Source: Bryobacterales bacterium
Lineage (GTDB): Bacteria > Acidobacteriota > Terriglobia > Bryobacterales > UBA6623
DNA: 64,000 nucleotides
Direction: 5' to 3'
Assembly (NCBI GenBank): GCA_022826925.1
Contig: JAJDTX010000094.1
Span: forward strand, 1 to 64,000
Below the pieces are notes generated by a model. The model had not been told where the DNA came from, did no database searches, and was given only the letters and a program-made list of their open reading frames with translations. The translations under genes and the position numbers were made by a program. Of the stretch, positions 1 through 64,000 are shown piece by piece (the first letter of the stretch is position 1; the number at the start of each line of letters is the position of its first letter).

Positions 1-262
1 CGGGATTTCTTCCCATTAAACTTGTCACATATTTCCCTAGCTCAGGCTGCTGCATCGTTCCTACAATCCATCCTTTCGCGAACTGACAGCGTGCCTCTGG
101 CGGGACTCGTCGCGATCAGTGACATCTCTAATCGAACGATGTAACGAAGTCTGATCCTCGGAACCGAATGGCCGCAAAGCGGCTCATTCGCTGGGGGCCG
201 TCGTCGGCATTTGGGGGGCGTGCCGCGCTTCCCAGCGCGATTGTATAGACTTGAAACGTCCA

Positions 263-727
263 ATGAGAGATAAGGATTGGAAAGCACCAGCGGGCAGGTG
301 GTCAGCAATACGCTTGGGAGCGGCCGCGTCCGTCATCTGTTGCCTTGCATTCTGGGCCGGATTTGCGACGGGCCGGAAGTCCCCCCCATCCAAGGCCGAC
401 GAAAAGGAATTCTTGACGTCCTATGAAGCGTACTTACGGAAAGATCTCGAGCGCATGGAAATGCAGGTAGTTGTAGTTCAGGAACAGAGACTCATGATGA
501 AGTTGGTGCCTGCGCTGGCCGCTCGAGCCCTTGTCTCCCGTAATTCGGTCGACCGCGACCTAGTGTCGCTGCTACCAGACTTGGCCGAAAATATCGTGGA
601 CGCCTTAGAGGCGTCGAATGATGTCGTGGATCGGCTCAGGAATCTTCTCTATGATCAATCCGAATTGATTCGGCACTATGGTCCTTGGCTGGAAGGAGAG
701 GAAGATATACATGCAGGGGACCCCTGA
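263..727 (+). CDS. Membrane-anchored protein of unknown function
   Basis: I do not recognise a family. The protein has a short basic N-terminus, one hydrophobic segment at about residues 18-37 that should act as a signal anchor, and a charged helical remainder of about 115 residues likely to lie outside the membrane. The ATG at 263 is preferred. A TTG at 251 would add four residues. No Shine-Dalgarno is visible for either start. A TATAGA box at 244-249 lies 13 bases before the ATG. The base composition is less GC-biased than in core genes of the window, in keeping with the accessory neighbourhood (an IS remnant follows). The 250 bases upstream hold nothing I can identify. Confidence 0.55.
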   Translation: MRDKDWKAPAGRWSAIRLGAAASVICCLAFWAGFATGRKSPPSKADEKEFLTSYEAYLRKDLERMEMQVVVVQEQRLMMKLVPALAARALVSRNSVDRDLVSLLPDLAENIVDALEASNDVVDRLRNLLYDQSELIRHYGPWLEGEEDIHAGDP

Positions 728-866
728 CGGCACTCATCCCCGGTGTTGACCGCTCGGCTTGGATTACTCCCTTGCCTGCGCCGATCGCCCTGTCTCGACG
801 CAGCCAACCTGAGCACCCATGGCCGATGTGCCGAAGGGCTTAGTTCCATGTGCCCGGTCTAATCCC

Positions 867-883
867 ACCGACTTTCAGTCGGT
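867..883. repeat. Left-end hairpin of the IS200/IS605 element
   Basis: ACCGACT, loop TTC, AGTCGGT forms a perfect 7-bp stem. The same palindrome recurs at 1450-1466 after the transposase gene. It is the kind of short stem-loop that TnpA binds as single-stranded DNA. Confidence 0.65.
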
Positions 884-938
884 TCGCTTCCAGCCGCCGG
901 ATGGGCGGGCGGGAGGGTGCTGGGCCTAGACTGTGGGG

Positions 939-1380
939 ATGGCCGAGTACCAGACAGGCGGGCACGCGAAGTACGACCTGAAGTACCACCTAGTGGATCA
1001 CGAAATATCGCTACAAGATCCTGCGGGGGGAAGTGGCGGAGCGGGCACGGGAAGTGATCCGGCAGACGTGCCAGATGCGGGAGGTACAGATCGTGCGGGG
1101 GGCGGTGTCGGCCGACCATGTGCACATGCTGGTGTCGGCGCCGCCGCACTTGGCCCCAGCCAAGCTGGTGCAATACATCAAGGGGTGGCCGTCGCGGCGG
1201 TTGCAGGACGAATTCCCGCATCTGCGGAAAAGATACTGGGGGCAGCACCTGTGGGGGCGCGGGTATTTCTGCGCGACGGTCGGCGCGGTGGACGAGCAGA
1301 CCGTGCGGGAGTACATCGAGGGTCAGAAGTGGGATGAGGATGCGGAAGGGTTCCGAGTCGTAGCGCCGGAGTCGCCTTGA
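939..1380 (+). pseudogene. tnpA: IS200/IS605 TnpA transposase, 2-bp deletion frameshift
   Basis: The product is a Y1 HUH transposase of the single-strand IS200/IS605 type. The ATG at 939 opens a reading that matches the family N-terminus (KYDLKYHLV) up to base 995. The rest, from base 997 (ITKYRYKILRGEVAERA onward), is in another frame and runs to the stop at 1380. The family normally reads HLVWITKYR here, so GTGTGG has become GTGG, a loss of two bases in a dinucleotide repeat. The second frame keeps the HUH motif (DHVHMLVSAPP) and the catalytic Tyr region (QTVREYIEGQ). The gene is therefore complete except for this lesion. It flanks accessory genes and is inactive unless the deletion is a sequencing error or is bypassed. 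Confidence 0.8.
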
Positions 1381-1381
1381 G

Positions 1382-1468
1382 CCGGCTTCAGCCGGGCACC
1401 CTTCAGGCGGCTTCAGCCGCCCCCACGACTTTCAGTCGTAATCGAACCCACCGACTTTCAGTCGGTGG
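1382..1468. repeat. Four tandem hairpins at the right end of the IS element
   Basis: Four short palindromes follow the transposase stop: 1382-1395 (CCGGCT-TC-AGCCGG), 1406-1421 (GGCGGCT-TC-AGCCGCC), 1425-1439 (ACGACT-TTC-AGTCGT) and 1448-1468 (CCACCGACT-TTC-AGTCGGTGG). All share a CT(T)TCAG apex with different stems. The last repeats the left-end hairpin. The array resembles REP-like elements mobilised by this transposase family. Confidence 0.65.
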
Positions 1469-1472
1469 TCGT

Positions 1473-1853
1473 TCAGTGGTACTGCACGAACTCGATGGTG
1501 TGCCCGTCGGGATCGCTGCAGAACGCTTGGCTCATGCCGAGCCGCTCGTTGCCGCCCTCGGCGAACTCGATCCCGCATTCGTTCAGGCGGGCCTTGACCA
1601 CGTTCAGGTCCTCCACCTCCATGGCGAGGTGATCCGAGCGGCTGATGCGGCCGCGTACCTCGCGGCCGGCCCCGGTTTGTTCGATCAGGTGGATTTGGCG
1701 ATCGCCCACGGCCAGCCAAGCTCCGGGGAAATCGAAGTTCGGCCGTTCGTCTTCGGGCAGCCCGAGCACATCGCAGAAGAAGCGCTTGGAGGCGGCTAGG
1801 TTGGCCACTGCGAAGGAGACGTGGTGCATGCGCTTGAGCCCGATGTAATCCAT
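1473..1853 (-). CDS. VOC-family (glyoxalase/bleomycin-resistance fold) protein
   Basis: At 126 residues it matches a single vicinal-oxygen-chelate domain built from two beta-alpha-beta-beta-beta modules. The usual metal ligand positions appear to be filled: His11 in the first strand (MHHVSFAV), Glu58 (IHLIEQ), His75 (SDHLAMEV) and Glu121 (DGHTIEFVQYH). The DPDGHTIEF signature near the C-terminus is typical of lactoylglutathione-lyase-like members. The substrate cannot be told from sequence; glyoxalase, fosfomycin-resistance and dioxygenase branches share these features. It stands alone next to the IS element and points toward it. Confidence 0.85.
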   Translation of the reverse strand: MDYIGLKRMHHVSFAVANLAASKRFFCDVLGLPEDERPNFDFPGAWLAVGDRQIHLIEQTGAGREVRGRISRSDHLAMEVEDLNVVKARLNECGIEFAEGGNERLGMSQAFCSDPDGHTIEFVQYH

Positions 1854-1958
1854 AAGAGCCCATTGTAGGCGCAGCGTTGCCGCCCGGCTCGCGAGGGGAG
1901 TCGCATAGGCTCGGGACGCCAGTTGTACCCGATTACCGCCTGCGACTCAGGCGAAGAA

Positions 1959-2351
1959 TCACGCGGGAGACAACGTGCGCAGCCCGGCCGCCGATGCTGC
2001 TTGAACGAGGCGACTGTCGTATGCAATGAAGACTGGGTCGAATTGAACGAGCCGAAGCGCAGACGCAAGTTGCAAGGCGTCTGGGCTTCGCAACTCTGGA
2101 GGGTCGAGCGCAGCCGCTCGTTCCACAACGCTTCGATCAAGGGTTACGACCTCGAGGTTGCGGATCAGTCGGTGGGCAAAGCCAACCCTGCCCGGATCGT
2201 GGAGTCGAATCGCTCTTGGAACTTCCACTGCCGCCAACTCGCTTGCCATCACGTGCGAGTACGTCTCCAAGTCACGCCGCAGGGCTGCAGACTCCGGCTC
2301 GTTGACGACAAGCTTCACTAGAGCCGAAGAGTCGCAGAAAGCAACTTTCAC
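1959..2351 (-). CDS. vapC: VapC-type PIN-domain toxin ribonuclease
   Basis: This is a PIN-domain endoribonuclease, the toxin of a type II toxin-antitoxin pair. The acidic residues expected at the active site are present: Asp7 (FCDSSALVKL), Glu in SELAAVE, Asp in SPDALQLASA and Asp in AYDSRL. Its 130 residues are normal for the family. The GTG start at 2351 overlaps the last four bases of the antitoxin gene, so translation should be coupled. An upstream in-frame ATG would give a 45-residue extension with no domain character and is rejected. Confidence 0.85.
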   Translation of the reverse strand: MKVAFCDSSALVKLVVNEPESAALRRDLETYSHVMASELAAVEVPRAIRLHDPGRVGFAHRLIRNLEVVTLDRSVVERAAALDPPELRSPDALQLASALRLVQFDPVFIAYDSRLVQAASAAGLRTLSPA

Positions 2352-2626
2352 GTTCGATCGTCCCTCATTTCCTGCAGGTGCTTGGACACTGTCCGATGCG
2401 AATCGACCTCCCCGCCGGGACGTTCCATGTCCGACCATGTGCCAGCTGCCGGAATCACCACGCCGTCGTCGACTAGTCGCCGCCATGCATCGACTTCCGG
2501 GGCGAGGGGCTGTAGCACCGCAACAGGCTTGCCGCGGTCAGTCACGGCGAAGGCTGTGCCCGTCTTCACCTTGGCCAGGTAGACGCTGAGGTTCTGGCGC
2601 AGTTCTCGAATGCCGACATGCTCCAT
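2348..2626 (-). CDS. vapB: Phd/YefM-type antitoxin (VapB)
   Basis: The 92-residue protein opens with a Phd/YefM fold (GIRELRQNLSVYLAKV, then TDRGKPVAVLQPL). This dimeric DNA-binding module represses its own operon. The C-terminal half (about residues 45-92) is charged and probably disordered until it wraps the toxin. It precedes vapC with a 4-base overlap, the normal order. The ATG at 2626 is chosen because the fold begins at once; an ATG at 2635 would add three residues. Confidence 0.85.
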   Translation of the reverse strand: MEHVGIRELRQNLSVYLAKVKTGTAFAVTDRGKPVAVLQPLAPEVDAWRRLVDDGVVIPAAGTWSDMERPGGEVDSHRTVSKHLQEMRDDRT

Positions 2627-2849
2627 GTAGCACATGGTACTACAGAGCCGGGCGGCCCGGGTTAGGGGATCAGCGATGGGCGCAAGGCGGAGCGGGGACA
2701 GAGCGGAAAGGTTGGTGCGGGGGAGGCGCGCCTCGACTGCGGATCGGGAGTGGAGTGCTGTCAAAGTCGACCATGTCCATGCCCTCCAGCAGTACGAGCT
2801 CGATACTTGGCTAGCTTGAGAGACCGAGTGTGCGGCCGACAGTCCTCCT

Positions 2850-3317
2850 TCACGGAGACCTCTCGCGCGGGCTAGCTTGCTCGGGGATTTGGGAGTTTCG
2901 GTCCCCGCCGAAGAAGGCAAGCAAGAATGGCAATAATGTGCCGAGCAAGCCACCAAGGAGTGCTCCGGCAAACCCAAGCAGAGCGATCCTCAATTGCAGT
3001 TTTTCCTTGCGGAGATCATCTTGCCGGTCACGATGTTGTTTTGGCGTGTAGTTCGGCTCGTATTCGAAGAAATACCGGCAATCACGTCTGTCTTCGTGAA
3101 GTTCTCTGTCTAGGTCCGCATCCTCAATCGAACCCTCCACGTATCGTGCGGTCCACTGATCTCTGTAGCAACTCATCTCATCGGTATAGAGTGCGTCCGA
3201 ATTGTTGCGACCATCGGCAGACGAAAACTCAGTTCGTTCAGTTTGAAATAGCTCTCGCTCTCTGATCGTGAGAAATCCACAGTCGGTGCAACTTCGGTGC
3301 TTCTTGCAAAATGACAT
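2850..3317 (-). CDS. Cys-rich cytosolic domain with C-terminal membrane anchor, unknown
   Basis: I do not recognise a family. The N-terminus has three closely spaced cysteines (CKKHRSCTDCG), which might bind metal. A highly charged middle region (residues about 25-105) follows. One Leu/Gly-rich membrane segment at about residues 110-135 contains a GxxxG-type pattern (GALLGGLLGTLL) that could support oligomerisation. The start at 3317 is supported by an AAAGGAGG Shine-Dalgarno six bases upstream. Composition is less GC-rich than neighbouring core genes, consistent with acquired DNA. Confidence 0.65.
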   Translation of the reverse strand: MSFCKKHRSCTDCGFLTIRERELFQTERTEFSSADGRNNSDALYTDEMSCYRDQWTARYVEGSIEDADLDRELHEDRRDCRYFFEYEPNYTPKQHRDRQDDLRKEKLQLRIALLGFAGALLGGLLGTLLPFLLAFFGGDRNSQIPEQASPRERSP

Positions 3318-3795
3318 GAGGCCTCCTTTCTGCTAAACGTCCGTCGGCGTTGGGGCTTGCATACAAGACCCCGATGCAGGCGTTCGCCGACAGGCTGGAT
3401 GTTGCCCGAGATGCCAGAGAGAAGTTGCTCTCGATGGCAACGTTTCATCAGAGTGCGCAACTCGAGAGTCCGAGTCCCTGTGCGTCAACCGAGTAACTCC
3501 GCGTTGAGCTCTATTCTACGCTCCACGCAACTGGCTTTGCCGCATGCCTGCGCCCGTCGTGTGCAAGCCGCAGCCGGCCTTCCATCACGCTTCGCCCAGT
3601 CTAGCGGGAAGGGGTAATTTTGCTAGAGGCAAGTGCATGCCTAGGTTGTCCCAATTCGATTCCAAGATCTGACTGTGATGCGATGACTCCCTGTAAGGTG
3701 CCGTGCCCAAGAAGCATAGTTGCCGGATGCGCCCACTGATCGCGGACTGCGTCCTGTCGGCGCCTGCGGCACCGGTCGGCCACCGTTCGCCCCGT
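3318..3795. other. Intergenic region, no gene recognised
   Basis: This is the gap between the Cys-rich membrane protein and the tat promoter. Short open frames on both strands have low-complexity or unnatural translations, and no RNA gene was recognised. It probably carries the promoter of the leftward gene at its left end. Confidence 0.4.
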
Positions 3796-3824
3796 TTGCT
3801 TCCCGCTGCCGCCCTCGCTATCAT
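3796..3824 (+). promoter_or_regulatory. Candidate sigma70-type promoter for tatA
   Basis: TTGCTT at 3796-3801 and TATCAT at 3819-3824 are separated by 17 bases. The -10 box matches consensus at five of six positions, the -35 box at only three. It lies 55 bases before the tatA start. Confidence 0.4.
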
Positions 3825-3879
3825 CAAGGAACGTTCTGACGCGGCTGAGGTCGCGCCGGGGCTGTCGTAGGAGGATCGC

Positions 3880-4374
3880 ATGGGCCCGATCGGCATGGGT
3901 GAGGTTATCGTCCTGTTCATTCTGGCCTTGCTGATCTTCGGGCCCAAAAAGCTGCCCGAGCTAGGCAAGACATTCGGCAAGGGCATGGCCGAGTTCAAGC
4001 GCGCTTCGAACGAGCTCAAGTCCACCTTCCAGCGCGAGATGGACAATATCGAGCACGAGACGCGCGAAGTCAAGAATCTCTCCAGCAGCGTCAGCCGCGA
4101 CATCAGCACCAGCTACTACGACGACAACGAAGAAGACTACTACAGCGACTACGATTACGACGGCAGCCAGGGCGGTGCAGCCGCGACCGATTCTTCTTCG
4201 AAGAGTTCCGATGACGGCGACTCGTCGTCCGAAGCAGCGGCAGCGCCCGAGGAGGGAACCGCCGCCGAAGCACCTGCCGGGTCCGACAGTGACCCGACCG
4301 ATGCCGCGGCCTCGGAGGCGCCCGTCACCGGCTTGCCGGAATCCGAAGCGATCGCCGATTCCAAATCTGCCTGA
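3880..4374 (+). CDS. tatA: Twin-arginine translocase subunit TatA with long acidic tail
   Basis: TatA forms the transport-competent oligomer that moves folded twin-arginine substrates across the inner membrane. The N-terminal helix (about residues 5-20) is followed by the family hinge FGPKKLPELGKTFGKG and an amphipathic helix. The first 75 residues are a normal TatA. The remaining 90 are very acidic and low in complexity, with a Tyr/Asp-rich patch (YYDDNEEDYYSDYDYD) and a Ser/Ala/Glu tail, well beyond the family's usual 60-100 residues. AGGAGG at 3869-3874 supports the start. tatC follows 60 bases later. Exported proteins with RR signals lie in this window (8910-10085 and 48222-49598). Confidence 0.92.
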   Translation: MGPIGMGEVIVLFILALLIFGPKKLPELGKTFGKGMAEFKRASNELKSTFQREMDNIEHETREVKNLSSSVSRDISTSYYDDNEEDYYSDYDYDGSQGGAAATDSSSKSSDDGDSSSEAAAAPEEGTAAEAPAGSDSDPTDAAASEAPVTGLPESEAIADSKSA

Positions 4375-4434
4375 GCGCTGCTAGCACGATCTCTCTGAAT
4401 AGGATTCGAAGCCAAGCAAGGGTCGGATTGCTCC

Positions 4435-5673
4435 ATGGATTCGGAAGATCGCAACACGCAGGACGGTGGCCCCGAGACGACCGGCTCGGAGGGCCAGCAG
4501 TCCGAGGGCAGTTCCGGCACCGACGCGCAAGGCTCCGGCCACTCCGACGCGGGGGAGTCATCCGAGTCCCGCTCGGACTCATCCTTTTACGACGACCCCT
4601 ATCACGACGAATCCGACCACCTCTACGACGACCCGCACGCGGACCCACCCGCCGCTGCTGAGGGCGACGAGGAGGGAGACCAGCCGTCGTCGGCCGCCGA
4701 TTCCGGCACCCCTCCGCCTCCGCCTCCGACCGACGGCGGGGACGATGGGGATGACGATGGGGATGACGATGACGACGAAGAGGGCATGGCGCGCATGTCC
4801 TTCTTGGAGCATCTCGAGGAATTGCGCACGCGCATCCTGCGCGCGCTCGGCGGCCTGCTGGTGGTCTATCTCTTCTGCCTGGCCTTCGCCAACGATCTGC
4901 TGCGGCTCGCCATCGAGCCGTTCCGCGGCGCGGCGCGCGCTATCGCCGGCCCTGGCGGCGAGATGATCCAGATGATCAACACGCGCCCGCTGGAGCAGTT
5001 CCAGGTGCAGTACATCAAGGTGCCGCTGCTGGCCGCAGTCTTCCTCGGCGCTCCCTGGCTGACCTACCAAGCTTGGCAGTTCATCGCCCCCGGCCTGTAC
5101 AGGAAGGAAAAGCGCTGGGCGCTGCCGTTCATCTTTACTACCGCCAGCCTGTTTGTCCTTGGCGGCGTGTTTTGCTACTTCGTGGCGCTGCGCGTGACCC
5201 TGCAGTTCCTGCTGACGGTGACGGAGGAGGTCGAGCCGTACATTTCGGTCAGCGACTACCTCAACACGTTCATCATTCTCGAAATCGGCCTGGGCCTGGT
5301 GTTCCAGCTGCCCGTGCTGATCTTCTTCTTCACCCTGCTGCGTCTCACCACGCCGCGCTTCCTGCTGCGCAACGTGCGCTACGCCGTGCTGGTGATGTTC
5401 ATCGTCGCCGCGATCATCACCCCGACCGGCGATCCACTCACCATGACGCTCTTCGCCGGGCCGATGATCTTGCTCTACTTCGTCGGCATCGGAGCGAGCT
5501 GGCTGCTGGTGCTGCGGCGCGAGGGCCGCCGGCTGCCGTGGCTGCGCATCGGCCTGTCGGTGCTGGCGTTCTTCGGGTTGATCGCGGCGATCATCGCCTA
5601 CATGCACTTTGCCCACGGTTACGGGCTGATACCGGACTTCCCGTGGTTCGGGCCGACGGACCCGTCGGGATAG
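4435..5673 (+). CDS. tatC: Twin-arginine translocase subunit TatC with acidic N-terminal extension
   Basis: TatC is the polytopic receptor for twin-arginine signal peptides. The conserved start of the family (MSFLEHLEELRTRIL) appears only at residue 121. It is followed by six membrane segments and the expected P-loop-like region (GAPWLTYQAWQFIAPGLY). Residues 1-117 are an Asp/Glu/Ser/Gly-rich, presumably disordered cytoplasmic extension ending in a run of Asp. An internal ATG at 4786 (MARMSFLEH) behind GAAGAGGG could start a normal-length TatC, so the extension may be optional. The frame is open and uninterrupted from 4435, and the extension resembles the tail of the adjacent TatA. Confidence 0.92.
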   Translation: MDSEDRNTQDGGPETTGSEGQQSEGSSGTDAQGSGHSDAGESSESRSDSSFYDDPYHDESDHLYDDPHADPPAAAEGDEEGDQPSSAADSGTPPPPPPTDGGDDGDDDGDDDDDEEGMARMSFLEHLEELRTRILRALGGLLVVYLFCLAFANDLLRLAIEPFRGAARAIAGPGGEMIQMINTRPLEQFQVQYIKVPLLAAVFLGAPWLTYQAWQFIAPGLYRKEKRWALPFIFTTASLFVLGGVFCYFVALRVTLQFLLTVTEEVEPYISVSDYLNTFIILEIGLGLVFQLPVLIFFFTLLRLTTPRFLLRNVRYAVLVMFIVAAIITPTGDPLTMTLFAGPMILLYFVGIGASWLLVLRREGRRLPWLRIGLSVLAFFGLIAAIIAYMHFAHGYGLIPDFPWFGPTDPSG

Positions 5674-5691
5674 TGGGAGCCGGCGCGGCTG

Positions 5692-6930
5692 CTACTGCAC
5701 CGCAGCCGGGGCCGGACGGCCGGCGTAGCGGGAGCTCACGTAGGAATCGAGAATCTCGATGAACTCGGCTACGATGCGATCGCCCCGCAAGGTGCGGTGC
5801 AGGCGCCCGTCCACGTAAACCGGCGCCACCGGCTCTTCGAAGGTGCCGGGCAGCGAGATGCCGATATCGGCGTACTTGGACTCCCCGGGACCGTTGACGA
5901 TGCAGCCCATGACGGCCACGCTCATGCTCTCGACGCCTTCGTACTCGCCCTTCCACTCCGGCATCTTGGCGCCCAGATAGGCCTGGATCTCCTCGGCCAT
6001 TTCTTGGAAGAACGTGCTGGTGGTGCGCCCGCATCCCGGGCAGGCGGTGACTTGCGGCGTGAAGTGCCGGATGTCCAGCGCCTGCAGCATCTGCTTGGCG
6101 ACCTCGACCTCCTCGCAGCGGTCGCCGCCCGGACGGGGCGTCAGCGACACCCGGATGGTGTCTCCGATCCCCTCCTGCAGCAGCACCGCCATGCCGGCAG
6201 TGGACGCCACCACGCCCTTGTTGCCCATTCCAGCCTCGGTCAGGCCGAGGTGCAGAGGGTAGTCGCAGCGCAGCGCCAAGGCGCGGTAGACCGCGATCAG
6301 GTCCTGCACGTCGGAGACCTTTGCGCTCAGGATGATGCGGTCGTGCCCGAGCCCGTAGCCCTCGGCCGCTTCGGCGGACCGCAGCGCGCTCAGCACGATC
6401 GTTTCGTACATCACCTCGGCTGCGCTGAGGGGTTTCGCCCGCTTGGCGTTCGCGTCCATCTGGCTGGTCAGCAGCTGCTGGTCCAGCGAGCCCCAGTTCA
6501 CGCCGATCCGCACGGGCTTGCCGTGCTCGATCGCGGCTTCGATCATGGTGCGGAAGTTGTCGTCGTGCCGCTTGCCGATGTTCACGTTGCCCGGGTTGAT
6601 GCGGTACTTCGCCAGCGCCTTGGCGCAGTCGGGATACTGCTTGAGCAGGAGGTGCCCGTTGTAGTGGAAGTCCCCCACGATCGGCACCTCGCAGCCGAAA
6701 TCGCGCAGGGTCTGCACGATGCCCGGGACAGCCTGGGCCGCCTTGTCGTGGTTCACCGTCACGCGCACCAGCTCCGATCCGGACTGGGCGAGGGCAAGGA
6801 CTTGGTTAACCGTAGCTGCGCTGTCGGCAGTGTCGGTGTTGGTCATCGACTGCACCACGACCGGATGGTCGGCGCCGATTAGGACGCCGCTCACATCGCA
6901 GGCAGTCGTATGCCGTCGGGAGCTTGCCAT
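5692..6930 (-). CDS. ispG: 4-hydroxy-3-methylbut-2-enyl diphosphate synthase (IspG)
   Basis: IspG carries out the penultimate step of the MEP isoprenoid pathway, reductive ring-opening of ME-cPP to HMBPP, with a [4Fe-4S] cluster. Cluster ligands Cys297, Cys300 (ACPGCGR), Cys343 (MGCIVNG) and Glu350 ([12 protein letters not shown]) are present. The N-terminal TIM-barrel starts with [11 protein letters not shown]. The length of 412 is that of the two-domain bacterial form, without the extra domain of chlamydial and plant enzymes. It is convergent with tatC (18 bases between stops). uppS at 54 kb would consume the same isoprenoid pool. Confidence 0.97.
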
Positions 6931-6971
6931 GGGGCTGCGGGCGCGCCGCTTGCCTTGAGTCTAGCAAGCCG

Positions 6972-8801
6972 CTAGCGCACCAGCGCCAGCGTTAGGAACG
7001 GCAGGTAGGTGATCAGCAACACCCCGCCGAACATGATCAGCAGGAACGGCAGCACGGATCGGTAGACCTTCGTCAGCGGTATGCCGAAGCGGTACGAGGC
7101 CAGGAACAGGTTCATTCCCACCGGAGGCGTCAGGTAGCCGAGCTCGAGATTGGCGAGGAAGATGATCCCCAGATGCACCGGATCGACCCCGTATGCCGCC
7201 GCCATCGGCGCGATCAGCGGCACGACCACCAAGATCGCCGAGAAGATGTCCATCATGCAGCCCACTATGAGCAGGAGGATGTTCAGCGCTAGCAGGAAGA
7301 CCAGCTTCGATTCGATGTGTGACTGGACCCACTCGAGTGCGAGGTCGGGCACTTGCGCGTCGATCAGGTAGTTCGTGAAGCCCAGAGCGACGCCTAGGAT
7401 GAGCAGCACGCCGCCGACCAGCGTGCAGCATTCCACCGCCAGCTTCGGCACCCCTTTCCGCAGCGAGAGGTCGCGATAGACGAAGCACTCGACCACGAAG
7501 GCGTACAGCACCGTCACCGCTGCGGCCTCGACCAATGTCGCGATGCCGCTGAAGATGCCGCCGATTACGACCAGCGGCAGCAGCAGCTCCCACTTGGCCT
7601 CGCGCACCGCCGCGCGCGCCTTGGCCGGCTCGAACTTGCGCTGCCCGCGCTCGGCGATGCGCCCGTGGCGCACGCCCCATGCGGCGACCAGCCCGACCAG
7701 CAGGCAGCCCGGGATCAGCCCGCCGAGAAATAGCTCGTTGAGCGGCGTCCTGGAGTAGACGCCGTAGAGGATGACCGCTAGGCTCGGCGGGAAGAGCAGC
7801 CCGATGGATCCCGAGGCGGTCATCAGGCCCAGCGAGAACTCCCGCGAATAGCGCGATTTGACCAGCACCGGGAGGATCAGTCCGCCCAGCGAGAGGATCG
7901 TGACGCCGGAGGCGCCCGTAAACGACGTGAAGAATGCGAATGCCACCGTAGTGGTGACCGCCAAGCCGCCGGGCAGCCAACCGAGCCAGGTCGAGAACAC
8001 GCGCACCAAGCGTTGGCTGGCGCCGCCCTCCGCCAAGATATAGCCGCCCAATGTGAACAGCGGGATGGCCGGCAGCAGGGGCTGCCCGGAGAGCTGGTAG
8101 GCGGCCAGCGGCACTGCCGTGACCGGCGTGTACTCGTACCAGAACAGCAGCGCTGCGAGACCGCCGATCACCGCGAAGATCGGCATGCCCAGCACAGCGC
8201 TCCCCAGCAGCGCCAAGGCTCCGTACTGCAGAAGCGGCAGCTCGCCAAGGGTTTCCCACGATGCGAGCGCGACCGGCACGATCACGCCGGCCAGGCAGAT
8301 CGCCCTTCCGGCCAGCGACGGAGAACTGTTCCAAGCCATGCGCAGTCCCAAGACTGCGAATCCCGGCGCCATGGCCCACACGAAGACCCAGACTGGAAGG
8401 CCGAACGCCACGATGTCGCCCGCCTCGCGCTCGACCGCGGCGAACGTCCACGAACCGTAGGCCAGACAGGTGCACACGGACACGCCGACCATGGCCGACA
8501 CGACCCGGGCCGGCTGCTTGAGGCGCTCCGGCAGAAACGTCGCGGTGGAAAGAGCGAGCAGCTTGCGGTCACGCGCCGCGATCGCCCCGCCGACGACAGC
8601 GATGAGAAGCGTCAGATGCTGGACAAGAGGGATGGACCCGGGGATCAGGTTCCCGACTCCCGCCAGGCGTCCAGCTCCCTCCGCCAGGGGCAGCACCGCC
8701 GTAAGCGCCAGCAGAGCGCCCGCGAGGGCATTCTCGGCACGGTGCCACGGGCGCACCGCCGTGTCAGTGTTTTCGCCCGGCGTAGCGACGACTTCTCCCA
8801 T
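6972..8801 (-). CDS. TRAP transporter fused small/large permease (DctQM)
   Basis: This is a secondary transporter for organic acids or similar solutes, driven by an ion gradient and normally fed by a periplasmic DctP binding protein. Residues about 20-180 form the four-helix DctQ part. About 190-609 are the DctM part with many membrane segments and family-like stretches such as ASGSIGLLFPPSLAVILYG and LTPPVGMNLFLASYRFG. The length of 609 fits a natural QM fusion. No DctP or TAXI binding protein is encoded nearby, so the substrate is unknown. The gene follows the agarase-like gene by 108 bases in the same direction and may share its transcript; ispG follows 41 bases on. Confidence 0.92.
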   Translation of the reverse strand: MGEVVATPGENTDTAVRPWHRAENALAGALLALTAVLPLAEGAGRLAGVGNLIPGSIPLVQHLTLLIAVVGGAIAARDRKLLALSTATFLPERLKQPARVVSAMVGVSVCTCLAYGSWTFAAVEREAGDIVAFGLPVWVFVWAMAPGFAVLGLRMAWNSSPSLAGRAICLAGVIVPVALASWETLGELPLLQYGALALLGSAVLGMPIFAVIGGLAALLFWYEYTPVTAVPLAAYQLSGQPLLPAIPLFTLGGYILAEGGASQRLVRVFSTWLGWLPGGLAVTTTVAFAFFTSFTGASGVTILSLGGLILPVLVKSRYSREFSLGLMTASGSIGLLFPPSLAVILYGVYSRTPLNELFLGGLIPGCLLVGLVAAWGVRHGRIAERGQRKFEPAKARAAVREAKWELLLPLVVIGGIFSGIATLVEAAAVTVLYAFVVECFVYRDLSLRKGVPKLAVECCTLVGGVLLILGVALGFTNYLIDAQVPDLALEWVQSHIESKLVFLLALNILLLIVGCMMDIFSAILVVVPLIAPMAAAYGVDPVHLGIIFLANLELGYLTPPVGMNLFLASYRFGIPLTKVYRSVLPFLLIMFGGVLLITYLPFLTLALVR

Positions 8802-8909
8802 GGACTCTTGGAACCGCCGATGGCCCGGCCCGCGAGCCGCAGTACCGAATCAACTCAGTGTATAGCGCAGCGCCGGGACGGGATGGCTGGCGCCGGAAGG
8901 GCGGCGGTT

Positions 8910-10085
8910 TCAGAATTGGTCCCGTACCCATCGGGATGTCTGCCGGTTCGCCTCCGCGATCAGCGCCACCTGAGCCTCGTCAGGTCTCTCGAGCTCGTCC
9001 AGCAGTCCGCGCCGACGGGCCTTGTTGCGCTGGTAGGCGCCGCATAGATGAAAGCCGATGCAACCTGGATTCCGGCGCAGTTCTGCCAGCACGTCGGCAT
9101 ACCACCGGCCGTTGTTGGGCACAAATGCCGTTTCAGCCGCCGGCTGCTCGACGCCGGCGGCATCGGCCAGCAACACCGGCTTGCCGGTTTTGGAGTGCCA
9201 ATGCGACAGGTGCTGTCTAGGGCTCCGAAAGTCTTGGAACGAGAGCACGTCCACGTACTCAAGCGCGGCTTCGACGACTTCCATGGCGAGCGGGGCGTTG
9301 GCTTCGTAACGGTCCCCGAGGATCAAGTGGTGCGGGTCGTGGCGACGGATCGCATCGTGCGTCGTGCGGTAATAGCTCAGCGCCAGTTCAAAGAGTTGCT
9401 TGCGCCCGGCCGGGCTGCCCAACAGCTCGGGGTCGAAGATGGGGCCTCGCCAGGCGTTATCGGGCCGCTCGTGCGTCCAGGTGGGGCAGTCGCTGTAGAA
9501 GTAGCCGATCAAGTTGCGGTCTTCGCTCAGCTCCGCGCAGTGCGAGCGTGCCACGTATTCGGCCCATTCCTCCCATTCGCGGCTGCGGAAGTCGAAGTGG
9601 CGGGTGTGCTGCTCCCACTGGTGCGATTCCATGAATGGCAGCAAGTGACAGAACGGCATGCCGAGGGCGCGGTACTCGTCATTGGTAAACGGGCGCGAAT
9701 GTCGCCACTTGCGCACGGTCACCTCTTGCACCCAGCCAACGCTATTGAAGCCCCAGCGCTTCAGGTTGGGGGCGACCGATTCCTGGATCCAGCGGACTGT
9801 GCTGCCGCCGTATTTCTCCCGCCAGATGTGGATATTTTCCGGATAGCGCAGGCTGGCAGGATCGATGTGATTCAGGCCCAGCGAGAAGAACGGCTTCCCC
9901 TCCGGGGTCACCAGCCACCAGCGCTCGTTGCGTCGGTCGAGAGTGAAGAATCCTGCCGGGCTCGCCTGCGTGGTGCGGCTGGCCGCAGAGGAATCGGCTA
10001 CTGCGCTCAGCCCTAGGACTGAGGACAACACCTGCCTTCGCGTCACCGACATGGGGCTGCGGCGTCCTCCGTATGGCGCAATCAT
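8910..10085 (-). CDS. Tat-exported agarase/GH-A-like TIM-barrel protein
   Basis: An RR signal (VTRRQVLSSVLGLSAV, residues 14-29) suggests Tat export. The mature part opens with FFTLDRRNERWWLVTPEGKPFFSLGLNH, split here over two strands, a beginning shared with GH50-type agarases and related clan A barrels. Later blocks (LGDRYEANAPLAMEVVEAA, DVLSFQDF, KPVLLADAAG) fit a (beta/alpha)8 barrel. The usual Asn-Glu acid/base pair is not evident: the corresponding stretch reads GYFYSDCPTW. Catalysis is therefore uncertain. A GGAGAA six bases before the ATG at 10085 supports this start. A TRAP permease follows, which could import a product. Confidence 0.6.
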   Translation of the reverse strand: MIAPYGGRRSPMSVTRRQVLSSVLGLSAVADSSAASRTTQASPAGFFTLDRRNERWWLVTPEGKPFFSLGLNHIDPASLRYPENIHIWREKYGGSTVRWIQESVAPNLKRWGFNSVGWVQEVTVRKWRHSRPFTNDEYRALGMPFCHLLPFMESHQWEQHTRHFDFRSREWEEWAEYVARSHCAELSEDRNLIGYFYSDCPTWTHERPDNAWRGPIFDPELLGSPAGRKQLFELALSYYRTTHDAIRRHDPHHLILGDRYEANAPLAMEVVEAALEYVDVLSFQDFRSPRQHLSHWHSKTGKPVLLADAAGVEQPAAETAFVPNNGRWYADVLAELRRNPGCIGFHLCGAYQRNKARRRGLLDELERPDEAQVALIAEANRQTSRWVRDQF

Positions 10086-10185
10086 ATCGTTTCTCCGCTA
10101 GGCCCCGGGCGTCCCGGGACGCTGAGGCGCTTGTCGCTGCGTGCGCCGGCCCCAGTTCTTGGCTTTGAATAAGGATATGACCTCG

Positions 10186-11328
10186 ATGCACGAGCCCGAC
10201 TGGGCCGCCCTGCGCGAATTGTTCCCGGTGCTGAATTCGTGGGCGCACCTCAACTCAGCCGCATTCGGACCGATCCCCTCGACCGGTGTCCAGGCGATCA
10301 GCGACCACTTCCGCGCCCGTAACGAGTCCGCCGCGCTCGATTTCCCGACGTGGTTCGACCGGCTCGACCGGATCCGGGGCAAGATTGCTCGCCTGATCGG
10401 AGCCGGGGCGGACGACATCGCGTTCTCTCCCAGTGCGGGCGCCGGCTTGGCTTGGTTCCTGCACGGAATCGACTGGAGCGCCGGTGACGAGGTCATTAGC
10501 TTCCAGCACGAGTTCCCGAACAACCAGTACGCCCCCAGCCTGCTGGACAGCAAGGGTGTGCGCTTTCGGGCGCTGCCCACGCCTGCCGGTGCCTTGGATG
10601 CGGATCGGATTCTCGCCGCCGTCAGCCCGCGCGCGCGACTGGTACTCATCAGCTCGGTGAACTACTCGAATGGGCTGCGAGCACCTCTGGCTGCACTGGC
10701 TCCTGAACTCCGCCGCAGGGGTGTCTTGCTGTGTGTCGACGCGACGCAATCCGTTGGAGCCTTGAGCTTGGACCTTAGCTCGATGCCCGTTGATTTCCTC
10801 GTCGTGCACGGGTACAAGTGGCTAATGGCTCCGGCAGGAGCGGGCTTCGCCTATGTGCCCGCCGCGACGCGGGCTTGGCTCGCGCCGAGCATCGTTAGCT
10901 GGCGCAGCCACCGGGATTGGCGGGACTTCGAGAGCCTGCACCACGGACGACCTGTCTTGCCCCAAGAAGCGTCGATGTACGAGGGGGGAGTCCAAGCCTT
11001 CGCGCCGCTTTTCGCCCTCGAGGCCAGCTTGGATCTGATCCTAGATTGCGGCCAGGAGTCCATTGAACGGCGCGTCTTGGGTCTGGCCCAGCAATGCCGG
11101 GACATCCTGGCCGCGCACGGAGGGGTCTTGAGTTCCTGTGCCGACGGGAACGGCGGGTCGCAGATCGTGACGGCCGCGTTCCGGCAGCGCGACAGCGCGT
11201 CCCTGCGCCAGCGGCTGCAAGACGCGAGAGTCGTCGTCTCGGTCCGCCAGGGCAATCTGAGGGTCTCGCCCCATTTCTTCAACAACGCTGGCGACTTGGA
11301 CAGGCTGGCTGGGGCACTCGCGGGTTGA
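10186..11328 (+). CDS. Class V aminotransferase / cysteine-desulfurase-like PLP enzyme
   Basis: This is a fold-type I PLP enzyme. The Schiff-base Lys lies in VVHGYKWLMAPAG, preceded by the PLP-binding Asp (LCVDATQSVGAL). The N-terminal block LNSAAFGPIPSTGVQAI is typical of the class V branch, which includes cysteine desulfurases, isopenicillin N epimerase-like and kynureninase-like enzymes. No conserved active-site Cys loop of an IscS/SufS type is obvious, so an epimerase, lyase or transaminase role is as likely. The ATG at 10186 is preferred because AAGGA lies ten bases upstream; an ATG at 10177 is too close to it. It is convergent with mobA. Confidence 0.85.
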   Translation: MHEPDWAALRELFPVLNSWAHLNSAAFGPIPSTGVQAISDHFRARNESAALDFPTWFDRLDRIRGKIARLIGAGADDIAFSPSAGAGLAWFLHGIDWSAGDEVISFQHEFPNNQYAPSLLDSKGVRFRALPTPAGALDADRILAAVSPRARLVLISSVNYSNGLRAPLAALAPELRRRGVLLCVDATQSVGALSLDLSSMPVDFLVVHGYKWLMAPAGAGFAYVPAATRAWLAPSIVSWRSHRDWRDFESLHHGRPVLPQEASMYEGGVQAFAPLFALEASLDLILDCGQESIERRVLGLAQQCRDILAAHGGVLSSCADGNGGSQIVTAAFRQRDSASLRQRLQDARVVVSVRQGNLRVSPHFFNNAGDLDRLAGALAG

Positions 11329-11338
11329 GCGGTCCTGC

Positions 11339-11962
11339 TCAATCCGCCACCGGCAGGTCGCTCGGCCGGTTGACGTTTGCGAACGACCGCGCGTCATCGA
11401 GGGGCAGCTTCGCCCAGCTCACGCAGTCCAGGGCGTCGGTAAGCTTCCGCGTGCCGCGGAGCAGCGCGTGCTCCAGGGCCTCTAGCCCGGACTTGGAATA
11501 GGCCGCGAACAGCGGCTGCAACCGCCCGTCCGGCGTCTGCGGAACGATCGCATCGACGCTGGCGGCGCCCGCCGCGCCCAGCAGCTGGTCTACCACGCCC
11601 AAGCTGACGAACGGCATGTCGCAAGCGGCTACGATGCACCAGCTTCGCGGACTGTGATGCAGGGCCGCTACGATGCCCGCCAAAGGCCCGGCTCGCTTGA
11701 TTCGATCCGCGATCACGGGCATTCCCAGCGGCGCGTACAGGTCCGGGTCGCCCACCAGCGTGACCGCCGTCACGCGGCTGGCGAGGGCTTCGGCGACGCG
11801 CAATGCCATCGCGCGGCCGTTCAGCAAGTGCAGCGCCTTGGGCGAGCCGAAGCGGGAGCTCTGGCCCCCGACCAGAACGTAGCCCGAGGCCTCGATCACC
11901 TGCCGCTCTGACCCCGCCGACGCCACTCGGGTTGAATCATAGCGGACCGCCCCTGCCGCCAT
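11339..11962 (-). CDS. mobA: Molybdenum cofactor guanylyltransferase (MobA-like)
   Basis: MobA transfers GMP to molybdopterin to make the guanine dinucleotide cofactor. The nucleotidyltransferase signature GGQSSRFGSPKAL is at the start of the fold, followed by AGPLAGIVAAL, VAACDMPFVS (the metal-binding Asp) and a C-terminal RPSDL block. The long N-terminal stretch before YVLVGGQSS has no domain character, so the start is uncertain: an ATG at 11962 is annotated, but a GTG at 11899 would begin right at the fold. It is convergent with the PLP enzyme and divergent from the lipoprotein gene. No molybdoenzyme is encoded in the window. Confidence 0.88.
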   Translation of the reverse strand: MAAGAVRYDSTRVASAGSERQVIEASGYVLVGGQSSRFGSPKALHLLNGRAMALRVAEALASRVTAVTLVGDPDLYAPLGMPVIADRIKRAGPLAGIVAALHHSPRSWCIVAACDMPFVSLGVVDQLLGAAGAASVDAIVPQTPDGRLQPLFAAYSKSGLEALEHALLRGTRKLTDALDCVSWAKLPLDDARSFANVNRPSDLPVAD

Positions 11963-12038
11963 GCCGGGGATCGCGCGAAAGGGGTTGCAATCCCTTTGGC
12001 GAATTGAGAGACTTATGCGCGAATAGGAGGTATCGCAC

Positions 12039-12923
12039 ATGTTGCAACGCTACTACCGTTCCAATCTGCCGATCCATCTGGGATTGACACTGGCCCTAGT
12101 CGCCTTGCTGGGCCTGTCCTGCTCGGGCGAACCAGCGGGTCCGCGCCAAGGTACCCCAGAGTGGCTCGTGCAAGCCGCCGTGGACAATCTCGCCATAGGC
12201 GATTACCCGAAGACCGTGGAGCAGCTCAGCGAGGCAGCCGGGGCGCCGGGCGAAGCCGGCACCAAGGCCACGCTGTGGCTGGCAGCGATGCGGGCAGGCT
12301 TGGCCTACGGCTACGACGAGCTGTCGGACGCCTTCGCCGCCGGCATGGAAGCGAATGACGCCGTGATCGAGGACTTCCAGCCGTTGGTCAGCGAATATCG
12401 TCGGCGCACCAAGGTGCATGCGATCGACTTCGCGGAAGACGTTGGCGACCTGGACAAGCTGATTGGCGAGCAACAGGCGGTTATGTTCGACTTCCCGCTG
12501 CCGGAGGGCAATGCGTCGGTCTCGCCGATGGTGGCGAGCGTCGAGGGTGGCAACAAGGTCGACGCCCGCCGAGGCGCTATGGAGAGCCAGACTCTGACGC
12601 GCGGGATCTTCCTGGCAGTCGCGGGCCTGACGGGCAAGGACGTGGCCGATCTCGGCCCGGGGGACTCCGGCGGGATCGAGGCCGGCGCTGACCGGGTTCG
12701 CTTCGGCATCGCCAGAACCCTGCTGGACATCGCGATCATGTTTGACCGCGAGAACATCAACGAACCCAAAGTGCGCGAGTTCGTGGTCGAATTGGCCGAC
12801 AAGTGGGCCGAGCCCTACCGTGAGAACGAGGAGCTTGCCGAGCTGATGGAAGATTTCGAGTTCGACCTCGAGAACGAGCGCCGGGACATGTCCGGCAAGC
12901 GCAAGATCAAGAAGACCGACTAG
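12039..12923 (+). CDS. Exported protein, probable lipoprotein, unknown
   Basis: The N-terminus is a signal peptide with a lipobox-like end (LALVALLGLSC, Cys at about residue 29), which suggests lipidation. After it comes an alpha-helical region (residues about 45-110) that looks like short repeat helices, then an acidic C-terminal half ending in a basic tail. I do not recognise a domain. The start is well supported: AGGAGG at 12025-12030 lies eight bases before the ATG. It stands alone between mobA (divergent) and the sulfatase. Confidence 0.75.
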   Translation: MLQRYYRSNLPIHLGLTLALVALLGLSCSGEPAGPRQGTPEWLVQAAVDNLAIGDYPKTVEQLSEAAGAPGEAGTKATLWLAAMRAGLAYGYDELSDAFAAGMEANDAVIEDFQPLVSEYRRRTKVHAIDFAEDVGDLDKLIGEQQAVMFDFPLPEGNASVSPMVASVEGGNKVDARRGAMESQTLTRGIFLAVAGLTGKDVADLGPGDSGGIEAGADRVRFGIARTLLDIAIMFDRENINEPKVREFVVELADKWAEPYRENEELAELMEDFEFDLENERRDMSGKRKIKKTD

Positions 12924-13040
12924 GCCGGTCTGGACCAGATTCTACTCGCGCGGCCGCATTGGACGGCGGTCGCGCCACAGTTGCTGTGTCAGCAGGTGGC
13001 ATGGCGAGCGCCCGGCGCAGTTTGCCAGAATAGTGCTGTT

Positions 13041-14519
13041 TTGCGCGAACTGACTAGAAACGCACTGTTGCGCTGGGCCGTGCTGGGCCTGTGCACCGTC
13101 GGGGCAGCCTTGGCGAGCGGTCCCAACGTGGTCATAATCCTTGCGGACGACCTCGGCTTCGGAGATGTGGCCTATCTCAATCCGCAGTCGCGGATCCCCA
13201 CGCCCAACCTGGATAGCCTGGCTGGCCAGGGCATGGCATTCGTCGATGCCCACACGCCGTCCGGCGTCTGCACGCCGACTCGCTACGGCTTGGTCACAGG
13301 TCGGTACGCGTGGCGGACGCGGCTGAAGCGGGGCGTATTGAACGGCTACGGCGAGCCCTTGCTGGCGCCGGACCGGGAGACGATCGGCACATTCCTCCAA
13401 GCGAGGGGCTATCGCACGGCTATCGTCGGCAAGTGGCATTTGGGCTTGGGGTTTGCCAAGGATGCGGCCGGCGAGTTCGATTTCAACGGGCCGATCGACG
13501 ATGGCCCGCACACGCACGGCTTCGACGACTCGTTCATCATTCCCGCCTCGCTCGACTTCCCGCCGTATGTCTACATTCGCGACGGCAAGATCACGGGCCT
13601 GCCCTTGGGCAGCCAGCCCGGCCTGAAGTTCCCGCGCTTCATGCGCGCGGGCGAGCTGGCCAAGGACCTGGACCCGGTCGGCGTGCTGGATCGGCTGGTG
13701 AAGGAGTCGGCAGACTTCATCCGGCGCCAGGTCGGTCAAGAGCGCAAGTTTCTGCTGTACGTGCCGCTGACGGCGCCCCACAAGCCCGTCTGGCCGGGCA
13801 AGCGGTTCGTCGGCAAGACCGATCTCGGCCCGTACGGAGACTTCATCGTGCACGTCGATGCTGCGCTCGGCGGCATCGTCAAGGCGATTGACGACGCCGG
13901 AATCGGCGACGAGACGCTCGTGATCTTCACGTCCGACAACGGCTCGTTCATGTACCGCTTGGATGGCATCTCGGAAGAGGACCACACCGATGACGAGACC
14001 ATCCAGGCCTTCCGGTCGCTCAACCACACGTCCAACTACGTCTTTCGCGGCACCAAGGCGGATATTTGGGAAGCCGGCCACCGTGTGCCCTTTTTCGTGC
14101 GCTGGCCTGGCACAGTCGATCCGGGCTCGATCCAAGCTCGCACCGTATGTGTCACGGACGTCTTCGCGACCGTGGCTGAAATCGTTGGCGCGGAGTTGCC
14201 CGAAGATGTCGCAGAAGACAGCTTCAGCCTGCTGCCGCTGTTGCAAGGCAAGGAATGGGCCGAGCCCCGAGCGCCCGTGATCCACCACTCCGGCGGCGGC
14301 ATGTTCGCGATCCGCGACGGCCGCTGGAAGCTGGTGGCCGGGAACGGGTCGGGGGGCAGGGAAAAGCCGGCGGGCAAGCCGTTCGAGCGTCCCTACCAGC
14401 TGTTCGACCTCGAGATCGATCCCTCGGAGAAGCGCAACGTCTTCGACGAGCACCCGATCGTAGCGACGCGCCTGGAACAGGCGCTGGAGAGGATCCGGGC
14501 TCGCGGGCGCAGCCGCTAG
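13041..14519 (+). CDS. Exported formylglycine-dependent sulfatase (type I)
   Basis: The enzyme hydrolyses sulfate esters and is presumably periplasmic or secreted. The sequence begins with a signal peptide (NALLRWAVLGLCTVGAALA), then the metal-binding VVIILADDLGFGD and the formylglycine motif CTPTRYGLVTGR, whose Cys must be oxidised to formylglycine. The second metal site appears as FTSDNGS and the family Lys/His as GKWHLG. A TTG start at 13041 puts the signal peptide at the N-terminus; reading further upstream adds 20 unlikely residues. An anaerobic or FGE-type maturase is not encoded in this window. The substrate is likely a sulfated glycan or steroid, by family only. Confidence 0.92.
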   Translation: MRELTRNALLRWAVLGLCTVGAALASGPNVVIILADDLGFGDVAYLNPQSRIPTPNLDSLAGQGMAFVDAHTPSGVCTPTRYGLVTGRYAWRTRLKRGVLNGYGEPLLAPDRETIGTFLQARGYRTAIVGKWHLGLGFAKDAAGEFDFNGPIDDGPHTHGFDDSFIIPASLDFPPYVYIRDGKITGLPLGSQPGLKFPRFMRAGELAKDLDPVGVLDRLVKESADFIRRQVGQERKFLLYVPLTAPHKPVWPGKRFVGKTDLGPYGDFIVHVDAALGGIVKAIDDAGIGDETLVIFTSDNGSFMYRLDGISEEDHTDDETIQAFRSLNHTSNYVFRGTKADIWEAGHRVPFFVRWPGTVDPGSIQARTVCVTDVFATVAEIVGAELPEDVAEDSFSLLPLLQGKEWAEPRAPVIHHSGGGMFAIRDGRWKLVAGNGSGGREKPAGKPFERPYQLFDLEIDPSEKRNVFDEHPIVATRLEQALERIRARGRSR

Positions 14520-14549
14520 CTGGCGATCTGGATTCGCGGATCGCGGCAA

Positions 14550-15941
14550 TCAGTCGAGGATCTTGCCCGGGTTCAGTATCCCGTCCGGGTCTAGCGCGGT
14601 CTTGATCGCCCGCATCACATCGACTCCCGCCCCGTGCTGCGCCTTCAGCGCGCGCTGCTTGCCGATTCCGACGCCGTGTTCACCCGTGCAGGTGCCGCCA
14701 ACTGCCAGCGCCCGTTCGGTCATGCGGTCGTTCACGCGGCTGGCGCGCTCGAACTCCTCCTTGTCGCTGGGATCGATCAGGTAGACGGCGTGGAAATTCC
14801 CGTCGCCGACGTGTCCCAGCATCGGTGCGACCAGTCCCGCTTGCTCGATGTCCTCCCTCGCCGCTGCAATGCACTCGGCCAGTTTGGAGAGCGGTACGCA
14901 AACGTCGCTGACCCATCCGTACGATCCCGGACGGAGGGCCTTGATGGCGTAGTAGGCGTGGTGGCGGGCGTTCCAGAGCTTTTCCCGCTTCTCCCGTTCC
15001 AGGGTCCATTGGAAATCGCCGCCTCCGTGGTCGGCGGCGATCTCGCCCGCCAGCTCGGCCTGCTCGGCGACGCTGGCCGCGGTGCCGTGGAACTCGAAGA
15101 ACATCGTGGGGGTCGGCGCGTAGTGCAGGTTCGCGTAGTCGTTCACCGCCCGCATCGAAGCGACGTCCAACAGCTCGCAGCGGGCGACAGGCAGTCCGGA
15201 CTGGAGGATCTCGATGACCGAGTTCGCACACTGCTCGATGGTCTCGAAGCTGCAGACGGCCGCTGACACGCATTCGGGGAGCGGGTGCAGCCTCAGTTGC
15301 ACCTCGGTGATGATGCCGAGGGTGCCCTCCGAGCCGAGCAGGAGCTTGGTCAGGTCGTAGCCTGCAGACGACTTGCGGGCGCGCCCCCCGGTCCGCAGCA
15401 CGCGCCCATCGGCAAGCACGCAGGTCAGGCCGAGGATGTTCTCGCGGATGGTGCCGTATCTGACGGTGGTCGTACCGGATGCGCCGGTGGCAGCCATGCC
15501 GCCCAGCGAGGCGTCGGCCCCCGGGTCTATGGGCAGCCACAAGCCGTGCTTCTCCAGCCGGTCGTTGAGGGCAAGCCTCCGGATGCCGGCCTGGACGCGG
15601 CAGTCGAGGTCGTCCTCCTGTAGGTCGAGGACGGCATCCATGCGCGCCAGGTCTAGGGAGATTCCCCCGCTGATCGCTTGGACATGGCCCTCCACGGCTG
15701 TGCCCGCACCGAATGGGATGATCGGCAATCCGTGCTCGGCACAGATTCTGACGATCGCGGAGACCTCTTCGTTGGACTCCGGAAAGGCCACCGCGTCCGG
15801 CGCTGCCGGGGGATGGAACGACTCGTCGTGGGAGTGGCTCTCGATGTCGTATGAAGAGGTCGAGCAGCGGGAGCCGAGCAGCGCCGCGATTCTTTCGTGC
15901 GCCGCGCCTTGTCGATTGCTGTTTGCTGGCACGTTAGGCAC
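14550..15941 (-). CDS. FAD-linked D-2-hydroxyacid (lactate/glycolate) dehydrogenase
   Basis: The enzyme oxidises a D-2-hydroxyacid, passing electrons to a cytochrome or quinone. The FAD-binding PCMH domain has VAFPESNEEVSAIVRIC, the pyrophosphate loop PFGAGTAVEGHVQAI and ASLGGMAATGASGTTTVRYG. The C-terminal substrate domain ends with GTCTGEHGVGIGKQ and LDPDGILNPGKILD, which match the D-lactate dehydrogenase (LDHD/GlcD) group. GTG codons at 15941 and 15932 both give a family-like length of about 460; a longer frame reaching 16232 runs into the regulatory region and is rejected. GlcE and GlcF subunits are absent, so D-lactate is the more likely substrate. Confidence 0.92.
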   Translation of the reverse strand: MPNVPANSNRQGAAHERIAALLGSRCSTSSYDIESHSHDESFHPPAAPDAVAFPESNEEVSAIVRICAEHGLPIIPFGAGTAVEGHVQAISGGISLDLARMDAVLDLQEDDLDCRVQAGIRRLALNDRLEKHGLWLPIDPGADASLGGMAATGASGTTTVRYGTIRENILGLTCVLADGRVLRTGGRARKSSAGYDLTKLLLGSEGTLGIITEVQLRLHPLPECVSAAVCSFETIEQCANSVIEILQSGLPVARCELLDVASMRAVNDYANLHYAPTPTMFFEFHGTAASVAEQAELAGEIAADHGGGDFQWTLEREKREKLWNARHHAYYAIKALRPGSYGWVSDVCVPLSKLAECIAAAREDIEQAGLVAPMLGHVGDGNFHAVYLIDPSDKEEFERASRVNDRMTERALAVGGTCTGEHGVGIGKQRALKAQHGAGVDVMRAIKTALDPDGILNPGKILD

Positions 15942-16148
15942 TATCGTAGCTGTGTCGCCGCGCGGCAAGCATTGGAGCACTGCGGAGTGCTGAGCTCGGC
16001 CGGTCCGCACGAAACTGCCCTTCCACCCCGGGCCGCCGCGCATCGCCGATTCCCGCCAGCCGGGGACCGCGCTTGCGGGCCGCATGCCAGCTTGAGATCT
16101 GCGAGTTGGAGCCCTAGCGCTCCAAGCGGGATCGGGATGAATTTGTAT
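15942..16148. other. Divergent intergenic region
   Basis: This stretch separates the FAD dehydrogenase from the rightward promoter at 16149. It includes a short inverted repeat, TTGGAGC and GCTCCAA about six bases apart, near 16106-16125. No gene was recognised. Confidence 0.35.
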
Positions 16149-16176
16149 TTGACATCCAGTTGCAAGTTGTGATACT
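16149..16176 (+). promoter_or_regulatory. Near-consensus sigma70-type promoter
   Basis: A perfect TTGACA at 16149-16154 is followed after 16 bases by GATACT at 16171-16176, with a TG one base upstream as in extended -10 promoters. It would drive the small gene at 16374 and the propeller gene, leaving a leader of about 190 bases. That leader contains the 10-bp palindrome ACTTGCAAGT at about 16274. The core TTGCAA recurs within the promoter spacer and again near 16302, so a dyad-binding regulator is possible. Confidence 0.5.
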
Positions 16177-16373
16177 GTCTTGAAGTCGATCTGCACGGAT
16201 GCGGATTTCTTCCCACAGCTAGGATCTTTCATGAATTTCGGATCATCAACTCATGTCTCCCTGCTTGGCGGGATACTTGCAAGTCAAGAGATATGCATCC
16301 AAGTTGCAAACCAACTGCGATCTGTACGCGCGCCCCTTCCCCGGCCCGTTTCCTGACAAGTTGGAGAAACGCT

Positions 16374-16640
16374 ATGCCCTGCAAACCTGCCCTGCTAGCC
16401 CGTTACGAGGGATTCGGCTCTGTCACCCGTTGCGGCCACGGGTTCGTTCACGTTCAGGTGGGTCTGACCACGCTGACATTAACCGAGGCCCAGTACCAGC
16501 GCTTCGTAGCTCTGCTGACCGACAGCGCCGCGAATTTCGAGAGAGAGCGCCTGGCTGAGACGGACTTGGGCCCCGAAGCGTATGATCGCCAGGCAAGCGA
16601 GAGCGGTGATGCAGAGTACCCAGACATTCTTCCGAACTGA
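16374..16640 (+). CDS. Small Cys/His-containing protein of unknown function
   Basis: This 88-residue protein has a compact core (EGFGSVTRCGHGFVHVQVG, then TLTLTEAQYQRFVALL). The CGHG stretch could bind a metal, while the rest looks like two short strands and a helix. The C-terminal 30 residues are acidic. I recall similar small proteins in several phyla, but I cannot name a function. A GGAGA lies about seven bases before the ATG. Its 3' end overlaps the propeller gene by 32 bases, so the two are likely translated together. Confidence 0.65.
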   Translation: MPCKPALLARYEGFGSVTRCGHGFVHVQVGLTTLTLTEAQYQRFVALLTDSAANFERERLAETDLGPEAYDRQASESGDAEYPDILPN

Positions 16641-17910
16641 CTCCCGCCGGTCCGCGAGTGCCTTGGCCGCGACCGGCCGCCGATCCCACCGAGGTCTTGC
16701 TCGCCGCTCGTTTCTTGCTGCCGTCGCCGCGCAGGGCGTAGCCTGGGCTGCCCCGTGGTCAGAGTTCCTAGGCAACGGTTCGCTGTCACGCGCCGACGGC
16801 GATTCGATCCCGAGCGAGTGGTCGGACACGCGCAACGTCTTCTGGCGATCCGCGATGCCTGCCTATGGCCAGTCGAGCCCCGTGGTGTCGAGTGGCAAGG
16901 CATTCGCGACCGGCGTTGAAGGGTCGAACAAGGAAACCTTGCTCGTCACCGCGTTCGACCTGCAGTCCGGCCAGGCGGTCTGGACTCACCGGTCGCCATC
17001 CAGCCAGCGGATCGAGGTTTCCGACATGGTCAGCAAGGGCGCGCCGACGCCTGCCGCCGATGGCCTGGCCGTCTATGCCTTCTTCGAGACCGGGAACCTG
17101 CTGGCAATCGACCATGACGGAAACCGGATCTGGGAGCGCAGCCTGACCGAAGAGTTCGGAGAATTCGGCGGCCGCCATGGGATCGGCAGTTCGCTCCGCC
17201 TTTGCCGGGCCGGGGTTCTGGCGCTCGTCGCGCACGACAGGCCCTCCTATCTGGTCTGCGTCGACCGTAGGGACGGACGGACGGTTTGGAAGACGGACCG
17301 CCCGGAGGGGGTGTCGTGGAGCACCCCCACCGTCATCACCCACGCCGGTCGGGAGATCGCCTTGGTGAGTGCCGGGGATTCCGTCGAGGCCTATGACACG
17401 GAGGACGGATCCCCGCTTTGGACGCTGGACGGCTTGCAGGGCGCATTCATCGCTTCTCCGACCCCAGTAGGCGGCGGGGCAATTGTCGGATCCAGCAGCA
17501 AGGGGCACAACGTCGCGATCAGGTTCGGCTCCACGGCCAGCGAGGTTCCAACCGTGGCATGGCGCGCCGCGGAGGCCTCGTCATACTTCAGTTCCCCGCT
17601 CGCCCATCGGGGCAGGGTCTACATGGTCAACAAGGCCGGCGTGGCCTTCTGCCTGCGCGAGGATACCGGCGAGGGGGTCTGGCATTCCCGGCTCGGCGGC
17701 CAGTGCTGGGCGTCTTCCATCGGTTGCGGCGAGCGAGTCTACTTCTTCGGCGTCGACGGATTGACGGAAGTCGTGTCCGCAGGCGACAAGTACGCGCGTG
17801 TTTCGGAGAACCGACTGTCCGTCGAAGGCCGCCTCTACGGAGCTGCGATCATCGAAGAAGGCCTTCTGCTCCGGTATGGCCGCGATCTCGTTCGGATCGG
17901 CCTTGCTTGA
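16609..17910 (+). CDS. Exported PQQ-like beta-propeller protein
   Basis: The protein consists of repeated PQQ-like blades, seen as recurring DLQSGQAVWTH, DRRDGRTVWKTD, DTEDGSPLWTLDG and REDTGEGVWHS units (residues about 75-430). These are typical of WD40/PQQ-fold quinoproteins and BamB-like scaffolds. An RR segment (RRSFLAAVAAQGVAWA) suggests Tat or Sec export. Catalytic quinoprotein features such as the vicinal disulfide Cys-Cys are absent, so a scaffold or binding role is more likely than a dehydrogenase. The ATG at 16609 is used; it lies within the end of the upstream small gene. Confidence 0.82.
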   Translation: MQSTQTFFRTDSRRSASALAATGRRSHRGLARRSFLAAVAAQGVAWAAPWSEFLGNGSLSRADGDSIPSEWSDTRNVFWRSAMPAYGQSSPVVSSGKAFATGVEGSNKETLLVTAFDLQSGQAVWTHRSPSSQRIEVSDMVSKGAPTPAADGLAVYAFFETGNLLAIDHDGNRIWERSLTEEFGEFGGRHGIGSSLRLCRAGVLALVAHDRPSYLVCVDRRDGRTVWKTDRPEGVSWSTPTVITHAGREIALVSAGDSVEAYDTEDGSPLWTLDGLQGAFIASPTPVGGGAIVGSSSKGHNVAIRFGSTASEVPTVAWRAAEASSYFSSPLAHRGRVYMVNKAGVAFCLREDTGEGVWHSRLGGQCWASSIGCGERVYFFGVDGLTEVVSAGDKYARVSENRLSVEGRLYGAAIIEEGLLLRYGRDLVRIGLA

Positions 17911-18041
17911 GAGCCCGAACGGCTTGCTGGCAGCGGGACGCGCCCGACCGGTGCTGGTCACGCAACCATCATTCCCGCCACTGACGAGCCCGAAGGCTTC
18001 GGCTCGAAGCGGGACCGACCTGGCAAGGCCCGCACCGCAGG

Positions 18042-18860
18042 CTAGCCGAATCGATAGACGACGATATTGTGCGCCGGCAGTCGATGCCGAGACTCGACGT
18101 GGCAACCGCTGCGCTCGACATGATCGGAGAGTTCCCGAAGCGTCATGAGTTCGCGGTAGCCGAGGTTCAACTCCTCGGAGAAGGCGCGATAGAAAAGACG
18201 GACCGCCAGCCGGTCTCTCGGACACGCGGAGACTTGCACCCCTTGCGGCCTCAGAAAGCTACGGAACAGCGAGATCAGCGATTGCTTGCCAGGATCGTCG
18301 TAGTGCTCGATCAGGCCCCAGTCGATGCCGACATCGAAGGATCCCGGCGCCTCCATCCGGAAGAAATCCTGTCGGGCGTACTCCATCCGCGCCGGGTCGC
18401 GAATGACGTCAATCCATTGCCGCTTGCTTCCTCGAGGGGCTCGTACGCGGGCTGTCTGGGGCGACTGAGTGAAGCGCTGGTATGCCACGGGATCGCTGTC
18501 GATGAGCAATACCCTGCCTTTGTCGCCGTACAGCGCCTGCAGCAGCGCCGCTTCCCAGCCAGCCTCGGCTCCGAAATGGACGATGCTCGGATTCGGGGGC
18601 AAGCTCAGGCGGGAGAACACTTTAAGTTTGCCCTCCAAGTCTAGGATCGCGTTGCGCCGCTGTTGCAGGAAGGAGAGGTACAGCCGCATCAGGCGCCACC
18701 CGAGCGAACAGTCGGCATGCCTGTTGACCTCCCGCCAGTCCGTGCCGAGCAGCCGCTCGAAATTGGCATTGAAGCGTGACCAGTTCACCGCGCCCGTTGA
18801 CTCGGCATCGGGCACGCTCGCCGGGTCGAACTGACGCGACAGGGGGCCCGTGAGGCGCAT
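18042..18860 (-). CDS. SAM-dependent methyltransferase-like protein
   Basis: A Rossmann-type fold is suggested by SIVHFGAEAGWEAALLQAL (motif I position, where the usual GxGxG is degenerate), VLLIDSDPVAYQRF (motif II acid) and SFDVGIDWGLIEHYDDPGKQ (post-motif with the common IEH). The first 95 residues form a helical cap. The substrate is unknown. Its start at 18860 lies 31 bases from the divergent HAD phosphatase gene, so the two may share a control region. It faces away from the lipid-like operon at 19.6-23.3 kb, so membership in that system is only possible. Confidence 0.75.
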   Translation of the reverse strand: MRLTGPLSRQFDPASVPDAESTGAVNWSRFNANFERLLGTDWREVNRHADCSLGWRLMRLYLSFLQQRRNAILDLEGKLKVFSRLSLPPNPSIVHFGAEAGWEAALLQALYGDKGRVLLIDSDPVAYQRFTQSPQTARVRAPRGSKRQWIDVIRDPARMEYARQDFFRMEAPGSFDVGIDWGLIEHYDDPGKQSLISLFRSFLRPQGVQVSACPRDRLAVRLFYRAFSEELNLGYRELMTLRELSDHVERSGCHVESRHRLPAHNIVVYRFG

Positions 18861-18891
18861 AGCGGTACAGTAACACCGAGGCCTTCCCCGC

Positions 18892-19548
18892 ATGCGCTCC
18901 GAGGAATTCGACGCCGGAGCGGTGCGGGCGGTCAGCTGGGACGTCGACGGCACTCTCTACTCCACTAGCCGCCTGACGGCTCGATTCTGGCTGGCAGTCC
19001 TGTCGGCTTCGCTAGGCGGAAATGCGAGTGCCGCGTGGAGAGCGGCGGCGGCGATGCGCAGGTTTCGCAAGCGCATGGAACAGGTCCGTGCCGACGGCGG
19101 GCGCCTCGAGACCGACGATGCCAGCATCGAGGAGCGCGTGGCCCTGGAGCAGGCTTGGCTGTCGCCTGAAATCGCGGCGCTGGGAGCCCGCCCGGGGGTC
19201 CCAGCAGCCCTGCGCGCTTTCAGGGCGCGATTTGAATCGCAAGTCGTTCTGTCGGACTTCGAGCCCGCGCACAAGCTCGCCAGCCTCGGTCTGCTGGACT
19301 GCTTCGACGCGATCTTCTGCGGCGAGCGGCTCGGCTATCTCAAGCCGAGCCCCGAGCCGTTCAGGCGCGTCCTTCGCGATCTGGACCTGCAGCCCGAGAG
19401 CCTATTGCACATCGGAGACCGTCCGGAAACCGACGGAGCCGGAGCGGCAGCGGCTGGGTGCAGGGTCCTCGTTCTGGGACAGGACTTCCACTCCTTCGCT
19501 GGACTGGAGTCGATGCTGGCTCCAAGGGTGGTCGGAACAAAGCAGTGA
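18892..19548 (+). CDS. HAD-superfamily phosphatase
   Basis: All four HAD motifs are visible: the nucleophile pair Asp17/Asp19 (SWDVDGTLY), the Ser of motif II (VVLSDFEP), the Lys of motif III (GYLKPSPEPF) and the acidic motif IV (HIGDRPETDGAGA). An alpha-helical C1 cap lies between motifs I and II, as in phosphoglycolate phosphatase and haloacid dehalogenase relatives. The substrate is unknown. It converges on the GH3-like gene with 32 bases between stops, and diverges from the methyltransferase. A phosphatase role in the same small-molecule pathway is possible but not shown. Confidence 0.88.
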   Translation: MRSEEFDAGAVRAVSWDVDGTLYSTSRLTARFWLAVLSASLGGNASAAWRAAAAMRRFRKRMEQVRADGGRLETDDASIEERVALEQAWLSPEIAALGARPGVPAALRAFRARFESQVVLSDFEPAHKLASLGLLDCFDAIFCGERLGYLKPSPEPFRRVLRDLDLQPESLLHIGDRPETDGAGAAAAGCRVLVLGQDFHSFAGLESMLAPRVVGTKQ

Positions 19549-19580
19549 GAGTGCTCTCGCCAGCCGCGAGAATTGCCGTC

Positions 19581-21182
19581 CTAGGCACGGCGCCGAGCGC
19601 TTGGCTGACGGTTCAGCGCAGATCGGTCTCCCTCGGACGACTCCCACAATCGGGGGTAGAGCGGCAAGAACTTGAATTGGGAGTCCAGTCCTACCCCGCT
19701 TCCTCGGGGCAGGCGTTCCCGGAGCCCGTGCAATCCGACCCTCTCGAGCCGCACCGCTCCTAGCCGTCCGCTCGACCGCTTGGCACGATACTCGCTGTTC
19801 ACGTCGCGGAGCAATTCGTCGAACCGCTCCGCCAACCCCTCCATAGGGCCGGGATCCTTCTGGCCGGGGTAGACAACGACAAGGCGGTAGTGCGGCAGTC
19901 CATCGACCGGCTGCAGCGAGGGAAAGCAGGTCAGCGCGTGGTGGTCAGTAAGGTCGGGAAACGACCGCCGGAGGCACTCGTACGCCAGTAGTGCCTGGGT
20001 CTCGGTCAGCTTTTCCCCCGTGAAGGAGTACCCGAGGCCCCGGCGGCGGAGAAACCGGAGGTCGGGCAAGTCGCTGACGAACCGGTTGACCCTGAATAGG
20101 TCGCCGGTGCAATAGCGCCGCAGGCCGTGCGCGTTGCTGACGACGAGTTCGTAGACGCAACCGACAGAGAGCTCGTTGGCGGCCAGGAGCCGGTCCGGGA
20201 CCCGGGGAGCACCGGCCTCGAGGAACTCGCAGCAGACGCCGGGGGCTATCGGCAGGAACGCTGGATCGCCGAGCCGGAAGTCGGGGATCGTCTCGATCGT
20301 CTCCGTCGACATAGAGTACATCGGTACGCGGCGGAAGCGAGAGGCAGGCAGGTGCAGCTCCAGCCGGTCGAGAAACGGCGCGAGATATCCGCCGGTCCAG
20401 CAGACGTACACGCGCATCGCCGGAGCCCATTCCTCGATTGGCAGGAATGTCGAGCTTTCCGCGATCCTCTTCAGACGCTGCGCGTAACCGTGGGAGGCGA
20501 TGCGGCGGGTTGCGGCGGCCAGCGACGGATCCATCTTGTCCGGGGTTCGGACGCAATCCCGCACCAAGGCGCTGCACCGCGTCCAGTCGTCTTCCACAGT
20601 GTCGAAGAAGATTGACATCGTGGACGGGTTGGTGCTGTAAAGCACTCCCGGATTGGAAACCGCCAAGACCCACAGCCGGACGGCCTCCAGACCGTAGGCA
20701 TCGTGCAACGGCCGCAGGGGCTCCCAGCAATGCATCCGGTACGGGGCCTGCAGCGTCGCAAGGTAGGACGGCCTGCCCGCCTCGCTGAGCAACAGACTGC
20801 TCAGCGAGCCGTCAGGCTGGACGGGACCGAACACGTACATGCTTGTGCGGCGAACTCCCAGCATCCGGAATGCCCGCATGAACGAATCGACAAACACCCA
20901 GCGCACTGCGGCGATCCGTCGCCGGCTATAGGCGAGCAGCTTTGGGCCGCCCCTCGTTCCCGAAGTGCTTGCGATTCGCCGTGGATCGATTGCCGGGTCG
21001 ACCGGCGGCACTTCTGTCGTCAATTCCGTTTCGGGGACGATCCCGAACCGGCGTCGCAGCCTCGACCACAGCAGCCGGTGGTGTCGCGCTCGCAGACGGT
21101 GCAGGATCTCCGCCAGCGCACCCGCCGCTCGCAGGACGACGCCGATCAAGCAGCGCAATGCGTCGTTGTATGCGGCGCGCAT
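19581..21182 (-). CDS. GH3-family acyl-adenylating enzyme (acyl acid amido synthetase-like)
   Basis: Enzymes of this family adenylate a carboxylic acid and pass the acyl group to an amine, as in plant JAR1 and GH3 proteins. ATP motif 1 is STSGTRGGPKLLAYS (residues about 72-86), motif 2 is YSMSTETIE and motif 3 is RRYCTGDLFRVN. The 533-residue length fits the full family fold. The ATG at 21182 overlaps the TGA of the acyltransferase gene by one base (TGATG), so translation is coupled. It is third in a desaturase, acyltransferase, adenylase operon. This suggests activation of an unsaturated fatty acid or similar acyl chain; the acceptor amine is unknown. Confidence 0.82.
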   Translation of the reverse strand: MRAAYNDALRCLIGVVLRAAGALAEILHRLRARHHRLLWSRLRRRFGIVPETELTTEVPPVDPAIDPRRIASTSGTRGGPKLLAYSRRRIAAVRWVFVDSFMRAFRMLGVRRTSMYVFGPVQPDGSLSSLLLSEAGRPSYLATLQAPYRMHCWEPLRPLHDAYGLEAVRLWVLAVSNPGVLYSTNPSTMSIFFDTVEDDWTRCSALVRDCVRTPDKMDPSLAAATRRIASHGYAQRLKRIAESSTFLPIEEWAPAMRVYVCWTGGYLAPFLDRLELHLPASRFRRVPMYSMSTETIETIPDFRLGDPAFLPIAPGVCCEFLEAGAPRVPDRLLAANELSVGCVYELVVSNAHGLRRYCTGDLFRVNRFVSDLPDLRFLRRRGLGYSFTGEKLTETQALLAYECLRRSFPDLTDHHALTCFPSLQPVDGLPHYRLVVVYPGQKDPGPMEGLAERFDELLRDVNSEYRAKRSSGRLGAVRLERVGLHGLRERLPRGSGVGLDSQFKFLPLYPRLWESSEGDRSALNRQPSARRRA

Positions 21183-22411
21183 CAGAGCCCTCGCGATGCT
21201 GCTCGGACGGTGCTTAGGTAGCGGTCCCGAATGACTGCAACATCTTCCGGCCAGAGCAGGGCCGGGTCGTACGTGATCGTCATCCAGGTCTGATCGCCCA
21301 GCGACACCGCCGCGAAGATCAAGGCGTGGCGCCGGTGCATCGCGCCCAGCACGCCAAGCTCCTGCAACCCGGCGAAGACTGGATCGTCCTGCCCGGGCCA
21401 CTTTTGAACGTGGCTGAACGCAGCAGAGCCCATATCGGCCCAGGGGCGGTTCAAGTACGCACGGGCGAGCGAGGCGCTGAATCGCACTGGAATCCCGGTC
21501 AGCAGCGTTCGCTGGGGCACGACCCATTCGCCACGCTCCCGGGCGAGGTTGACCTGCGATCGAACGGCGCGGCACATATCCGAGAGATCCAGCCCGTCGG
21601 CATAGTCCCGGCGAACCCGAATGCGGCTCGAGGCGTTGCCGAACCCCTCGAATGCATCTCGACGAATGTTGACCGGCAGCCAGATGCCTACCCTCCGGCC
21701 GTTGTCGCCTTGGATTCGGTTCCACTCTTGGAGCGTCTCCAGCGCGGCGACTACCAGGACATCGTTAAACGTGAACCCAGATTCCGCTAAGGAGATTCCC
21801 GCGAGCTCGCCGTGCGGAAAAGAGCATGTAGTCCAGCGTCTCTCGCTGGATGCCTGCCCGGGACGGGTCCACAGAGGGGCGCAACGATCCCATACCGGGT
21901 TCCGCTTCGCGCCGGGCGGGGCTTCCGCAAGCGCAGGCGGCACCACTGCAGCCGGCTCCGAACAGGGCCGGTCCAGATCCGAGGCGACCCGCAGCTGGTG
22001 TCGAATCCATGCCAGGACGCTGAGCATGTCCGCCACGCAATGGTGGACCTTTGTGACGAGACAGCCCGTACCGGCGTCCACGCCGCCGACCCATGCTTGG
22101 AGCAGCGGTGGTCCGCTCGCGAGGTCGAACGGCGTCCGAAGGAACCGCTCGACGAGCCCATTGCTTTCTCCCTGCCGAAGCGAGCGAAACGCCGGTTCGA
22201 GGCAATCTGGCTCCAGCGGAGACCAGCGGCCGTCAACCACCTTGCATCCCGTCGCCGAATAGAGATTTCGCGCGCTGCGCGCTCCGCGTGCGAGATCGTT
22301 CGCATCGATCTCCCGATCGAAACGAAGCAACACTGCGAAGTCGAGCGGCCGGACCTCGCTGTCCATGACCAAGCTGACGAGGTCAAGCGTGCTGAGAGCG
22401 GGATTGGGCAT
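21182..22411 (-). CDS. HHxxxD acyltransferase (condensation / WS-DGAT-like)
   Basis: The catalytic motif HHCVAD (His123, His124, Asp128) sits in KVHHCVADMLSVLAWI. It is the signature of the CoA- or carrier-dependent acyltransferase superfamily that includes NRPS condensation domains and wax ester synthase/DGAT. A second family-like block reads WLPVNIRRDAFEGFGN. At 409 residues it is a single stand-alone two-lobe enzyme. It joins an acyl group to an alcohol or amine acceptor that cannot be deduced here. Its start overlaps the desaturase gene by 29 bases, and its stop overlaps the GH3-like gene by one base, so the three are expressed as a unit. Confidence 0.8.
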   Translation of the reverse strand: MPNPALSTLDLVSLVMDSEVRPLDFAVLLRFDREIDANDLARGARSARNLYSATGCKVVDGRWSPLEPDCLEPAFRSLRQGESNGLVERFLRTPFDLASGPPLLQAWVGGVDAGTGCLVTKVHHCVADMLSVLAWIRHQLRVASDLDRPCSEPAAVVPPALAEAPPGAKRNPVWDRCAPLWTRPGQASSERRWTTCSFPHGELAGISLAESGFTFNDVLVVAALETLQEWNRIQGDNGRRVGIWLPVNIRRDAFEGFGNASSRIRVRRDYADGLDLSDMCRAVRSQVNLARERGEWVVPQRTLLTGIPVRFSASLARAYLNRPWADMGSAAFSHVQKWPGQDDPVFAGLQELGVLGAMHRRHALIFAAVSLGDQTWMTITYDPALLWPEDVAVIRDRYLSTVRAASRGL

Positions 22412-23270
22412 CGGGGACCGCTGACGCTCGGTCCTTCCGGATGTCGCGCCTGGGAATCAGCGCGCTGGCCCCAGAAGGTGCCGACTCGACGAACGGAAGC
22501 AGCTCGATCCAACCAAGGTGTGGGCGCATGTGATGTGTTCTGTGCATCGACAGGCCGAACGAGAACCAGTACATCAGCCGGCCGTAGTAGTTGTGCGAGC
22601 GCGATTCCGGGCTTCCGGTCGAGAAGCCTTCGTGCGTCTTGAACGCGAACGGGTACCACAGCAGCAACGAAACGATCACCAGCAGGGGAAGCATGCCGGA
22701 AACCAGCCTTGCCGGGCCCACCACGAGAAGGATGGGGAGATAGACCAGTGCGATGCCCAGGTAGTTCAGGAGCAATTCGCGTACGTGAGAGCCATCGACG
22801 TTCTCCCGATTGCGCAACCAGAGGAGCCAGTGGTGAGGCATCGCCACCGCCCTCAGCGGAAGTTCCCATTCACGGTCCGCGGCTGGCTTGACGAAATGGT
22901 CCGGGTCCCGGCTCTGCTCGTTCGTGAATCGGTGGTGCAGGAGATGGGTCTTGCGGAAGTTGGTGAACGGCACCATGCAAGGAACCAGCGCGAGACGCCC
23001 CCACCAGAGATTGGCAGCGCGTGTCGGGCCCATCAATCCGTGCACAGCCTCGTGGGCCATCACTGTGCCCACAAACGCCAGGTAGGAGCGGACGAGCACG
23101 TCGGCCACGTAAGCCCAGCCATTAGACGGCGCGAGGAACAGTCCGCCCAGGCTTGCGCCAACGACTGCGCACACCACGCACCTGCTGAGCAGGTGAAGAT
23201 TAGGGCGCTTCCACAACTCCCGGCGCGGTCTGGAGGATTCTGGGACTTCTATTGCCGATTCTGTAGCCAT
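22383..23270 (-). CDS. Membrane fatty-acid desaturase (di-iron)
   Basis: This is an integral membrane di-iron oxygenase that introduces double bonds (or hydroxyls) into acyl chains. The three His boxes are HEAVH (residues 73-77), HLLHH (109-113) and HRTHH (243-247), between membrane segments at about 30-70, 85-105 and 165-210. The 295-residue length is normal for the FA desaturase / beta-carotene hydroxylase-like group. It is the first gene of the operon with the HHxxxD acyltransferase and GH3-like enzyme. Divergent from it, after 376 bases, is an OxyR-type regulator, which would make sense for an oxygen-dependent enzyme. Confidence 0.88.
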   Translation of the reverse strand: MATESAIEVPESSRPRRELWKRPNLHLLSRCVVCAVVGASLGGLFLAPSNGWAYVADVLVRSYLAFVGTVMAHEAVHGLMGPTRAANLWWGRLALVPCMVPFTNFRKTHLLHHRFTNEQSRDPDHFVKPAADREWELPLRAVAMPHHWLLWLRNRENVDGSHVRELLLNYLGIALVYLPILLVVGPARLVSGMLPLLVIVSLLLWYPFAFKTHEGFSTGSPESRSHNYYGRLMYWFSFGLSMHRTHHMRPHLGWIELLPFVESAPSGASALIPRRDIRKDRASAVPDAQSRSQHA

Positions 23271-23646
23271 TCTGATCGCGCTAGGGGCTGGGTCGAAATT
23301 CCTACGCGTGTCTCGAATTACAGTGAATGCCCTTCCGGCCCGTGCAGGGCGATGGCCCCGGGATGACGCTACCCCAGTGCCGGACCGGCGTGGCCTCAGT
23401 ATAGGGGACGGATTTCCTCCATCAGGTTCCGGTGTGCTGGGTGAGTCCGGGGCTTCGTCGCGCTCTCGAGCGGACGCCCTGATTCTTGATTAGCTTCTGA
23501 TCCGGTTCTTCAGAAATGTGCTGAAGGAGGAATCGAGGCAATTCCGCGAGTCTGTCAGCAGCGGGCGAGGGCCGAACACTCTATTAGGTGCCCGCGCTGT
23601 GCGAGCCCAGTGTTTCTGTTCCTGTGATAGCCTAGCGCCGTCAGCA
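23271..23646. other. Divergent control region between desaturase operon and oxyR-like gene
   Basis: No gene is supported here. The only palindrome of note is TTCTGA at 23495-23500 with TCAGAA at 23510-23515. A LysR-type regulator often binds such a shared region and controls both sides. No clear OxyR box (spaced ATAG and CTAT) was found by eye. Confidence 0.4.
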
Positions 23647-24579
23647 ATGAAAAAGCACGACTTCTCACTCCGACAGCTTCAGTACGTCGTGGCCGTAGCG
23701 GACACGAAGAGCTTTCGCCAGGCGGCCCAGCGCTGCGACGTGTCCCAGACTTCCCTGAGTGCGCAGGTTGCGAAGGTTGAAGCCGCACTGAGAGTGCAGT
23801 TGTTCGAGCGTCATCGTCGAAGCGTGTTGATCACTGAAGGAGGATCTGAGCTGATCGAATGCATGCGGAACGTTCTGGTTGACGCGGACGATGTCAGCAT
23901 TGCCGCACAGCGCTTGTTGGAACCTCTAGCGGGTACGCTGCGAATCGGCGTAATTCCCACCATCGGACCCTACCTCCTCCCCACCGTAGCTGCGAAGCTG
24001 CGCCAGGAGCTTCCGCTATTGACACTAGCTTGGCTGGAGGAGAAGACCGAGACACTTGTTCGCCAGATTCGTCATGGAAGCCTCGACGGTGCGTTTCTCG
24101 CTTTGGAATCGGACATCGGGGACGTCAGCTACGAGACCATTACGCAGGATCCGTTCGTGCTTGCAGTGCCGCCGTGTCACCGCCTTGGAGACTCGTCAAC
24201 GCCCATACCCCTGAGCTCCCTACAGGGCGAAAGCCTCCTTCTGCTTGACGAAGGGCACTGCTTGCGCGATCAGGTGATCGAGTTCTGTAGCGGAGTTGAC
24301 GTTGATGAACTTGGCTTTCGGTCGACGAGTTTGCCGACGCTGGTGCAGATGGCGTCCGCCAACATGGGTATCACCTTGCTGCCACTTATCGCGGTGCCTG
24401 CCGAGACACATCGGTCTGACCTCGTGACGCGTCCAATAGAGCCACCGACGCCACACCGGACCATCATCCTCGCTTGGCGGCAGCAATCGGCTCTCGCAGT
24501 GGCGATGCGGGAGATCTCCCAGACCGCGCGGCTTGCGGTCCAGAACCGTCCCGCAACGGACCATCCCGCGGTGTCCTGA
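23647..24579 (+). CDS. oxyR: OxyR-type LysR transcriptional regulator
   Basis: The N-terminal winged helix-turn-helix is LysR-like (LRQLQYVVAVADTKSFRQAA, residues 8-27). The C-terminal sensor carries the peroxide-sensing pair Cys205 and Cys214 in EGHCLRDQVIEFC, the same spacing of nine as Cys199/Cys208 of E. coli OxyR, with the downstream LQMASANMGITLLPLIAVP-like block typical of OxyR. The protein has 310 residues. The ATG at 23647 is chosen because the HTH starts at once. No catalase or peroxiredoxin is adjacent; the divergent neighbour is the desaturase operon, a plausible regulatory target. Confidence 0.88.
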   Translation: MKKHDFSLRQLQYVVAVADTKSFRQAAQRCDVSQTSLSAQVAKVEAALRVQLFERHRRSVLITEGGSELIECMRNVLVDADDVSIAAQRLLEPLAGTLRIGVIPTIGPYLLPTVAAKLRQELPLLTLAWLEEKTETLVRQIRHGSLDGAFLALESDIGDVSYETITQDPFVLAVPPCHRLGDSSTPIPLSSLQGESLLLLDEGHCLRDQVIEFCSGVDVDELGFRSTSLPTLVQMASANMGITLLPLIAVPAETHRSDLVTRPIEPPTPHRTIILAWRQQSALAVAMREISQTARLAVQNRPATDHPAVS

Positions 24580-24782
24580 CGACCGGCCGCGCGTTCTGGA
24601 CAAGGCACCAAGGCCGTCGAGCATCAGATACGGGGCGCTGCCGAGATCCTGACTCCTCGGCAGTCGGACACCCCGAATCGCTGCGTGCGATCCAGGCCAT
24701 GGGCGACAGACTGAATCGCCGAAACGCCTCGCGAGGGCTGGTAGCGGACCCGACTCTGACCTGAGCTAAGATAGCGGCCCGC

Positions 24783-25568
24783 ATGGACTACGCACGAATG
24801 TTCTCGCTTCAGGGGCGCACCGCGCTAATCGCTGGCGCTAGCCGGGGCATTGGACTGGCGATCGCCAAGGCCGCCGCCGCACAGGGTGCGAACACGGTGC
24901 TGGCCGCGCGCTCGACAGGCGTATTGGAGGGCCAAGCCCAAGCCCTGTGCGACGCCGGCCTGTCTGCTGAGGCCGTCCGGCTCGACGTTACAGATACCGA
25001 GTCTATCGAGTCGGTTGCGGCCGCCTGCGGTGAGGTGGACATCTTGGTCAATGTTGCCGGCACAAACATCCGCAAGCGCTTTCAGGACTACTCTCCAGAG
25101 GAGTACGAGCGGATCATGCAGACGAATCTGCACGGCATCGTGCATCTCACCAAGGTGGTCGGTGCGCGGATGGTCGAGCGCGGGCGCGGCGGCAAGATCG
25201 TGCACATCGGCAGTCTCATGTCCGTGTTGGGACTTCCGTACCTGTCCGTCTACGCGATGACCAAGAGCGCCCTGGCCGGCCTGACGCGTGTGTTGGCCGC
25301 AGAATGGGCGCACGCCGACATCCAGGTCAATTGCATCGCGCCGGGCTTCATCCTCACCGATCTCAATCGCGACATGTGGCAGCCCGAGCACATGAAGGGG
25401 TGGCTCGCGGGAGTGCAGCCGAATCCCCGCCTTGGCACGCCGGACGATATCGCGGGACTGGCTGTCTTTCTGGCCAGCCCGGCCAGCGACTACATCACGG
25501 GACAAGTGATTGCCTCCGATGGCGGCTACACGACCACAGCGAAGTGGCCGTTCGAGCCCAGCCTCTGA
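24783..25568 (+). CDS. Short-chain dehydrogenase/reductase
   Basis: This is a classical SDR with cofactor motif GASRGIGLAIA (residues about 18-28), NVAG, catalytic Ser in HIGSLMS, and YxxxK as YAMTK, followed by IAPGFILTDLN. The C-terminal LASPASDYITGQVIASDGGY is typical of gluconate 5-dehydrogenase and other sugar-acid SDRs. No basic or acidic residue clearly fixes NADP over NAD, though an Arg after the second strand (AARS) suggests NADP. It is not overlapped by a neighbour. A TAAGAT box lies ten bases before the ATG. Confidence 0.92.
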   Translation: MDYARMFSLQGRTALIAGASRGIGLAIAKAAAAQGANTVLAARSTGVLEGQAQALCDAGLSAEAVRLDVTDTESIESVAAACGEVDILVNVAGTNIRKRFQDYSPEEYERIMQTNLHGIVHLTKVVGARMVERGRGGKIVHIGSLMSVLGLPYLSVYAMTKSALAGLTRVLAAEWAHADIQVNCIAPGFILTDLNRDMWQPEHMKGWLAGVQPNPRLGTPDDIAGLAVFLASPASDYITGQVIASDGGYTTTAKWPFEPSL

Positions 25569-25601
25569 GCCCTTGCACGCGCCTCGGCAGGGCTGGATTG
25601 G

Positions 25602-26852
25602 CTATGACGCCTCGCCGCGGACTAGGTCCTCACGGGTCTCTCGCTCGCGCACGATGCGGAAGCCCTCGCCGTCCACCAGCACTTCCGCTGCCCGCGGGCG
25701 GGAGTTGTAGTTCGACGCCTGCACGAAGCCGTAGGCGCCAGCGGTGGCGACCGCCAGTAGGTCGCCTGCGGAGCATGCCGGGAGCTCGCGCCCGGTGGCG
25801 AAAAAGTCGCCACTCTCGCAGACCGGCCCCACGACGTCGCACAAGAGCCGCGGCCCGCCGGCGTCGAACACTGGCAGGATCTCATGGTGGGCACTGTAAA
25901 GGGCTGGACGGAGCAGGTCGTTCATGGCCCCGTCCACAACCAGAAACGTCTTGCGATCGGCTTGCTTGTACACCAAGACCGAGGTCAGCAAGGCGCCGGC
26001 CTGTCCCACGATGGACCGCCCGGGCTCGAGGCCCAACGCGAATCGGCTGCCCGCGAAAGCCGAGGACAGCATCTGGCAATAGCCTGCGATCGATGCGCTG
26101 GGTTGGCCTTGCTCGTATCCGACCGCGAGGCCGCCGCCTAGGTTGATTCCCTCAATTGGCAAACCGCGCGCGCGCAGACGGGCCGCCAAGGCCAGCATCT
26201 GGCTCAACACCTCTTCAAAGACGCTGGTGTCGAAGATCTGCGAGCCGATGTGGCAGCTGATGCCTGTGAATTCCAGCGGGGACCATTTGGCGGCCTCGCC
26301 ATAGAGCGATTCGGCGGCCTGCAGGCCAATTCCGAACTTGTGCTCGCTAAGCCCCGTCGAGATATACGGATGAGTCTTCGCGTCGATGTTCGGGTTTACC
26401 CGCAGTGCCACGGCGGGCCTTGCGCCGATGCGCGCCGCGACCTCGCGGAGCATGTCCAGTTCTTGCTCCGACTCGCAGTTGAACGCGCCGATGCCCTGCT
26501 CGAGCGCGTACTCGAGTTCGGCCGCCGTCTTGCCGACCCCCGAATAGACCACTGTGGAAGGGTCCCCGCCAGCACGCAGCACTCGGTAGAGCTCCCCTCC
26601 GGAGACGATGTCGAATCCGGCGCCCTCGGCTGCCAGCAGTGCCAGCACGGCCAAGGACGAGTTGGCCTTGACCGCGTAATGGATGCGGTGCGGCACGTCG
26701 GCCAGGGCGCGTTCATAGGCGCGGTAGTTTTCCCGGATAGCGCCGGCGGAATAGACGTAGGTGGGCGTGCCGACTGCTTGTGCAATGGCGCTCAGGGCCG
26801 CGTCCTCGCAGTAGAGCTGGCTGTCCCGGTAGTGGAACTCCTGAAGGGGCAT
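25602..26852 (-). CDS. lysA: Diaminopimelate decarboxylase
   Basis: LysA makes L-lysine from meso-diaminopimelate. It is a fold-type III PLP enzyme: Lys62 (HYAVKANS) binds PLP, with SCHIGSQI, the glycine-rich NLGGGLAVGY, LEPGRSIV, and the substrate Cys and Tyr in VCESGDFFA and AYGFVQASNYNSRPRA. The 416-residue length is normal. It starts 22 bases after the stop of the GAF/PP2C phosphatase, so the two are probably co-transcribed, although their functions are unrelated. Confidence 0.97.
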   Translation of the reverse strand: MPLQEFHYRDSQLYCEDAALSAIAQAVGTPTYVYSAGAIRENYRAYERALADVPHRIHYAVKANSSLAVLALLAAEGAGFDIVSGGELYRVLRAGGDPSTVVYSGVGKTAAELEYALEQGIGAFNCESEQELDMLREVAARIGARPAVALRVNPNIDAKTHPYISTGLSEHKFGIGLQAAESLYGEAAKWSPLEFTGISCHIGSQIFDTSVFEEVLSQMLALAARLRARGLPIEGINLGGGLAVGYEQGQPSASIAGYCQMLSSAFAGSRFALGLEPGRSIVGQAGALLTSVLVYKQADRKTFLVVDGAMNDLLRPALYSAHHEILPVFDAGGPRLLCDVVGPVCESGDFFATGRELPACSAGDLLAVATAGAYGFVQASNYNSRPRAAEVLVDGEGFRIVRERETREDLVRGEAS

Positions 26853-26874
26853 GGCTGGGCGTCCTCCGCAGGCC

Positions 26875-28650
26875 TCACTCTGTCACGCGAACGACGATCG
26901 CCGTCCTGTCGTCGGACTGTGGCGTGCGCGAGCTGAAGAGGCCGACATCGGCGAAGATGCGCTGCAGGACCGTGTCGGCAGACTCCTCGCGATTGGTGTC
27001 GAGGATCTTCAGCAGGCGCCTCTCGCCATACTCCTCGTCACGTTCGTCAAGGCTCTCGGTGAAGCCGTCCGACACGCTCACCACCAAGTCACCCGGCTGC
27101 AGAGCCAGCTTCACGTCTTCATAAGTTGCGTCCCGGAACAGGCCCAGCGGGATGCCGGACAGCTCTACGCGCGACAGCTTGCCGTTGCGGTAGACGTACG
27201 GGTACGGCAGGCCCGCCCCGGACAGCACGAGCAGTCGCTCGCCGGGATGCCACTTGGCATACGTGGCCGCCAGGAAAGTGGCGCCCGCCCCGCGATCCAC
27301 CAGCGCCTCGTTGACGCTCCGCAACGTCTCGCCTGGCGACAGGCTAGTGTGGGCCGCCGAGCGTAGCAGGCCGCTCGCCAAAGCAGCGTAGAGAGCAGCT
27401 GCGGCACCCTTGCCGCTGACATCGCCATTGAGGATGCCGATCGTGCCGTCATGCTGGTAGAAATCGTAGAAATCGCCTGACACCACCGACGCCGGATCGT
27501 TTCTCGCGGCAATGTCGAGCCCGTGGGCGCACAAGCGCCCGTCTGGCAGCAGGTGGCTCTGCAGGGCGCGGGCGGCGGCTAGGTCACCAGCCAGCCGCGC
27601 TTCGTTACGCTCCTTTTCCTCGTACAGGCGGGCGTTCTCGATGGTCGCCGCCACCTGCGGCACCAGCAGCATCAGCATGGCCAGATCGTCCTTGCTGAAC
27701 CGGGACGGAGTCAGGCTCTCCAGATCCAGCACGCCGATGACGTTTCCCTTAAGCATCAGGGGCACCGCAACTTCTGAGCGGATGCCGGCCAGCAACTCGA
27801 TGTAGCGCGGATCTGTCGACGTGTCCGCCACCAGCACGGCCTGCCCTGAGACCGCCGCAGTACCTACCAAGCCATCGCCGAAAGGGATGTCCCGCCAGCG
27901 GACCCGCTCTTGGAGCTTGACCCCGAAATAGTGCCGCAGCAGCGGGCGCTGGGGATCCTTGAGGTACAGGGCCAGCGCGTCGTAGGGGATCAGGTCGTGC
28001 ACGATGCCAGCAACCTTCTCCAACAGATCGTTCAGGTTCAGAATGCTCGAATACTCTTGAGCGATCTTGTGCAGCGTTTCCAGCGTCGATCGATGCTTTT
28101 CTTGCGCGTGGTATAGCTGGGCGATGTCAATCGCGAGCGAGAACCGAGACGCCACCAGTTCCAGCAGGTCCGAGACGCGACGATCGAAAGCGTTGGGGTC
28201 CGCCGATTGCAGGTCTAGCACGGCGACAACGTGATCGCGAGCGACTAGGGGCACGGCCAACTCGCTGCGCACACAGTCAACCGCCCGCAGGTAGGCCGGA
28301 TCGAGATCGACGTCATCCACGAGAACTGTCGCCTTGGTCACCACCGCCCGGCCGGTCAGGCCGGAGCCGAGCGGGACGCGCAGCGACTGCGCCACTTCGT
28401 CGGGAAACCCGACGGAATGGGCGATGCGCAGGTGCCCGTCTTCGGTGGGGAGCAGCAACGCGTACAGTTCGTAATCGACGATCTTATTGACGAGTTTCGA
28501 CAGCTCGACGAGCAGGGCGTCGAGGTCCAGCGAGTTCGCCGCCGCAGCTTCCGACGCCTGCAGCAGGATGGCGATCCCGTCGGTGCTTTCTCCGCTCGCG
28601 CCGAGAGACGCGGATGGCGTGGTCGTCGTAGCCATGGTCGCGCCTGGCAT
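26875..28650 (-). CDS. GAF-GAF-SpoIIE/PP2C protein phosphatase (RsbU-like)
   Basis: This is a signalling phosphatase of the kind that dephosphorylates an anti-anti-sigma factor in partner-switching control. Two GAF domains occupy residues about 35-185 and 205-350; each has the family ending seen in LAVPLVARDHVVAVLDLQS and VAVPLMLKGNVIGVLDLES. A PP2C-SpoIIE domain follows at 370-590, with metal acids in VSGDFYDFYQ, NGDVSGKGAAAALYAALA and VVSVSDGFTES. The ligand of the GAF pair is unknown. No RsbV/W partner is encoded here. The first Met is used; a Met at residue 6 is equally possible. Confidence 0.92.
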   Translation of the reverse strand: MPGATMATTTTPSASLGASGESTDGIAILLQASEAAAANSLDLDALLVELSKLVNKIVDYELYALLLPTEDGHLRIAHSVGFPDEVAQSLRVPLGSGLTGRAVVTKATVLVDDVDLDPAYLRAVDCVRSELAVPLVARDHVVAVLDLQSADPNAFDRRVSDLLELVASRFSLAIDIAQLYHAQEKHRSTLETLHKIAQEYSSILNLNDLLEKVAGIVHDLIPYDALALYLKDPQRPLLRHYFGVKLQERVRWRDIPFGDGLVGTAAVSGQAVLVADTSTDPRYIELLAGIRSEVAVPLMLKGNVIGVLDLESLTPSRFSKDDLAMLMLLVPQVAATIENARLYEEKERNEARLAGDLAAARALQSHLLPDGRLCAHGLDIAARNDPASVVSGDFYDFYQHDGTIGILNGDVSGKGAAAALYAALASGLLRSAAHTSLSPGETLRSVNEALVDRGAGATFLAATYAKWHPGERLLVLSGAGLPYPYVYRNGKLSRVELSGIPLGLFRDATYEDVKLALQPGDLVVSVSDGFTESLDERDEEYGERRLLKILDTNREESADTVLQRIFADVGLFSSRTPQSDDRTAIVVRVTE

Positions 28651-28789
28651 GCCCGGGGCAGAAGTGTCTTGGTCGCGGTGGAAAGCGCCGGGAGGGTGGG
28701 CTGACCGGCGGCGCTGCCGAACTTACCTCAGATTAGCCTAATCGGCTGCGACCGCAAGGGTTTGGGCCCGCGAGAAGCTGCCTGCCGCG

Positions 28790-29578
28790 TCATGCCGGCG
28801 AGACCCCCGCAAACTCCAATGCGCGGCTAGACTCCACCCGCGACGCTCCCGCCGCCAGCAGCGATTGCGCTGCAGACACTGTCTCGATCCCGCCAGACCC
28901 GACCACGTCCAAGTCGTTTCCGAGCGTCTGGCGCATCAGTTCGATGTGGCGCGGCTCCGTCGGCTGGGCACAGATTCCGGTGGCGCTGGCGGCCGCGGCC
29001 GCCCCCGCCAGCTTCGTTACGACACACGCCTCGACCCCTTGGCGCTTGCTCAGCAGCGGCAACTCCAGGATCACGTTCAGGGTCGCGTGGCGGCATTCGG
29101 CGACTTGCGCCACGGCCCGGATGTCGATGAAGGCAGCGTCCAGGTCACCGGCCCTCAGGGCTCCGATATCGGCGACCATCCAAAGCTCGTGCACCCCCAG
29201 CCGCAGCAGCAGCTCGGCCTCCGCGCACTTGGCCGGAGTGAGCGTCGCGCCATGCGGATAGCCCACGTATGAAGCCACCCGCGACCGGGCGCCGGCCAGC
29301 ATGCGCACTGCCAGCGCAGCCCATCTCGGCTGCACGCACACGGAGCGGAACTGCGCTCGCCGGGCTGCCTCCAAGAAGCGCTCCGCTTCCGGCTGCGTCA
29401 CGTCGGGTCGCGGCAGCGACAGGTCGAGCGCACGGGCCAGCCCATTGGCGAGCGCCACTTCCGGCGCGGAATCGGCGGGGACGCCGCAGGCGCAGGTGTG
29501 ACCGCTTTCCGCGCCGGAAACCGCCAGCGCGATCTCGCGCGCCAGCTCGGCTCGTTCTGCGTCGGTCATGGGCCGCAC
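28790..29578 (-). CDS. DeoC-fold aldolase homologue lacking catalytic residues
   Basis: The whole chain aligns with deoxyribose-phosphate aldolase: SVCVQPRWAALAVRML, YVGYPHGATLTPAKCAEAE, MVADIGALRAGD and GSGGIETVSAA are family blocks. Yet an ungapped comparison with the remembered consensus puts Trp133 at the Asp102 site (EIDMV to ELWMV), Ala197 at the Schiff-base Lys167 (AGADFVK to AGAAAAA) and Val226 at Lys201 (GVKASGG to DVVGSGG). The N-terminal DHTLLKPD block is also altered (DLSLPRPD). It is 262 residues long and otherwise intact. It should not work as an aldolase; a binding or regulatory role, or a different chemistry, is likelier. Confidence 0.8.
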   Translation of the reverse strand: MRPMTDAERAELAREIALAVSGAESGHTCACGVPADSAPEVALANGLARALDLSLPRPDVTQPEAERFLEAARRAQFRSVCVQPRWAALAVRMLAGARSRVASYVGYPHGATLTPAKCAEAELLLRLGVHELWMVADIGALRAGDLDAAFIDIRAVAQVAECRHATLNVILELPLLSKRQGVEACVVTKLAGAAAAASATGICAQPTEPRHIELMRQTLGNDLDVVGSGGIETVSAAQSLLAAGASRVESSRALEFAGVSPA

Positions 29579-29768
29579 CCCCCATTGTCACCGCCCATTC
29601 GGCGGCGGTGCAAGGCGGATCGAATCCGGCTGCGACAGGGCGGCACGGGGATCCGCCCGAAAAATCATTTGCAAACCGCGCTGCCATCTGCTTCAATAAC
29701 CGACAGACAGGCGCTTGGCTTGGCCGCGCGGTGTGTCGTGGTTCAGTTGGGCATGCGGTGGATCGCAC

Positions 29769-30044
29769 GTGGATAAGCGACTGAAGCAGCTCATCAAGCG
29801 TCTGGGGCATGCGATTGACGAATCTCTATCCGAATCGGAAGGAATCGCCGAGGTGATCGGCGAAATCAAGAAAGAAGGTTACGACGTGCTGCTAGTGCTT
29901 GAAGCGACTGTCGGCTTCAGCCAGAGGAACGCCAAGAACGGTGATTCCGTGGTCGATCAGGCCGCACCGAAGGATCTTGACTCTAGCCTCACGCCTCAAG
30001 ACCAGCAGTTCCTAAAGGCCTTGAGCATCACCCTTGAAAAGTGA
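29769..30044 (+). CDS. Small helical protein, unknown
   Basis: The roughly 91-residue protein starts with an amphipathic, charged helix (KRLKQLIKRLGHAIDESLSE), then GIAEVIGEIKKEGYDVLLVLEATVGF, which looks like a helix followed by a strand. The tail is acidic and ends in a short helix. I have no family name for it. The GTG at 29769 is the best start because the recognisable part begins there, but upstream GTG codons are open too and no Shine-Dalgarno is evident. It precedes the NYN-LOTUS gene by 141 bases on the same strand. Confidence 0.55.
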   Translation: MDKRLKQLIKRLGHAIDESLSESEGIAEVIGEIKKEGYDVLLVLEATVGFSQRNAKNGDSVVDQAAPKDLDSSLTPQDQQFLKALSITLEK

Positions 30045-30185
30045 CACGAAACATATATCGCTACATAGTTGCCGAGGTCTAGCGTGATTGCGGGGTTGAG
30101 TTCGTTCTCCGGGCTGCGAGTAAAGATCGCGCCGACCACCTGTTGTTATTTGCCTTGAAGAGAGTCTCGAGCAGGGAGATCCGAG

Positions 30186-31841
30186 TTGCCGGAACGAAGA
30201 CGGTTCGCCGTATTCATTGACTACGACAACATCGCGATCGGCATCAAGGCCTCGCGGAACCGCAACTTCCGGTACGAGGTTGTCCTGAACTGGATCCGCT
30301 CCCACGGCGAAGTGCTCACGCAGGTGGCCTACGGCAGTTGGAGCAGCCATGTCGGCGCTCGGCAGATCCAGAGCAGGCTGGCCGCGCAGGGAGTGCGCAT
30401 GGAACATCTCGAGACCGTCCCGAGCGGCGGCAAGAACGGAGCCGATATCGCCCTGGCGCTCGAGGCGCTGGAATTGGTGTTCACGCAAGAGCACATCGAT
30501 GCCTTCTGCATCGTCAGCGGCGACAGCGACTTCCTGCCTCTGATCCACAAGCTCAAGCGTTACAACAAGCGGGTCTACATCTGCGCCAGTCAGGACACGA
30601 TCAGCGCCAACCTGCGGCGCAACTGTAACGAGTTCATCAGCTACGAAGAGCTCTTGCTCGCCCCGGGGGGACCCAAGCGGGATGGCTCTGGCCCCAAGGC
30701 GCCGGCTCGGCGCAAGCAGCGCCACGACCCGCTCGAAGAGGCGCTCCCGTATGTCAAGGATGCGATCCGAGACATGGACCGTCGCGGCGAGACACCGTTC
30801 ATGAACGAACTCTCCGAATACATCGCCTATCGGGAGCCCGACCTGGATCCGCGAAACTTCGGCTGTGACAACTTCAAGGATCTGATCTACGGGATGTTTG
30901 AATCCGGCCATCTCTGGCGGAAGCAGATCGCCCCGCACATGTTTTGCGTGGCGATATCGGACCGGGATGACGCCCCGCAGGCGCGGCAGTTCGAACGATG
31001 GCGGCGAGACGACCGGCCGCGCGAGAGCCAGACACGGCGAGAGTTCGATGCGCCGCGGGAGTCCGCACGCTCCGCTGCCTCGGGAGGTCGCTCCGGTGCG
31101 TCAGCGAGCCTCGGCCGAGCGGGTGAGTCTGGGCGGACGAGCCGGCCGGATGCAGCCGAGACCGCGGTGAGACTGCCTCAAGGAGACTCCCTTGAGACAG
31201 TGGTGTCGGTACTGGAGGCCGCGATTGAGCGCATCGAGAACGACGGGCATGTGGCAGACATCGGGCTGCTGTATGAGACAGCGCTGCGGATTGACCCCAA
31301 ATTGAGGTCGTACGGCGTGCGCCGGACGGCCTTCCAGCCGTTGCTTGAGCGGATCGCCGGCGATGGCTTGTTTACGCTGTCCGAGGCCGACGGCCGAATC
31401 GTGGTCGCGACTTCACGGCGGGACGAAGCAGCGCCTGCTGCTGCGAGCTTGCCCGCCGGGCCCGATGCGGCCGGGGCAGCGCCGGCAGAGGCGGAGGCGG
31501 CAACCCCGAAGGCCGCCGCTCGGGCGCGGGCGCCGGTGCCGAGCGTTGATTTGGAATTCAAGGTCGGGGGACCGGTGGCCGATGCGCTCGCGCTGATCGT
31601 GCCAGTGTTGCGGGCAAACGAGGACCTGGCTGGCCCGGGCCTGAGTCGCGATGAACTCAAGGATGCAGTGCTGCAGTTCCAGCCCGGCTTCAAGTGCACG
31701 AACTACGGCTTGAAGACCTACCGAGACCTGTTCGCCCGTGCGCGCAACGAGGGCTTGCTGGAGACTCGCGACGAAGGCGGCCGCGGGACGCGCTACTTCG
31801 GCACCGCTCGGCTGGCGGGAGTGTCTCTGGCCGAGGGCTAG
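30186..31841 (+). CDS. NYN-domain putative ribonuclease with three OST-HTH/LOTUS domains
   Basis: The NYN (PIN-like, LabA/MARF1-type) domain covers residues 1-155, with catalytic acids Asp12 and Asp14 (FIDYDNI), Asp87 (KNGADIALALE) and Asp113/Asp115 (VSGDSDFLPLI). Three winged-helix OST-HTH/LOTUS modules follow at about 183-258 (DPRNFGCDNFKDLIYGMF), 337-410 (LRSYGVRRTAFQPLLERI) and 460-545 (CTNYGLKTYRDLFARA), joined by an Arg/Ser-rich and an Ala-rich linker. LOTUS domains bind RNA, often G-rich, so the protein is probably an RNA-targeted nuclease. The TTG start at 30186 follows an AGGGAG-type Shine-Dalgarno. Most bacterial relatives carry one or two LOTUS modules. Confidence 0.88.
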   Translation: MPERRRFAVFIDYDNIAIGIKASRNRNFRYEVVLNWIRSHGEVLTQVAYGSWSSHVGARQIQSRLAAQGVRMEHLETVPSGGKNGADIALALEALELVFTQEHIDAFCIVSGDSDFLPLIHKLKRYNKRVYICASQDTISANLRRNCNEFISYEELLLAPGGPKRDGSGPKAPARRKQRHDPLEEALPYVKDAIRDMDRRGETPFMNELSEYIAYREPDLDPRNFGCDNFKDLIYGMFESGHLWRKQIAPHMFCVAISDRDDAPQARQFERWRRDDRPRESQTRREFDAPRESARSAASGGRSGASASLGRAGESGRTSRPDAAETAVRLPQGDSLETVVSVLEAAIERIENDGHVADIGLLYETALRIDPKLRSYGVRRTAFQPLLERIAGDGLFTLSEADGRIVVATSRRDEAAPAAASLPAGPDAAGAAPAEAEAATPKAAARARAPVPSVDLEFKVGGPVADALALIVPVLRANEDLAGPGLSRDELKDAVLQFQPGFKCTNYGLKTYRDLFARARNEGLLETRDEGGRGTRYFGTARLAGVSLAEG

Positions 31842-31884
31842 TCGCGATTATCGTAGCGGTGGGCGCCGGAGCCTGGCGCGCCGC

Positions 31885-32943
31885 CTACAGCGTCTGCGTG
31901 ACCTTCGAGAGCATTCGCGGTCGATCGGGGTTGAGGCCCTTGCTTTCGGACAGGTGGCAGGCGAACAATTGTGCCGGGACGATCATCGGGATCACCGAGA
32001 GCAGGTCGCGGGGAAGGTCGGGGTTGGAAGGCGGGATCTCGGCCACTTCGATCCCGTGCCCGCTGGGCAGTGCCCGCACCGTCCCGGGCGGGCCGAAGCA
32101 GACGGTCTCGGCCTGGCTGGCTTGGAGTCGGGACAGCAGGGCCTCAGTCTGTTCGAAGGTCGGGCCTACAGGGCTGAACGCGAAGATCGGGAACCGCTCT
32201 TCGACTATGGCGATGGGCCCATGTGCAAAGTCCGCTCCCGAAAATCCCGTCGCCACGACATAGCACGTCTCCATCAGCTTGAGCGCGAACTCGAAGCCGT
32301 TAGCTTGGTTGAAGCCGCGGCCGATCACCACGGCGTGTGACATGTCGCGGAAGCTGTCTGCGAGGCTATGCACCGAGCGCTCGCCTTCGAGCTGGGCCGC
32401 CACGGCACCCGGAATCTTCTTCAGGTCGTCTGCGCTGATCTCCGCGCCGAGAGCGCCGGCCAGCCAGTACAGCATGGCCAGCTGGGCCGTGTAGGTCTTA
32501 GTCGCCGCAACGCTCTTCTCCTTGCCGGCTTGGGTGGCGAGCACCTCGTCCGCCAGCCGTGCCAGCGTACTGTCCGTTTCGTTCGTGATTCCGATGCAGA
32601 ATGCTCCAAGCGACTTGGCCGCTTCGACGTAGCCGTTGATGTCGGTCGATTCGCCCGACTGCGAGATGCCGATCACCAGAGTGCCCGGCGGCAGCGATAG
32701 GCGGCGGTACAGCGTAGCCACGGACGGCGCGGCCAGCAGGGTTGGCAGGCCAAGCGTGATCTCGAACAGGTAGCGCCCGAAGATCGCTGCGTGATCGGAT
32801 GTGCCGCGGGCCACGATCACGGCAAAATCGGGACGATCTCGCGAGAATCGTTGGCCGAGGCGCTCAAGAGCGTCCGGCGGGCTGGCCAGAATGCGATCCA
32901 GGACCGCAGGCTGCTGCCGGATCTCCTCGAGCATCATCGACAT
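31885..32943 (-). CDS. Double-SIS sugar isomerase (GlmS-isomerase/AgaS-like)
   Basis: Two sugar-isomerase (SIS) domains fill the chain. The first has IVARGTSDHAAIFGRYLFE and VIGISQSGESTDINGY (phosphosugar-binding Ser/Thr loop). The second has VVIGRGFNQANGFEFALKL and FAHGPIAIVEERFP. It matches the isomerase half of glucosamine-6-phosphate synthase but has no glutaminase domain. It is therefore likely a glucosamine-6-phosphate deaminase (SIS type) or AgaS-like ketose isomerase acting on amino sugars. It stands alone, convergent with the NYN-LOTUS gene. Confidence 0.88.
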   Translation of the reverse strand: MSMMLEEIRQQPAVLDRILASPPDALERLGQRFSRDRPDFAVIVARGTSDHAAIFGRYLFEITLGLPTLLAAPSVATLYRRLSLPPGTLVIGISQSGESTDINGYVEAAKSLGAFCIGITNETDSTLARLADEVLATQAGKEKSVAATKTYTAQLAMLYWLAGALGAEISADDLKKIPGAVAAQLEGERSVHSLADSFRDMSHAVVIGRGFNQANGFEFALKLMETCYVVATGFSGADFAHGPIAIVEERFPIFAFSPVGPTFEQTEALLSRLQASQAETVCFGPPGTVRALPSGHGIEVAEIPPSNPDLPRDLLSVIPMIVPAQLFACHLSESKGLNPDRPRMLSKVTQTL

Positions 32944-33024
32944 TGGGCGCGTCCGTGAACTGGCCGAATCAGGCCGGCGCCGTTGCCGTGGAGCAGCCTA
33001 GCCGCAGTTGGTACAGGCTAAGCC

Positions 33025-33495
33025 CTAGACGTGGCAGGTCGCCATGCCGCGTTTGACCAAGTACTTCTGATGGTAATCCTCGGCGAGGTAGAACGAGCGG
33101 CTGCGTTCGATCGCGGTTGCGATCGGACGCTCGTGCCGGCCGCTCTGCTCCAGTTTCCGCTTCGACTCCTTGGCTGCCGCGAACTGATCGTCATCCTCGC
33201 AGAAGATCACGGAGCGGTACTGGTAGCCGAAGTCGGGGCCTTGCCGGTTGACCTGGGTCGGGTCGTGGCACGACCAAAAGGTCTCCAGCAGCGTTTCGAA
33301 GCTGACGCGGCGTTCGTCGAACTCGACGCGGACCACTTCGGTATGTCCCGTGTCGCCCGCGCACACGTCCCGATATGACGGGTCGGGCAGGTGCCCGCCC
33401 GCGTAGGCGACGCAGGTGGACGTTACGCCCGGCACGTTGCCGAAAGCGACCTCCACTCCCCAGAAGCAGCCGGCTCCGAAAGTTGCAGTCTCCAC
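33025..33495 (-). CDS. msrA: Peptide methionine-(S)-sulfoxide reductase
   Basis: MsrA reduces the S-epimer of methionine sulfoxide in proteins, an oxidative-repair function. The catalytic Cys lies in GAGCFWGVEVAF at residue 10 and the family blocks GHTEVVRVEFD, FWSCHDPTQVNRQG and QYRSVIF are present. Near the C-terminus AEDYHQKYL is conserved and one more Cys (MATCHV) could act as resolving residue. The protein is 156 residues with no signal peptide, so it is cytoplasmic. TerB follows downstream on the opposite side of a 37-base gap with the same strand. Confidence 0.95.
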   Translation of the reverse strand: METATFGAGCFWGVEVAFGNVPGVTSTCVAYAGGHLPDPSYRDVCAGDTGHTEVVRVEFDERRVSFETLLETFWSCHDPTQVNRQGPDFGYQYRSVIFCEDDDQFAAAKESKRKLEQSGRHERPIATAIERSRSFYLAEDYHQKYLVKRGMATCHV

Positions 33496-33532
33496 GTTCG
33501 ATCTAGCTCCTTGCCCCGGTCAGCCTCCGGAT

Positions 33533-34051
33533 TCAGTCCTTCAGGACGCTCAAGTGCTCCTTGTAGATGGATCGGGCTGCGATGAAGTCCGCATGGTCGA
33601 GGCGCAGTTCCTTGCTGATTGCCCGGATCTCGTTGTCTTCCTTGACGCTGATGGAGTGGTCCGAGGACGACACAGCGAACAGGCAGTGCAGCAGAGCCTG
33701 CTTCTGGGGACGCGTCGCGACCCGGTTGAATTCTTGGGTGACGACGAAGTTCTCGGTGGCTCCGAACAGCTTGTGCTGCCCCTTCGCGATCTGCACCACC
33801 AGCACCGCTTGCTCTTCGGGCAGGCCGCCCACGCGCTCCACGATGCGCTCCATCTCGGCAATCTCTTCCGCGCTGATGTCGAAATCGGCGTTGGCCACCC
33901 GGCCCAGGATAAAGGCGAATGCGGCGATGTACTTCGCCTGCTCCTCGGGCAGCCTGTCTATGGCTTGGCTGATCCGCTGCACCGTATCGGAGTCGCGCGC
34001 GGACTGGGACTGACGCCTTGGCGCCTGTCGGAAGAAGTCTAGGATGGCCAT
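33533..34051 (-). CDS. TerB-family protein
   Basis: The all-helical TerB/DjlA-N-like domain is visible at about residues 30-165, with paired acidic helix ends (DFDISAEEIAEMERIVERV and SDHSISVKEDNEIRAISKEL) of the kind that bind divalent metal in this family. The protein is 172 residues, with no membrane segment. Proteins of this fold are linked to tellurite resistance and membrane-stress complexes, but most stand-alone members lack a defined role. It precedes msrA on the same strand. Confidence 0.8.
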   Translation of the reverse strand: MAILDFFRQAPRRQSQSARDSDTVQRISQAIDRLPEEQAKYIAAFAFILGRVANADFDISAEEIAEMERIVERVGGLPEEQAVLVVQIAKGQHKLFGATENFVVTQEFNRVATRPQKQALLHCLFAVSSSDHSISVKEDNEIRAISKELRLDHADFIAARSIYKEHLSVLKD

Positions 34052-34162
34052 CGCAGAGTGTCCGCCCGCCAGCGTCCGGCCGGAGCGTTTAATCAGCTTA
34101 CCAATCTCGGCGCTCGCCGCTTGTCCGGCGCACTCTCCGGTAGCGCCCTGCGGCGAGCGTGG

Positions 34163-35239
34163 CTAGCGCCGTCTGCGGCGGGGCCCGGTCTTCGCGAGTG
34201 CCGCTTGGATTGCCTGCTCGGCCAGCGGGGCCATGACCTTGTAGCCCTCGGTATTCGGGTGCAGGCCGTCGTCGGCGAGATCTTGGCGCAGCCGGCCTGC
34301 CTCGTCGACCATGGCGTCGTGGTAGTTGAGGTAGCCCCAGCCCTTGGACTCGCACAACGCCGCCAGCCATTGATTCAGTTGCAGGATGCGCGTCGGATCC
34401 CGATAGGGCGTGCGCAGAAAGCGTGGGTTCGCGTCCTTGTGATAGTCGCTCACCGGCAGGATGGACGCCATTACCGGGACGATTCCGGCCGCCTCGGCCA
34501 GCAGGCCGATGGCCTCCAGATTGTGTCGGATGGTGGCGTCGGGCACGCCTCGCGCCAGGTCATTCGTGCCGGCTAGCAGGACCATTACGCTCGGCTGGAG
34601 ATCGATCACGTCGGGCTTGGTGCGGCCCAGCATCTGGCCCGTGATCTGCCCGCTGATTCCGCGATTGAGGTACTGCTTGCCCGCGAAATACTGGTTCAGC
34701 CGCCAGCCGTCGGTGATCGAGTTGCCCAAGAACACAACTCTCGGATCGCTGGTCTCGACGGATCCGACCATGCGATTGGCATCCGCATACCTGCGCAGGT
34801 TGTCGCGGTCGGAGCCGAGCACCTGTTGCTCCCGCAACGCCAGCGTGGCCCGGAAATGGGCCTCGAGCTTCTGGATGCCCTCGCGCAGCTCGGACAGCTG
34901 GCGCCCGATGTCCTCGGAGAATTCGGCCGACTTCGGCAGCGTGTCCGAAAGCTGCAGGTAGGCCTTGGCGTTCGTCAGCATCTGGTACAGCACGCCGGTG
35001 TGATCGCGGCTGGGAGTGGTGCGCAGCGTATTCACGCCTTGCCGGAAGTTCTCCTGCAGGGGCGCTCCGGCCCGGGAGAGCTCTGGAATCACGATGCGCG
35101 TCGCTTCCAGCAGGTCTGAGATGCGATCCATCACCTCCGCCGCTTCACTGCCGCTGAGCCGGTCGGAGGGCTGGCCCCAAGCCGGTGGGGGCGCCACGAG
35201 CGCCAGAACCGCGACGAAGTAGAGAACGAATCGCTGCAT
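34163..35239 (-). CDS. Exported SGNH/GDSL-family hydrolase
   Basis: A signal peptide (FVLYFVAVLALVAPPPAWG) is followed by a helical domain of about 130 residues rich in Glu and Leu, then an SGNH hydrolase fold at about 165-345. Block I is VVFLGNSITDGW with the nucleophile Ser, block II RGISGQITGQ, block III LLAGTNDLARG and block V DDGLHPNTEGYK with the Asp-His pair. It probably deacetylates or de-esterifies a glycan or lipid outside the cytoplasm. GT9 precedes it by five bases on the same strand, so an operon with a cell-envelope role is likely. Confidence 0.9.
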   Translation of the reverse strand: MQRFVLYFVAVLALVAPPPAWGQPSDRLSGSEAAEVMDRISDLLEATRIVIPELSRAGAPLQENFRQGVNTLRTTPSRDHTGVLYQMLTNAKAYLQLSDTLPKSAEFSEDIGRQLSELREGIQKLEAHFRATLALREQQVLGSDRDNLRRYADANRMVGSVETSDPRVVFLGNSITDGWRLNQYFAGKQYLNRGISGQITGQMLGRTKPDVIDLQPSVMVLLAGTNDLARGVPDATIRHNLEAIGLLAEAAGIVPVMASILPVSDYHKDANPRFLRTPYRDPTRILQLNQWLAALCESKGWGYLNYHDAMVDEAGRLRQDLADDGLHPNTEGYKVMAPLAEQAIQAALAKTGPRRRRR

Positions 35240-35244
35240 GGGTC

Positions 35245-36276
35245 TCAGTCTACTGAGTTTAGTCGGGGAACGAGCTCGCGGTAGACGGCGTCAGCGGACC
35301 AGGCCTTCATCGACGCGCTGGGCTCGGCAGCCCGTTTGTATGTGATCGCCGCGTCCGCTACGCGCAACACCGTCATGCTCGACCCGCAAGGCCCGTTGCG
35401 GGCCGGATCGGTGGGACCGAAGATTGCCACGCCGGGTCGACCCAGTGCGGCGGCTAGGTGGAGCGGGCCGCTGTCCACCCCCACCACGGCTGCGGCGCGC
35501 CGTGTCGCCCCGATCAGTTGCGAGAGCGTCGACGGGTGGGATTGGACCGCGCCTTCGGGTGCGGCGTCGCGGATGGCGTTAGCATGCGCCTCCTGGCCGG
35601 GGACACAGTCGACGACCAGCGGGATCTGGTGCTCGGTCCAGAGCCTCGCCGCGAGTTCGCTATAACGTTCCTGCGGCCATTGCTTGGCACCCCAGCCAGC
35701 CTGCGCGCTGGTGAGCACGTAGCTCTCGGGAAGGCCCGCGCGCAGCTCGCCCGGCGGCAGCGGGAAGCGAGGCTCGGGCAACGGCGGGCAGCCGGTCGCC
35801 AGGGCGGCGATTTCGCGGTAGCGATCGATGACATGGGTCCTAGCTGTCTCGAGGCGGCGGTCGTAGAGCAGGGCAGCGTGCGGCTCGCGCAGCAGGCGAT
35901 GATCCAGCCCTGCTACGGTCTTTGCGTTGGAAGCTGACGCGACTGCCGCGGATTTGATCAGACCCTGCATGTCCAGGGCGAGATCGAAATCGTTTCGTCG
36001 CAGCGCCCTGAGCGCTTCCCCCGCGCTCTCGCCAGGTCTGGACCCGGAGCGAAACCACCGGCGCAAGGGCACGCTGACGAACTCGTCGATGTCGGGGTTG
36101 CCCGCGAGCAACTCTCGCCAGCGGCCGTCGAAGGCCCACACAATCTTGGCGTCCGGAACGCCGTTGCGCAGGTCCGCGACCGCCGGCAGGGTCTGGATGA
36201 TGTCCCCCATGGCCCCGAAGCGCACCACCAGGATGCGCGGCGGCGAGCGCCTAGCTGCGTTGGGTAGCAATGACAT
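35245..36276 (-). CDS. Glycosyltransferase family 9 (heptosyltransferase-like)
   Basis: The product is a GT-B glycosyltransferase of the ADP-heptose:LPS heptosyltransferase group. The N-terminal block is ILVVRFGAMGDIIQTLPAVADL, and the acceptor-side DLALDMQGLIKSA matches WaaC-type enzymes. The donor-binding half contains GVDSGPLHLAAALGRPGVAIFGPTDPARNG. It acts at the cytoplasmic face of the inner membrane in lipopolysaccharide core assembly. Its start overlaps by 26 bases the degenerate nucleotidyltransferase gene upstream, and the SGNH hydrolase follows at once. Confidence 0.92.
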   Translation of the reverse strand: MSLLPNAARRSPPRILVVRFGAMGDIIQTLPAVADLRNGVPDAKIVWAFDGRWRELLAGNPDIDEFVSVPLRRWFRSGSRPGESAGEALRALRRNDFDLALDMQGLIKSAAVASASNAKTVAGLDHRLLREPHAALLYDRRLETARTHVIDRYREIAALATGCPPLPEPRFPLPPGELRAGLPESYVLTSAQAGWGAKQWPQERYSELAARLWTEHQIPLVVDCVPGQEAHANAIRDAAPEGAVQSHPSTLSQLIGATRRAAAVVGVDSGPLHLAAALGRPGVAIFGPTDPARNGPCGSSMTVLRVADAAITYKRAAEPSASMKAWSADAVYRELVPRLNSVD

Positions 36277-36649
36277 GTCGGACTACGTCGCGAGACTGGC
36301 TGGCATCCATGTCGAGTGCCGGCCCGGCTCCGACGCTGGCCACGATCGCGTCCGCCTCAGACGCGTCGGCGGTGCAGACAAAGTCTACGCACGCGAGGGC
36401 GGCCACCATTTGCGCCCGGTCATATGCGGGAAGCGGAGCGGGTCGGTCTTCTGTCTCGCGGTAGACCAGCACCAGTAGCTTGCGGTTCGCGGGCCGGGCT
36501 TGCTCCAGCAGCCCGCAATGCTCGGAGGTCAAGACATCGAACCATCCCTTGGCCGCGTGAACCTGCCCGCGGCAGGAAGCCAGCGTGCCAGGTTCAACGA
36601 TCTTCGTGCGCGTGTCCACGACGGTGTCCAGAACTCTACGTTTCACCAT
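36251..36649 (-). CDS. RfaE2/HldE-C-like nucleotidyltransferase fold, degenerate motif
   Basis: The chain matches the cytidylyltransferase-like part that makes ADP-heptose: AAKGWFDVLTSEHCGLLEQARP aligns with TNGCFDLLHxGHVRYLExAR (shown in parts), and AYDRAQMVAALACVDFVC matches the C-terminal block. The nucleotide-binding HxGH is here TSEH (residues 41-44), so the first His and the Gly are lost. A normal adenylyltransferase reaction is unlikely. The 132 residues are otherwise intact. It overlaps the GT9 gene by 26 bases, fitting a shared heptose or LPS role as a partner or decayed enzyme. Confidence 0.7.
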   Translation of the reverse strand: MVKRRVLDTVVDTRTKIVEPGTLASCRGQVHAAKGWFDVLTSEHCGLLEQARPANRKLLVLVYRETEDRPAPLPAYDRAQMVAALACVDFVCTADASEADAIVASVGAGPALDMDASQSRDVVRHVIATQRS

Positions 36650-36698
36650 AGCGCCACCGGTGTTCCGGGACCGTCTCGGGCCCAGATCCCCGGTTGAG

Positions 36699-36878
36699 CT
36701 AGCTGCCGCGATGGAGCTCCGCGAAGTTGGCCTCTCGGGCCATCCGCGGGAGGTCATCTAGGCGGCGCTGGCCCACGCGGTGCAGCACAGGGTCGAATCC
36801 GCCTACGCACGCCCGGACCTGTTCGAGCGTCGGCGCTGGCAGATTGTCGGTGTCCGAGATTCGGGCGGGCTCGCTCAA
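36699..36878 (-). CDS. Small 59-residue ORF coupled to the antiporter gene
   Basis: A TTG at 36878 overlaps the antiporter stop in the form TTGA, and the frame runs to a TAG at 36699. The translation looks natural (SEPARISDTDNL, then PTLEQVRACVGGFDPVLHR and RRLDDLPRMAREANFAELHR), with helices and no repeats. I do not recognise it. It might be a small regulatory partner of the antiporter. Evidence is the overlap and the balanced composition only; a chance frame is possible in GC-rich DNA. Confidence 0.4.
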   Translation of the reverse strand: MSEPARISDTDNLPAPTLEQVRACVGGFDPVLHRVGQRRLDDLPRMAREANFAELHRGS

Positions 36879-38542
36879 CCGCGCGCCGGGCCTTCGCTGG
36901 CGGCAAGTCGTTCCGCCTCGCCTTCGATCTCGCGCATCAGCGCTACCAAGTCCATAATGTCGTAGCTGGCGACCGAGCCCAGAAACCGGCCGGTGTCCCG
37001 CTCCGCGATCGGAATGACCGACACCGAGTGGTCCGCCATCCGCTCCAGCACATCGTCAACCGGCTCGTCCGACCACGCGCGTGGAATGTTTCGGCGCAGC
37101 AGGTCTCTCAGGGGAGTTTCTTCCCGCATGCGTTCGTCCAAGCGGCGCATCCTTGCCAGTGACACGGTGCCGACGGGATCGTCGTCATCGACGACGAGGT
37201 AGTCCTGCTGATTCGGGACGGTCCAGTCGGCTAGGAAGTCCCGCACCGGCAACTCTGGCGGGGGGTAGACGCGCGTACGGTCCGTAATCGAACTCACGGA
37301 GACCCCTTCCAGCGCATGGCGGGCGAACGATGGCGGCACCGCCCCCGGAGGCGTTGCTTGCTCCGAGTCCTTGGCTTTTCTGGCGGCCAGGCCGATGACC
37401 GAGGGCATCACCAGGATGTAACCGAACATGATGAACGTGAGCAGGGAGAAAACTTCCCGCGTGATCACGCCCGTTTCGAGCAGGACGAGCAGGAGGGCGA
37501 TCTCGGCGACGCCCTTGGCCATCAAGCCCGTGGCCAGGACGACCGGTGTGTCCAGCCGCGCTAGGTAGGTGCCGATGAGGGCGCCGGCGAACTTCCCCGC
37601 GAAGGGGATGACCGCCACGGCGGCTATGGTCGCCGCGGGCAGGGCGGTGAACGACCAGTCTAGATACAGGCCAGCAGACGCGAAGAGGAGCGGCACGAAG
37701 AGGCCGTCCGCGATGCTCCGGATACCGGGCATGATGTCCGCGCGCATGCGGTGGGGAAGTCCCGACAGTGACGCGCCGAACAGGAGCGCGCCCAGCGAGC
37801 CGTGCAGCCCGATGCGCTCGGCCCCCGCCACCACGAGAAAGAGGCCGCCGATCAACAACCCGAACGAGAGCTCCGACACGTGCAGCAAGCGCTGGAGGAC
37901 GTCGATGGCGGTGGGCAGGGCCTTGGCCGACACGAACCAGGTAACCACCGCGAACCCGGCAATCTGCCCGATCAGCTGCAGCACGCCGCCGATACTCGTC
38001 TCGTGGACGACCTCGCCGATGGTCGCCCCAACCAGCAGCATGGCGAGGACCTCAGCGATGATGACGGCCGTGAATATCCGTAGCCCGATCAGTTGCTTAA
38101 GCAGGCCCAGGTCGGACAGCACCTTGACCGCGAGGCCCAAGCTGGACAGCGACAGGATGCCGGCGACCGCCAGCGCCTCGTTGAATTCGAGACCCAACGC
38201 GAATTCCAGGCCGAAGAGGTCCGACGTCACGACCAGAGACGCGAGCACCGAGATCACGACTGATACCGCCGAACCAACGAAATAGGGGCCGCGGATCGTG
38301 GCCTTCAGGCCCGGGAGATCGAGCTCGTCGAGGCCGACGAGGAAAAAGAAGACGGATACGCCGACGGCGAGGAAGATCTTTGTCTCGTCCGCCGGCACGA
38401 CGATTCCGGTGGCAGGTCCCAGCAGCACGCCGGCTAGCGTATACGCCACGATCGCGCTCAAGCCGAGCCGTCCGAGGAGCCCCTCGCTGAGCTTGGCGGT
38501 GACGACGAGCAAGCCGATGCGCAACAGCGCGTCGATACTCAT
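36875..38542 (-). CDS. Kef/CPA2-type cation:proton antiporter with C-terminal CBS pair
   Basis: Residues 1-380 form about twelve membrane segments of the CPA2 (Na+/H+ or K+/H+) family, seen in VAYTLAGVLLGPATGIVV, SVFFFLVGLDELDLPGL and GLMAKGVAEIALLLVLLETG. The cytoplasmic tail (about 440-545) has two CBS modules: DYLVVDDDDPVGTVSLARM and HSVSVIPIAERDTGRFLGSV. CBS domains bind adenine nucleotides, so transport may follow energy charge. No TrkA-N domain is present. The stop overlaps a small coupled ORF. The gene is separated from others upstream by 620 bases. Confidence 0.9.
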   Translation of the reverse strand: MSIDALLRIGLLVVTAKLSEGLLGRLGLSAIVAYTLAGVLLGPATGIVVPADETKIFLAVGVSVFFFLVGLDELDLPGLKATIRGPYFVGSAVSVVISVLASLVVTSDLFGLEFALGLEFNEALAVAGILSLSSLGLAVKVLSDLGLLKQLIGLRIFTAVIIAEVLAMLLVGATIGEVVHETSIGGVLQLIGQIAGFAVVTWFVSAKALPTAIDVLQRLLHVSELSFGLLIGGLFLVVAGAERIGLHGSLGALLFGASLSGLPHRMRADIMPGIRSIADGLFVPLLFASAGLYLDWSFTALPAATIAAVAVIPFAGKFAGALIGTYLARLDTPVVLATGLMAKGVAEIALLLVLLETGVITREVFSLLTFIMFGYILVMPSVIGLAARKAKDSEQATPPGAVPPSFARHALEGVSVSSITDRTRVYPPPELPVRDFLADWTVPNQQDYLVVDDDDPVGTVSLARMRRLDERMREETPLRDLLRRNIPRAWSDEPVDDVLERMADHSVSVIPIAERDTGRFLGSVASYDIMDLVALMREIEGEAERLAASEGPARG

Positions 38543-39162
38543 GAAGCGAGAGATGATTTCGGATGCATGGAGTGGTGCGGTGCTCTTAGACAGTTGATCG
38601 GTGAATTTGAGATGGACTCCGCCATGGCTGCGAACTGCCGACGGCAGCGATTGTAACTCAGCACCAGATCATCATCTCGTCTCCTTCCTTGCTTCCCGTG
38701 CTGCGGACCCGGGTGCCCGGACCGCTCCGGGAGAGCTTGCCTGGTCCGATTCTGGACGGGCACTGCCAGCAGCCTCCGGACTCGGCTGATCAAGCGGGTT
38801 CATCACCTTGCGGACTGCCCAGCAGAACCGCCGGGCGCACCGTTTCCAGCGACACCGCGGCGATGCCGTTTCAGGCGCGCGCCGCACGCCAGCGCCTGCG
38901 CCAGCCCGGCCAGCTCCTCGTGCGCGGCTCCGAAGCGTGATTCCGGGGCGGCGTCGGCTCGCATGCCGCACTCACTTCCGAGGCTCGCGAGAGCTTCGCT
39001 CCCTGGGTGAAGTTGCGGCTGGGCCGCAGCACTCCTCAAGCCATCTAAGTGCACAGACGCTTGATGCGTGGGTTTAGAGTCCTATCCGGGGATTAAGGGA
39101 CCGTCTTGGGCTGGGCAGAGCCGGTCTTGGGTATGATTGGGCAGGTTGTCAGCGTGCCCCGA
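38543..39162. other. Intergenic region, no gene recognised
   Basis: Open frames exist on both strands but their translations are Ala/Arg/Gly-rich and show no family features. It likely contains promoters for the antiporter (left end) and the large exported protein (right end). No RNA gene or repeat was seen. Confidence 0.4.
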
Positions 39163-42030
39163 ATGATCACTGCAACATCACAAGCCCGCGCGCTTGTATT
39201 TGTCTTGGCCTTGGCTGCGGCCGTGCCGCTCGGCGCTGCGGATCGGTTCCGAATCCTGTTCGGGGGCGCCGACGAGACGGTGGTCGATTGGAGTGGCTCG
39301 CTAGCCGCTGCTGGCGGCTCGGCGGAAATCGCCGCCGCGCACCACTTTGGCGCGGAGGAGTCTTTCGACCGCTCTACCTGGCGCTGCGGCAACCAGTGGG
39401 ACGGCCGCCTCCAGATGGAGCCGCGGGACGAAGCCGCCTTCTCCCCGACCCGCTGGAAGGGGGTTGTCGTCGATGTCGCAGGCGGCGACGCCGTGCGCGT
39501 CTCAATCCAGACAGCCCAGGGCGAGGCAGAATTCCGTCCCGGCCAGGTCCGTTTCCATGAACCGCTAGAACGCTTGGACGGGCGCATACGGATCGAGCGC
39601 GTGCCACTGGCGCGCCGCATGTCCGATGCATTGGCGGACGACGACTATCCTGCCATCGCGATCGGGCCCGACGGGCGCGTCTGGGTGGCGTGGATAGCCT
39701 TCGAGGATGGGGCCGATACGATCCAGGTGCGCTCCTCGCCTGATGGCGAGTCTTGGGACGAGCAGATCACACTCGCTCCCGCCGGCGAGTACTACCAGGT
39801 CTCCCTGATCTCCACCGAGGCCGGCGCGGTGACGGCGGTGGCCTCGGCCATCCGCGACGGCGTGGTGCAGCTCTACCAAGTCGACTACGAGTTGGGCGGC
39901 AAGCCCTCGGGCCGAGCCCTCACCAACGGTCCCGGGCCAGACACCTATCCGCGCATGGCGGCGGCCAAGAACGGCGATGTATACTTGGTCTATCAGTCCG
40001 GCGCGAAGGGCAACACCGACGTGTCGCTGATGGTCCGGCGGGGTGGCAGCTGGGGGCCTCCGGTCAAGGTTACCGAGCACCCGGCCAACGACTGGGAGCC
40101 CGCGCTGGCGCTCAACTCGCGGGGAGAGCTCGCTATCGCCTGGGACAGCTACCGCCACGGCAACTACGACATCTTCTTGCGGCGGTTTGTCTCCGGGCGC
40201 CTGCAGCCGCTGGAGCGCATCACCGCCAGCGAGGACTTTCAGGCCCACGTGAGCCTGGCCTACGACCACCGCGACCGCCTCTGGATGGCCTGGGACAACG
40301 GCGGCCCGAACTGGGGCAAGGACCACTACGGCATCAACGGCATCCACCGTGGCGAGAGCGGGCTGTACTTTCACCGCCAGGCACAGGTGCGAGTGCTTGA
40401 CCGCGGGCGTATCGTCAGGCCGGTTCCGCCCATCGACCAGCGCTTTCCGCCCAGCCCGATCACCGGCAGCTGGATGGCGCTCGGCCTGGACAGCGCCCGC
40501 CAGACGTTCACCGAGTACCCGATGCTGCAGGTCGACGGCAAGGGCCGCGTCTGGGCGATCCTGCGCACGCGCACGCTGGGGCGCGCCAATCCGCCGACCG
40601 TCGCGGCAACGTCGATCTTTCCCTACTGGGACTACAAGGTCACGATGTTCGATGGCCATGGTTGGACGCCGCCGGTATGGATTCCGTTCTCCGACGGACG
40701 CAACGAGCAGCGCCCCGCGGTAGCCGTGGACCGCTCCGGGGACCTGTGGGTCGTCTCGCAGACCGACGGCAAGAGCTACCGGCCCGAGTCGGATCGCTTC
40801 TGGCATTACGACGTCTATGCGGGCAAGATCGCTTTGGCGCGCACTGCTGGCGAGGCTGTATCCGACGAGTACTTCGTCGGGACTAATGATCTGGCTGCTC
40901 CCAAGCCCGTGGCCGACTCCATCCCGGAAGCGGCCCAGCCGCTGTGGAAGACCTACCAAATGGAATCGGCCGGAGAGAAGTACCAGCTAGTCTGGGGCGA
41001 TCTGCACCGGCATACCGACCTTTCCTTCGATGGCTACAGCGACGGCAGTCTGTACGACTGCTACCGTTACGCGATCGACGTGGCACAGATGGACTTCCTG
41101 GGGCCGTCCGAGCACGTGTTGCCCCAAAAAACCGACACCGCCTACATGTGGCACATGGTTGACAAGGCCGTGGATGTCTACAAGCTCCCGGGAACCTTCT
41201 ATCCCGTGCTGAACTACGAGCGCACTGTTGGCTACCCGGACGGACACCGCAACATCGTCTGGCGCGGGCGCGGCTACGATCCCATCCGCATCAAGCTCGG
41301 CGACCGCCCGATCGGCGTTGCCGAGGACGACACGCTGGAATTGTGGAAGCAGCTCTTGGACGGAGGGCGCCCGAAGGCGATCAGCATTCCCCACACGCCG
41401 GCCACGCAAATGGGCACGGACTGGCGATACAACGACGAGCGCGCCGAACGCTTGGTGGAAATGTTCCAAGGCAATCGCGACTCGTACGAGTACCTCGGCG
41501 CGCCGCGCGGCGCGACGGCGGAGCGGATCGTGGTGGGGGGCTACATCACATCGGGGGACATGCGGCCCAAGGGCTTCATTTGGAACGCTCTGGAAAAGGG
41601 CTACAAGATGGGTTTCATCGCCAGTTCCGACCACCGCTCCACGCACATGTCGTATGCCGTGGCATATACGCCCGCCCGGACCTACGCCGACATCTGGGAC
41701 TCGCTCTACGCCCGCCGCACGTATGCTGCCACGGAGAACATCATCGTCGACTTCCAGAGCGGAGGGCATGCGATGGGCGAGGAGTTCGCCGCCAGCGCTC
41801 CGCCGCGCTTCGACGTGCGCGTGATCGGCACGGACAAGGTCAAGCAGGTCGACATCATCAAGGACAACACCTTCGCTTACACCGCGCATCCTGATGTCAG
41901 CGAACTCACCTTCGCGTACACGGACGCTGACATCGAGCCCGGAATGCACTATTACTACGTGCGTGTTATCCAAGCAGACAACAACATGGCTTGGGGCAGC
42001 CCTATCTGGATCGATTACCAAGGGGAGTAG
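39163..42030 (+). CDS. Exported beta-propeller fused to PHP-like (DUF3604-type) domain
   Basis: A signal peptide (RALVFVLALAAAVPLGAA) is followed by a jelly-roll-like segment, a sialidase/BNR-type propeller (about residues 140-560, with repeated IGPDGRVWVAWIAF, AKNGDVYLVYQSG, SRGELAIAWDSYR, DHRDRLWMAWDNG units) and a C-terminal PHP-like phosphoesterase domain. The latter has VWGDLHRHTDLSFDGYSDG, DFLGPSEH, VLNYERTVGYPDGHRN, SIPHTP and GFIASSDHRSTHMS, with His/Asp/Glu ligands in the order of PHP enzymes. The ATG at 39163 begins the signal peptide; an earlier in-frame start adds 19 residues. The beta-helix gene follows 56 bases on, so the two probably act together on an extracellular polymer. 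Confidence 0.82.
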   Translation: MITATSQARALVFVLALAAAVPLGAADRFRILFGGADETVVDWSGSLAAAGGSAEIAAAHHFGAEESFDRSTWRCGNQWDGRLQMEPRDEAAFSPTRWKGVVVDVAGGDAVRVSIQTAQGEAEFRPGQVRFHEPLERLDGRIRIERVPLARRMSDALADDDYPAIAIGPDGRVWVAWIAFEDGADTIQVRSSPDGESWDEQITLAPAGEYYQVSLISTEAGAVTAVASAIRDGVVQLYQVDYELGGKPSGRALTNGPGPDTYPRMAAAKNGDVYLVYQSGAKGNTDVSLMVRRGGSWGPPVKVTEHPANDWEPALALNSRGELAIAWDSYRHGNYDIFLRRFVSGRLQPLERITASEDFQAHVSLAYDHRDRLWMAWDNGGPNWGKDHYGINGIHRGESGLYFHRQAQVRVLDRGRIVRPVPPIDQRFPPSPITGSWMALGLDSARQTFTEYPMLQVDGKGRVWAILRTRTLGRANPPTVAATSIFPYWDYKVTMFDGHGWTPPVWIPFSDGRNEQRPAVAVDRSGDLWVVSQTDGKSYRPESDRFWHYDVYAGKIALARTAGEAVSDEYFVGTNDLAAPKPVADSIPEAAQPLWKTYQMESAGEKYQLVWGDLHRHTDLSFDGYSDGSLYDCYRYAIDVAQMDFLGPSEHVLPQKTDTAYMWHMVDKAVDVYKLPGTFYPVLNYERTVGYPDGHRNIVWRGRGYDPIRIKLGDRPIGVAEDDTLELWKQLLDGGRPKAISIPHTPATQMGTDWRYNDERAERLVEMFQGNRDSYEYLGAPRGATAERIVVGGYITSGDMRPKGFIWNALEKGYKMGFIASSDHRSTHMSYAVAYTPARTYADIWDSLYARRTYAATENIIVDFQSGGHAMGEEFAASAPPRFDVRVIGTDKVKQVDIIKDNTFAYTAHPDVSELTFAYTDADIEPGMHYYYVRVIQADNNMAWGSPIWIDYQGE

Positions 42031-42086
42031 ATCAGTCGCATGGGTGCGAGGCGCGTGCGCAGCGAAGCGCGCTCGGGGACGGTGAG

Positions 42087-44066
42087 ATGAACAACGTAGC
42101 GAGGCCGGCGGCGAACGCAGTGGCGTGGCGCGTGATCGCGCTGCTACTGCTCGCGGGAGGTGTCCTGCCCGCAGAAGATGCTGTGCATGCGGGCGAGTTT
42201 ACCGTCGAGCATCCGACTCTGCACAATCTCGGTTTCGAGTGGGCCATCAGCGGAGATGATGACCGTGACGCCAGCGTTGCGGTGGCGTTTCGCAAGGCGG
42301 GGCAGGACGCGTGGCGCCAGGCACTGCCGCTGGTTCGCATCGGCGGCGAGCGCGTCTTCCGCACGCGCGAGAATCTGGACTACACCGTGCCGGACGGCTT
42401 CGCCGGCAGCATTCTCAACCTCGAGCCGGGCACGGAGTACGAGTGCCGCTTCAAGCTCACCGATCCGGACGGCACGAGCGGGAAGGTCGAGCACTTGGTG
42501 CGAGTCACCACGCGCACCGAGCCGATGCCCTACGAGGGCGGGCGCGTGCTGCATGTCTACCCGCCCGACCACGAGGGCGACAAGCTGGAGCCGCACTTCA
42601 CCAGCTTGCTGCAGGCCTATTACGGGGCGGGCTTGGGCGACTGGAACGTCGTCTGGGAGCGGCCGGTCAGCCCGGGCGATACGATTCTCGTTCACGCCGG
42701 GCTGTACCGCAACGACCGGCTGAACTATGTCGATCCGATGATGACTCCGTTCGACGGCACGAACTGGCTCACCCTCAAGGGGACTGCGGAAAAGCCGATC
42801 ACGATCCGCGGGGCGGGCGACGGGGAAGCGGTATTCGACGGGGCGGGGAACCACCGGCTGTTCGATGTCAGCGCTTCAGCTCACCACATCTTCGAAGGGC
42901 TGACGTTTCGCAACACGGACATCGCCATCTTCGCCGGTTTCAAGGGCGTTGCCGGGGCGCGGAACCTGACGGTGAAGAAGTGCCGCTTCGAAGACATCGG
43001 ATTCGGCGTTTGGACCGAGTACGCGGGTTCGAGCGACTTTTACATCGCCGACAACATCTTTCTCGGCCGACCCGAGCAGCGCAACCTGCTGGTCGGCTGG
43101 ACCGGGCCGCTTTGGCGCGGTGTCGGGCCTTATGGTTCCCATGAAGTGCGGAGCTATTACGCGGTCAAGGTCTACGGGCCCGGCCACGTTATCGCCCACA
43201 ACGCCGTGGCCTACTTTCACGACGGCATCGGCATTTCGACCTACGGCACGCCCGAGGCCGATCCGGAGCGGCGGGCGTCCTCGATCGACATCTACAACAA
43301 CGACATCCACATGTCGGGAGACGACTTCATCGAGACCGACGGCGGCGTCCACAACATCCGGGTATTCAACAACCGGGGCGTCAACGCCGCCCACGGAGGC
43401 TACAGTTCGCAGCCTGTCTTTGGTGGGCCGGCCTACTTTATCCGCAACCTCCTGTACCACGTGCCGAGCGGGGTCGCGTTCAAGTTTTCTGCCAAGGCGG
43501 CGGGCCTGTTCGCCTACCACAACACCATCATCGGCGAGCAGGTGGCGAGCGATCCCTCCTCGAACATGCACTACCGCAACAACCTCTTCCTAGGCCGGGA
43601 CACGCCTGGTCGCGGCGTGATGACGTGGTCGAACGCAGGCCAGACGTTCAGCTCGGATTACAACGGGTTCCGGCCCAACGCCGGCGTAAGGGAGCAGTAT
43701 CGCTGGCGCGCTCCGGACGAGGGAGCGGTGCTTCCGGGTGCTCCAGCACCCGCCTGGCGGACGTTTTCCAGCCTGCGCGAGCTGCGGGCGGCCACCGGCC
43801 AGGAGCAGCACGGCCTTGAAGTCGACTTCGAAATCTTCGAGCGGATGATTCCTCCCGACCCGCAGCAAAGGCACGCGGTCTACCACGCCCGGGAGCTGAA
43901 TTTCCGACTCAGGCCCGGTAGCGCGGCCGTAGATGCCGGGGTTGTGATCCCGACCGTGAATGATGGGTTCGTCGGTGCCGCGCCGGATCTGGGGGCGTTG
44001 GAGGTGGGCGGGGACGAACCCCATTACGGTCCGCGCTGGCTGGCGAGCCAGCCGTTCTACCAATAG
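42087..44066 (+). CDS. Exported right-handed beta-helix protein
   Basis: After a signal peptide (VIALLLLAGGVLPAEDAVHA) comes a fibronectin-III-like region (SILNLEPGTEYECRFKLTDPDG, shown as the end of a strand set). A right-handed parallel beta-helix (about residues 190-520) follows, with rungs such as HIFEGLTFRNTDIAIFAG, LTVKKCRFEDIGFGVW, SIDIYNNDIHMSGDDF and IRVFNNRGVNAAHGG. Beta-helices of this kind occur in polysaccharide lyases and glycan-binding proteins; catalytic residues cannot be assigned by eye. The 659-residue protein follows the propeller-PHP gene. GGTGAG lies just before the ATG. Confidence 0.82.
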   Translation: MNNVARPAANAVAWRVIALLLLAGGVLPAEDAVHAGEFTVEHPTLHNLGFEWAISGDDDRDASVAVAFRKAGQDAWRQALPLVRIGGERVFRTRENLDYTVPDGFAGSILNLEPGTEYECRFKLTDPDGTSGKVEHLVRVTTRTEPMPYEGGRVLHVYPPDHEGDKLEPHFTSLLQAYYGAGLGDWNVVWERPVSPGDTILVHAGLYRNDRLNYVDPMMTPFDGTNWLTLKGTAEKPITIRGAGDGEAVFDGAGNHRLFDVSASAHHIFEGLTFRNTDIAIFAGFKGVAGARNLTVKKCRFEDIGFGVWTEYAGSSDFYIADNIFLGRPEQRNLLVGWTGPLWRGVGPYGSHEVRSYYAVKVYGPGHVIAHNAVAYFHDGIGISTYGTPEADPERRASSIDIYNNDIHMSGDDFIETDGGVHNIRVFNNRGVNAAHGGYSSQPVFGGPAYFIRNLLYHVPSGVAFKFSAKAAGLFAYHNTIIGEQVASDPSSNMHYRNNLFLGRDTPGRGVMTWSNAGQTFSSDYNGFRPNAGVREQYRWRAPDEGAVLPGAPAPAWRTFSSLRELRAATGQEQHGLEVDFEIFERMIPPDPQQRHAVYHARELNFRLRPGSAAVDAGVVIPTVNDGFVGAAPDLGALEVGGDEPHYGPRWLASQPFYQ

Positions 44067-44156
44067 CCCGGACAACCGCAGGAGGCGGCCAAGGTTGGCG
44101 TACGCAGCGATCAGACGGTCGAGGCCTGCCACCACCGGTCCGGTAAGCATCAAGCC

Positions 44157-45038
44157 ATGCGCCCAACCGACATAGATCGCTCTGCAGAGCCCAGCGGCGA
44201 GCGGCTTGCGCTCGATGCTAGCGATCCGGACTTGCGGAACGAACACCTAGCTCGCTATTGCTTTGCAGAGCCGCTGGCTCGCGGGCGGCGTGTCTTGGAT
44301 GTCGGCTGCGGGGAGGGGTACGGGGCGCAGAGGCTTGTAGGAGAGAGCGCAGCCGTGTACGGCATGGACAATTCCGAGCAGGCTATTTCCCGTGCCCGGG
44401 CCAACTGTCCGGGAGTCGTTCTCGTGCGTGGAGATTGCGTGAAGCTGCCCTTTGCGGACGCATCGTTAGACCTTGTCACGGCCTTCGAGGTGATCGAACA
44501 CCTGAACGGCTGGCGGGATCTCATCAGCGAAGCGGCACGGGTCTTGGACGCTTCCGGGGTCTTTGTGGTGTCAACTCCGAACCGGGACTACTACCGGACC
44601 ACCCGCGACGACCCGAATCCGTTCCACGTGCACGAGTTCGCGCACGAGGAATTCCATGCCGCGCTGATGGCCGCGTTTCCGTACTGCACGGTCTTCTTGG
44701 AGAATCACGTTGGAGCGGTCTCGATCAGCTCGCCGAGTGCGGGAAAGACCACAGCGCACCTCGAGACTCGCGAAGCCGATCCGGCAGCGGCCCACTTCTT
44801 CGTCGCGGTTTGCTCAATGAGCCCGCTGAACGACCTGCAGGGTCTCGCGTTCCTGCCGAGCGACGCCAATCTGCTGCGGGAGCGGGAACTGCACATCGCC
44901 AAGCTGCGCGAATGGGTGGCTGCCCTGGAATCGCGGCATGAGCTGGTCGAACGCAAGATGAGCCGAGAACTCTCGCGATGGCCCTATCGCGTCCTCCGTC
45001 GCCTGCGGCTGGCGCCTAGGCTGCCGCGCAAGTGGTGA
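44157..45038 (+). CDS. Class I SAM-dependent methyltransferase
   Basis: The SAM fold is clear: motif I RVLDVGCGEGYGAQRL, motif II VYGMDNSEQAIS, motif III VRGDCVKLPFADASLDLVTAFEVIEHL (shown in family order) and a Methyltransf_11-like STPNRD. The C-terminal 80 residues contain a coiled-coil-like stretch (LLRERELHIAKLREWVAALESRHE) and a basic end. The substrate is unknown; such proteins often sit in surface polysaccharide loci, and GT-type neighbours are not present here. The start at 44157 lacks a strong Shine-Dalgarno. Confidence 0.9.
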   Translation: MRPTDIDRSAEPSGERLALDASDPDLRNEHLARYCFAEPLARGRRVLDVGCGEGYGAQRLVGESAAVYGMDNSEQAISRARANCPGVVLVRGDCVKLPFADASLDLVTAFEVIEHLNGWRDLISEAARVLDASGVFVVSTPNRDYYRTTRDDPNPFHVHEFAHEEFHAALMAAFPYCTVFLENHVGAVSISSPSAGKTTAHLETREADPAAAHFFVAVCSMSPLNDLQGLAFLPSDANLLRERELHIAKLREWVAALESRHELVERKMSRELSRWPYRVLRRLRLAPRLPRKW

Positions 45039-45068
45039 GCGGGCGAACATGATCGCAGCTGAATAGCG

Positions 45069-45737
45069 CTACGGCTTGTAGAACCACAGCCAGTGGTACT
45101 GAGTTCCGGCCCCCGCGCTGCGGCGAAGCTCGAAACCATGCCGCTTGGCCATCGTGGCGGCTTGGATTTCGGAAACACTGGCGCCGAGCCAAGTGTCGCG
45201 ACCATTCTGGAGCAGGTTAGACCCTTGATACCCCTGCACTTGGAACTTAAAAGTTGATCCTCTGCGCAAGCATTGGCTTACGGCGCCGACATAGCTGTCG
45301 ATGACTGCCCGGCTGGGGATATGTTGGAACACGATGAACGAGTAGGCGAAGTCGAAGTCTAGGTCCCCGAGCACCCGCAGGTCCTTGCCCGAGTTGTGGT
45401 AGACGTGGGCGTTTGGCGTGTTCCGTAGGAACTGCTTGGCTCGTCGCACCATCTCTTCACTGACATCGACGCCGTGCACCTCTCCGAACGTCGCCGCAAG
45501 CGCCCTAGTCATGCGTCCGACGCCACAGCCGATCTCCAAGACCCGCATTCGGGCCGGGTCACGTCCCTGGCAGACTGCGTCCATGTCGTTGAGAATGTGG
45601 TCGCGGACGTTCTCTTCTCCGGTAGCGAAGAACTCCTTTTCGTCCCAACCTGACCGAGCGGTATTGACGAAGTGCATTGCGTCCGTGCGGGCGCGACGGT
45701 CCCAATCTCTGCGCATCTTGCGCGTCAAGTCTGCCAT
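45069..45737 (-). CDS. Class I SAM-dependent methyltransferase
   Basis: Motif I is RVLEIGCGVGRMTRALA, motif II VHGVDVSEEMVRRA, and the post-motif reads FDFAYSFIVFQHIPS. A leading helix (RRDWDRRARTDAMHFV) resembles the 'MTs with N-terminal DWxxRA' group found in glycan and antibiotic loci. The 222-residue form starting at the ATG at 45737 is annotated. The frame is open for another 135 codons upstream; the part just before 45737 (TGWYLLFSRILSSLQ) could be coding, so the true start may lie further right. It converges with the methyltransferase at 44157. Confidence 0.82.
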   Translation of the reverse strand: MADLTRKMRRDWDRRARTDAMHFVNTARSGWDEKEFFATGEENVRDHILNDMDAVCQGRDPARMRVLEIGCGVGRMTRALAATFGEVHGVDVSEEMVRRAKQFLRNTPNAHVYHNSGKDLRVLGDLDFDFAYSFIVFQHIPSRAVIDSYVGAVSQCLRRGSTFKFQVQGYQGSNLLQNGRDTWLGASVSEIQAATMAKRHGFELRRSAGAGTQYHWLWFYKP

Positions 45738-46354
45738 CTGCAGGCTGCTGAGGATTCGGCTGAACAAGAGATACCAACCGGTGATAGTGACATTATGTGC
45801 GACATGGTCTGGGGCATCGTGCCATGACCACGGGCGCCTCCCTTGCCCAGATTGAGACGGTTTGTAGAGATTGATTCCAGTTTCCACGTCTTGGAACCAC
45901 CGAGCGCTTTCTTGAGAGCCGGTTGCGGGTCCGCCGGGCGGTGGCGATCTGGGAGGCGGTGGAGAACACGTACGCCACGAGGGGGCCGATTGCGAGACCG
46001 CCCTCGAGGATTGTGTGGAAGCCGCCGACGACCGCGGACGGGAGATGGGGGGAGGGAGGCTAGGGTCTTCTTGCGGATGCGCTTGTCCTCGCGCTAGATC
46101 TGGAGAGGAAGGATGGCGCGTTCGAGGGCTCCGTCGGGCCACTTTCGACCTGGAAGGACATGGGCGGCAGATACGGAAACGGCGGAGGAGAGTGTGGCAG
46201 GCAATGCGTGAGTGCGAAACTTCGAGAGTATTGCACCGACCTTCGCGATGGGAACAATACGTCAGCTAGCGTGCCTTCGGAGCGAAACAAGCCCTTTGTT
46301 TTCAACTGGTCATCGGCCGATTAGTTTTGTGAAGTCCCCGGTAAGAGTAGCCAT
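45738..46354. other. Intergenic region, no gene recognised
   Basis: The left part is the open upstream extension of the methyltransferase frame. The middle contains purine-rich, GC-poor stretches near 46010-46080 without a convincing gene. The right end leads into the promoter at 46355. No tRNA or repeat was found. Confidence 0.4.
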
Positions 46355-46383
46355 TTGACTTGCGGTGGTGCACTCCTTATAAA
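46355..46383 (+). promoter_or_regulatory. Near-consensus promoter placing +1 at the start codon
   Basis: TTGACT (46355-46360) and TATAAA (46378-46383) are separated by exactly 17 bases, each matching consensus at five of six positions. The ATG of the next gene begins seven bases after the -10 box, where transcription should start, so the mRNA would be leaderless. Confidence 0.6.
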
Positions 46384-46389
46384 GAGGCC

Positions 46390-47106
46390 ATGGACTCCTT
46401 CAGAACCCCCATCGTCTTGGTTGCAGTGCTGTGTTGCGGGACCGCGGTTGGCCAGCAGGTCACGTATATCGCCGATCCCGGTGCCGGAGGCGCCACCAGT
46501 GATAGCGATCCTGGCTACGGGTACCATTCTCGGCTCCAAGAGATGATCAGCCTCACTGATGAACAACAAGAGCAGGTCTCGAGCATCAACTATGCTCTCG
46601 AAGATGCCCTGTTTCCCATAACGCTAGAAGCGTTCCAGAAATACTGGGAGCTTGGGCGTGCATTTCGTGCTGAGCCACCGGACGAGGCGACTGTCAAGAT
46701 GCTCGTGGCTGATTTCGAGCGTATCGAGGGGAGGGTGGACAGCGTGACATCGGAGCACCGGAAGATGGCTCGCGCGATTTTGAACTGGCAGCAGCTTATC
46801 GTGCTCGGGAGCCTAGAGGCAGCCCTTGAGCAATATTGGGCAGCTCAGGAAGCGATTCAACTCAACCTCATCGCTCCGCAGGACTTTCTTGGGCCTGGGG
46901 GCTTCCTTGGGCCAGGAGACATCTTTAGGGGAGGGGGCTTCATTCCTTTCGGGGCCAGGGTTGCGTTGTTTCCCGAGCGCAGGAATGCGGCGCCCCGCCA
47001 ACCCGGCACCGAAACGACCTTGGACCCAGTCCGCTTGAGTCAGCGACTGGCCAGGCTGCTTGCTGGGCAGCAGATCGCGGAGAGGGCTGTCAAGCGAGCA
47101 CGCTGA
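46390..47106 (+). CDS. Exported Spy/CpxP-like helical protein
   Basis: A signal peptide (TPIVLVAVLCCGTAVG) is followed by a long helical region with LTDEQQEQVSSINYALEDAL, which matches the LTxxQ-type start of Spy/CpxP/CnrR periplasmic chaperone-like domains, and a second helix pair (about residues 90-150). The C-terminus has an unusual Gly/Phe/Pro repeat (FLGPGGFLGPGDIF). It may sense envelope or metal stress. The 238-residue reading starts at the ATG at 46390, chosen because the promoter ends just before it. Confidence 0.65.
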   Translation: MDSFRTPIVLVAVLCCGTAVGQQVTYIADPGAGGATSDSDPGYGYHSRLQEMISLTDEQQEQVSSINYALEDALFPITLEAFQKYWELGRAFRAEPPDEATVKMLVADFERIEGRVDSVTSEHRKMARAILNWQQLIVLGSLEAALEQYWAAQEAIQLNLIAPQDFLGPGGFLGPGDIFRGGGFIPFGARVALFPERRNAAPRQPGTETTLDPVRLSQRLARLLAGQQIAERAVKRAR

Positions 47107-47275
47107 GATCGTGTCCAGCGCCATGGGTCGGCCATGGCAGTTGTACGCCAAGTTATTTCGAGGGGTGATTTCCAGATCGTTTCGGCAGTAGTGGTGAAGG
47201 TCTCTCAAGTCCGCTCCTTAGTCCCGGCCAGCGGGGCTAAGCGGTGCCTTGCGCTGCGATCTTGAGTCGGCCGGT

Positions 47276-47575
47276 TCACTCCAAGCTGGACTCCCGAATG
47301 ACAATATCCACGTCGCGTCCTAGCCTTGCGAGGAGGCGCAAGAGGCGCTCCAACGAGTACTCGCGGAAATTCCCCCGAAGCAGGCGCGATACATCGGGTT
47401 GAGACAGCCCGAGCAGTTTTGCCGCCTCGACCTGTTTGAGTCGGCGCTCTCGAATAATCTTGTCGATCCGGGCGACGAGCTCGGCCTTGAGCATATGCGC
47501 GTCAGCATCTGGCAATCCCAAGTCAGCGAATACGTTTCCGCTGCTCCGTTCGATCTCGACACATTCGGTCCGCAT
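47276..47575 (-). CDS. HigA-like XRE-family antitoxin, apparently without its toxin
   Basis: The helix-turn-helix is at about residues 30-70 (KQVEAAKLLGLSQPDVSRLLRG), preceded by SSGNVFADLGLPDADAHMLKAELV, the pattern of HigA2/XRE_2 antitoxins. The length of 99 fits. Its usual HigB partner should lie just upstream on the same strand, but only about 50 bases separate it from a decayed vapC. It is therefore an orphan antitoxin that could still repress its own promoter or neutralise a distant toxin. An ATG at 47596 is an alternative start. Confidence 0.8.
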   Translation of the reverse strand: MRTECVEIERSSGNVFADLGLPDADAHMLKAELVARIDKIIRERRLKQVEAAKLLGLSQPDVSRLLRGNFREYSLERLLRLLARLGRDVDIVIRESSLE

Positions 47576-47627
47576 CAATCTGCCGCGAGCCGCCATGTCG
47601 CATTATGGTGGTTCCGCCATACACCTG

Positions 47628-47879
47628 TCAGTGCCGATTCCTGGCGAGCAAAATTGTGGTCGGAACCTCCCATATCTGCGGTCCGAGGCCTGGCCCGGAC
47701 CTCAGACGATGCTGGGGCCTCTCGACGAACTGAATCGGGCCTGAACCCAACCGCCGAACGGCATCTCGCATCATTGCGCCCCAGAATGCGAGCCGGTGTT
47801 CGTGCCGGTCGCCTGAATCGCGATCCACTGCACAGATGAGGATGTTGGTATCGAGGCAGAACCGGCCCCTAGCGGTCAT
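47628..47879 (-). pseudogene. vapC: Truncated VapC PIN-domain toxin, inactive
   Basis: The N-terminus is that of a PIN toxin (RFCLDTNILICAVDRDSGDRHEHR, shown as two family blocks), including the first active-site Asp. The next residues, LAFWGAMMRDAVRR, match the family block normally reading FWDAM about 60 residues later, so the middle of the gene (with the catalytic Glu) has been deleted in frame. Gly also replaces the third acid. The remaining C-terminus is not family-like. The product has 83 residues against about 135 for the family. The start overlaps the antitoxin gene by 11 bases, as expected for the original pair. Confidence 0.65.
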
Positions 47880-48114
47880 AGAGTTCCTCGCGGTTTGCGC
47901 GCAGGCCGCCAACTCTGGCACCCTCGTCCAAGAATGCCATCTTCCGCCGATATGCAGCCGCCCATTCGGGGCCGACCATCCGATCCGCGCAGTGAGGCGT
48001 CAGCTTGGCGATGGGTCGGCCCCGACGGGTCATGTCGAAACTCTCTCCCTGTTCCACTACGTTGACCAGCTCCGAGAACTCTTTGCTGGCGATCGCCAAC
48101 GAAATCTCACGCAC
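47869..48114 (-). CDS. vapB: Phd/YefM-type antitoxin (VapB)
   Basis: The 81-residue protein has the antitoxin fold EISLAIASKEFSELVNVVEQG followed by TRRGRPIAKLTP, in the pattern of Phd/YefM DNA-binding modules, and an acidic to basic C-terminal tail for toxin binding. It appears intact, while the downstream toxin gene is truncated, so it may persist as an orphan repressor. It differs in sequence from the other VapB at 2348-2626. Confidence 0.8.
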   Translation of the reverse strand: MREISLAIASKEFSELVNVVEQGESFDMTRRGRPIAKLTPHCADRMVGPEWAAAYRRKMAFLDEGARVGGLRANREELYDR

Positions 48115-48221
48115 GACACAACATCCTTATTGCGATTGAGATTTGAGGCGGCCGTCCCCTTGCAATCTGCTCCATGGACCGGCCTGTCGCGCGGGCTCGG
48201 CCGACCGCAACACGGCTGTCC

Positions 48222-49598
48222 TCAAGCGAACAGCTCGCGCACGACCCGGTTGGCGAGCATGCGGGTGGGCGAAAAGATCTCGATGTAGTGGTACACCCGC
48301 CCGGAGGGGGTCTCCTTGATGCTCTTCGTCCAGTCGATCCCCATGGCGGCATAGATGGTGGTCACCATGTCTTCCGGATAGACGGGACGGTTCCCGCTCC
48401 ATCCGAAGTCAGTGATCTCCGCGCCTGAGTCGTTGGTTGCGCCCAGCACCTGCCCGGGCACTACGCCGCCGCCCGCGAACAGCCCGGTGAAGGCGTACTG
48501 GTAGTGGTCGCGGCCGGCGATGTTCGTCAGCGCCCCCGGCGTCCTCCCGAACTCGCCGGCGCACACCACCAGCGTCTCGTCCAAGACCGATGTGCCGTCG
48601 TCGCGCTTGGTCTGGTCGAGATCGTCCAGAAGTTGGCTCAGCGCGGTATCGAGTTCCTTGGAGCGCTGGTAGAAATTACCCTGCTCGTAGATCGAGCCGT
48701 GGTGGTCCCAGTCCTCGTGGGTAAGGAAGATGAAGTGCGTCCCGGCGTCGGCCACCACCAAGTTGCGCGCCAGCACGAAGGAGTCGCCGACCGGGTTGCT
48801 GCCGTAGCGCGCCTTGTCTTCGGCGGAAATGCTGAATATGCCGGCGCTGCGCGGGTCCGACATGATCTCCACGGCGCCTTCGTAGTGGTTGTGAAAGTCC
48901 CGGTACGCCTTCCTCTCCAGCGCCGGGTCGGCGCGCACGCGGCCGTCAAACCGCTGCAGCAGCTCCCAGCGGCGCTTGAAGTTGGGCAGGTCCTCTTCGC
49001 GGGGCGCCAGCGAAGAGATGTCCGAGGAGGTGTTGACATGGAACGGCGTGTATGTCGCCGGCAGGAATCCCGAGCCGATCAATCCGACCTGCGGAAACGT
49101 GTTGAAGCCTACGAAAGGCGGCAGGCAATCGCCCGGCTTGCGTCGCGTGGCGTACTCGTAGGCCACCACCGAGCCGACGCCCGGCAGTTCCGGCGCTAGC
49201 GCCGGGTTGTGCTGGTGGCCGGTCTGCATGTAGTACTGCCCGCGGCCGTGCTGGCTCTCCCAGGTCGCCATGGACCGCATCAGCGAGTACTTGTCCCGGC
49301 GCTTGGCCAGTTCCGGGTACAGCCCCATGGGCCACTTGCCGACGCCGGGAAGCTTCTGCACGGCGAAGTCCTCGGGCGTCCACGGCCCTTCCTTGAAGTC
49401 CCAGCCGTCCACGTGCGACGGGCCTCCCTCCAGCATCACGAAGATGCAGAAGCGCGCCTTGCCCTCCGCCGGTGCCGTCGTTCCCGTGGCCCTTGCCTTC
49501 GGCTGCACCACCGGCAGGAAGTGGTAGCCCGTCACGGCGACCGAGCCGATGCGCATGACTTCGCGCCGGGTCAGGAAGTGGTCTTCGAATCGTGCCAC
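48222..49598 (-). CDS. DUF1501 family exported protein (sulfatase-like fold)
   Basis: The N-terminus has a twin-arginine signal (FLTRREVMRIGSVAVTGYHF). Family blocks include CIFVMLEGGPSHVDGWDFKEG, SQHGRGQYYMQTGHQHNP, and toward the end LVVCAGEFGRTPGA, GRDHYQYAFTGLFAGGGV and PEDMVTTIYAAMGID. The fold is alkaline-phosphatase/sulfatase-like, and the function is not established. The gene follows the DUF1549/DUF1553 gene by ten bases in the same direction, the conserved pairing seen in Planctomycetes, Acidobacteria and Verrucomicrobia. Confidence 0.93.
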   Translation of the reverse strand: MARFEDHFLTRREVMRIGSVAVTGYHFLPVVQPKARATGTTAPAEGKARFCIFVMLEGGPSHVDGWDFKEGPWTPEDFAVQKLPGVGKWPMGLYPELAKRRDKYSLMRSMATWESQHGRGQYYMQTGHQHNPALAPELPGVGSVVAYEYATRRKPGDCLPPFVGFNTFPQVGLIGSGFLPATYTPFHVNTSSDISSLAPREEDLPNFKRRWELLQRFDGRVRADPALERKAYRDFHNHYEGAVEIMSDPRSAGIFSISAEDKARYGSNPVGDSFVLARNLVVADAGTHFIFLTHEDWDHHGSIYEQGNFYQRSKELDTALSQLLDDLDQTKRDDGTSVLDETLVVCAGEFGRTPGALTNIAGRDHYQYAFTGLFAGGGVVPGQVLGATNDSGAEITDFGWSGNRPVYPEDMVTTIYAAMGIDWTKSIKETPSGRVYHYIEIFSPTRMLANRVVRELFA

Positions 49599-49608
49599 GC
49601 GACTGCTC

Positions 49609-51447
49609 CTAGCGGTGGAACAAGAAATCGAGCTTGTTCATCAGGATCCACTGCAGGTCTTCGCCGCCAGCGGCCGGCCCGCGCTCGGAGAGCAGGTCCA
49701 GCGATGCGCTCAGCTCGTGCTCGTCCGGCGCCCGGGTCAGGAACTGCCAGTACAGAGCATCGACCAGCTGTTCCCCGCTCGCTCCGGCTTCAAGCAAGCC
49801 TGCCAGGTAGCTGCCCGAGGACGCTTCGGACTTCTCCTTGACCAGGTTGGAGTTCATCATCAGGGCCGCTTGGATGATCGAGCCGCCGCGCGAGGGCTCG
49901 TTGAACTCGCGGTTCGCTTGGCCGAAGGACTCGGTGAAGAACTGCAGGTCCTGCTTGAGCTGCGGGCCCAGGGTCGCGCTGCGACGCAAGTCGGCCGGGC
50001 CGCGGGTCTGTACCAGGTAGCGGACTCTCTTGTCGGTGAGCGGAATCTGGATGGGCGTGTGCAGGTCGGTCGCCTTGACCATGGCGTCGTAGACCTGCTC
50101 GGCCGTGAGCCGGCGCATGAACTTACGGGCGAAGTAGCGGGCGTAGTCAGGCTTCCACTCTGCGGGAAAGCTTGGCGAGAGCTGATATGCCGCCGACTTG
50201 GCGATCCGCTTGTGCAGGTGCTGCAGGTCGTAGCCGCTCGCGACGAAGTCCTGCGCCAGGGCGTCCAGCAAGGCCGGATGCGTCGGCTGGACGTCCCAGC
50301 CATCGGGCAGCCCCTCGGCGTCCATGCGGGAGAAGTCAAAGCCGTCGAGGGGCTCGACGATGCCCGCACCCATGAATTCGGCCCAGAACCTGTTCACAAC
50401 TGCCCTTGCGAACTGCGGGTGGGCGGTCAGGATGCGCCCGAGCTCGGAGCGCAGCGGCTTGCCTGGCCTGGGTTGTTCGCCGCCCAAGATGAATGCGGGC
50501 GGGACTTGGCCCGCGCCTTGGCGCGCCACCCTGACCGTGCTCGGAGCGGCCCTGGAATAGCCGTCGCGGTCAGCATCATTATCGTCGATCAGGTATTCGT
50601 CTTGGGTGTTGCGCAACTCCACCCTGCGCATGACCCTGGTGTTGCCGAAGAACGCAGCTTGCGCCCAGAACTCCTCGCGCTTGCGCTCGGTGAGCCAAAC
50701 GTTGACTTGTTCCAGATGGTTCGCGCCGTCGTGGCACGAGATGCACTGGAGATTCACGCCCATGAAGTGCTGGAAGATCATCACCGTCATCTCGTCGGCG
50801 GTGTCTTCGTGCATGATCTCGGTGCAGTTGTCGGCAAAGACCGCCCAGCGGACCAGGTAGCTGGCCGGACCTACGTACCAGTTGCTGCGGGCTTCGGAAG
50901 TGAGAAGCTCCCGGACGAATTCGTCGTAGGGTTGGTTCAGCAGCAGGGCGTCGGCCACGTAGTCGTGGAACAGGTTGCGGCCGGCCCAGCCGACCCGGTT
51001 CTGGCTGGTGCGCCACAGGTCCAGATGCCAGTAGGTCCAGCGGTCGCGCCACTCCACGCTGCCGACCAGGCGGTCGACCAGCTTCGAGCGCTTGTCCGGA
51101 TCGCCATCGGCGACGAACGCTCGGGCTTCCGCTCCGGTCGGGATGCGGCCGGTCATGTCGAGGTGCACGCGCCGGAAGAAAGTTGCGTCGTCGGCTAGCG
51201 GGGCCAGCGGGATGCCATCGCGCTCGATCTTGCCGAGGATGTGATCGTCTATGAAGTTGACCCGCCGGACCGGTTCGGCGGCCGCTGGCAGCGCCTGCGC
51301 GTGCGACTCGGTCTGGGCGGCGAGCTGCTGCCTGCGGTCCGCGCTGTCCGTGGGCGGGTGACCGGGCGGAAGATCTCCGGAGGACGTCTGGCCGAGGCAG
51401 GGCAGGGCCAGCAGCATTGCGCCCAGCGGGAGTTTCCAGCGTCGCAT
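49609..51447 (-). CDS. DUF1549/DUF1553 exported protein with CxxCH motif
   Basis: A signal peptide (LPLGAMLLALPCLG) starts the chain. DUF1549 occupies about residues 50-260 (FFRRVHLDMTGRIPTGAEA; CISCHDGANH), and DUF1553 about 320-600 (RILTAHPQFARAVVNRFWAEFMGAGIVEP, read in parts; RRLTAEQVYDAMVKATD). The CISCH sequence could bind haem c. The family is common in marine polysaccharide degraders but has no known reaction. It precedes DUF1501 by ten bases; the two very likely form a complex or pathway outside the cytoplasm. Confidence 0.93.
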   Translation of the reverse strand: MRRWKLPLGAMLLALPCLGQTSSGDLPPGHPPTDSADRRQQLAAQTESHAQALPAAAEPVRRVNFIDDHILGKIERDGIPLAPLADDATFFRRVHLDMTGRIPTGAEARAFVADGDPDKRSKLVDRLVGSVEWRDRWTYWHLDLWRTSQNRVGWAGRNLFHDYVADALLLNQPYDEFVRELLTSEARSNWYVGPASYLVRWAVFADNCTEIMHEDTADEMTVMIFQHFMGVNLQCISCHDGANHLEQVNVWLTERKREEFWAQAAFFGNTRVMRRVELRNTQDEYLIDDNDADRDGYSRAAPSTVRVARQGAGQVPPAFILGGEQPRPGKPLRSELGRILTAHPQFARAVVNRFWAEFMGAGIVEPLDGFDFSRMDAEGLPDGWDVQPTHPALLDALAQDFVASGYDLQHLHKRIAKSAAYQLSPSFPAEWKPDYARYFARKFMRRLTAEQVYDAMVKATDLHTPIQIPLTDKRVRYLVQTRGPADLRRSATLGPQLKQDLQFFTESFGQANREFNEPSRGGSIIQAALMMNSNLVKEKSEASSGSYLAGLLEAGASGEQLVDALYWQFLTRAPDEHELSASLDLLSERGPAAGGEDLQWILMNKLDFLFHR

Positions 51448-51644
51448 TTCGTCAGTCCTGTTCTAGTGTACGCGCAAGCCGCTCGCCGTGTGCGGCGCGG
51501 AACTGCATGGATCCGATCGCCCAGGCGCGGCGCGTTGGCGGCTCGTTAGGATCGCGCGGGTGGTTGCTCAGAATCGCGGTAAGCGGGCCGCTTTGGTTCA
51601 CACGCTCGCCTTGAGTTTCGCTTCGGCAACAGGGTCGAGCGGCT

Positions 51645-53159
51645 CTAGAACGGCGTCTCTTCCTCTACCGGTGCCTGGCTCGGCGCCGGCTCTTCCCCGG
51701 CTGCATCTTGCTTGCGGGCCCGGTTATCGAATTCGGTGATGCGCTTGTTGAATACCAGCTTGATTGTCCCGGTAGGACCGTTGCGTTGCTTGCCAATGAT
51801 GAGGTCCGCGAGGCCCTCCAAGGATTTGTCCTGGGGGCGGTACACCTCTTCGCGGTAAATGAAGCAGACCACGTCGGCATCCTGCTCGATCGAGCCTGAG
51901 TCACGCAGGTCGCTCAGGCGCGGGCGGGAGTCCTTGCGCGTGGGGCTCTCGGTCGCACGACTGAGTTGCGAGAGGGCGATGATGGGCACCTCAAGTTCCT
52001 TTGCGAGGAGCTTGAGGCCCCGCGAGAAGCCCGAGATCTCCTGCGTGCGGTTCTCCACCTTGCCCTTCGAAGCCATCAGCTGCAGGTAGTCGACGATCAC
52101 CAGGTCTAGGCCTTGTTCGGCTTGCAAGCGCCTGCACTTGGCACCGAGTTCGATGATGCTCAGGTTGGCTGTGTCGTCGATGAACAGCCTGCTTGCAACG
52201 AGCTCGCCAAGCGCCTTGCTCAGCCTGCGCCGGTCCTCCTTGCCCACCAGACCCCTGCGAAACCGACCTTGGTCGATCTGGGCGGATGTGCACAGCATCC
52301 GGGTTAGCAGAGCCTCGCGCGACATCTCGAGAGAGAACACGGCGACGGTTCGGGCGGGCTCCTCGCCGCGCTTCATGGCAGCCCACGCGGCGATGTTGAG
52401 CGCCATCGCCGTCTTGCCCATGGCGGGCCGCGCCGCGAGGATGATGAGCTGGCCGGGGCGGAAGCCGTTGGTGTACTCGTTGAACTGGATAAATGGGCTC
52501 ATCAACCCCTTGGGGCGCCTGGACGGATCCAGAAAGGAATCGAGTCCTCCTTCGTAGCGGCGCAGGGTTTCCTCGGGCGACTCGAGTCCGGAGCGGAGCA
52601 CGGAGTTACCGACTTTCATGACGGCGGTTTCGGAGGTGGCCAGGATCTCGTCGACCTCCTTCCCGTCTTCCACGCAGGTGGCGATGATGTTGTTGGCGGT
52701 GTGGATCAGCTGTCGCAGGAGCGACTTGTCCTTGACGATCTTGGCATAGCTCTCGACGTACTCGCGCCGGGGCATGCCTTGGGTGAGCGAGGCGATGTAG
52801 GCGACCCCGCCGACATGCTCGAGGTGCTTGAACTTTTCGAGCTCGTTGACCAGGGTCATGTAGTCGATGCGCTCGCCGCGGGTGTACAGCTCGCGCATCG
52901 AGGCAAAGATGCGGCGGTGCTTCTCGGCAGCGAAGTCGTCCTCGCCGAGCATGGCCGCGACCTGGGCGAACTTGGAGTCATCGAGCAAGATCGTGCCGAG
53001 CACGAAGGTCTCGCCTTCGAGGCTGGTCGGCATCCCCTCTTGGGTGATGGCTGCGCCGGCCTGCTGTGCAATGACCGCGTGGGCATTCTGTGGCTGCTGG
53101 TCGGGTGGCATCGGGGGGGTGCGGGAACGCTGCGGTCGCTCCTTATCTAGACTAGTCAT
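51645..53159 (-). CDS. dnaB: Replicative DNA helicase DnaB
   Basis: DnaB is the hexameric replication-fork helicase. The N-terminal domain (about residues 45-145) reads SLEGETFVLGTILLDDSKF, and the RecA-like motor has Walker A ARPAMGKTAMALNIA, Walker B LVIVDYLQLM and the DnaB end DLRDSGSIEQDADVVCFIYRE. There is no intein. The 504-residue reading begins at ATG 53159. The N-terminus has about 40 extra Gln/Pro/Ala-rich residues before the fold. It stands after cdsA/uppS in the same direction. Confidence 0.97.
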   Translation of the reverse strand: MTSLDKERPQRSRTPPMPPDQQPQNAHAVIAQQAGAAITQEGMPTSLEGETFVLGTILLDDSKFAQVAAMLGEDDFAAEKHRRIFASMRELYTRGERIDYMTLVNELEKFKHLEHVGGVAYIASLTQGMPRREYVESYAKIVKDKSLLRQLIHTANNIIATCVEDGKEVDEILATSETAVMKVGNSVLRSGLESPEETLRRYEGGLDSFLDPSRRPKGLMSPFIQFNEYTNGFRPGQLIILAARPAMGKTAMALNIAAWAAMKRGEEPARTVAVFSLEMSREALLTRMLCTSAQIDQGRFRRGLVGKEDRRRLSKALGELVASRLFIDDTANLSIIELGAKCRRLQAEQGLDLVIVDYLQLMASKGKVENRTQEISGFSRGLKLLAKELEVPIIALSQLSRATESPTRKDSRPRLSDLRDSGSIEQDADVVCFIYREEVYRPQDKSLEGLADLIIGKQRNGPTGTIKLVFNKRITEFDNRARKQDAAGEEPAPSQAPVEEETPF

Positions 53160-53252
53160 TCGCAGGCGGCGGGACCGGGGACGCGCTCGGCTGTGTCGCA
53201 CTCGGGTGGCGCTTCGCCGCCATGCCGGGCTGGTGCGGATCGCGGCTGGGGT

Positions 53253-54026
53253 TCAGGCCAGCTGCAAGTAGCCGTAGGCCAGCGGCACCGCGAACAACAT
53301 CCCGTCGAGCCGGTCGAGCAGGCCGCCGTGTCCGGGCAGCAGCGAGCTGCTGTCCTTGAGATTCGCCGATCGCTTGAGCGCGGATTCGACCAAGTCTCCG
53401 AGCTGGCCGGAAAGGTTCAGCGCGAGAGCGAGCGCCGCTGCCGCGGCGAGGCCGATCTCGCCGTCGAGGAAACGCGCGGCATATGCGGTGCCGGCGAGCA
53501 CGCTGGCCACGACCGAGGCGGCCGTGCCCTCCCAGGTCTTCCGCGGGCTCAGGACCGGGGCCAGCTTGTGCCGCCCGACGAGCTTGCCGACAGGTAGGGC
53601 GACCGAGTCGCCGACCGCCACGGTGACGACCGCCAAGGCGAGCCAGTGCGGCGAGACCGAATGCAGCAGGATGCTCGCCAGCACGGGGCCGGCCACATAG
53701 AGCACGCCGAGCGTGGTCACCGCCGCAGACGACAGGATCTTGTCGACCGAGAGGTGCGCCAGCGTGGCCGCGCCCAGCACGGCCAGAGCCAGCATGATCG
53801 CGAAGTAGCCCCGGTCCAGATTCGGCACCAAGATCCACAGCACGGCCGCGACTAGGCCGGCCTTGGAAAGGGGCTGCAGGCCGCTCCGGGCGGCGATCCG
53901 GTAGAACTCGTGCAACGTAAGTCCCGCAAGCAGCACCGCGGCTGCAACGAAGACCTGCACCGGAGCGTGGAACACCAGCGCCCAGGCGCCGAGTGCCAGC
54001 GCCAGGCCCGTCAGGACTCGTTTCAA
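53253..54026 (-). CDS. cdsA: Phosphatidate cytidylyltransferase
   Basis: CdsA makes CDP-diacylglycerol for phospholipid synthesis in the inner membrane. About eight membrane segments are visible. The family signature near the end is GQLGDLVESALKRSANLKDSS followed by LLPGHGGLLDRLDGML (shown in two parts), with SPRKTWEGTAAS upstream. The TTG start at 54026 begins the first membrane segment. It follows uppS by ten bases, a common gene order. Confidence 0.95.
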   Translation of the reverse strand: MKRVLTGLALALGAWALVFHAPVQVFVAAAVLLAGLTLHEFYRIAARSGLQPLSKAGLVAAVLWILVPNLDRGYFAIMLALAVLGAATLAHLSVDKILSSAAVTTLGVLYVAGPVLASILLHSVSPHWLALAVVTVAVGDSVALPVGKLVGRHKLAPVLSPRKTWEGTAASVVASVLAGTAYAARFLDGEIGLAAAAALALALNLSGQLGDLVESALKRSANLKDSSSLLPGHGGLLDRLDGMLFAVPLAYGYLQLA

Positions 54027-54036
54027 GCGCCCAGCC

Positions 54037-54900
54037 TCACTCGTTCACCGCTAGCAGTTTGCCGTTGCTGGCAGGAACCGTCGCCGCTACCGCCTCCTCC
54101 GCCTGGTCGGGCAGGCCGCCAAACCTGCGATTGCGCTTTTGGTAAACGATCAGCGCCTCCAGCAGGTCCGTGGTGCGAAAGTCCGGCCAGTAGCGTTCGG
54201 TCACCCAGATCTCGGAATAGGCGATCTGCCAGAGCAAGAAATTGCTCACGCGAAACTCGCCGGAGGTGCGTATTAGCAGGTCCGGATCGCCTCCGCTCGC
54301 CGTGCACATGCGGTCGCTCACATCCCGCTCGCAGACCTGTACGAGCTGCTTGCACTGGTGCGCTTGGCGCAGCAGGTCGTTGACGACTTCGACGATTTCC
54401 GCGCGCCCGCTGTAATTGAGCGCGATGTTGAGGCGCATCCCCTCGTTCGCCGCGGTTTCCATGATGGCGCGGTCGATCTCGTTACAGACCGATTGCGGCA
54501 GCGCATCGGTCTGGCCGATGGTCTGGAATCGCACGCCGTTTGCCTTCAGGTCCGGCAGTTCTTGGCGCAAGTACTTGCGCAGCAGCGCCCACAACGTCTC
54601 GATCTCGGCCTGCGGGCGCTTCCAGTTCTCCACCGAGAACGCGTACAGCGTCAGCGTTTCGACACCGAGCCGGCAGCACGCCTCGATGATCTCGCGCACC
54701 GGCCTGACGCCCGCGCTGTGGCCCGCGGCTCGGGGCAGTCGGCGCCGCTTGGCCCAGCGGCCGTTGCCGTCCATGATGACGGCGATGTGTCGCGGAATGC
54801 GATCCGGGGACAGTTCCCGGGCCATGCGCCATTCCACGCTGCCGGGCGCGGCCCAGTCGAGGAAGTCCTGCATCGATTCGAAACCAGAATCCTGATACAT
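54037..54900 (-). CDS. uppS: Undecaprenyl diphosphate synthase (isoprenyl transferase)
   Basis: UppS condenses isoprenyl units to the carrier lipid for peptidoglycan and O-antigen. The signature IAVIMDGNGRWAKRR is at about residues 40-54, with GHSAGVRPVREII, LTLYAFSVENWKRP, LNIALNYSGRAEIV, DLLIRTSGEFRVSNFLLWQ and YSEIWVTERYWPDF following in order. A short N-terminal extension of about 25 residues precedes the fold. It uses precursors of the pathway that includes ispG at 5.7 kb. It is divergent from the VWFA gene. Confidence 0.96.
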   Translation of the reverse strand: MYQDSGFESMQDFLDWAAPGSVEWRMARELSPDRIPRHIAVIMDGNGRWAKRRRLPRAAGHSAGVRPVREIIEACCRLGVETLTLYAFSVENWKRPQAEIETLWALLRKYLRQELPDLKANGVRFQTIGQTDALPQSVCNEIDRAIMETAANEGMRLNIALNYSGRAEIVEVVNDLLRQAHQCKQLVQVCERDVSDRMCTASGGDPDLLIRTSGEFRVSNFLLWQIAYSEIWVTERYWPDFRTTDLLEALIVYQKRNRRFGGLPDQAEEAVAATVPASNGKLLAVNE

Positions 54901-54979
54901 CGTAGCAACGAGTTCGCGCCTAGGCGGATTGGCTGGCAGCCGGCCTGAAGCGCGAGTCCGAACGCCCGCGGGTTTGGGC

Positions 54980-54985
54980 TAGAAT
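54980..54985 (+). promoter_or_regulatory. Candidate -10 box close to the VWFA gene start
   Basis: TAGAAT ends nine bases before the ATG at 54995. No good -35 box lies 16-18 bases upstream. If used, the 5' leader would be about two or three bases. Confidence 0.35.
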
Positions 54986-54994
54986 GATTGCGTC

Positions 54995-56041
54995 ATGAGC
55001 CTTCGTGCCTTCCTGTGCTTGGCGGCGATGCTCTGCATGGTCGCGCAAGCCGCTGCGCAGACAGACGACGAGGACGCCACGATCCGCGTCGAGGTCAACG
55101 TGGTGAACCTGCCGGTCACCGTGACCGATTCCGAAGGCCGCTTCATCGCCGATCTCAACAAGGCCGACTTCACGGTGTGGGAGGACGGGCAGCAGGTCGA
55201 GATCCGCTACTTCACGCGCAGCGTGGAAGAGGAGAAGAAGCCGCCGCTATACGTCGGCTTCATCATTGACCTGAGCAACACGGCCAGGCTCTACTACAAG
55301 ACCTACCAGACATCGATCGGGGACTTGGCGTGGATGCTCGTGCCGGAGGCTGGCCGCAACAAGGGCTTTCTGTTCGGCTACCACACCGAGGTCGACGAGC
55401 TGGTGGACTTCACCAATGATCCTGTCACGCTCACCGAGCGCATGGAGAGCCTCAAGCACGGCGGCGGCAGTTCCATGTTCGACGCGATCTACCGCGCCTG
55501 CACCGACAAGCTCGTCTCGATCCCCTACCAGGGTGCCAGCGAGCCGCGCAAGGTGGTGGTGGTCATCGGAGACGGGCACGACAACGCCAGCAAGCGCTCG
55601 CTGGAGGAAGTGGTGCATGCAGCGCAGCTGCACCAGGTCACGATCTATTCCGTCAGCACGGTCGGCTGGGGCTACCACCAAGCGGAGGAGTCCAACTTGA
55701 TCCGGCTGGCCCGCGAGACAGGCGGCCGCGTCGTGCGCCCGCTGCAAAAGGTCCACAAGGACGTCTCCGGATATCTCTCCAAGCCGCAGGATGCCGGCAA
55801 CTACCAGTATGAGGTCGGCACGGGCGGCTACGCCGCGGCCCAGCTGCAGGCGCTCTACCAAGCGATTCTGGACGTGGCCGGCAACGTCCAGAGCCAGTAC
55901 ATCTTGGGGTACGTGCCGAGCCGGCCCTTCTCGGACCAGAACTTCCGGCAGATCGATGTCCAGCTCGGCCTGGCCGGAGCGGAGGTCGAAGTCTACCATC
56001 GGCGCGGCTATTTCCCGCCACAGCTGGGCGAGCTGCCTTAG
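54995..56041 (+). CDS. Exported VWFA-related protein (Acidobacterial type)
   Basis: A signal peptide (LAAMLCMVAQAAAQ) precedes a beta-rich segment (RVEVNVVNLPVTVTDSEG then ADFTVWEDGQ) and a von Willebrand factor A domain from about residue 85 to 290 with the MIDAS start FIIDLSNTA, then GGSSMFDAIYRAC and VVVIGDGHDNAS. This VWFA-related family is strongly enriched in Acidobacteria and is the best phylum marker in the window. It probably mediates adhesion or protein binding outside the cell. It diverges from uppS. Confidence 0.92.
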   Translation: MSLRAFLCLAAMLCMVAQAAAQTDDEDATIRVEVNVVNLPVTVTDSEGRFIADLNKADFTVWEDGQQVEIRYFTRSVEEEKKPPLYVGFIIDLSNTARLYYKTYQTSIGDLAWMLVPEAGRNKGFLFGYHTEVDELVDFTNDPVTLTERMESLKHGGGSSMFDAIYRACTDKLVSIPYQGASEPRKVVVVIGDGHDNASKRSLEEVVHAAQLHQVTIYSVSTVGWGYHQAEESNLIRLARETGGRVVRPLQKVHKDVSGYLSKPQDAGNYQYEVGTGGYAAAQLQALYQAILDVAGNVQSQYILGYVPSRPFSDQNFRQIDVQLGLAGAEVEVYHRRGYFPPQLGELP

Positions 56042-56073
56042 TCCGGCGGCCTGTCGCTTCCGGGCGCTCTCGG

Positions 56074-56079
56074 TATAAT
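56074..56079 (+). promoter_or_regulatory. Perfect -10 box before the TrmB-like gene
   Basis: TATAAT matches consensus fully and ends nine bases before the GTG at 56089; a weak CTGTCG lies 17 bases upstream at 56051. Transcription would begin within two or three bases of the start codon. Confidence 0.5.
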
Positions 56080-56088
56080 CCGAAGAGG

Positions 56089-56919
56089 GTGGAACTGGAA
56101 GCCCAAGCGCGCCGACTGCACGATGTCGGCCTGAATGCGTACGAGTCGAACGCCTATTTGGTGCTCATCGGCCACGTGCAATTCAAGGCCTTGGACGTCG
56201 CCAGTCGAGCCAATATACCGCGCGCAAAGATCTACGAGGTGCTCAATAGCCTTGTCGACAAAGGCTTTGTGCGCGTCGTGCACGGCAAGACCAAGCAGTT
56301 CTCGGCCGTCGAGCCGCGCCTCGCGCTGGAAGGCTATCTCGGCCGCCGCCGGGAGCGCTTTCTGCGCGAATGGGAAGATCGGCAGCAACTGGCAACCTTG
56401 CTCAGCGACGAGCTGGCCAAGACCTTCCGGGACGGATCCAACGGCCACAGCGCTCTCGACTACCTGCGCATCATCACCGACACTCGCCAGATCGTCGAGG
56501 AATACCGCAACATGCTGCTGCAGACCCGCAACGAGTATCTGGAGTTCGCGCGGCGGCCGTATGGCGTCGACCCCGGCCGCGAACCGATCGTGCAGAGCTT
56601 GGCCGACAAGGGCACGGTCTGCAAACTGCTGTTCGATTTCAGCGATGTCGAGGATCCGGAAGGGCGTGACCGCCTCAAGCTGCTCGAAAACGCCGGTGCA
56701 GAGGTACGCCTGGGGAGAAACGTCCCCATGAAGCTGGCGTTGTTCGACAGCCACAGCGGCATGATCTCGCTCGACGATCCCGTTGTAAGCCACCAAAAGA
56801 TCACTGCGCTCGTGTTCGAGCACCGCAGCTTGGGAAGCGCGATGCGGACGCTGTTCGTGGATTTCTGGAACCGCAGCTCCGGCTTGGACGCTGTCCAAGG
56901 CAACGGGGCGGGAGCCTGA
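56089..56919 (+). CDS. TrmB-family transcriptional regulator
   Basis: The N-terminal winged helix (GLNAYESNAYLVLIGHVQF, then IPRAKIYEVLNSLVDKGFVRV) is the TrmB type of helix-turn-helix. A coiled coil and a C-terminal sensor region with LFDFSDVEDPEGRDRL and ALFDSHSGMISLDDP follow, similar to the ligand domain of TrmB and related sugar-responsive regulators. The GTG start at 56089 is used; the HTH begins soon after. galU is 13 to 25 bases downstream, so the regulator may respond to sugar status and control galU and the genes after it. Confidence 0.88.
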   Translation: MELEAQARRLHDVGLNAYESNAYLVLIGHVQFKALDVASRANIPRAKIYEVLNSLVDKGFVRVVHGKTKQFSAVEPRLALEGYLGRRRERFLREWEDRQQLATLLSDELAKTFRDGSNGHSALDYLRIITDTRQIVEEYRNMLLQTRNEYLEFARRPYGVDPGREPIVQSLADKGTVCKLLFDFSDVEDPEGRDRLKLLENAGAEVRLGRNVPMKLALFDSHSGMISLDDPVVSHQKITALVFEHRSLGSAMRTLFVDFWNRSSGLDAVQGNGAGA

Positions 56920-56944
56920 GCCGCCGACGGACGTGCCGTCGTCC

Positions 56945-57832
56945 ATGGATTGCCCGATCTCCAGAGCCGTGGTTCCGGTCGCTGGCCTCGGCACGCGGCT
57001 GCTGCCAGCGACCAAGTCTCAGCCAAAGGAGATGCTGCCGGTCGCGCGCAAGCCGATCGTCCAGTACGTCGTCGAGGAGCTGGCGCGCAACGGCGTGCGC
57101 AACCTGCTGTTCGTGACGGGCCGCGGCAAGGCCGCGATCGAGAATCACTTCGATTCTGACCCAGCACTGATGGAATCGCTGCGCAACGCGGGCAAGGATG
57201 ACCTGCTACTGGCGCTCGATTTCGAACAGCTCGGCCTGAACATCCTCTACACGCGCCAGAGCGTGCAGCGTGGCCTGGGAGACGCGATCCTGCACGGGGA
57301 ATCGTTCGCGGGCAAAGAGCCGTTCATCGTGGCGCTGGGTGATTCGATCATCGGGCTGCGTGGGGATTCCATGGCCTGCCAGCGCATGGCGGACGCATTC
57401 GTCCGCGAGGATGCGGACGTGGTCATCGCGGTGGAAGAGGTCGAGCCAGCGCACGTTCGCTTCTACGGAATCGTAGAGCCGCAAGGCGAGGGGGACGTGT
57501 TTCGGATCCGGACGATGGTCGAAAAGCCAGCGCCGGACGCGGCTCCCAGCCGCTTGGCAGTGTCCGGGCGCTACGTATTCGGTCCTGGGATCTTCGACAG
57601 GATCCGGCAGGTCAAGCCGGACAAGCGGGGCGAAATCCAGATCACGGACGCCATCCGTGCCATCGCTGAGGGAGGCGGCAAGGTCATGGGCGTAAAGCTC
57701 CAGCCCGAAGAGAAGCGGTACGACATCGGCAACATGCCCAGTTACTTCGAGACATTTCTCGAATTCGCATTGGCCGATCCTGACCACGGCGAGCGAGTCC
57801 GCACCTACCTGAGGCGGATCCTCGCCGAGTGA
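56945..57832 (+). CDS. galU: UTP-glucose-1-phosphate uridylyltransferase
   Basis: GalU makes UDP-glucose for envelope polysaccharides. Signature VVPVAGLGTRLLPATKSQPKEMLPV lies at the start (shown in two family pieces), with VQYVVEELARNGV, GLGDAILHGESFAG, FIVALGDSII, and later YGIVEPQGEGDVFRI, VEKPAPDAAPS and EIQITDAI. The 295-residue form from the ATG at 56945 fits; a GTG at 56933 adds four. The next gene starts within its stop codon (GTGA). Confidence 0.95.
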   Translation: MDCPISRAVVPVAGLGTRLLPATKSQPKEMLPVARKPIVQYVVEELARNGVRNLLFVTGRGKAAIENHFDSDPALMESLRNAGKDDLLLALDFEQLGLNILYTRQSVQRGLGDAILHGESFAGKEPFIVALGDSIIGLRGDSMACQRMADAFVREDADVVIAVEEVEPAHVRFYGIVEPQGEGDVFRIRTMVEKPAPDAAPSRLAVSGRYVFGPGIFDRIRQVKPDKRGEIQITDAIRAIAEGGGKVMGVKLQPEEKRYDIGNMPSYFETFLEFALADPDHGERVRTYLRRILAE

Positions 57833-58455
57833 CGCAAGCCATGGACTGCCTGCTCCTGGTCGACCTGCAGAACGACTTCATGCCTGGGGGGGCCTTGGCG
57901 GTACCTAAAGGCGACGAGGTGATCGCAGTCGCCAACCAGCTTGCGACACGGTTCGAATTCGTCGTCGCCAGCCAAGACTGGCATCCGCCGCGGCATCATA
58001 GCTTCGCCTCGCAGCATCGCGGGCGGAGGCCGGGGGAGACGATCCAGCTCCGCGGCGTGACCCAAGTGCTGTGGCCCGATCACTGCGTCCAGGGCACGCA
58101 CGGCGCCGAGTTTCACCAACGGCTAGACCAGGGCCAGGTCAGTGAGGTTGTCCAGAAGGGAACCGCCCTCGACATCGACAGCTACAGCGCGTTCTTCGAC
58201 AATGCCCGGCTCCGCTCGACAGGGCTTGGCGAGCGTTTGCGCGAGCGCAAGGTAGGCACTATATACCTGCTCGGCCTGGCTACCGACTACTGTGTCAAGT
58301 TCAGCGCGCTGGATGCGGCCTCGCTCGGGTTCAAGGTAAAGGTGGTGCCCGAGGGTTGTCGCGGGATTGATCTGAACGCCGGGGACGTGCAGCGGGCATG
58401 GGACGAACTCCGCGCGGCGGGGGTGGAAATCGTAGCGGCCGGAGAGATCGGATGA
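57829..58455 (+). CDS. pncA: Nicotinamidase
   Basis: PncA hydrolyses nicotinamide to nicotinate in NAD salvage. The catalytic Asp is in LLLVDLQNDFMPGG, the Lys in VVQKGTALDIDSYS, and the nucleophile Cys in GLATDYCVKFSALDA. The metal site appears as QDWHPPRHHSF. The length of 208 is normal. It is translationally coupled to galU (GTGA overlap; an ATG at 57841 is an alternative) and to the following NUDIX gene (ATGA). Confidence 0.95.
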   Translation: MTQAMDCLLLVDLQNDFMPGGALAVPKGDEVIAVANQLATRFEFVVASQDWHPPRHHSFASQHRGRRPGETIQLRGVTQVLWPDHCVQGTHGAEFHQRLDQGQVSEVVQKGTALDIDSYSAFFDNARLRSTGLGERLRERKVGTIYLLGLATDYCVKFSALDAASLGFKVKVVPEGCRGIDLNAGDVQRAWDELRAAGVEIVAAGEIG

Positions 58456-59006
58456 GTGACGCCGCAGAATGCCTCCACGAAGGCCGCTTCCTGCGTCTGG
58501 TCAAGAGCGCTGAATGGGAATACGTCGAGCGGGTGAACGTCACCGGTGTCGCCGTATTGGTGCCGGTCACATCTGAGGGCGAGATCGTGCTGGTCGAGCA
58601 GTACCGGATCCCGGTGCGAGCGCGCATGGTGGAGTTGCCTGCGGGATTGGTCGGGGACGAAGAGGGCTTCCGAGGAGAGGACATATTGGAAGCGGCCAAT
58701 CGGGAGTTGGACGAGGAAACGGGCTACCGGGCGCGCCGCTTGCAGGTCCTGGCCATCTCCCCGAGTTCTGGGGGCATGACGAGCGAACTGGTCACGTTCG
58801 TGCTGGCGTCGGATCTGAGCAAGGTCGGAGAGGGCGGGGGAGTGGCCGGCGAGGACATCGTCGTGCACGTGGTCCCGCTGCGCGCTCTATCCGAGTGGCT
58901 GCCTCGCAAGGAAGCGCAGGGATGCTTGATCGATCCGAAGATCTACGCCGGCCTGCACCTGCTGAATTCCACCTCTACAGCCGATGACGCGGGCAGTCCA
59001 ACGTAG
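58452..59006 (+). CDS. NUDIX hydrolase, ADP-ribose pyrophosphatase-like
   Basis: The NUDIX box is GLVGDEEGFRGEDILEAANRELDEETGY, read as G(5)E(7+)REL(x)EE(x)G with a short insertion, and it follows IVLVEQYRIPVRARMVELPAG, which is the NudF/ADP-ribose pyrophosphatase pattern. Further on SSGGMTSELVTFVLA is typical of that group. With pncA directly upstream (ATGA overlap) the two may form an NAD-turnover pair: ADP-ribose recycling and nicotinamide salvage. Confidence 0.92.
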   Translation: MSDAAECLHEGRFLRLVKSAEWEYVERVNVTGVAVLVPVTSEGEIVLVEQYRIPVRARMVELPAGLVGDEEGFRGEDILEAANRELDEETGYRARRLQVLAISPSSGGMTSELVTFVLASDLSKVGEGGGVAGEDIVVHVVPLRALSEWLPRKEAQGCLIDPKIYAGLHLLNSTSTADDAGSPT

Positions 59007-59046
59007 GCGGGCGGCAACCCGACATCCTCAGGCAGCCGCTCGGCCC

Positions 59047-59412
59047 TCAGATGCGCTTCAAATGCCGGACCGTTAGTGGATTGTCGACATTGCCGGTATT
59101 GAGCGTCGTGTTGGGTTCGAGAAGCACGACCTCACACGGTTCCTCGGCCACTGGCCTGTGTTCGACACCATGCGGCACGATGATGAACTCTCCCGGCCCG
59201 ACGAGTTGCGCTTCCTGGTCCCGAAATTCCATCCGCAGGCGGCCCGAAATGACGAGAAAGAGCTCGTCCTCGTCAGCATGGCTGTGCCAGACGAACTCTC
59301 CTTCGAGCTTGACCAGCTTGATCTGCATATCGTTGATGTCGCCGGCTATTCTCGGAGACCAAGGTTCCTGAAACGCGGCAAAGCCGTCCGCAAGGCTCTT
59401 CTTGGCAATCAT
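59047..59412 (-). CDS. Small cupin-domain protein
   Basis: The 121-residue chain is a single cupin_2 barrel: FVWHSHADEDELFLVISGRLRM carries the first metal-binding motif (HxH, E) and GPGEFIIVPHGVEHRPVA the second (H). It may be an isomerase, oxygenase or sensor; the substrate is unknown. It is convergent with the NUDIX gene. Confidence 0.92.
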   Translation of the reverse strand: MIAKKSLADGFAAFQEPWSPRIAGDINDMQIKLVKLEGEFVWHSHADEDELFLVISGRLRMEFRDQEAQLVGPGEFIIVPHGVEHRPVAEEPCEVVLLEPNTTLNTGNVDNPLTVRHLKRI

Positions 59413-59973
59413 CTCGTCCTCGTGGATCTGCCAGCTCGAGAAAAGGCCCTGAAGCGCCTTGGCACGCCCGTCCCGGCTTCGAATTCGGAAACACCGCCAA
59501 TCCGAGTCGACTCGACAGCTGGGAGGGCGTCCAGATCGGTCACATTCTCAGTCCCCTTGCGACCCGTATCAGTTGCGGTTCCGGTGTCGCTCGCTTCGCT
59601 CAAGCCTATGCCAGCCAGCAGATCTCGCCAGATGCGATGACATCGGCTGTGAAGCTCTGCTAACATCTTTGCTGTCAGAAACTTAAATGCTCCCAAGAAC
59701 ACACCCCATGCCCGCACACTGTATCACAATCATGCGTGCCACCGTACTGTTGGTCGAGCATCTTCGGTTCTCTCCGCGCGAGCCTCGCGCAGCCTTGCCG
59801 GCAAGCTCTCCCGCTCTGGCCGGGACTCCCGCGTCGCGGCCCTCCGAGTGGCTGGTTGCAGGTGTGATCCAGCCAGCAATTGCGCCATATGCTCGCACGG
59901 TTCACGGCGGGCTTCCCGAATCCGAGGAAGCTGGGAAAGCAATCGGTTTCGCCGTCTGATCCCGCTGCGGCAC
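59413..59973. other. Intergenic region before the metal-efflux operon
   Basis: The region between the cupin gene and the Cus operon promoter has no convincing gene. A leftward frame at 59409-59717 reads partly natural but lacks a family or start signal. No metal-responsive regulator gene (CueR, MerR, CusR) is present nearby. Confidence 0.4.
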
Positions 59974-60001
59974 TTGACAATCTGGAGAAGTGCCCTATGC
60001 T
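59974..60001 (+). promoter_or_regulatory. Promoter at the head of the Cus operon
   Basis: A perfect TTGACA at 59974-59979 and TATGCT at 59996-60001 lie 16 bases apart. The -10 box overlaps the ATG at 59997, so a transcript from here would begin near the in-frame GTG at 60009. The long 16-base spacer is also what MerR-type regulators can correct, but no dyad was clear. Confidence 0.5.
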
Positions 60002-60377
60002 GAATCCAGTGCGAACTAGGTCGGTCACTGCCGTGCTATTGGCATGGCTGCTAGTTGTGTCAGGGACCTGCCTCTGTCTCGCTGCGGTTCCGGCCCAGCC
60101 AGCCCCGGATTCCCACGATTGTGGCAGCGAACCGGCTGTGCCGGCCAGCGAAGATGGCGCTCCCTGCGAGTCAGGCTGCACCGTCGATGACGTAGTGAGG
60201 CCGCCCGCCGGAGACCGGGCCGCCGATCAAGCTGCGCCTTGTGTCGGTGCGGTACAGAGCGAAGCCGCGACCGAGCCCGCGATGGCGCCAGCTTGCTCGC
60301 ACGCCGGCCGCGACTTGATCGCGGGGCCGCTGCAAAGCACTCCGGCGTACATCCTGCATTCCGTCCTGCTCGTATAG
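59997..60377 (+). CDS. Small Cys-rich exported protein at head of Cus operon
   Basis: A signal peptide (AVLLAWLLVVSGTCLCLAA) is followed by about 95 residues with repeated Cys and acidic residues (HDCGSEP, APCESGCTVDD, AAPCVGA, APACSHAG), which could bind metal ions outside the membrane. Small exported proteins of this kind often precede CusCBA-type genes. Two starts are possible: the ATG at 59997 with GGAGAAG seven bases upstream, or a leaderless GTG at 60009 that fits the promoter. cusC follows about 180 bases on. Confidence 0.6.
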   Translation: MLNPVRTRSVTAVLLAWLLVVSGTCLCLAAVPAQPAPDSHDCGSEPAVPASEDGAPCESGCTVDDVVRPPAGDRAADQAAPCVGAVQSEAATEPAMAPACSHAGRDLIAGPLQSTPAYILHSVLLV

Positions 60378-60556
60378 CGTTCCCTTCGATTCCGTGGCGG
60401 GCCGGGCATCCAGCCCTCCCCGTCGTGGTGTCGCGGCCGGTCTGGGGACCTCTCTGATCCCTTGAAGGGCCGCGATTCCTTAGCAGGCCACGAGCCGGCA
60501 AGACGCGGAATTCCGCGTCGAGCGGCTCCAACTGAACCGGATAGGAGGAAGCGGGA

Positions 60557-61843
60557 ATGTTCATTCATCTTGTCGCCGGCATGGCTCTGGCTGCGGCGAC
60601 GCTGTCTGGCACCTACGCAACGCACGGCGACGAGCGCCTCGAGGCGCTTATCGAAGACGCACTCGGGGCCAACCCACGGGTGCTCCGGGCGTTTGCAGAC
60701 TACCAGGCTGCGCGTCATCGCGGCCCACAGGAAGCCGGACTGCCCGACCCCACAGTTTCTTTCACTCAGTTCGCCCGCACGGTCGAGACGAGAGTCGGCC
60801 CGCAGCAAAGAATGCTCTCAGTCTCGCAGGGCATTCCCGGCCTGGGCAAGCGCGGCGCCAAGAGCCAGCTTGCATCCAAGTCGGCCGAAGTCCACGACGA
60901 GCTGTATTCCGCCACGCGGGCGGAGATCGTTCTCCGTGTCAAGCACGCCTACTACGACCTCGGCTATCTGGACCGTGCGCTCGCTAAGACTAGCGAGGAC
61001 GAAGCCCTGCTGGAGCACTTCGAAGAAATCGCTCGTCGCCGATACGCGCAGGGATTCGGCTTGCAGGCTGATTCCCTGAGGCTTCAGGCGCAGATCATGC
61101 ACGCCACCCACAGGCGCCAGCAGCTGCTTGGCCAGAGGGTTGATCTAGAGGCGGCTCTGAACTCCCTGCGCGACGTGCCGGCCGATGCCGAGGTCGCCGA
61201 GGTTCTCCTGCCCCCCCTTCCCGGTCTGGATCTGGAGCGAGAGTCACTAGCGGAGATTGGGCGACAGGCGCGATCTGAGGTCCGAGCTGCGTTTCGGAGG
61301 ATCGAGGAGACCGAGAAGCGGGTCCATCTTGCGAAAATCCGGCATCGGCCGGATCTAACTCTTGGCTTGGCTTGGGGCAATATCCGGGCTCGCGGGACCC
61401 AACTCGGCGGAATGCCGATTCCCGGGGATGGCAAGGATTCCTACGCGGTCTCGGTCGGCGCGAAGTTGCCCCTCTTTCGCCGCAAGTACGACGCCGGAAT
61501 AATGGAGGCCGTGGAACGGCTCTCCGCGGCTCGACTCGCCTACCGGGACTCCGTCTCGGCGATGGAGGCGGAGATCCGCTCGCTCACATTCCGGATCGAG
61601 AACATCGAAAGACAGATACGCCTGTTCGAGAGCACGTTGGTCCCGCAGGCCGAGCAGGCGCTCGAGTCGACGCTGGCCGCCTACGCGAGCGGAACGATCG
61701 AAGTGACCGGGTTGCTCGATATCCAGCGCACGCTGCTGGATGTGCGGCTCGGATTGGCGCGTCTTGAGGCGGACTACCTGAAGGCGGTGGCTGATCTTGA
61801 AAGGGTGATCGGCACGGCTGTGCCGGAGGAGATGAACTCATGA
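60557..61843 (+). CDS. cusC: Outer-membrane efflux channel (TolC/CusC family)
   Basis: This is the outer-membrane factor of a tripartite efflux pump. Two long coiled-coil repeats are seen (about residues 70-200 and 245-420), with family-like ends SVSQGIPGLGKRGAKS, SVGAKLPLFRRKYDAG and YASGTIEVTGLLDIQRTLLD. A short signal peptide starts the chain, without a lipobox. AGGAGG eight bases before the ATG supports the start. The cusB start overlaps its stop (ATGA), so the pump is produced in balance. Confidence 0.9.
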   Translation: MFIHLVAGMALAAATLSGTYATHGDERLEALIEDALGANPRVLRAFADYQAARHRGPQEAGLPDPTVSFTQFARTVETRVGPQQRMLSVSQGIPGLGKRGAKSQLASKSAEVHDELYSATRAEIVLRVKHAYYDLGYLDRALAKTSEDEALLEHFEEIARRRYAQGFGLQADSLRLQAQIMHATHRRQQLLGQRVDLEAALNSLRDVPADAEVAEVLLPPLPGLDLERESLAEIGRQARSEVRAAFRRIEETEKRVHLAKIRHRPDLTLGLAWGNIRARGTQLGGMPIPGDGKDSYAVSVGAKLPLFRRKYDAGIMEAVERLSAARLAYRDSVSAMEAEIRSLTFRIENIERQIRLFESTLVPQAEQALESTLAAYASGTIEVTGLLDIQRTLLDVRLGLARLEADYLKAVADLERVIGTAVPEEMNS

Positions 61844-63219
61844 CGAAGCGGAAGGCGACAGTGCTTGTGGCCGTGGGCGTGGCAGTCATCGCCGCAGGAA
61901 TCGCGATATCATACTTCGGCGTGCTGGCGGGCGGCCCGCCGGCAGACAGGTCTCTCGACACTGGCTCCGAGACTGTCGGACTCTACGTCAAGCAGCTGCT
62001 CAGCCGCGCCGCGGGCTACGAGTCTCTCGACACTGGCTCCGAGGCTGCCGAACTCTTCACCTGCGGTATGCATCCTCAGGTCGCCCTAGAAGGCCCGGGG
62101 CAGTGCCCGATATGCGGGATGAATCTGGTTCCGATGGCTCCGCCCCCATCTCCAGAGGAGGTCGAGCAGGCAGGCGTGAAGGTGAGCAAGAGCTTCTTGC
62201 AAAACTTCGCCGTGCGAACCACGGTTGTCGAGCGTGCCGACCTGCCTGCCCGGATCCGCACGATCGGCTACCTCGATCAGGATGAGGCGAAGCTGGTTTC
62301 CGTCAGCACGAAGTTCGGTGGATGGATCGAGAGCCCCCGGGTCAGCACCGTCGGAGAGCGCGTCTCGAAGGGCGACACCCTGTTCGAGATTTACAGCCCC
62401 GGACTTGGCACTGCGCAGGAGGAATTTCTCGCATCCATCGAGTACCTAGGTCGGCTGACAGCGGCGAACGCATATCCGGACGCTGTACGTCGCGCTGAAT
62501 CTCTCGTGCATGCGGCGACGGGGAGGCTGCGCTCTTGGGATCTGACAGACCAGCAGATCGACGACTTGAGGTTGGCCGGGAAGGTCAGCCGGACGCTGGA
62601 GGCTTACTCACCGGCTTCAGGGTACGTCGTCGAGAAGATGGCCGACTCCTTGGAGGGCGCCAAGACCGTGCCGGGCATGACCATTCTCAAGATTGCGGAT
62701 CACTCGACCCTGTGGGCGAAAGTCGAGTTCTACGAGCACTACCTTCGCGACCTTCGTGCGGGCATGAGGGCGAAAGTTTCCATTGACGCGTACCCGGGGC
62801 GCAAATGGTACGGCCGACTGCTCTTCTTCGAGCCTGCGATGAATCCCCAGACACAGACCTTGGCTGGCTACGTCGAAGTCGAGAACTTGGACGGAAGGCT
62901 GCGGCCGAAGATGTACGCCACCATCGAGTTCCAATTGCCGGGTGCTAGGAATGCGCTCGTCGTTCCTGCTCAATCCGTACTGCGTTCCGGCAACGACCGG
63001 AACGTTGTGATCGTCGATGCGGGTGACGGGGTCTTCGTCCCTCGCGAGGTTGATCTCGGGATCGAGAGCGAAGGAAGGATCCAAGTCGTGGACGGGCTGG
63101 CCGAGGGAGAGCGCATCGTGACGTCGTCCCAGTTTCTTCTGGACTCGGAGAGTAATTTGCAAGTGGCGGTCGACAGGCTCTCGGGAAGTTCCGGTCACGA
63201 CAGGCACAGCGGTCACTAG
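61840..63219 (+). CDS. cusB: Cus-type membrane-fusion protein with heavy-metal-binding domain
   Basis: This periplasmic adaptor links the RND pump to the outer channel. An N-terminal membrane anchor is followed by a 24-residue duplicated linker, a heavy-metal-binding domain (FTCGMHPQV and GQCPICGMNLVPM, residues about 68-95), the barrel-sandwich hybrid (residues 120-290; GWIESPRVSTVGERVSKGD) and a C-terminal beta-barrel. The CxMH and CxxCxM motifs are typical for copper/silver (Cus) rather than zinc/cobalt (Czc) systems. It overlaps cusC by four bases and precedes cusA by 18. Confidence 0.92.
   Translation: MTKRKATVLVAVGVAVIAAGIAISYFGVLAGGPPADRSLDTGSETVGLYVKQLLSRAAGYESLDTGSEAAELFTCGMHPQVALEGPGQCPICGMNLVPMAPPPSPEEVEQAGVKVSKSFLQNFAVRTTVVERADLPARIRTIGYLDQDEAKLVSVSTKFGGWIESPRVSTVGERVSKGDTLFEIYSPGLGTAQEEFLASIEYLGRLTAANAYPDAVRRAESLVHAATGRLRSWDLTDQQIDDLRLAGKVSRTLEAYSPASGYVVEKMADSLEGAKTVPGMTILKIADHSTLWAKVEFYEHYLRDLRAGMRAKVSIDAYPGRKWYGRLLFFEPAMNPQTQTLAGYVEVENLDGRLRPKMYATIEFQLPGARNALVVPAQSVLRSGNDRNVVIVDAGDGVFVPREVDLGIESEGRIQVVDGLAEGERIVTSSQFLLDSESNLQVAVDRLSGSSGHDRHSGH
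61951..62042 (+). repeat. In-frame tandem duplication inside cusB
   Basis: The 20-base block beginning TCTCTCGACACTGGC occurs at 61951-61970 and again at 62023-62042, a period of 72 bases (24 codons). Similarity decays after the block. It encodes SLDTGSE twice, in the linker before the metal-binding domain. Confidence 0.75.
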
Positions 63220-63237
63220 AGAGGTTGGTTCCCGCTC

Positions 63238-64000
63238 ATGCTCAACAGAATCGTCGAGTGGTCGCTTCAAAACAAGCTCCTGGTCTTGGTCGTCTCGTTG
63301 ATGCTGGCCGTCGCAGGTGTCTATTCGATCGGTCAGATGCCGCTGGACGCCTTGCCCGACTTGTCTGATGTCCAAGTCGTTGTTTACACGCAGTACCCCG
63401 GCCAGTCCCCAAGGATCGTCGAGGACCAGATCACCTATCCCCTGACAACCCAGATGCTCGGCGTGCCCTACGCAGAGGTCGTACGAGGGTATTCATTCTT
63501 CGGATTCTCGCTGGTCTACGTGTTGTTCGAGGACGGTACGGATCTCTACTGGGCTCGGTCGAGGGTGTTGGAAACGCTGGGCCAGGTCGCTGAGCAGCTT
63601 CCGGAGGGTGTGTCCCCGTCCCTCGGCCCGGACGCGACAGGGGTTGGCTGGGCCTTCATCTACGCCTTGAAATCGGATCGCCACGACCTAAGCGAGCTCC
63701 GCTCTCTGCAGGACTGGTTCCTGCGATTCGAACTAACCGGAATTCCTGGTGTCGCCGAGGTAGCGAGCGTCGGCGGCTATGTGCGTCAGTACCAGATCGC
63801 AATCGATCCGCTCAAGCTGAGGGCCTACGGCATTCCGATCTCGCGCATCAAGGAGGCCGTGCAGCGAAGCAACCGCGACGTAGGCGGACGACTCCTCGAA
63901 TTGGCTGAGAAGGAGTTCATGATCCGTGGCAGAGGGTACATAGAGTCCATAGACGACATCCGCAAGATTTCGCTTGGCACTGACCGGACCGGCACGCCCG
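63238..64000 (+). CDS. cusA: Cus-type heavy-metal RND transporter, 5' part only
   Basis: This is the inner-membrane proton-driven pump for copper or silver ions, cut by the window end after 254 codons of roughly 1,040. The N-terminal membrane helix (NKLLVLVVSLMLAVAGVYSI) is followed by the porter subdomain blocks DALPDLSDVQVVVYTQYPGQ, PRIVEDQITYPLTTQMLGVP and GYSFFGFSLVYVLFEDGTD, which are typical of the heavy-metal efflux (CusA/CzcA) group. The metal-binding Met residues lie beyond the end. GAGAGG lies a few bases before the ATG. Confidence 0.92.
   Translation, partial: MLNRIVEWSLQNKLLVLVVSLMLAVAGVYSIGQMPLDALPDLSDVQVVVYTQYPGQSPRIVEDQITYPLTTQMLGVPYAEVVRGYSFFGFSLVYVLFEDGTDLYWARSRVLETLGQVAEQLPEGVSPSLGPDATGVGWAFIYALKSDRHDLSELRSLQDWFLRFELTGIPGVAEVASVGGYVRQYQIAIDPLKLRAYGIPISRIKEAVQRSNRDVGGRLLELAEKEFMIRGRGYIESIDDIRKISLGTDRTGTP

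Follow-up and report, generated by a model that had tools for sequence, protein, structure and literature searches.

Our results suggest, with a probability of about one in two, that three overlapping genes, for a membrane di-iron enzyme (DES), a condensation-fold acyltransferase and a GH3-type enzyme, belong with a HAD hydrolase and a methyltransferase to a sparse, horizontally mobile five-gene cassette that makes one lipid-type product and is functionally analogous to OlsH-OlsG-OlsI, although built from other protein families. The best reading of this cassette is an undescribed pathway that would form an amide and yield an aminolipid-like acyl conjugate. The relevant features of the window, by which we mean the whole stretch of 64,000 nucleotides that was analysed, from an uncultured bacterium of Acidobacteriota type, are as follows.

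14550..15941, minus strand: FAD-linked oxidase, left-hand syntenic anchor, reading frame open to 16232 (profile scan and congener synteny)
16855..17910, plus strand: beta-propeller protein of PQQ type, encoded between the two anchors but not conserved along with the cassette (profile scan)
18042..18860, minus strand: putative SAM methyltransferase, cassette member in the window's lineage (Methyltransf_25 20.2 bits, below the cut-off of 27)
18892..19548, plus strand: HAD hydrolase, cassette member (PF00702 75.8 bits; motifs DVDGTLYS, LSD, KPSP and GDRxxxD)
19581..21182, minus strand: 533-aa acyl-adenylating enzyme of GH3 type (over cut-off for GH3_M and GH3_C)
20100..20126, minus strand: GH3 nucleotide motif III, GLRRYCTGD, residues 353-361 (G353, L354, R356, Y357, T359 and D361 invariant in 23/23 members)
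20301..20321, minus strand: GH3 nucleotide motif II region, MYSMSTE, residues 288-294 (invariant in 23/23)
20940..20966, minus strand: GH3 nucleotide motif I, TSGTRGGPK, residues 73-81 (T73, S74, G75 and K81 invariant in 23/23)
21182..22411, minus strand: 409-aa acyltransferase with condensation / WS-DGAT fold; residues 123-128 form HHxxxD (predicted structure, Foldseek and motif)
22028..22045, minus strand: HHCVAD, the HHxxxD motif of the acyltransferase (sequence)
22383..23270, minus strand: DES, membrane di-iron oxygenase/desaturase of the FA_desaturase superfamily, 295 aa (PF00487 67.6 bits, over cut-off)
23647..24579, plus strand: OxyR-like LysR regulator, divergent and flanking, outside the conserved cassette (NF008361 234 bits, cut-off 329)
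24783..25568, plus strand: right-hand syntenic anchor, presumably SDR-like (adjoins the left anchor in four congeners)

The DES, acyltransferase and GH3 genes are overlapping open reading frames on the minus strand, and the original prediction gave their coordinates and overlaps correctly: DES and the acyltransferase share 29 nucleotides, while the acyltransferase and GH3 share one (TGATG). The coupled translation it proposed is supported by acyltransferase-GH3 overlaps of 1-8 nucleotides at 20 of the 21 readable junctions, with start codons inferred in all loci and TTG the assumed GH3 start in seven. The HAD and methyltransferase genes lie near the trio, as it also stated, but its unit of three genes and a regulator was too small, since the set comprises all five genes.

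The trio recurs across phyla, as the prediction had proposed to check. Where a clade locus has 1.5 kb or more of sequence upstream of GH3 (22 loci), both DES and the acyltransferase directly precede GH3 in 20, and this order is kept in Acidobacteriota, Myxococcota and Bdellovibrionota. Among 15 sequences, the three proteins diverge together, as measured by pairwise identity (Spearman 0.915, 0.919 and 0.846; 0/2000 permutations as high for each pair), part of the correlation being shared species descent. As the trio recurs in order in three phyla and the identities co-vary, the association is more than chance. The loci are not independent, because L023, L025, L026, L027, L029, L032 and L040 (Acidobacteriota) are near relatives; L031 and L075 are one and the same contig, and the scan by short peptide patterns found close relatives first. 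Genes in L034 and L042 were missed by the gene caller and read from open reading frames.

The other two genes are less constant. Relatives of the HAD hydrolase, which has both the PF00702 domain and the motifs of its family, lie within 200 nucleotides of GH3 in 12 of the 28 loci and at 2.7-2.9 kb in 4; they are on the GH3 strand in L037, L038, L041 and L074. None was seen near GH3 in 11 of the 28, several of these contigs ending close by. The methyltransferase adjoins the cassette in only 8/28. Its relative in the Myxococcales locus L035 (48-49% identical; PF13489 27.8 bits, over the cut-off of 27) is the neighbour of GH3 and of a gene resembling fatty acyl-AMP ligases (best NCBIfam NF006624, 452.9 bits, cut-off 600). 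L038 has a partial AMP-binding gene of the fatty acyl-AMP-ligase type, and L074 reads DES-GH3-HAD followed by FA_hydroxylase. As no acyltransferase separates DES from GH3 in L074, and both DES and the acyltransferase are missing near GH3 in L035 and L042, not every part is always needed. The variants L035, L038 and L074 keep to acyl chemistry and were counted in favour of a lipid-type product.

The cassette occupies different genomic sites in congeners. Among the window genes tested, only DES, acyltransferase, GH3, HAD and methyltransferase are common to L020, in other surroundings; L021 shares the same five, again in other surroundings, plus one sulfatase match (28% identity). In four congeners without the cassette at this site, the two anchor genes are less than 0.5 kb apart. 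Because the five genes alone are common to two congeners in which they lie elsewhere, and the anchors are nearly adjacent in four, the cassette appears to be sparse and mobile. The PQQ-type protein had no match at the corresponding place in L016 and L018. As for marks of integration, no tRNA gene was found in the window, L017, L020, L021, L024 or L037, and the only repeats around the inserted stretch were pairs of two copies, identical or complementary at 70-89%. A search for foreign base composition was likewise without result: GC content was 0.640 in 16233-24782 versus 0.643 in the remainder of the window; codon scores per residue, from a scheme for which the window served as training set, were 0.05-0.14 for genes between the anchors versus 0.19-0.25 for adjoining genes. 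Strong GH3 matches occurred in at least 2/396, 2/195, 1/240 and 5/119 genomes of four sets, counts that are lower bounds since 3 candidates per genome were scored in the 396-genome set and at most 6-12 in the others. L034, L035 and L038, labelled Myxococcota, were not among the matches of the 195-genome set, which thus either lacks them or covers a narrower group.

The prediction had pointed to an OxyR homologue that faces the operon. The likeliest start of its gene is the ATG at 23647 (the long open reading frame has its first GTG at 23518), which gives the predicted 376-base gap (23271-23646) to DES. Both predicted redox cysteines are present, nine residues apart (CLRDQVIEFC), the spacing found in E. 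coli OxyR, in a protein that scores under the NF008361 cut-off. Of the 19 trio loci with at least 1.2 kb before DES, just three (L017-L019) have the gene next to the cassette, and all three share the whole window flank; it is absent beside the cassette in L020 and L021. We therefore reject it as a component of the system and regard it as a flanking gene. A search of the window with a four-box OxyR consensus, allowing up to 3 mismatches, gave 0 matches.

In the order of steps that we infer for the aminolipid-like pathway, DES would hydroxylate or desaturate an acyl chain, and the GH3 enzyme would adenylate a free carboxylate with ATP and couple it, through an amide rather than an ester bond, to an amine, for which an amino acid or amino alcohol is most likely. 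The acyltransferase would use its HHxxxD site to attach a second acyl group, probably by esterifying a hydroxyl. An intermediate or acceptor may lose a phosphate to the HAD enzyme, and the methyltransferase may cap the head group; a membrane location is presumed as well. A more specific version is offered tentatively: a horizontally shared pathway for a new bacterial aminolipid class, namely a methylated acyl amide, oxygenated and doubly acylated, that a GH3 enzyme from a new clade would make together with an O-acyltransferase of condensation fold and a HAD phosphatase; a second version, in Myxococcales, would be fed by a fatty acyl-AMP ligase.

The acyltransferase bears on what kind of product is made. 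Its AF2 model (pLDDT 83.7, pTM 0.87) has the condensation / CoA-dependent acyltransferase superfamily fold expected of its family; Foldseek placed AzeD at the top, followed by NRPS condensation-type domains. In its HHxxxD motif, the second His and the Asp are kept in 16/16 members and the first His in 15/16. This ranking, together with the sparse distribution, the cassette-free sites in congeners and the fatty acyl-AMP-ligase-like gene of the Myxococcales variant, would suit a specialised metabolite cassette, whose GH3 and condensation-fold enzymes yield not a membrane lipid but a soluble small molecule, an amide or ester (a signal, surfactant or antibiotic-like N-acyl compound). However, in partial checks no carrier-protein, PKS or NRPS genes were among the annotated flanking genes, and a scan for phosphopantetheine motifs in the window and loci gave no site near a cassette, its one match being at window position 57811. 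We regard this explanation as rather unlikely.

The GH3 assignment rests on several comparisons. The window protein scores 47.4 bits for GH3_M and 25.3 for GH3_C (over 23.6), with 16.5 bits, below cut-off, for the N-terminal domain; among the 23 GH3 members (the A1 set), GH3_M was found in 23, GH3 in 17 and GH3_C in 14 at E<=0.01. Its AF2 model (pLDDT 81.6, pTM 0.74) has the fold expected of GH3 proteins, the best 28 Foldseek matches all being plant GH3 chains (TM-scores 0.40-0.64). The three nucleotide-binding motifs (TSGTxGxPK, YSMSTE and GLRRYxTGD) are present in the cassette clade, G360 of motif III not being invariant among the 23 members; they were placed by eye against the motifs printed in PMC12493201. 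By motif position S74 would correspond to S115 of OlsH, reported there as essential. In 22/22 members scanned, residues 1-45 carry a net charge of +3 to +9 and the N-terminus has an amphipathic stretch, in a scan biased by picking the best stretch. A GH3 enzyme acting as a CoA- or carrier-ligase or ester-forming enzyme, which feeds activated acyl groups to the acyltransferase without making an amide, would fit the translational coupling of the two genes and the acyl-CoA ligases such as PaaK that come next in the fold search. The unbroken run of GH3 structures ahead of them, and the occurrence of GH3 without that acyltransferase alongside in L074, L035 and L042, make this a doubtful explanation.

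The histidine boxes of DES (HEAVH, 73-77; HLLHH, 109-113; HRTHH, 243-247) are kept in 17/17 members, the sole exception being position 243 of L034, where the letter is masked (X). A search by sequence for solved relatives gave none at E<=0.01. Profiles of carotenoid hydroxylases and ketolases match DES members more often than those of fatty acid desaturases (E<=0.001 for the CrtR beta-carotene hydroxylase in 17/17; CrtW in 11, DesB in 7 and DesA in 3); therefore, the substrate of DES may not be an acyl chain. It is conceivable that DES hydroxylates a carotenoid-like chain, which the acyltransferase esterifies and GH3 conjugates at a carboxylated end. Such carotenoid or terpenoid tailoring is improbable, as the window DES is far under the cut-offs (37.5 of 475 bits for CrtR, NF045688; 29.1 of 350 for CrtW), no carotenoid gene is among the annotated flanking genes and the Myxococcales variant employs a fatty acyl-AMP-ligase-like gene. 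Storage of wax esters or triacylglycerol, helped by an accessory enzyme for activation, a match to which was to have refuted the original prediction, is rejected as very improbable: TIGR02946 (acyl_WS_DGAT), although the sole NCBIfam match of the window acyltransferase and found in 6/16 members, gives 25 of 309.95 bits, WS_DGAT_cat (PF03007) gives 18.9 of 23.6, 37 chains, mostly NRPS-type, outrank the wax synthase AbWSD1 (rank 38) in the fold search, and no fatty alcohol-forming gene is among the five.

The prediction's view that GH3-type enzymes are rare in bacteria was wrong: PMC12493201 gives more than 7500 BLASTp matches to OlsH, almost 90% of them in Bacteroidota. That bacteria use GH3 enzymes in lipid chemistry had already been shown for OlsH in the same source, which is the only biochemical assignment of these numerous proteins that we found in the literature searched and which states that the functions of other bacterial GH3 proteins need further study. 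We found no published description of the gene set, PMC12493201 being the only one among the titles listed to point to it, in line with the prediction that the system could not be named. We reject the identification of the window GH3 as OlsH (lyso-ornithine lipid synthetase): the OlsH profile NF052613 gives 16 of 620 bits (0/149 planctomycete genomes reached this cut-off, the best giving 427), and the cassette GH3 proteins (23 rows) form a clade with support 98/99, apart from 8 OlsH-like rows that are fragments of 220-298 aa. This tree took 8 of 12 OlsH-like loci, the other four being below thresholds, and has two rows on very long branches and eight forks drawn open.

One compact, coupled gene set with intact catalytic residues allows the product to be sought directly. 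If an aminolipid is made, the cassette would be a further solution to acyl-amide lipid synthesis beside OlsBA, OlsF and OlsHI, and would mark a lipid that differs between close relatives.

Each enzyme can be set beside known ones. DES resembles the FA_desaturase superfamily (CrtR, CrtW, DesA and DesB) in its PF00487 score and three histidine boxes but falls below the CrtR and CrtW cut-offs. The acyltransferase shares the superfamily fold and HHxxxD with wax ester synthase / DGAT and NRPS condensation-type enzymes, yet scores under every curated cut-off tested. GH3 enzymes are best known from plant hormone chemistry. With the plant acyl-acid amido synthetases (JAR1/GH3.11, GH3.5, GH3.6 and GH3.12), the GH3 enzyme has the predicted fold and nucleotide motifs in common, but identity is very low (4epl: Foldseek E 1.2e-19, 18% identity, TM 0.56) and it is encoded in a bacterial operon; motif III is GLYRYRLGD in JAR1, and motif II is seemingly one residue longer than the YGSSE of JAR1. 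The closest parallel is the operon of Singulisphaera acidiphila described in PMC12493201, in which the GH3 protein OlsH is encoded with the N-methyltransferase OlsG and the O-acyltransferase OlsI for ornithine lipid synthesis. Both systems encode a GH3-type first enzyme with the same nucleotide motifs together with an O-acyltransferase and a methyltransferase, a putative one in the cassette, whereas the cassette acyltransferase has the condensation/WS-DGAT fold, not that of an alpha/beta-hydrolase, and the cassette has an additional di-iron oxygenase and HAD enzyme.

Relatives of the GH3 gene, encoding a putative acyl-adenylating enzyme, recur with the same partners in distant bacteria. The trio of overlapping minus-strand genes is confirmed, both in its coordinates and in its overlaps of 29 nt (DES/acyltransferase) and 1 nt (acyltransferase/GH3):

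22383-23270 (-), DES, di-iron oxygenase/desaturase; Pfam FA_desaturase, 67.6 bits
21182-22411 (-), acyltransferase, condensation/WS-DGAT fold; Pfam WS_DGAT_cat (18.9 of 23.6) and Condensation (16.6 of 30.6), both sub-threshold
19581-21182 (-), GH3; Pfam GH3_M and GH3_C above cut-off, GH3 N-terminal domain below

Scanning 84,980 species genomes with GH3 sequence patterns gave 27 loci with GH3 relatives (L numbers), and L074 makes 28; five lie at contig edges (L022, L031, L033, L038, L039), of which L031 retains part of the acyltransferase. Acyltransferase and DES lie directly upstream of GH3, in the same order, in 20 of the 22 loci with at least 1.5 kb upstream (L016 is counted although a contig end cuts its DES), while L035 and L042 have neither there; in L074, with 1.0 kb upstream, DES is followed by GH3 without an acyltransferase between. 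By the phylum labels of the GH3 tree, complete trios occur in Acidobacteriota, Myxococcota and Bdellovibrionota, which bears out the co-occurrence across phyla proposed as a check in the original prediction. The acyltransferase/GH3 junction was readable at 21 different loci and overlaps in 20, by 1 nt (TGATG), 4 nt (ATGA, GTGA or TTGA) or 8 nt (L037), the sole non-overlap being a 3-nt gap in L041. Over 15 sequences, the pairwise identities of DES, acyltransferase and GH3 rise and fall together (correlations of 0.85-0.92, a level reached by 0 of 2000 permutations); part of this agreement stems from shared ancestry of the hosts. A profile search of 14 carrier genomes, all draft assemblies, found the acyltransferase in 10 and not in G457-G460, whose GH3 loci either have none or stop short of where it would show. 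The cassette GH3 is rare beyond the genus, the following counts being lower bounds because only part of the first-look candidates was scored: 9 of 11 genomes in the window's genus, its own included (a partial match in G005, two pieces in G001); 2 of 396 in a phylum-wide draw, with weaker, partial GH3 matches in six others; 5 of 119 in the order of L024; 2 of 195 in the phylum of L037, one with a second, more distant GH3; and 1 of 240 in the phylum of L041.

The unit that recurs is larger than the three genes originally proposed. The linked trio is kept, yet its extent is five genes: the HAD and putative methyltransferase genes noted nearby are present, and L020 (genome G007) and L021 (G003), from the window's genus, carry all five in the window's order and orientation. 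No other called window gene from ~9-36 kb was matched in these two loci, except a 28%-identity sulfatase in L021; the two also differ from each other in their neighbours, with purine-synthesis-type genes close to L020 and sulfatases and an ADP-ribosyl-glycohydrolase close to L021. About 1 kb beyond the L020 cassette lies a neutral/alkaline ceramidase-like protein (12186-13676, -). In G003 and G007, the window neighbourhood and the cassette are on separate contigs. Two genes anchor that neighbourhood in the window:

14550-15941, FAD-linked oxidase, left anchor
24783-25568, SDR-like, right anchor

By matched ends, the anchors are about 0.1-0.45 kb apart in G003, G006, G007 and G008 and some 8.8 kb apart in the window, so the stretch between them either entered the window's lineage or disappeared from this site in the others; G006 and G008 have no GH3 match at E<=0.001. 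A search for integration marks found no tRNA, no convincing repeat and no GC signal. The cassette is a five-gene mobile unit, and it is this five-gene part that recurs elsewhere.

The divergent OxyR-like regulator (23647-24579, +) scores below the cut-off of the OxyR family (234 of 329 bits against NF008361) and has two cysteines, nine residues apart; it is not a member of the conserved system. Where at least 1.2 kb of sequence precedes DES, it adjoins the cassette at only 3 of 19 trio loci (L017-L019), all of which have the window's entire flank in common, and neither L020 nor L021 has it beside the cassette. It may regulate the window's copy. The sequence TATACT at 23398-23403 (-) is a possible -10 box for the cassette promoter and, like the bases around it, is preserved in each of the four OxyR/DES intergenic regions compared; these regions in L017-L019 are >200 nt longer than the window's.

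The predicted GH3 model (pLDDT 81.6, pTM 0.74; alignment of 23 sequences) has plant GH3 chains as its best 28 Foldseek matches, with moderate TM-scores (0.40-0.64) and 4epl at the top (E 1.2e-19); a sequence profile search of the PDB returned 10 distinct sequences, every one GH3. Across the 23 members the nucleotide motifs TSGTRGGPK, MYSMSTE and GLRRYCTGD are kept, and T73, S74, G75, K81 and D361 are invariant. The N-terminus has a positive charge and an amphipathic stretch (22 members scanned, the best stretch being picked, which biases the result upward), consistent with work at a membrane. The acyltransferase model (pLDDT 83.7, pTM 0.87) is nearest AzeD and NRPS condensation-type domains, the wax synthase AbWSD1 ranking only 38; in its HHxxxD motif the second His and the Asp are present in 16 of 16 members and the first His in 15. 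All three DES histidine boxes occur in 17 of 17 members, with one letter masked in L034. Among these, 17 match the CrtR profile, 11 CrtW, 7 DesB and 3 DesA, and the window's DES scores far under cut-off, so either hydroxylation or desaturation may be its chemistry.

At 12 of the 28 loci (L016-L022, L024, L037, L038, L041, L074), HAD relatives, with motif residues kept in those compared, are no more than 200 nt from GH3. In L039 the HAD gene sits immediately upstream of GH3, and in L027, L029, L032 and L040 it is found 2.7-2.9 kb downstream; none was seen in the remaining 11, several of whose contigs end nearby. On the GH3 strand, HAD overlaps GH3 in L037, L038 and L074 and follows it in L041. 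The methyltransferase adjoins the cassette in L016-L022, and a relative (48-49% identity) is next to GH3 in L035. In a Myxococcales variant of the GH3 clade the neighbour is fatty acyl-AMP-ligase-like: L035, with the methyltransferase, carries a complete gene matched best in NCBIfam by a fatty acyl-AMP ligase model (452.9 bits against a cut-off of 600), and L038, with HAD, has a partial AMP-binding gene past HAD, cut by the contig end. In L074 (G086 contig C192, 213-5259) a DES-GH3-HAD operon is followed by FA_hydroxylase and two proteins without a Pfam match. The gene swaps in L035, L038 and L074 would all fit acyl-chain chemistry.

Some carrier genomes hold further GH3 matches. On contig C49 of the window's genome (L076; 5301-6842 and 7294-8856, both -), a second, very different GH3 protein (25% identical to that of the cassette across 151 aa) adjoins an Acyl_transf_3 protein; this is perhaps another GH3-based acyl pathway. 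The planctomycete G460, which holds L039, has an OlsH-like match on C232 (184.5 bits) in a place incompatible with the L039 gene, and G463, which holds L036, has a second, distant GH3; one genome may therefore hold several GH3 kinds.

The nearest biochemical precedent that we find is OlsH of Singulisphaera acidiphila, a GH3 enzyme that is reported to form N-acyl ornithine, with free fatty acid, ornithine and ATP as substrates, and in which S115, the counterpart of the cassette GH3 motif serine, is reported essential (PMC12493201). The cassette GH3 is not OlsH itself: it scores 16 of 620 bits and falls in a separate clade (support 98/99), the OlsH-like rows of the tree being fragments, none of which attained the family cut-off. 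As the cassette offers functions of the types of OlsH, the N-methyltransferase OlsG and the O-acyltransferase OlsI, the last two encoded in the same operon (PMC12493201), an aminolipid-like acyl conjugate is the favoured product. Its synthesis would proceed by chain oxygenation, amide formation by GH3, a second acylation, dephosphorylation and methylation. Among the matches listed in the literature searched, no description of this gene set was found, and to that extent the original prediction of an undescribed acyl pathway stands; the kind itself is not new, a GH3-dependent bacterial acyl-amide lipid operon having been described in 2025 (PMC12493201). The cassette is a distinct variant of such operons, with a putative product: it would supply the three functions of OlsH-OlsG-OlsI from other families, and adds an oxygenase and a HAD protein.
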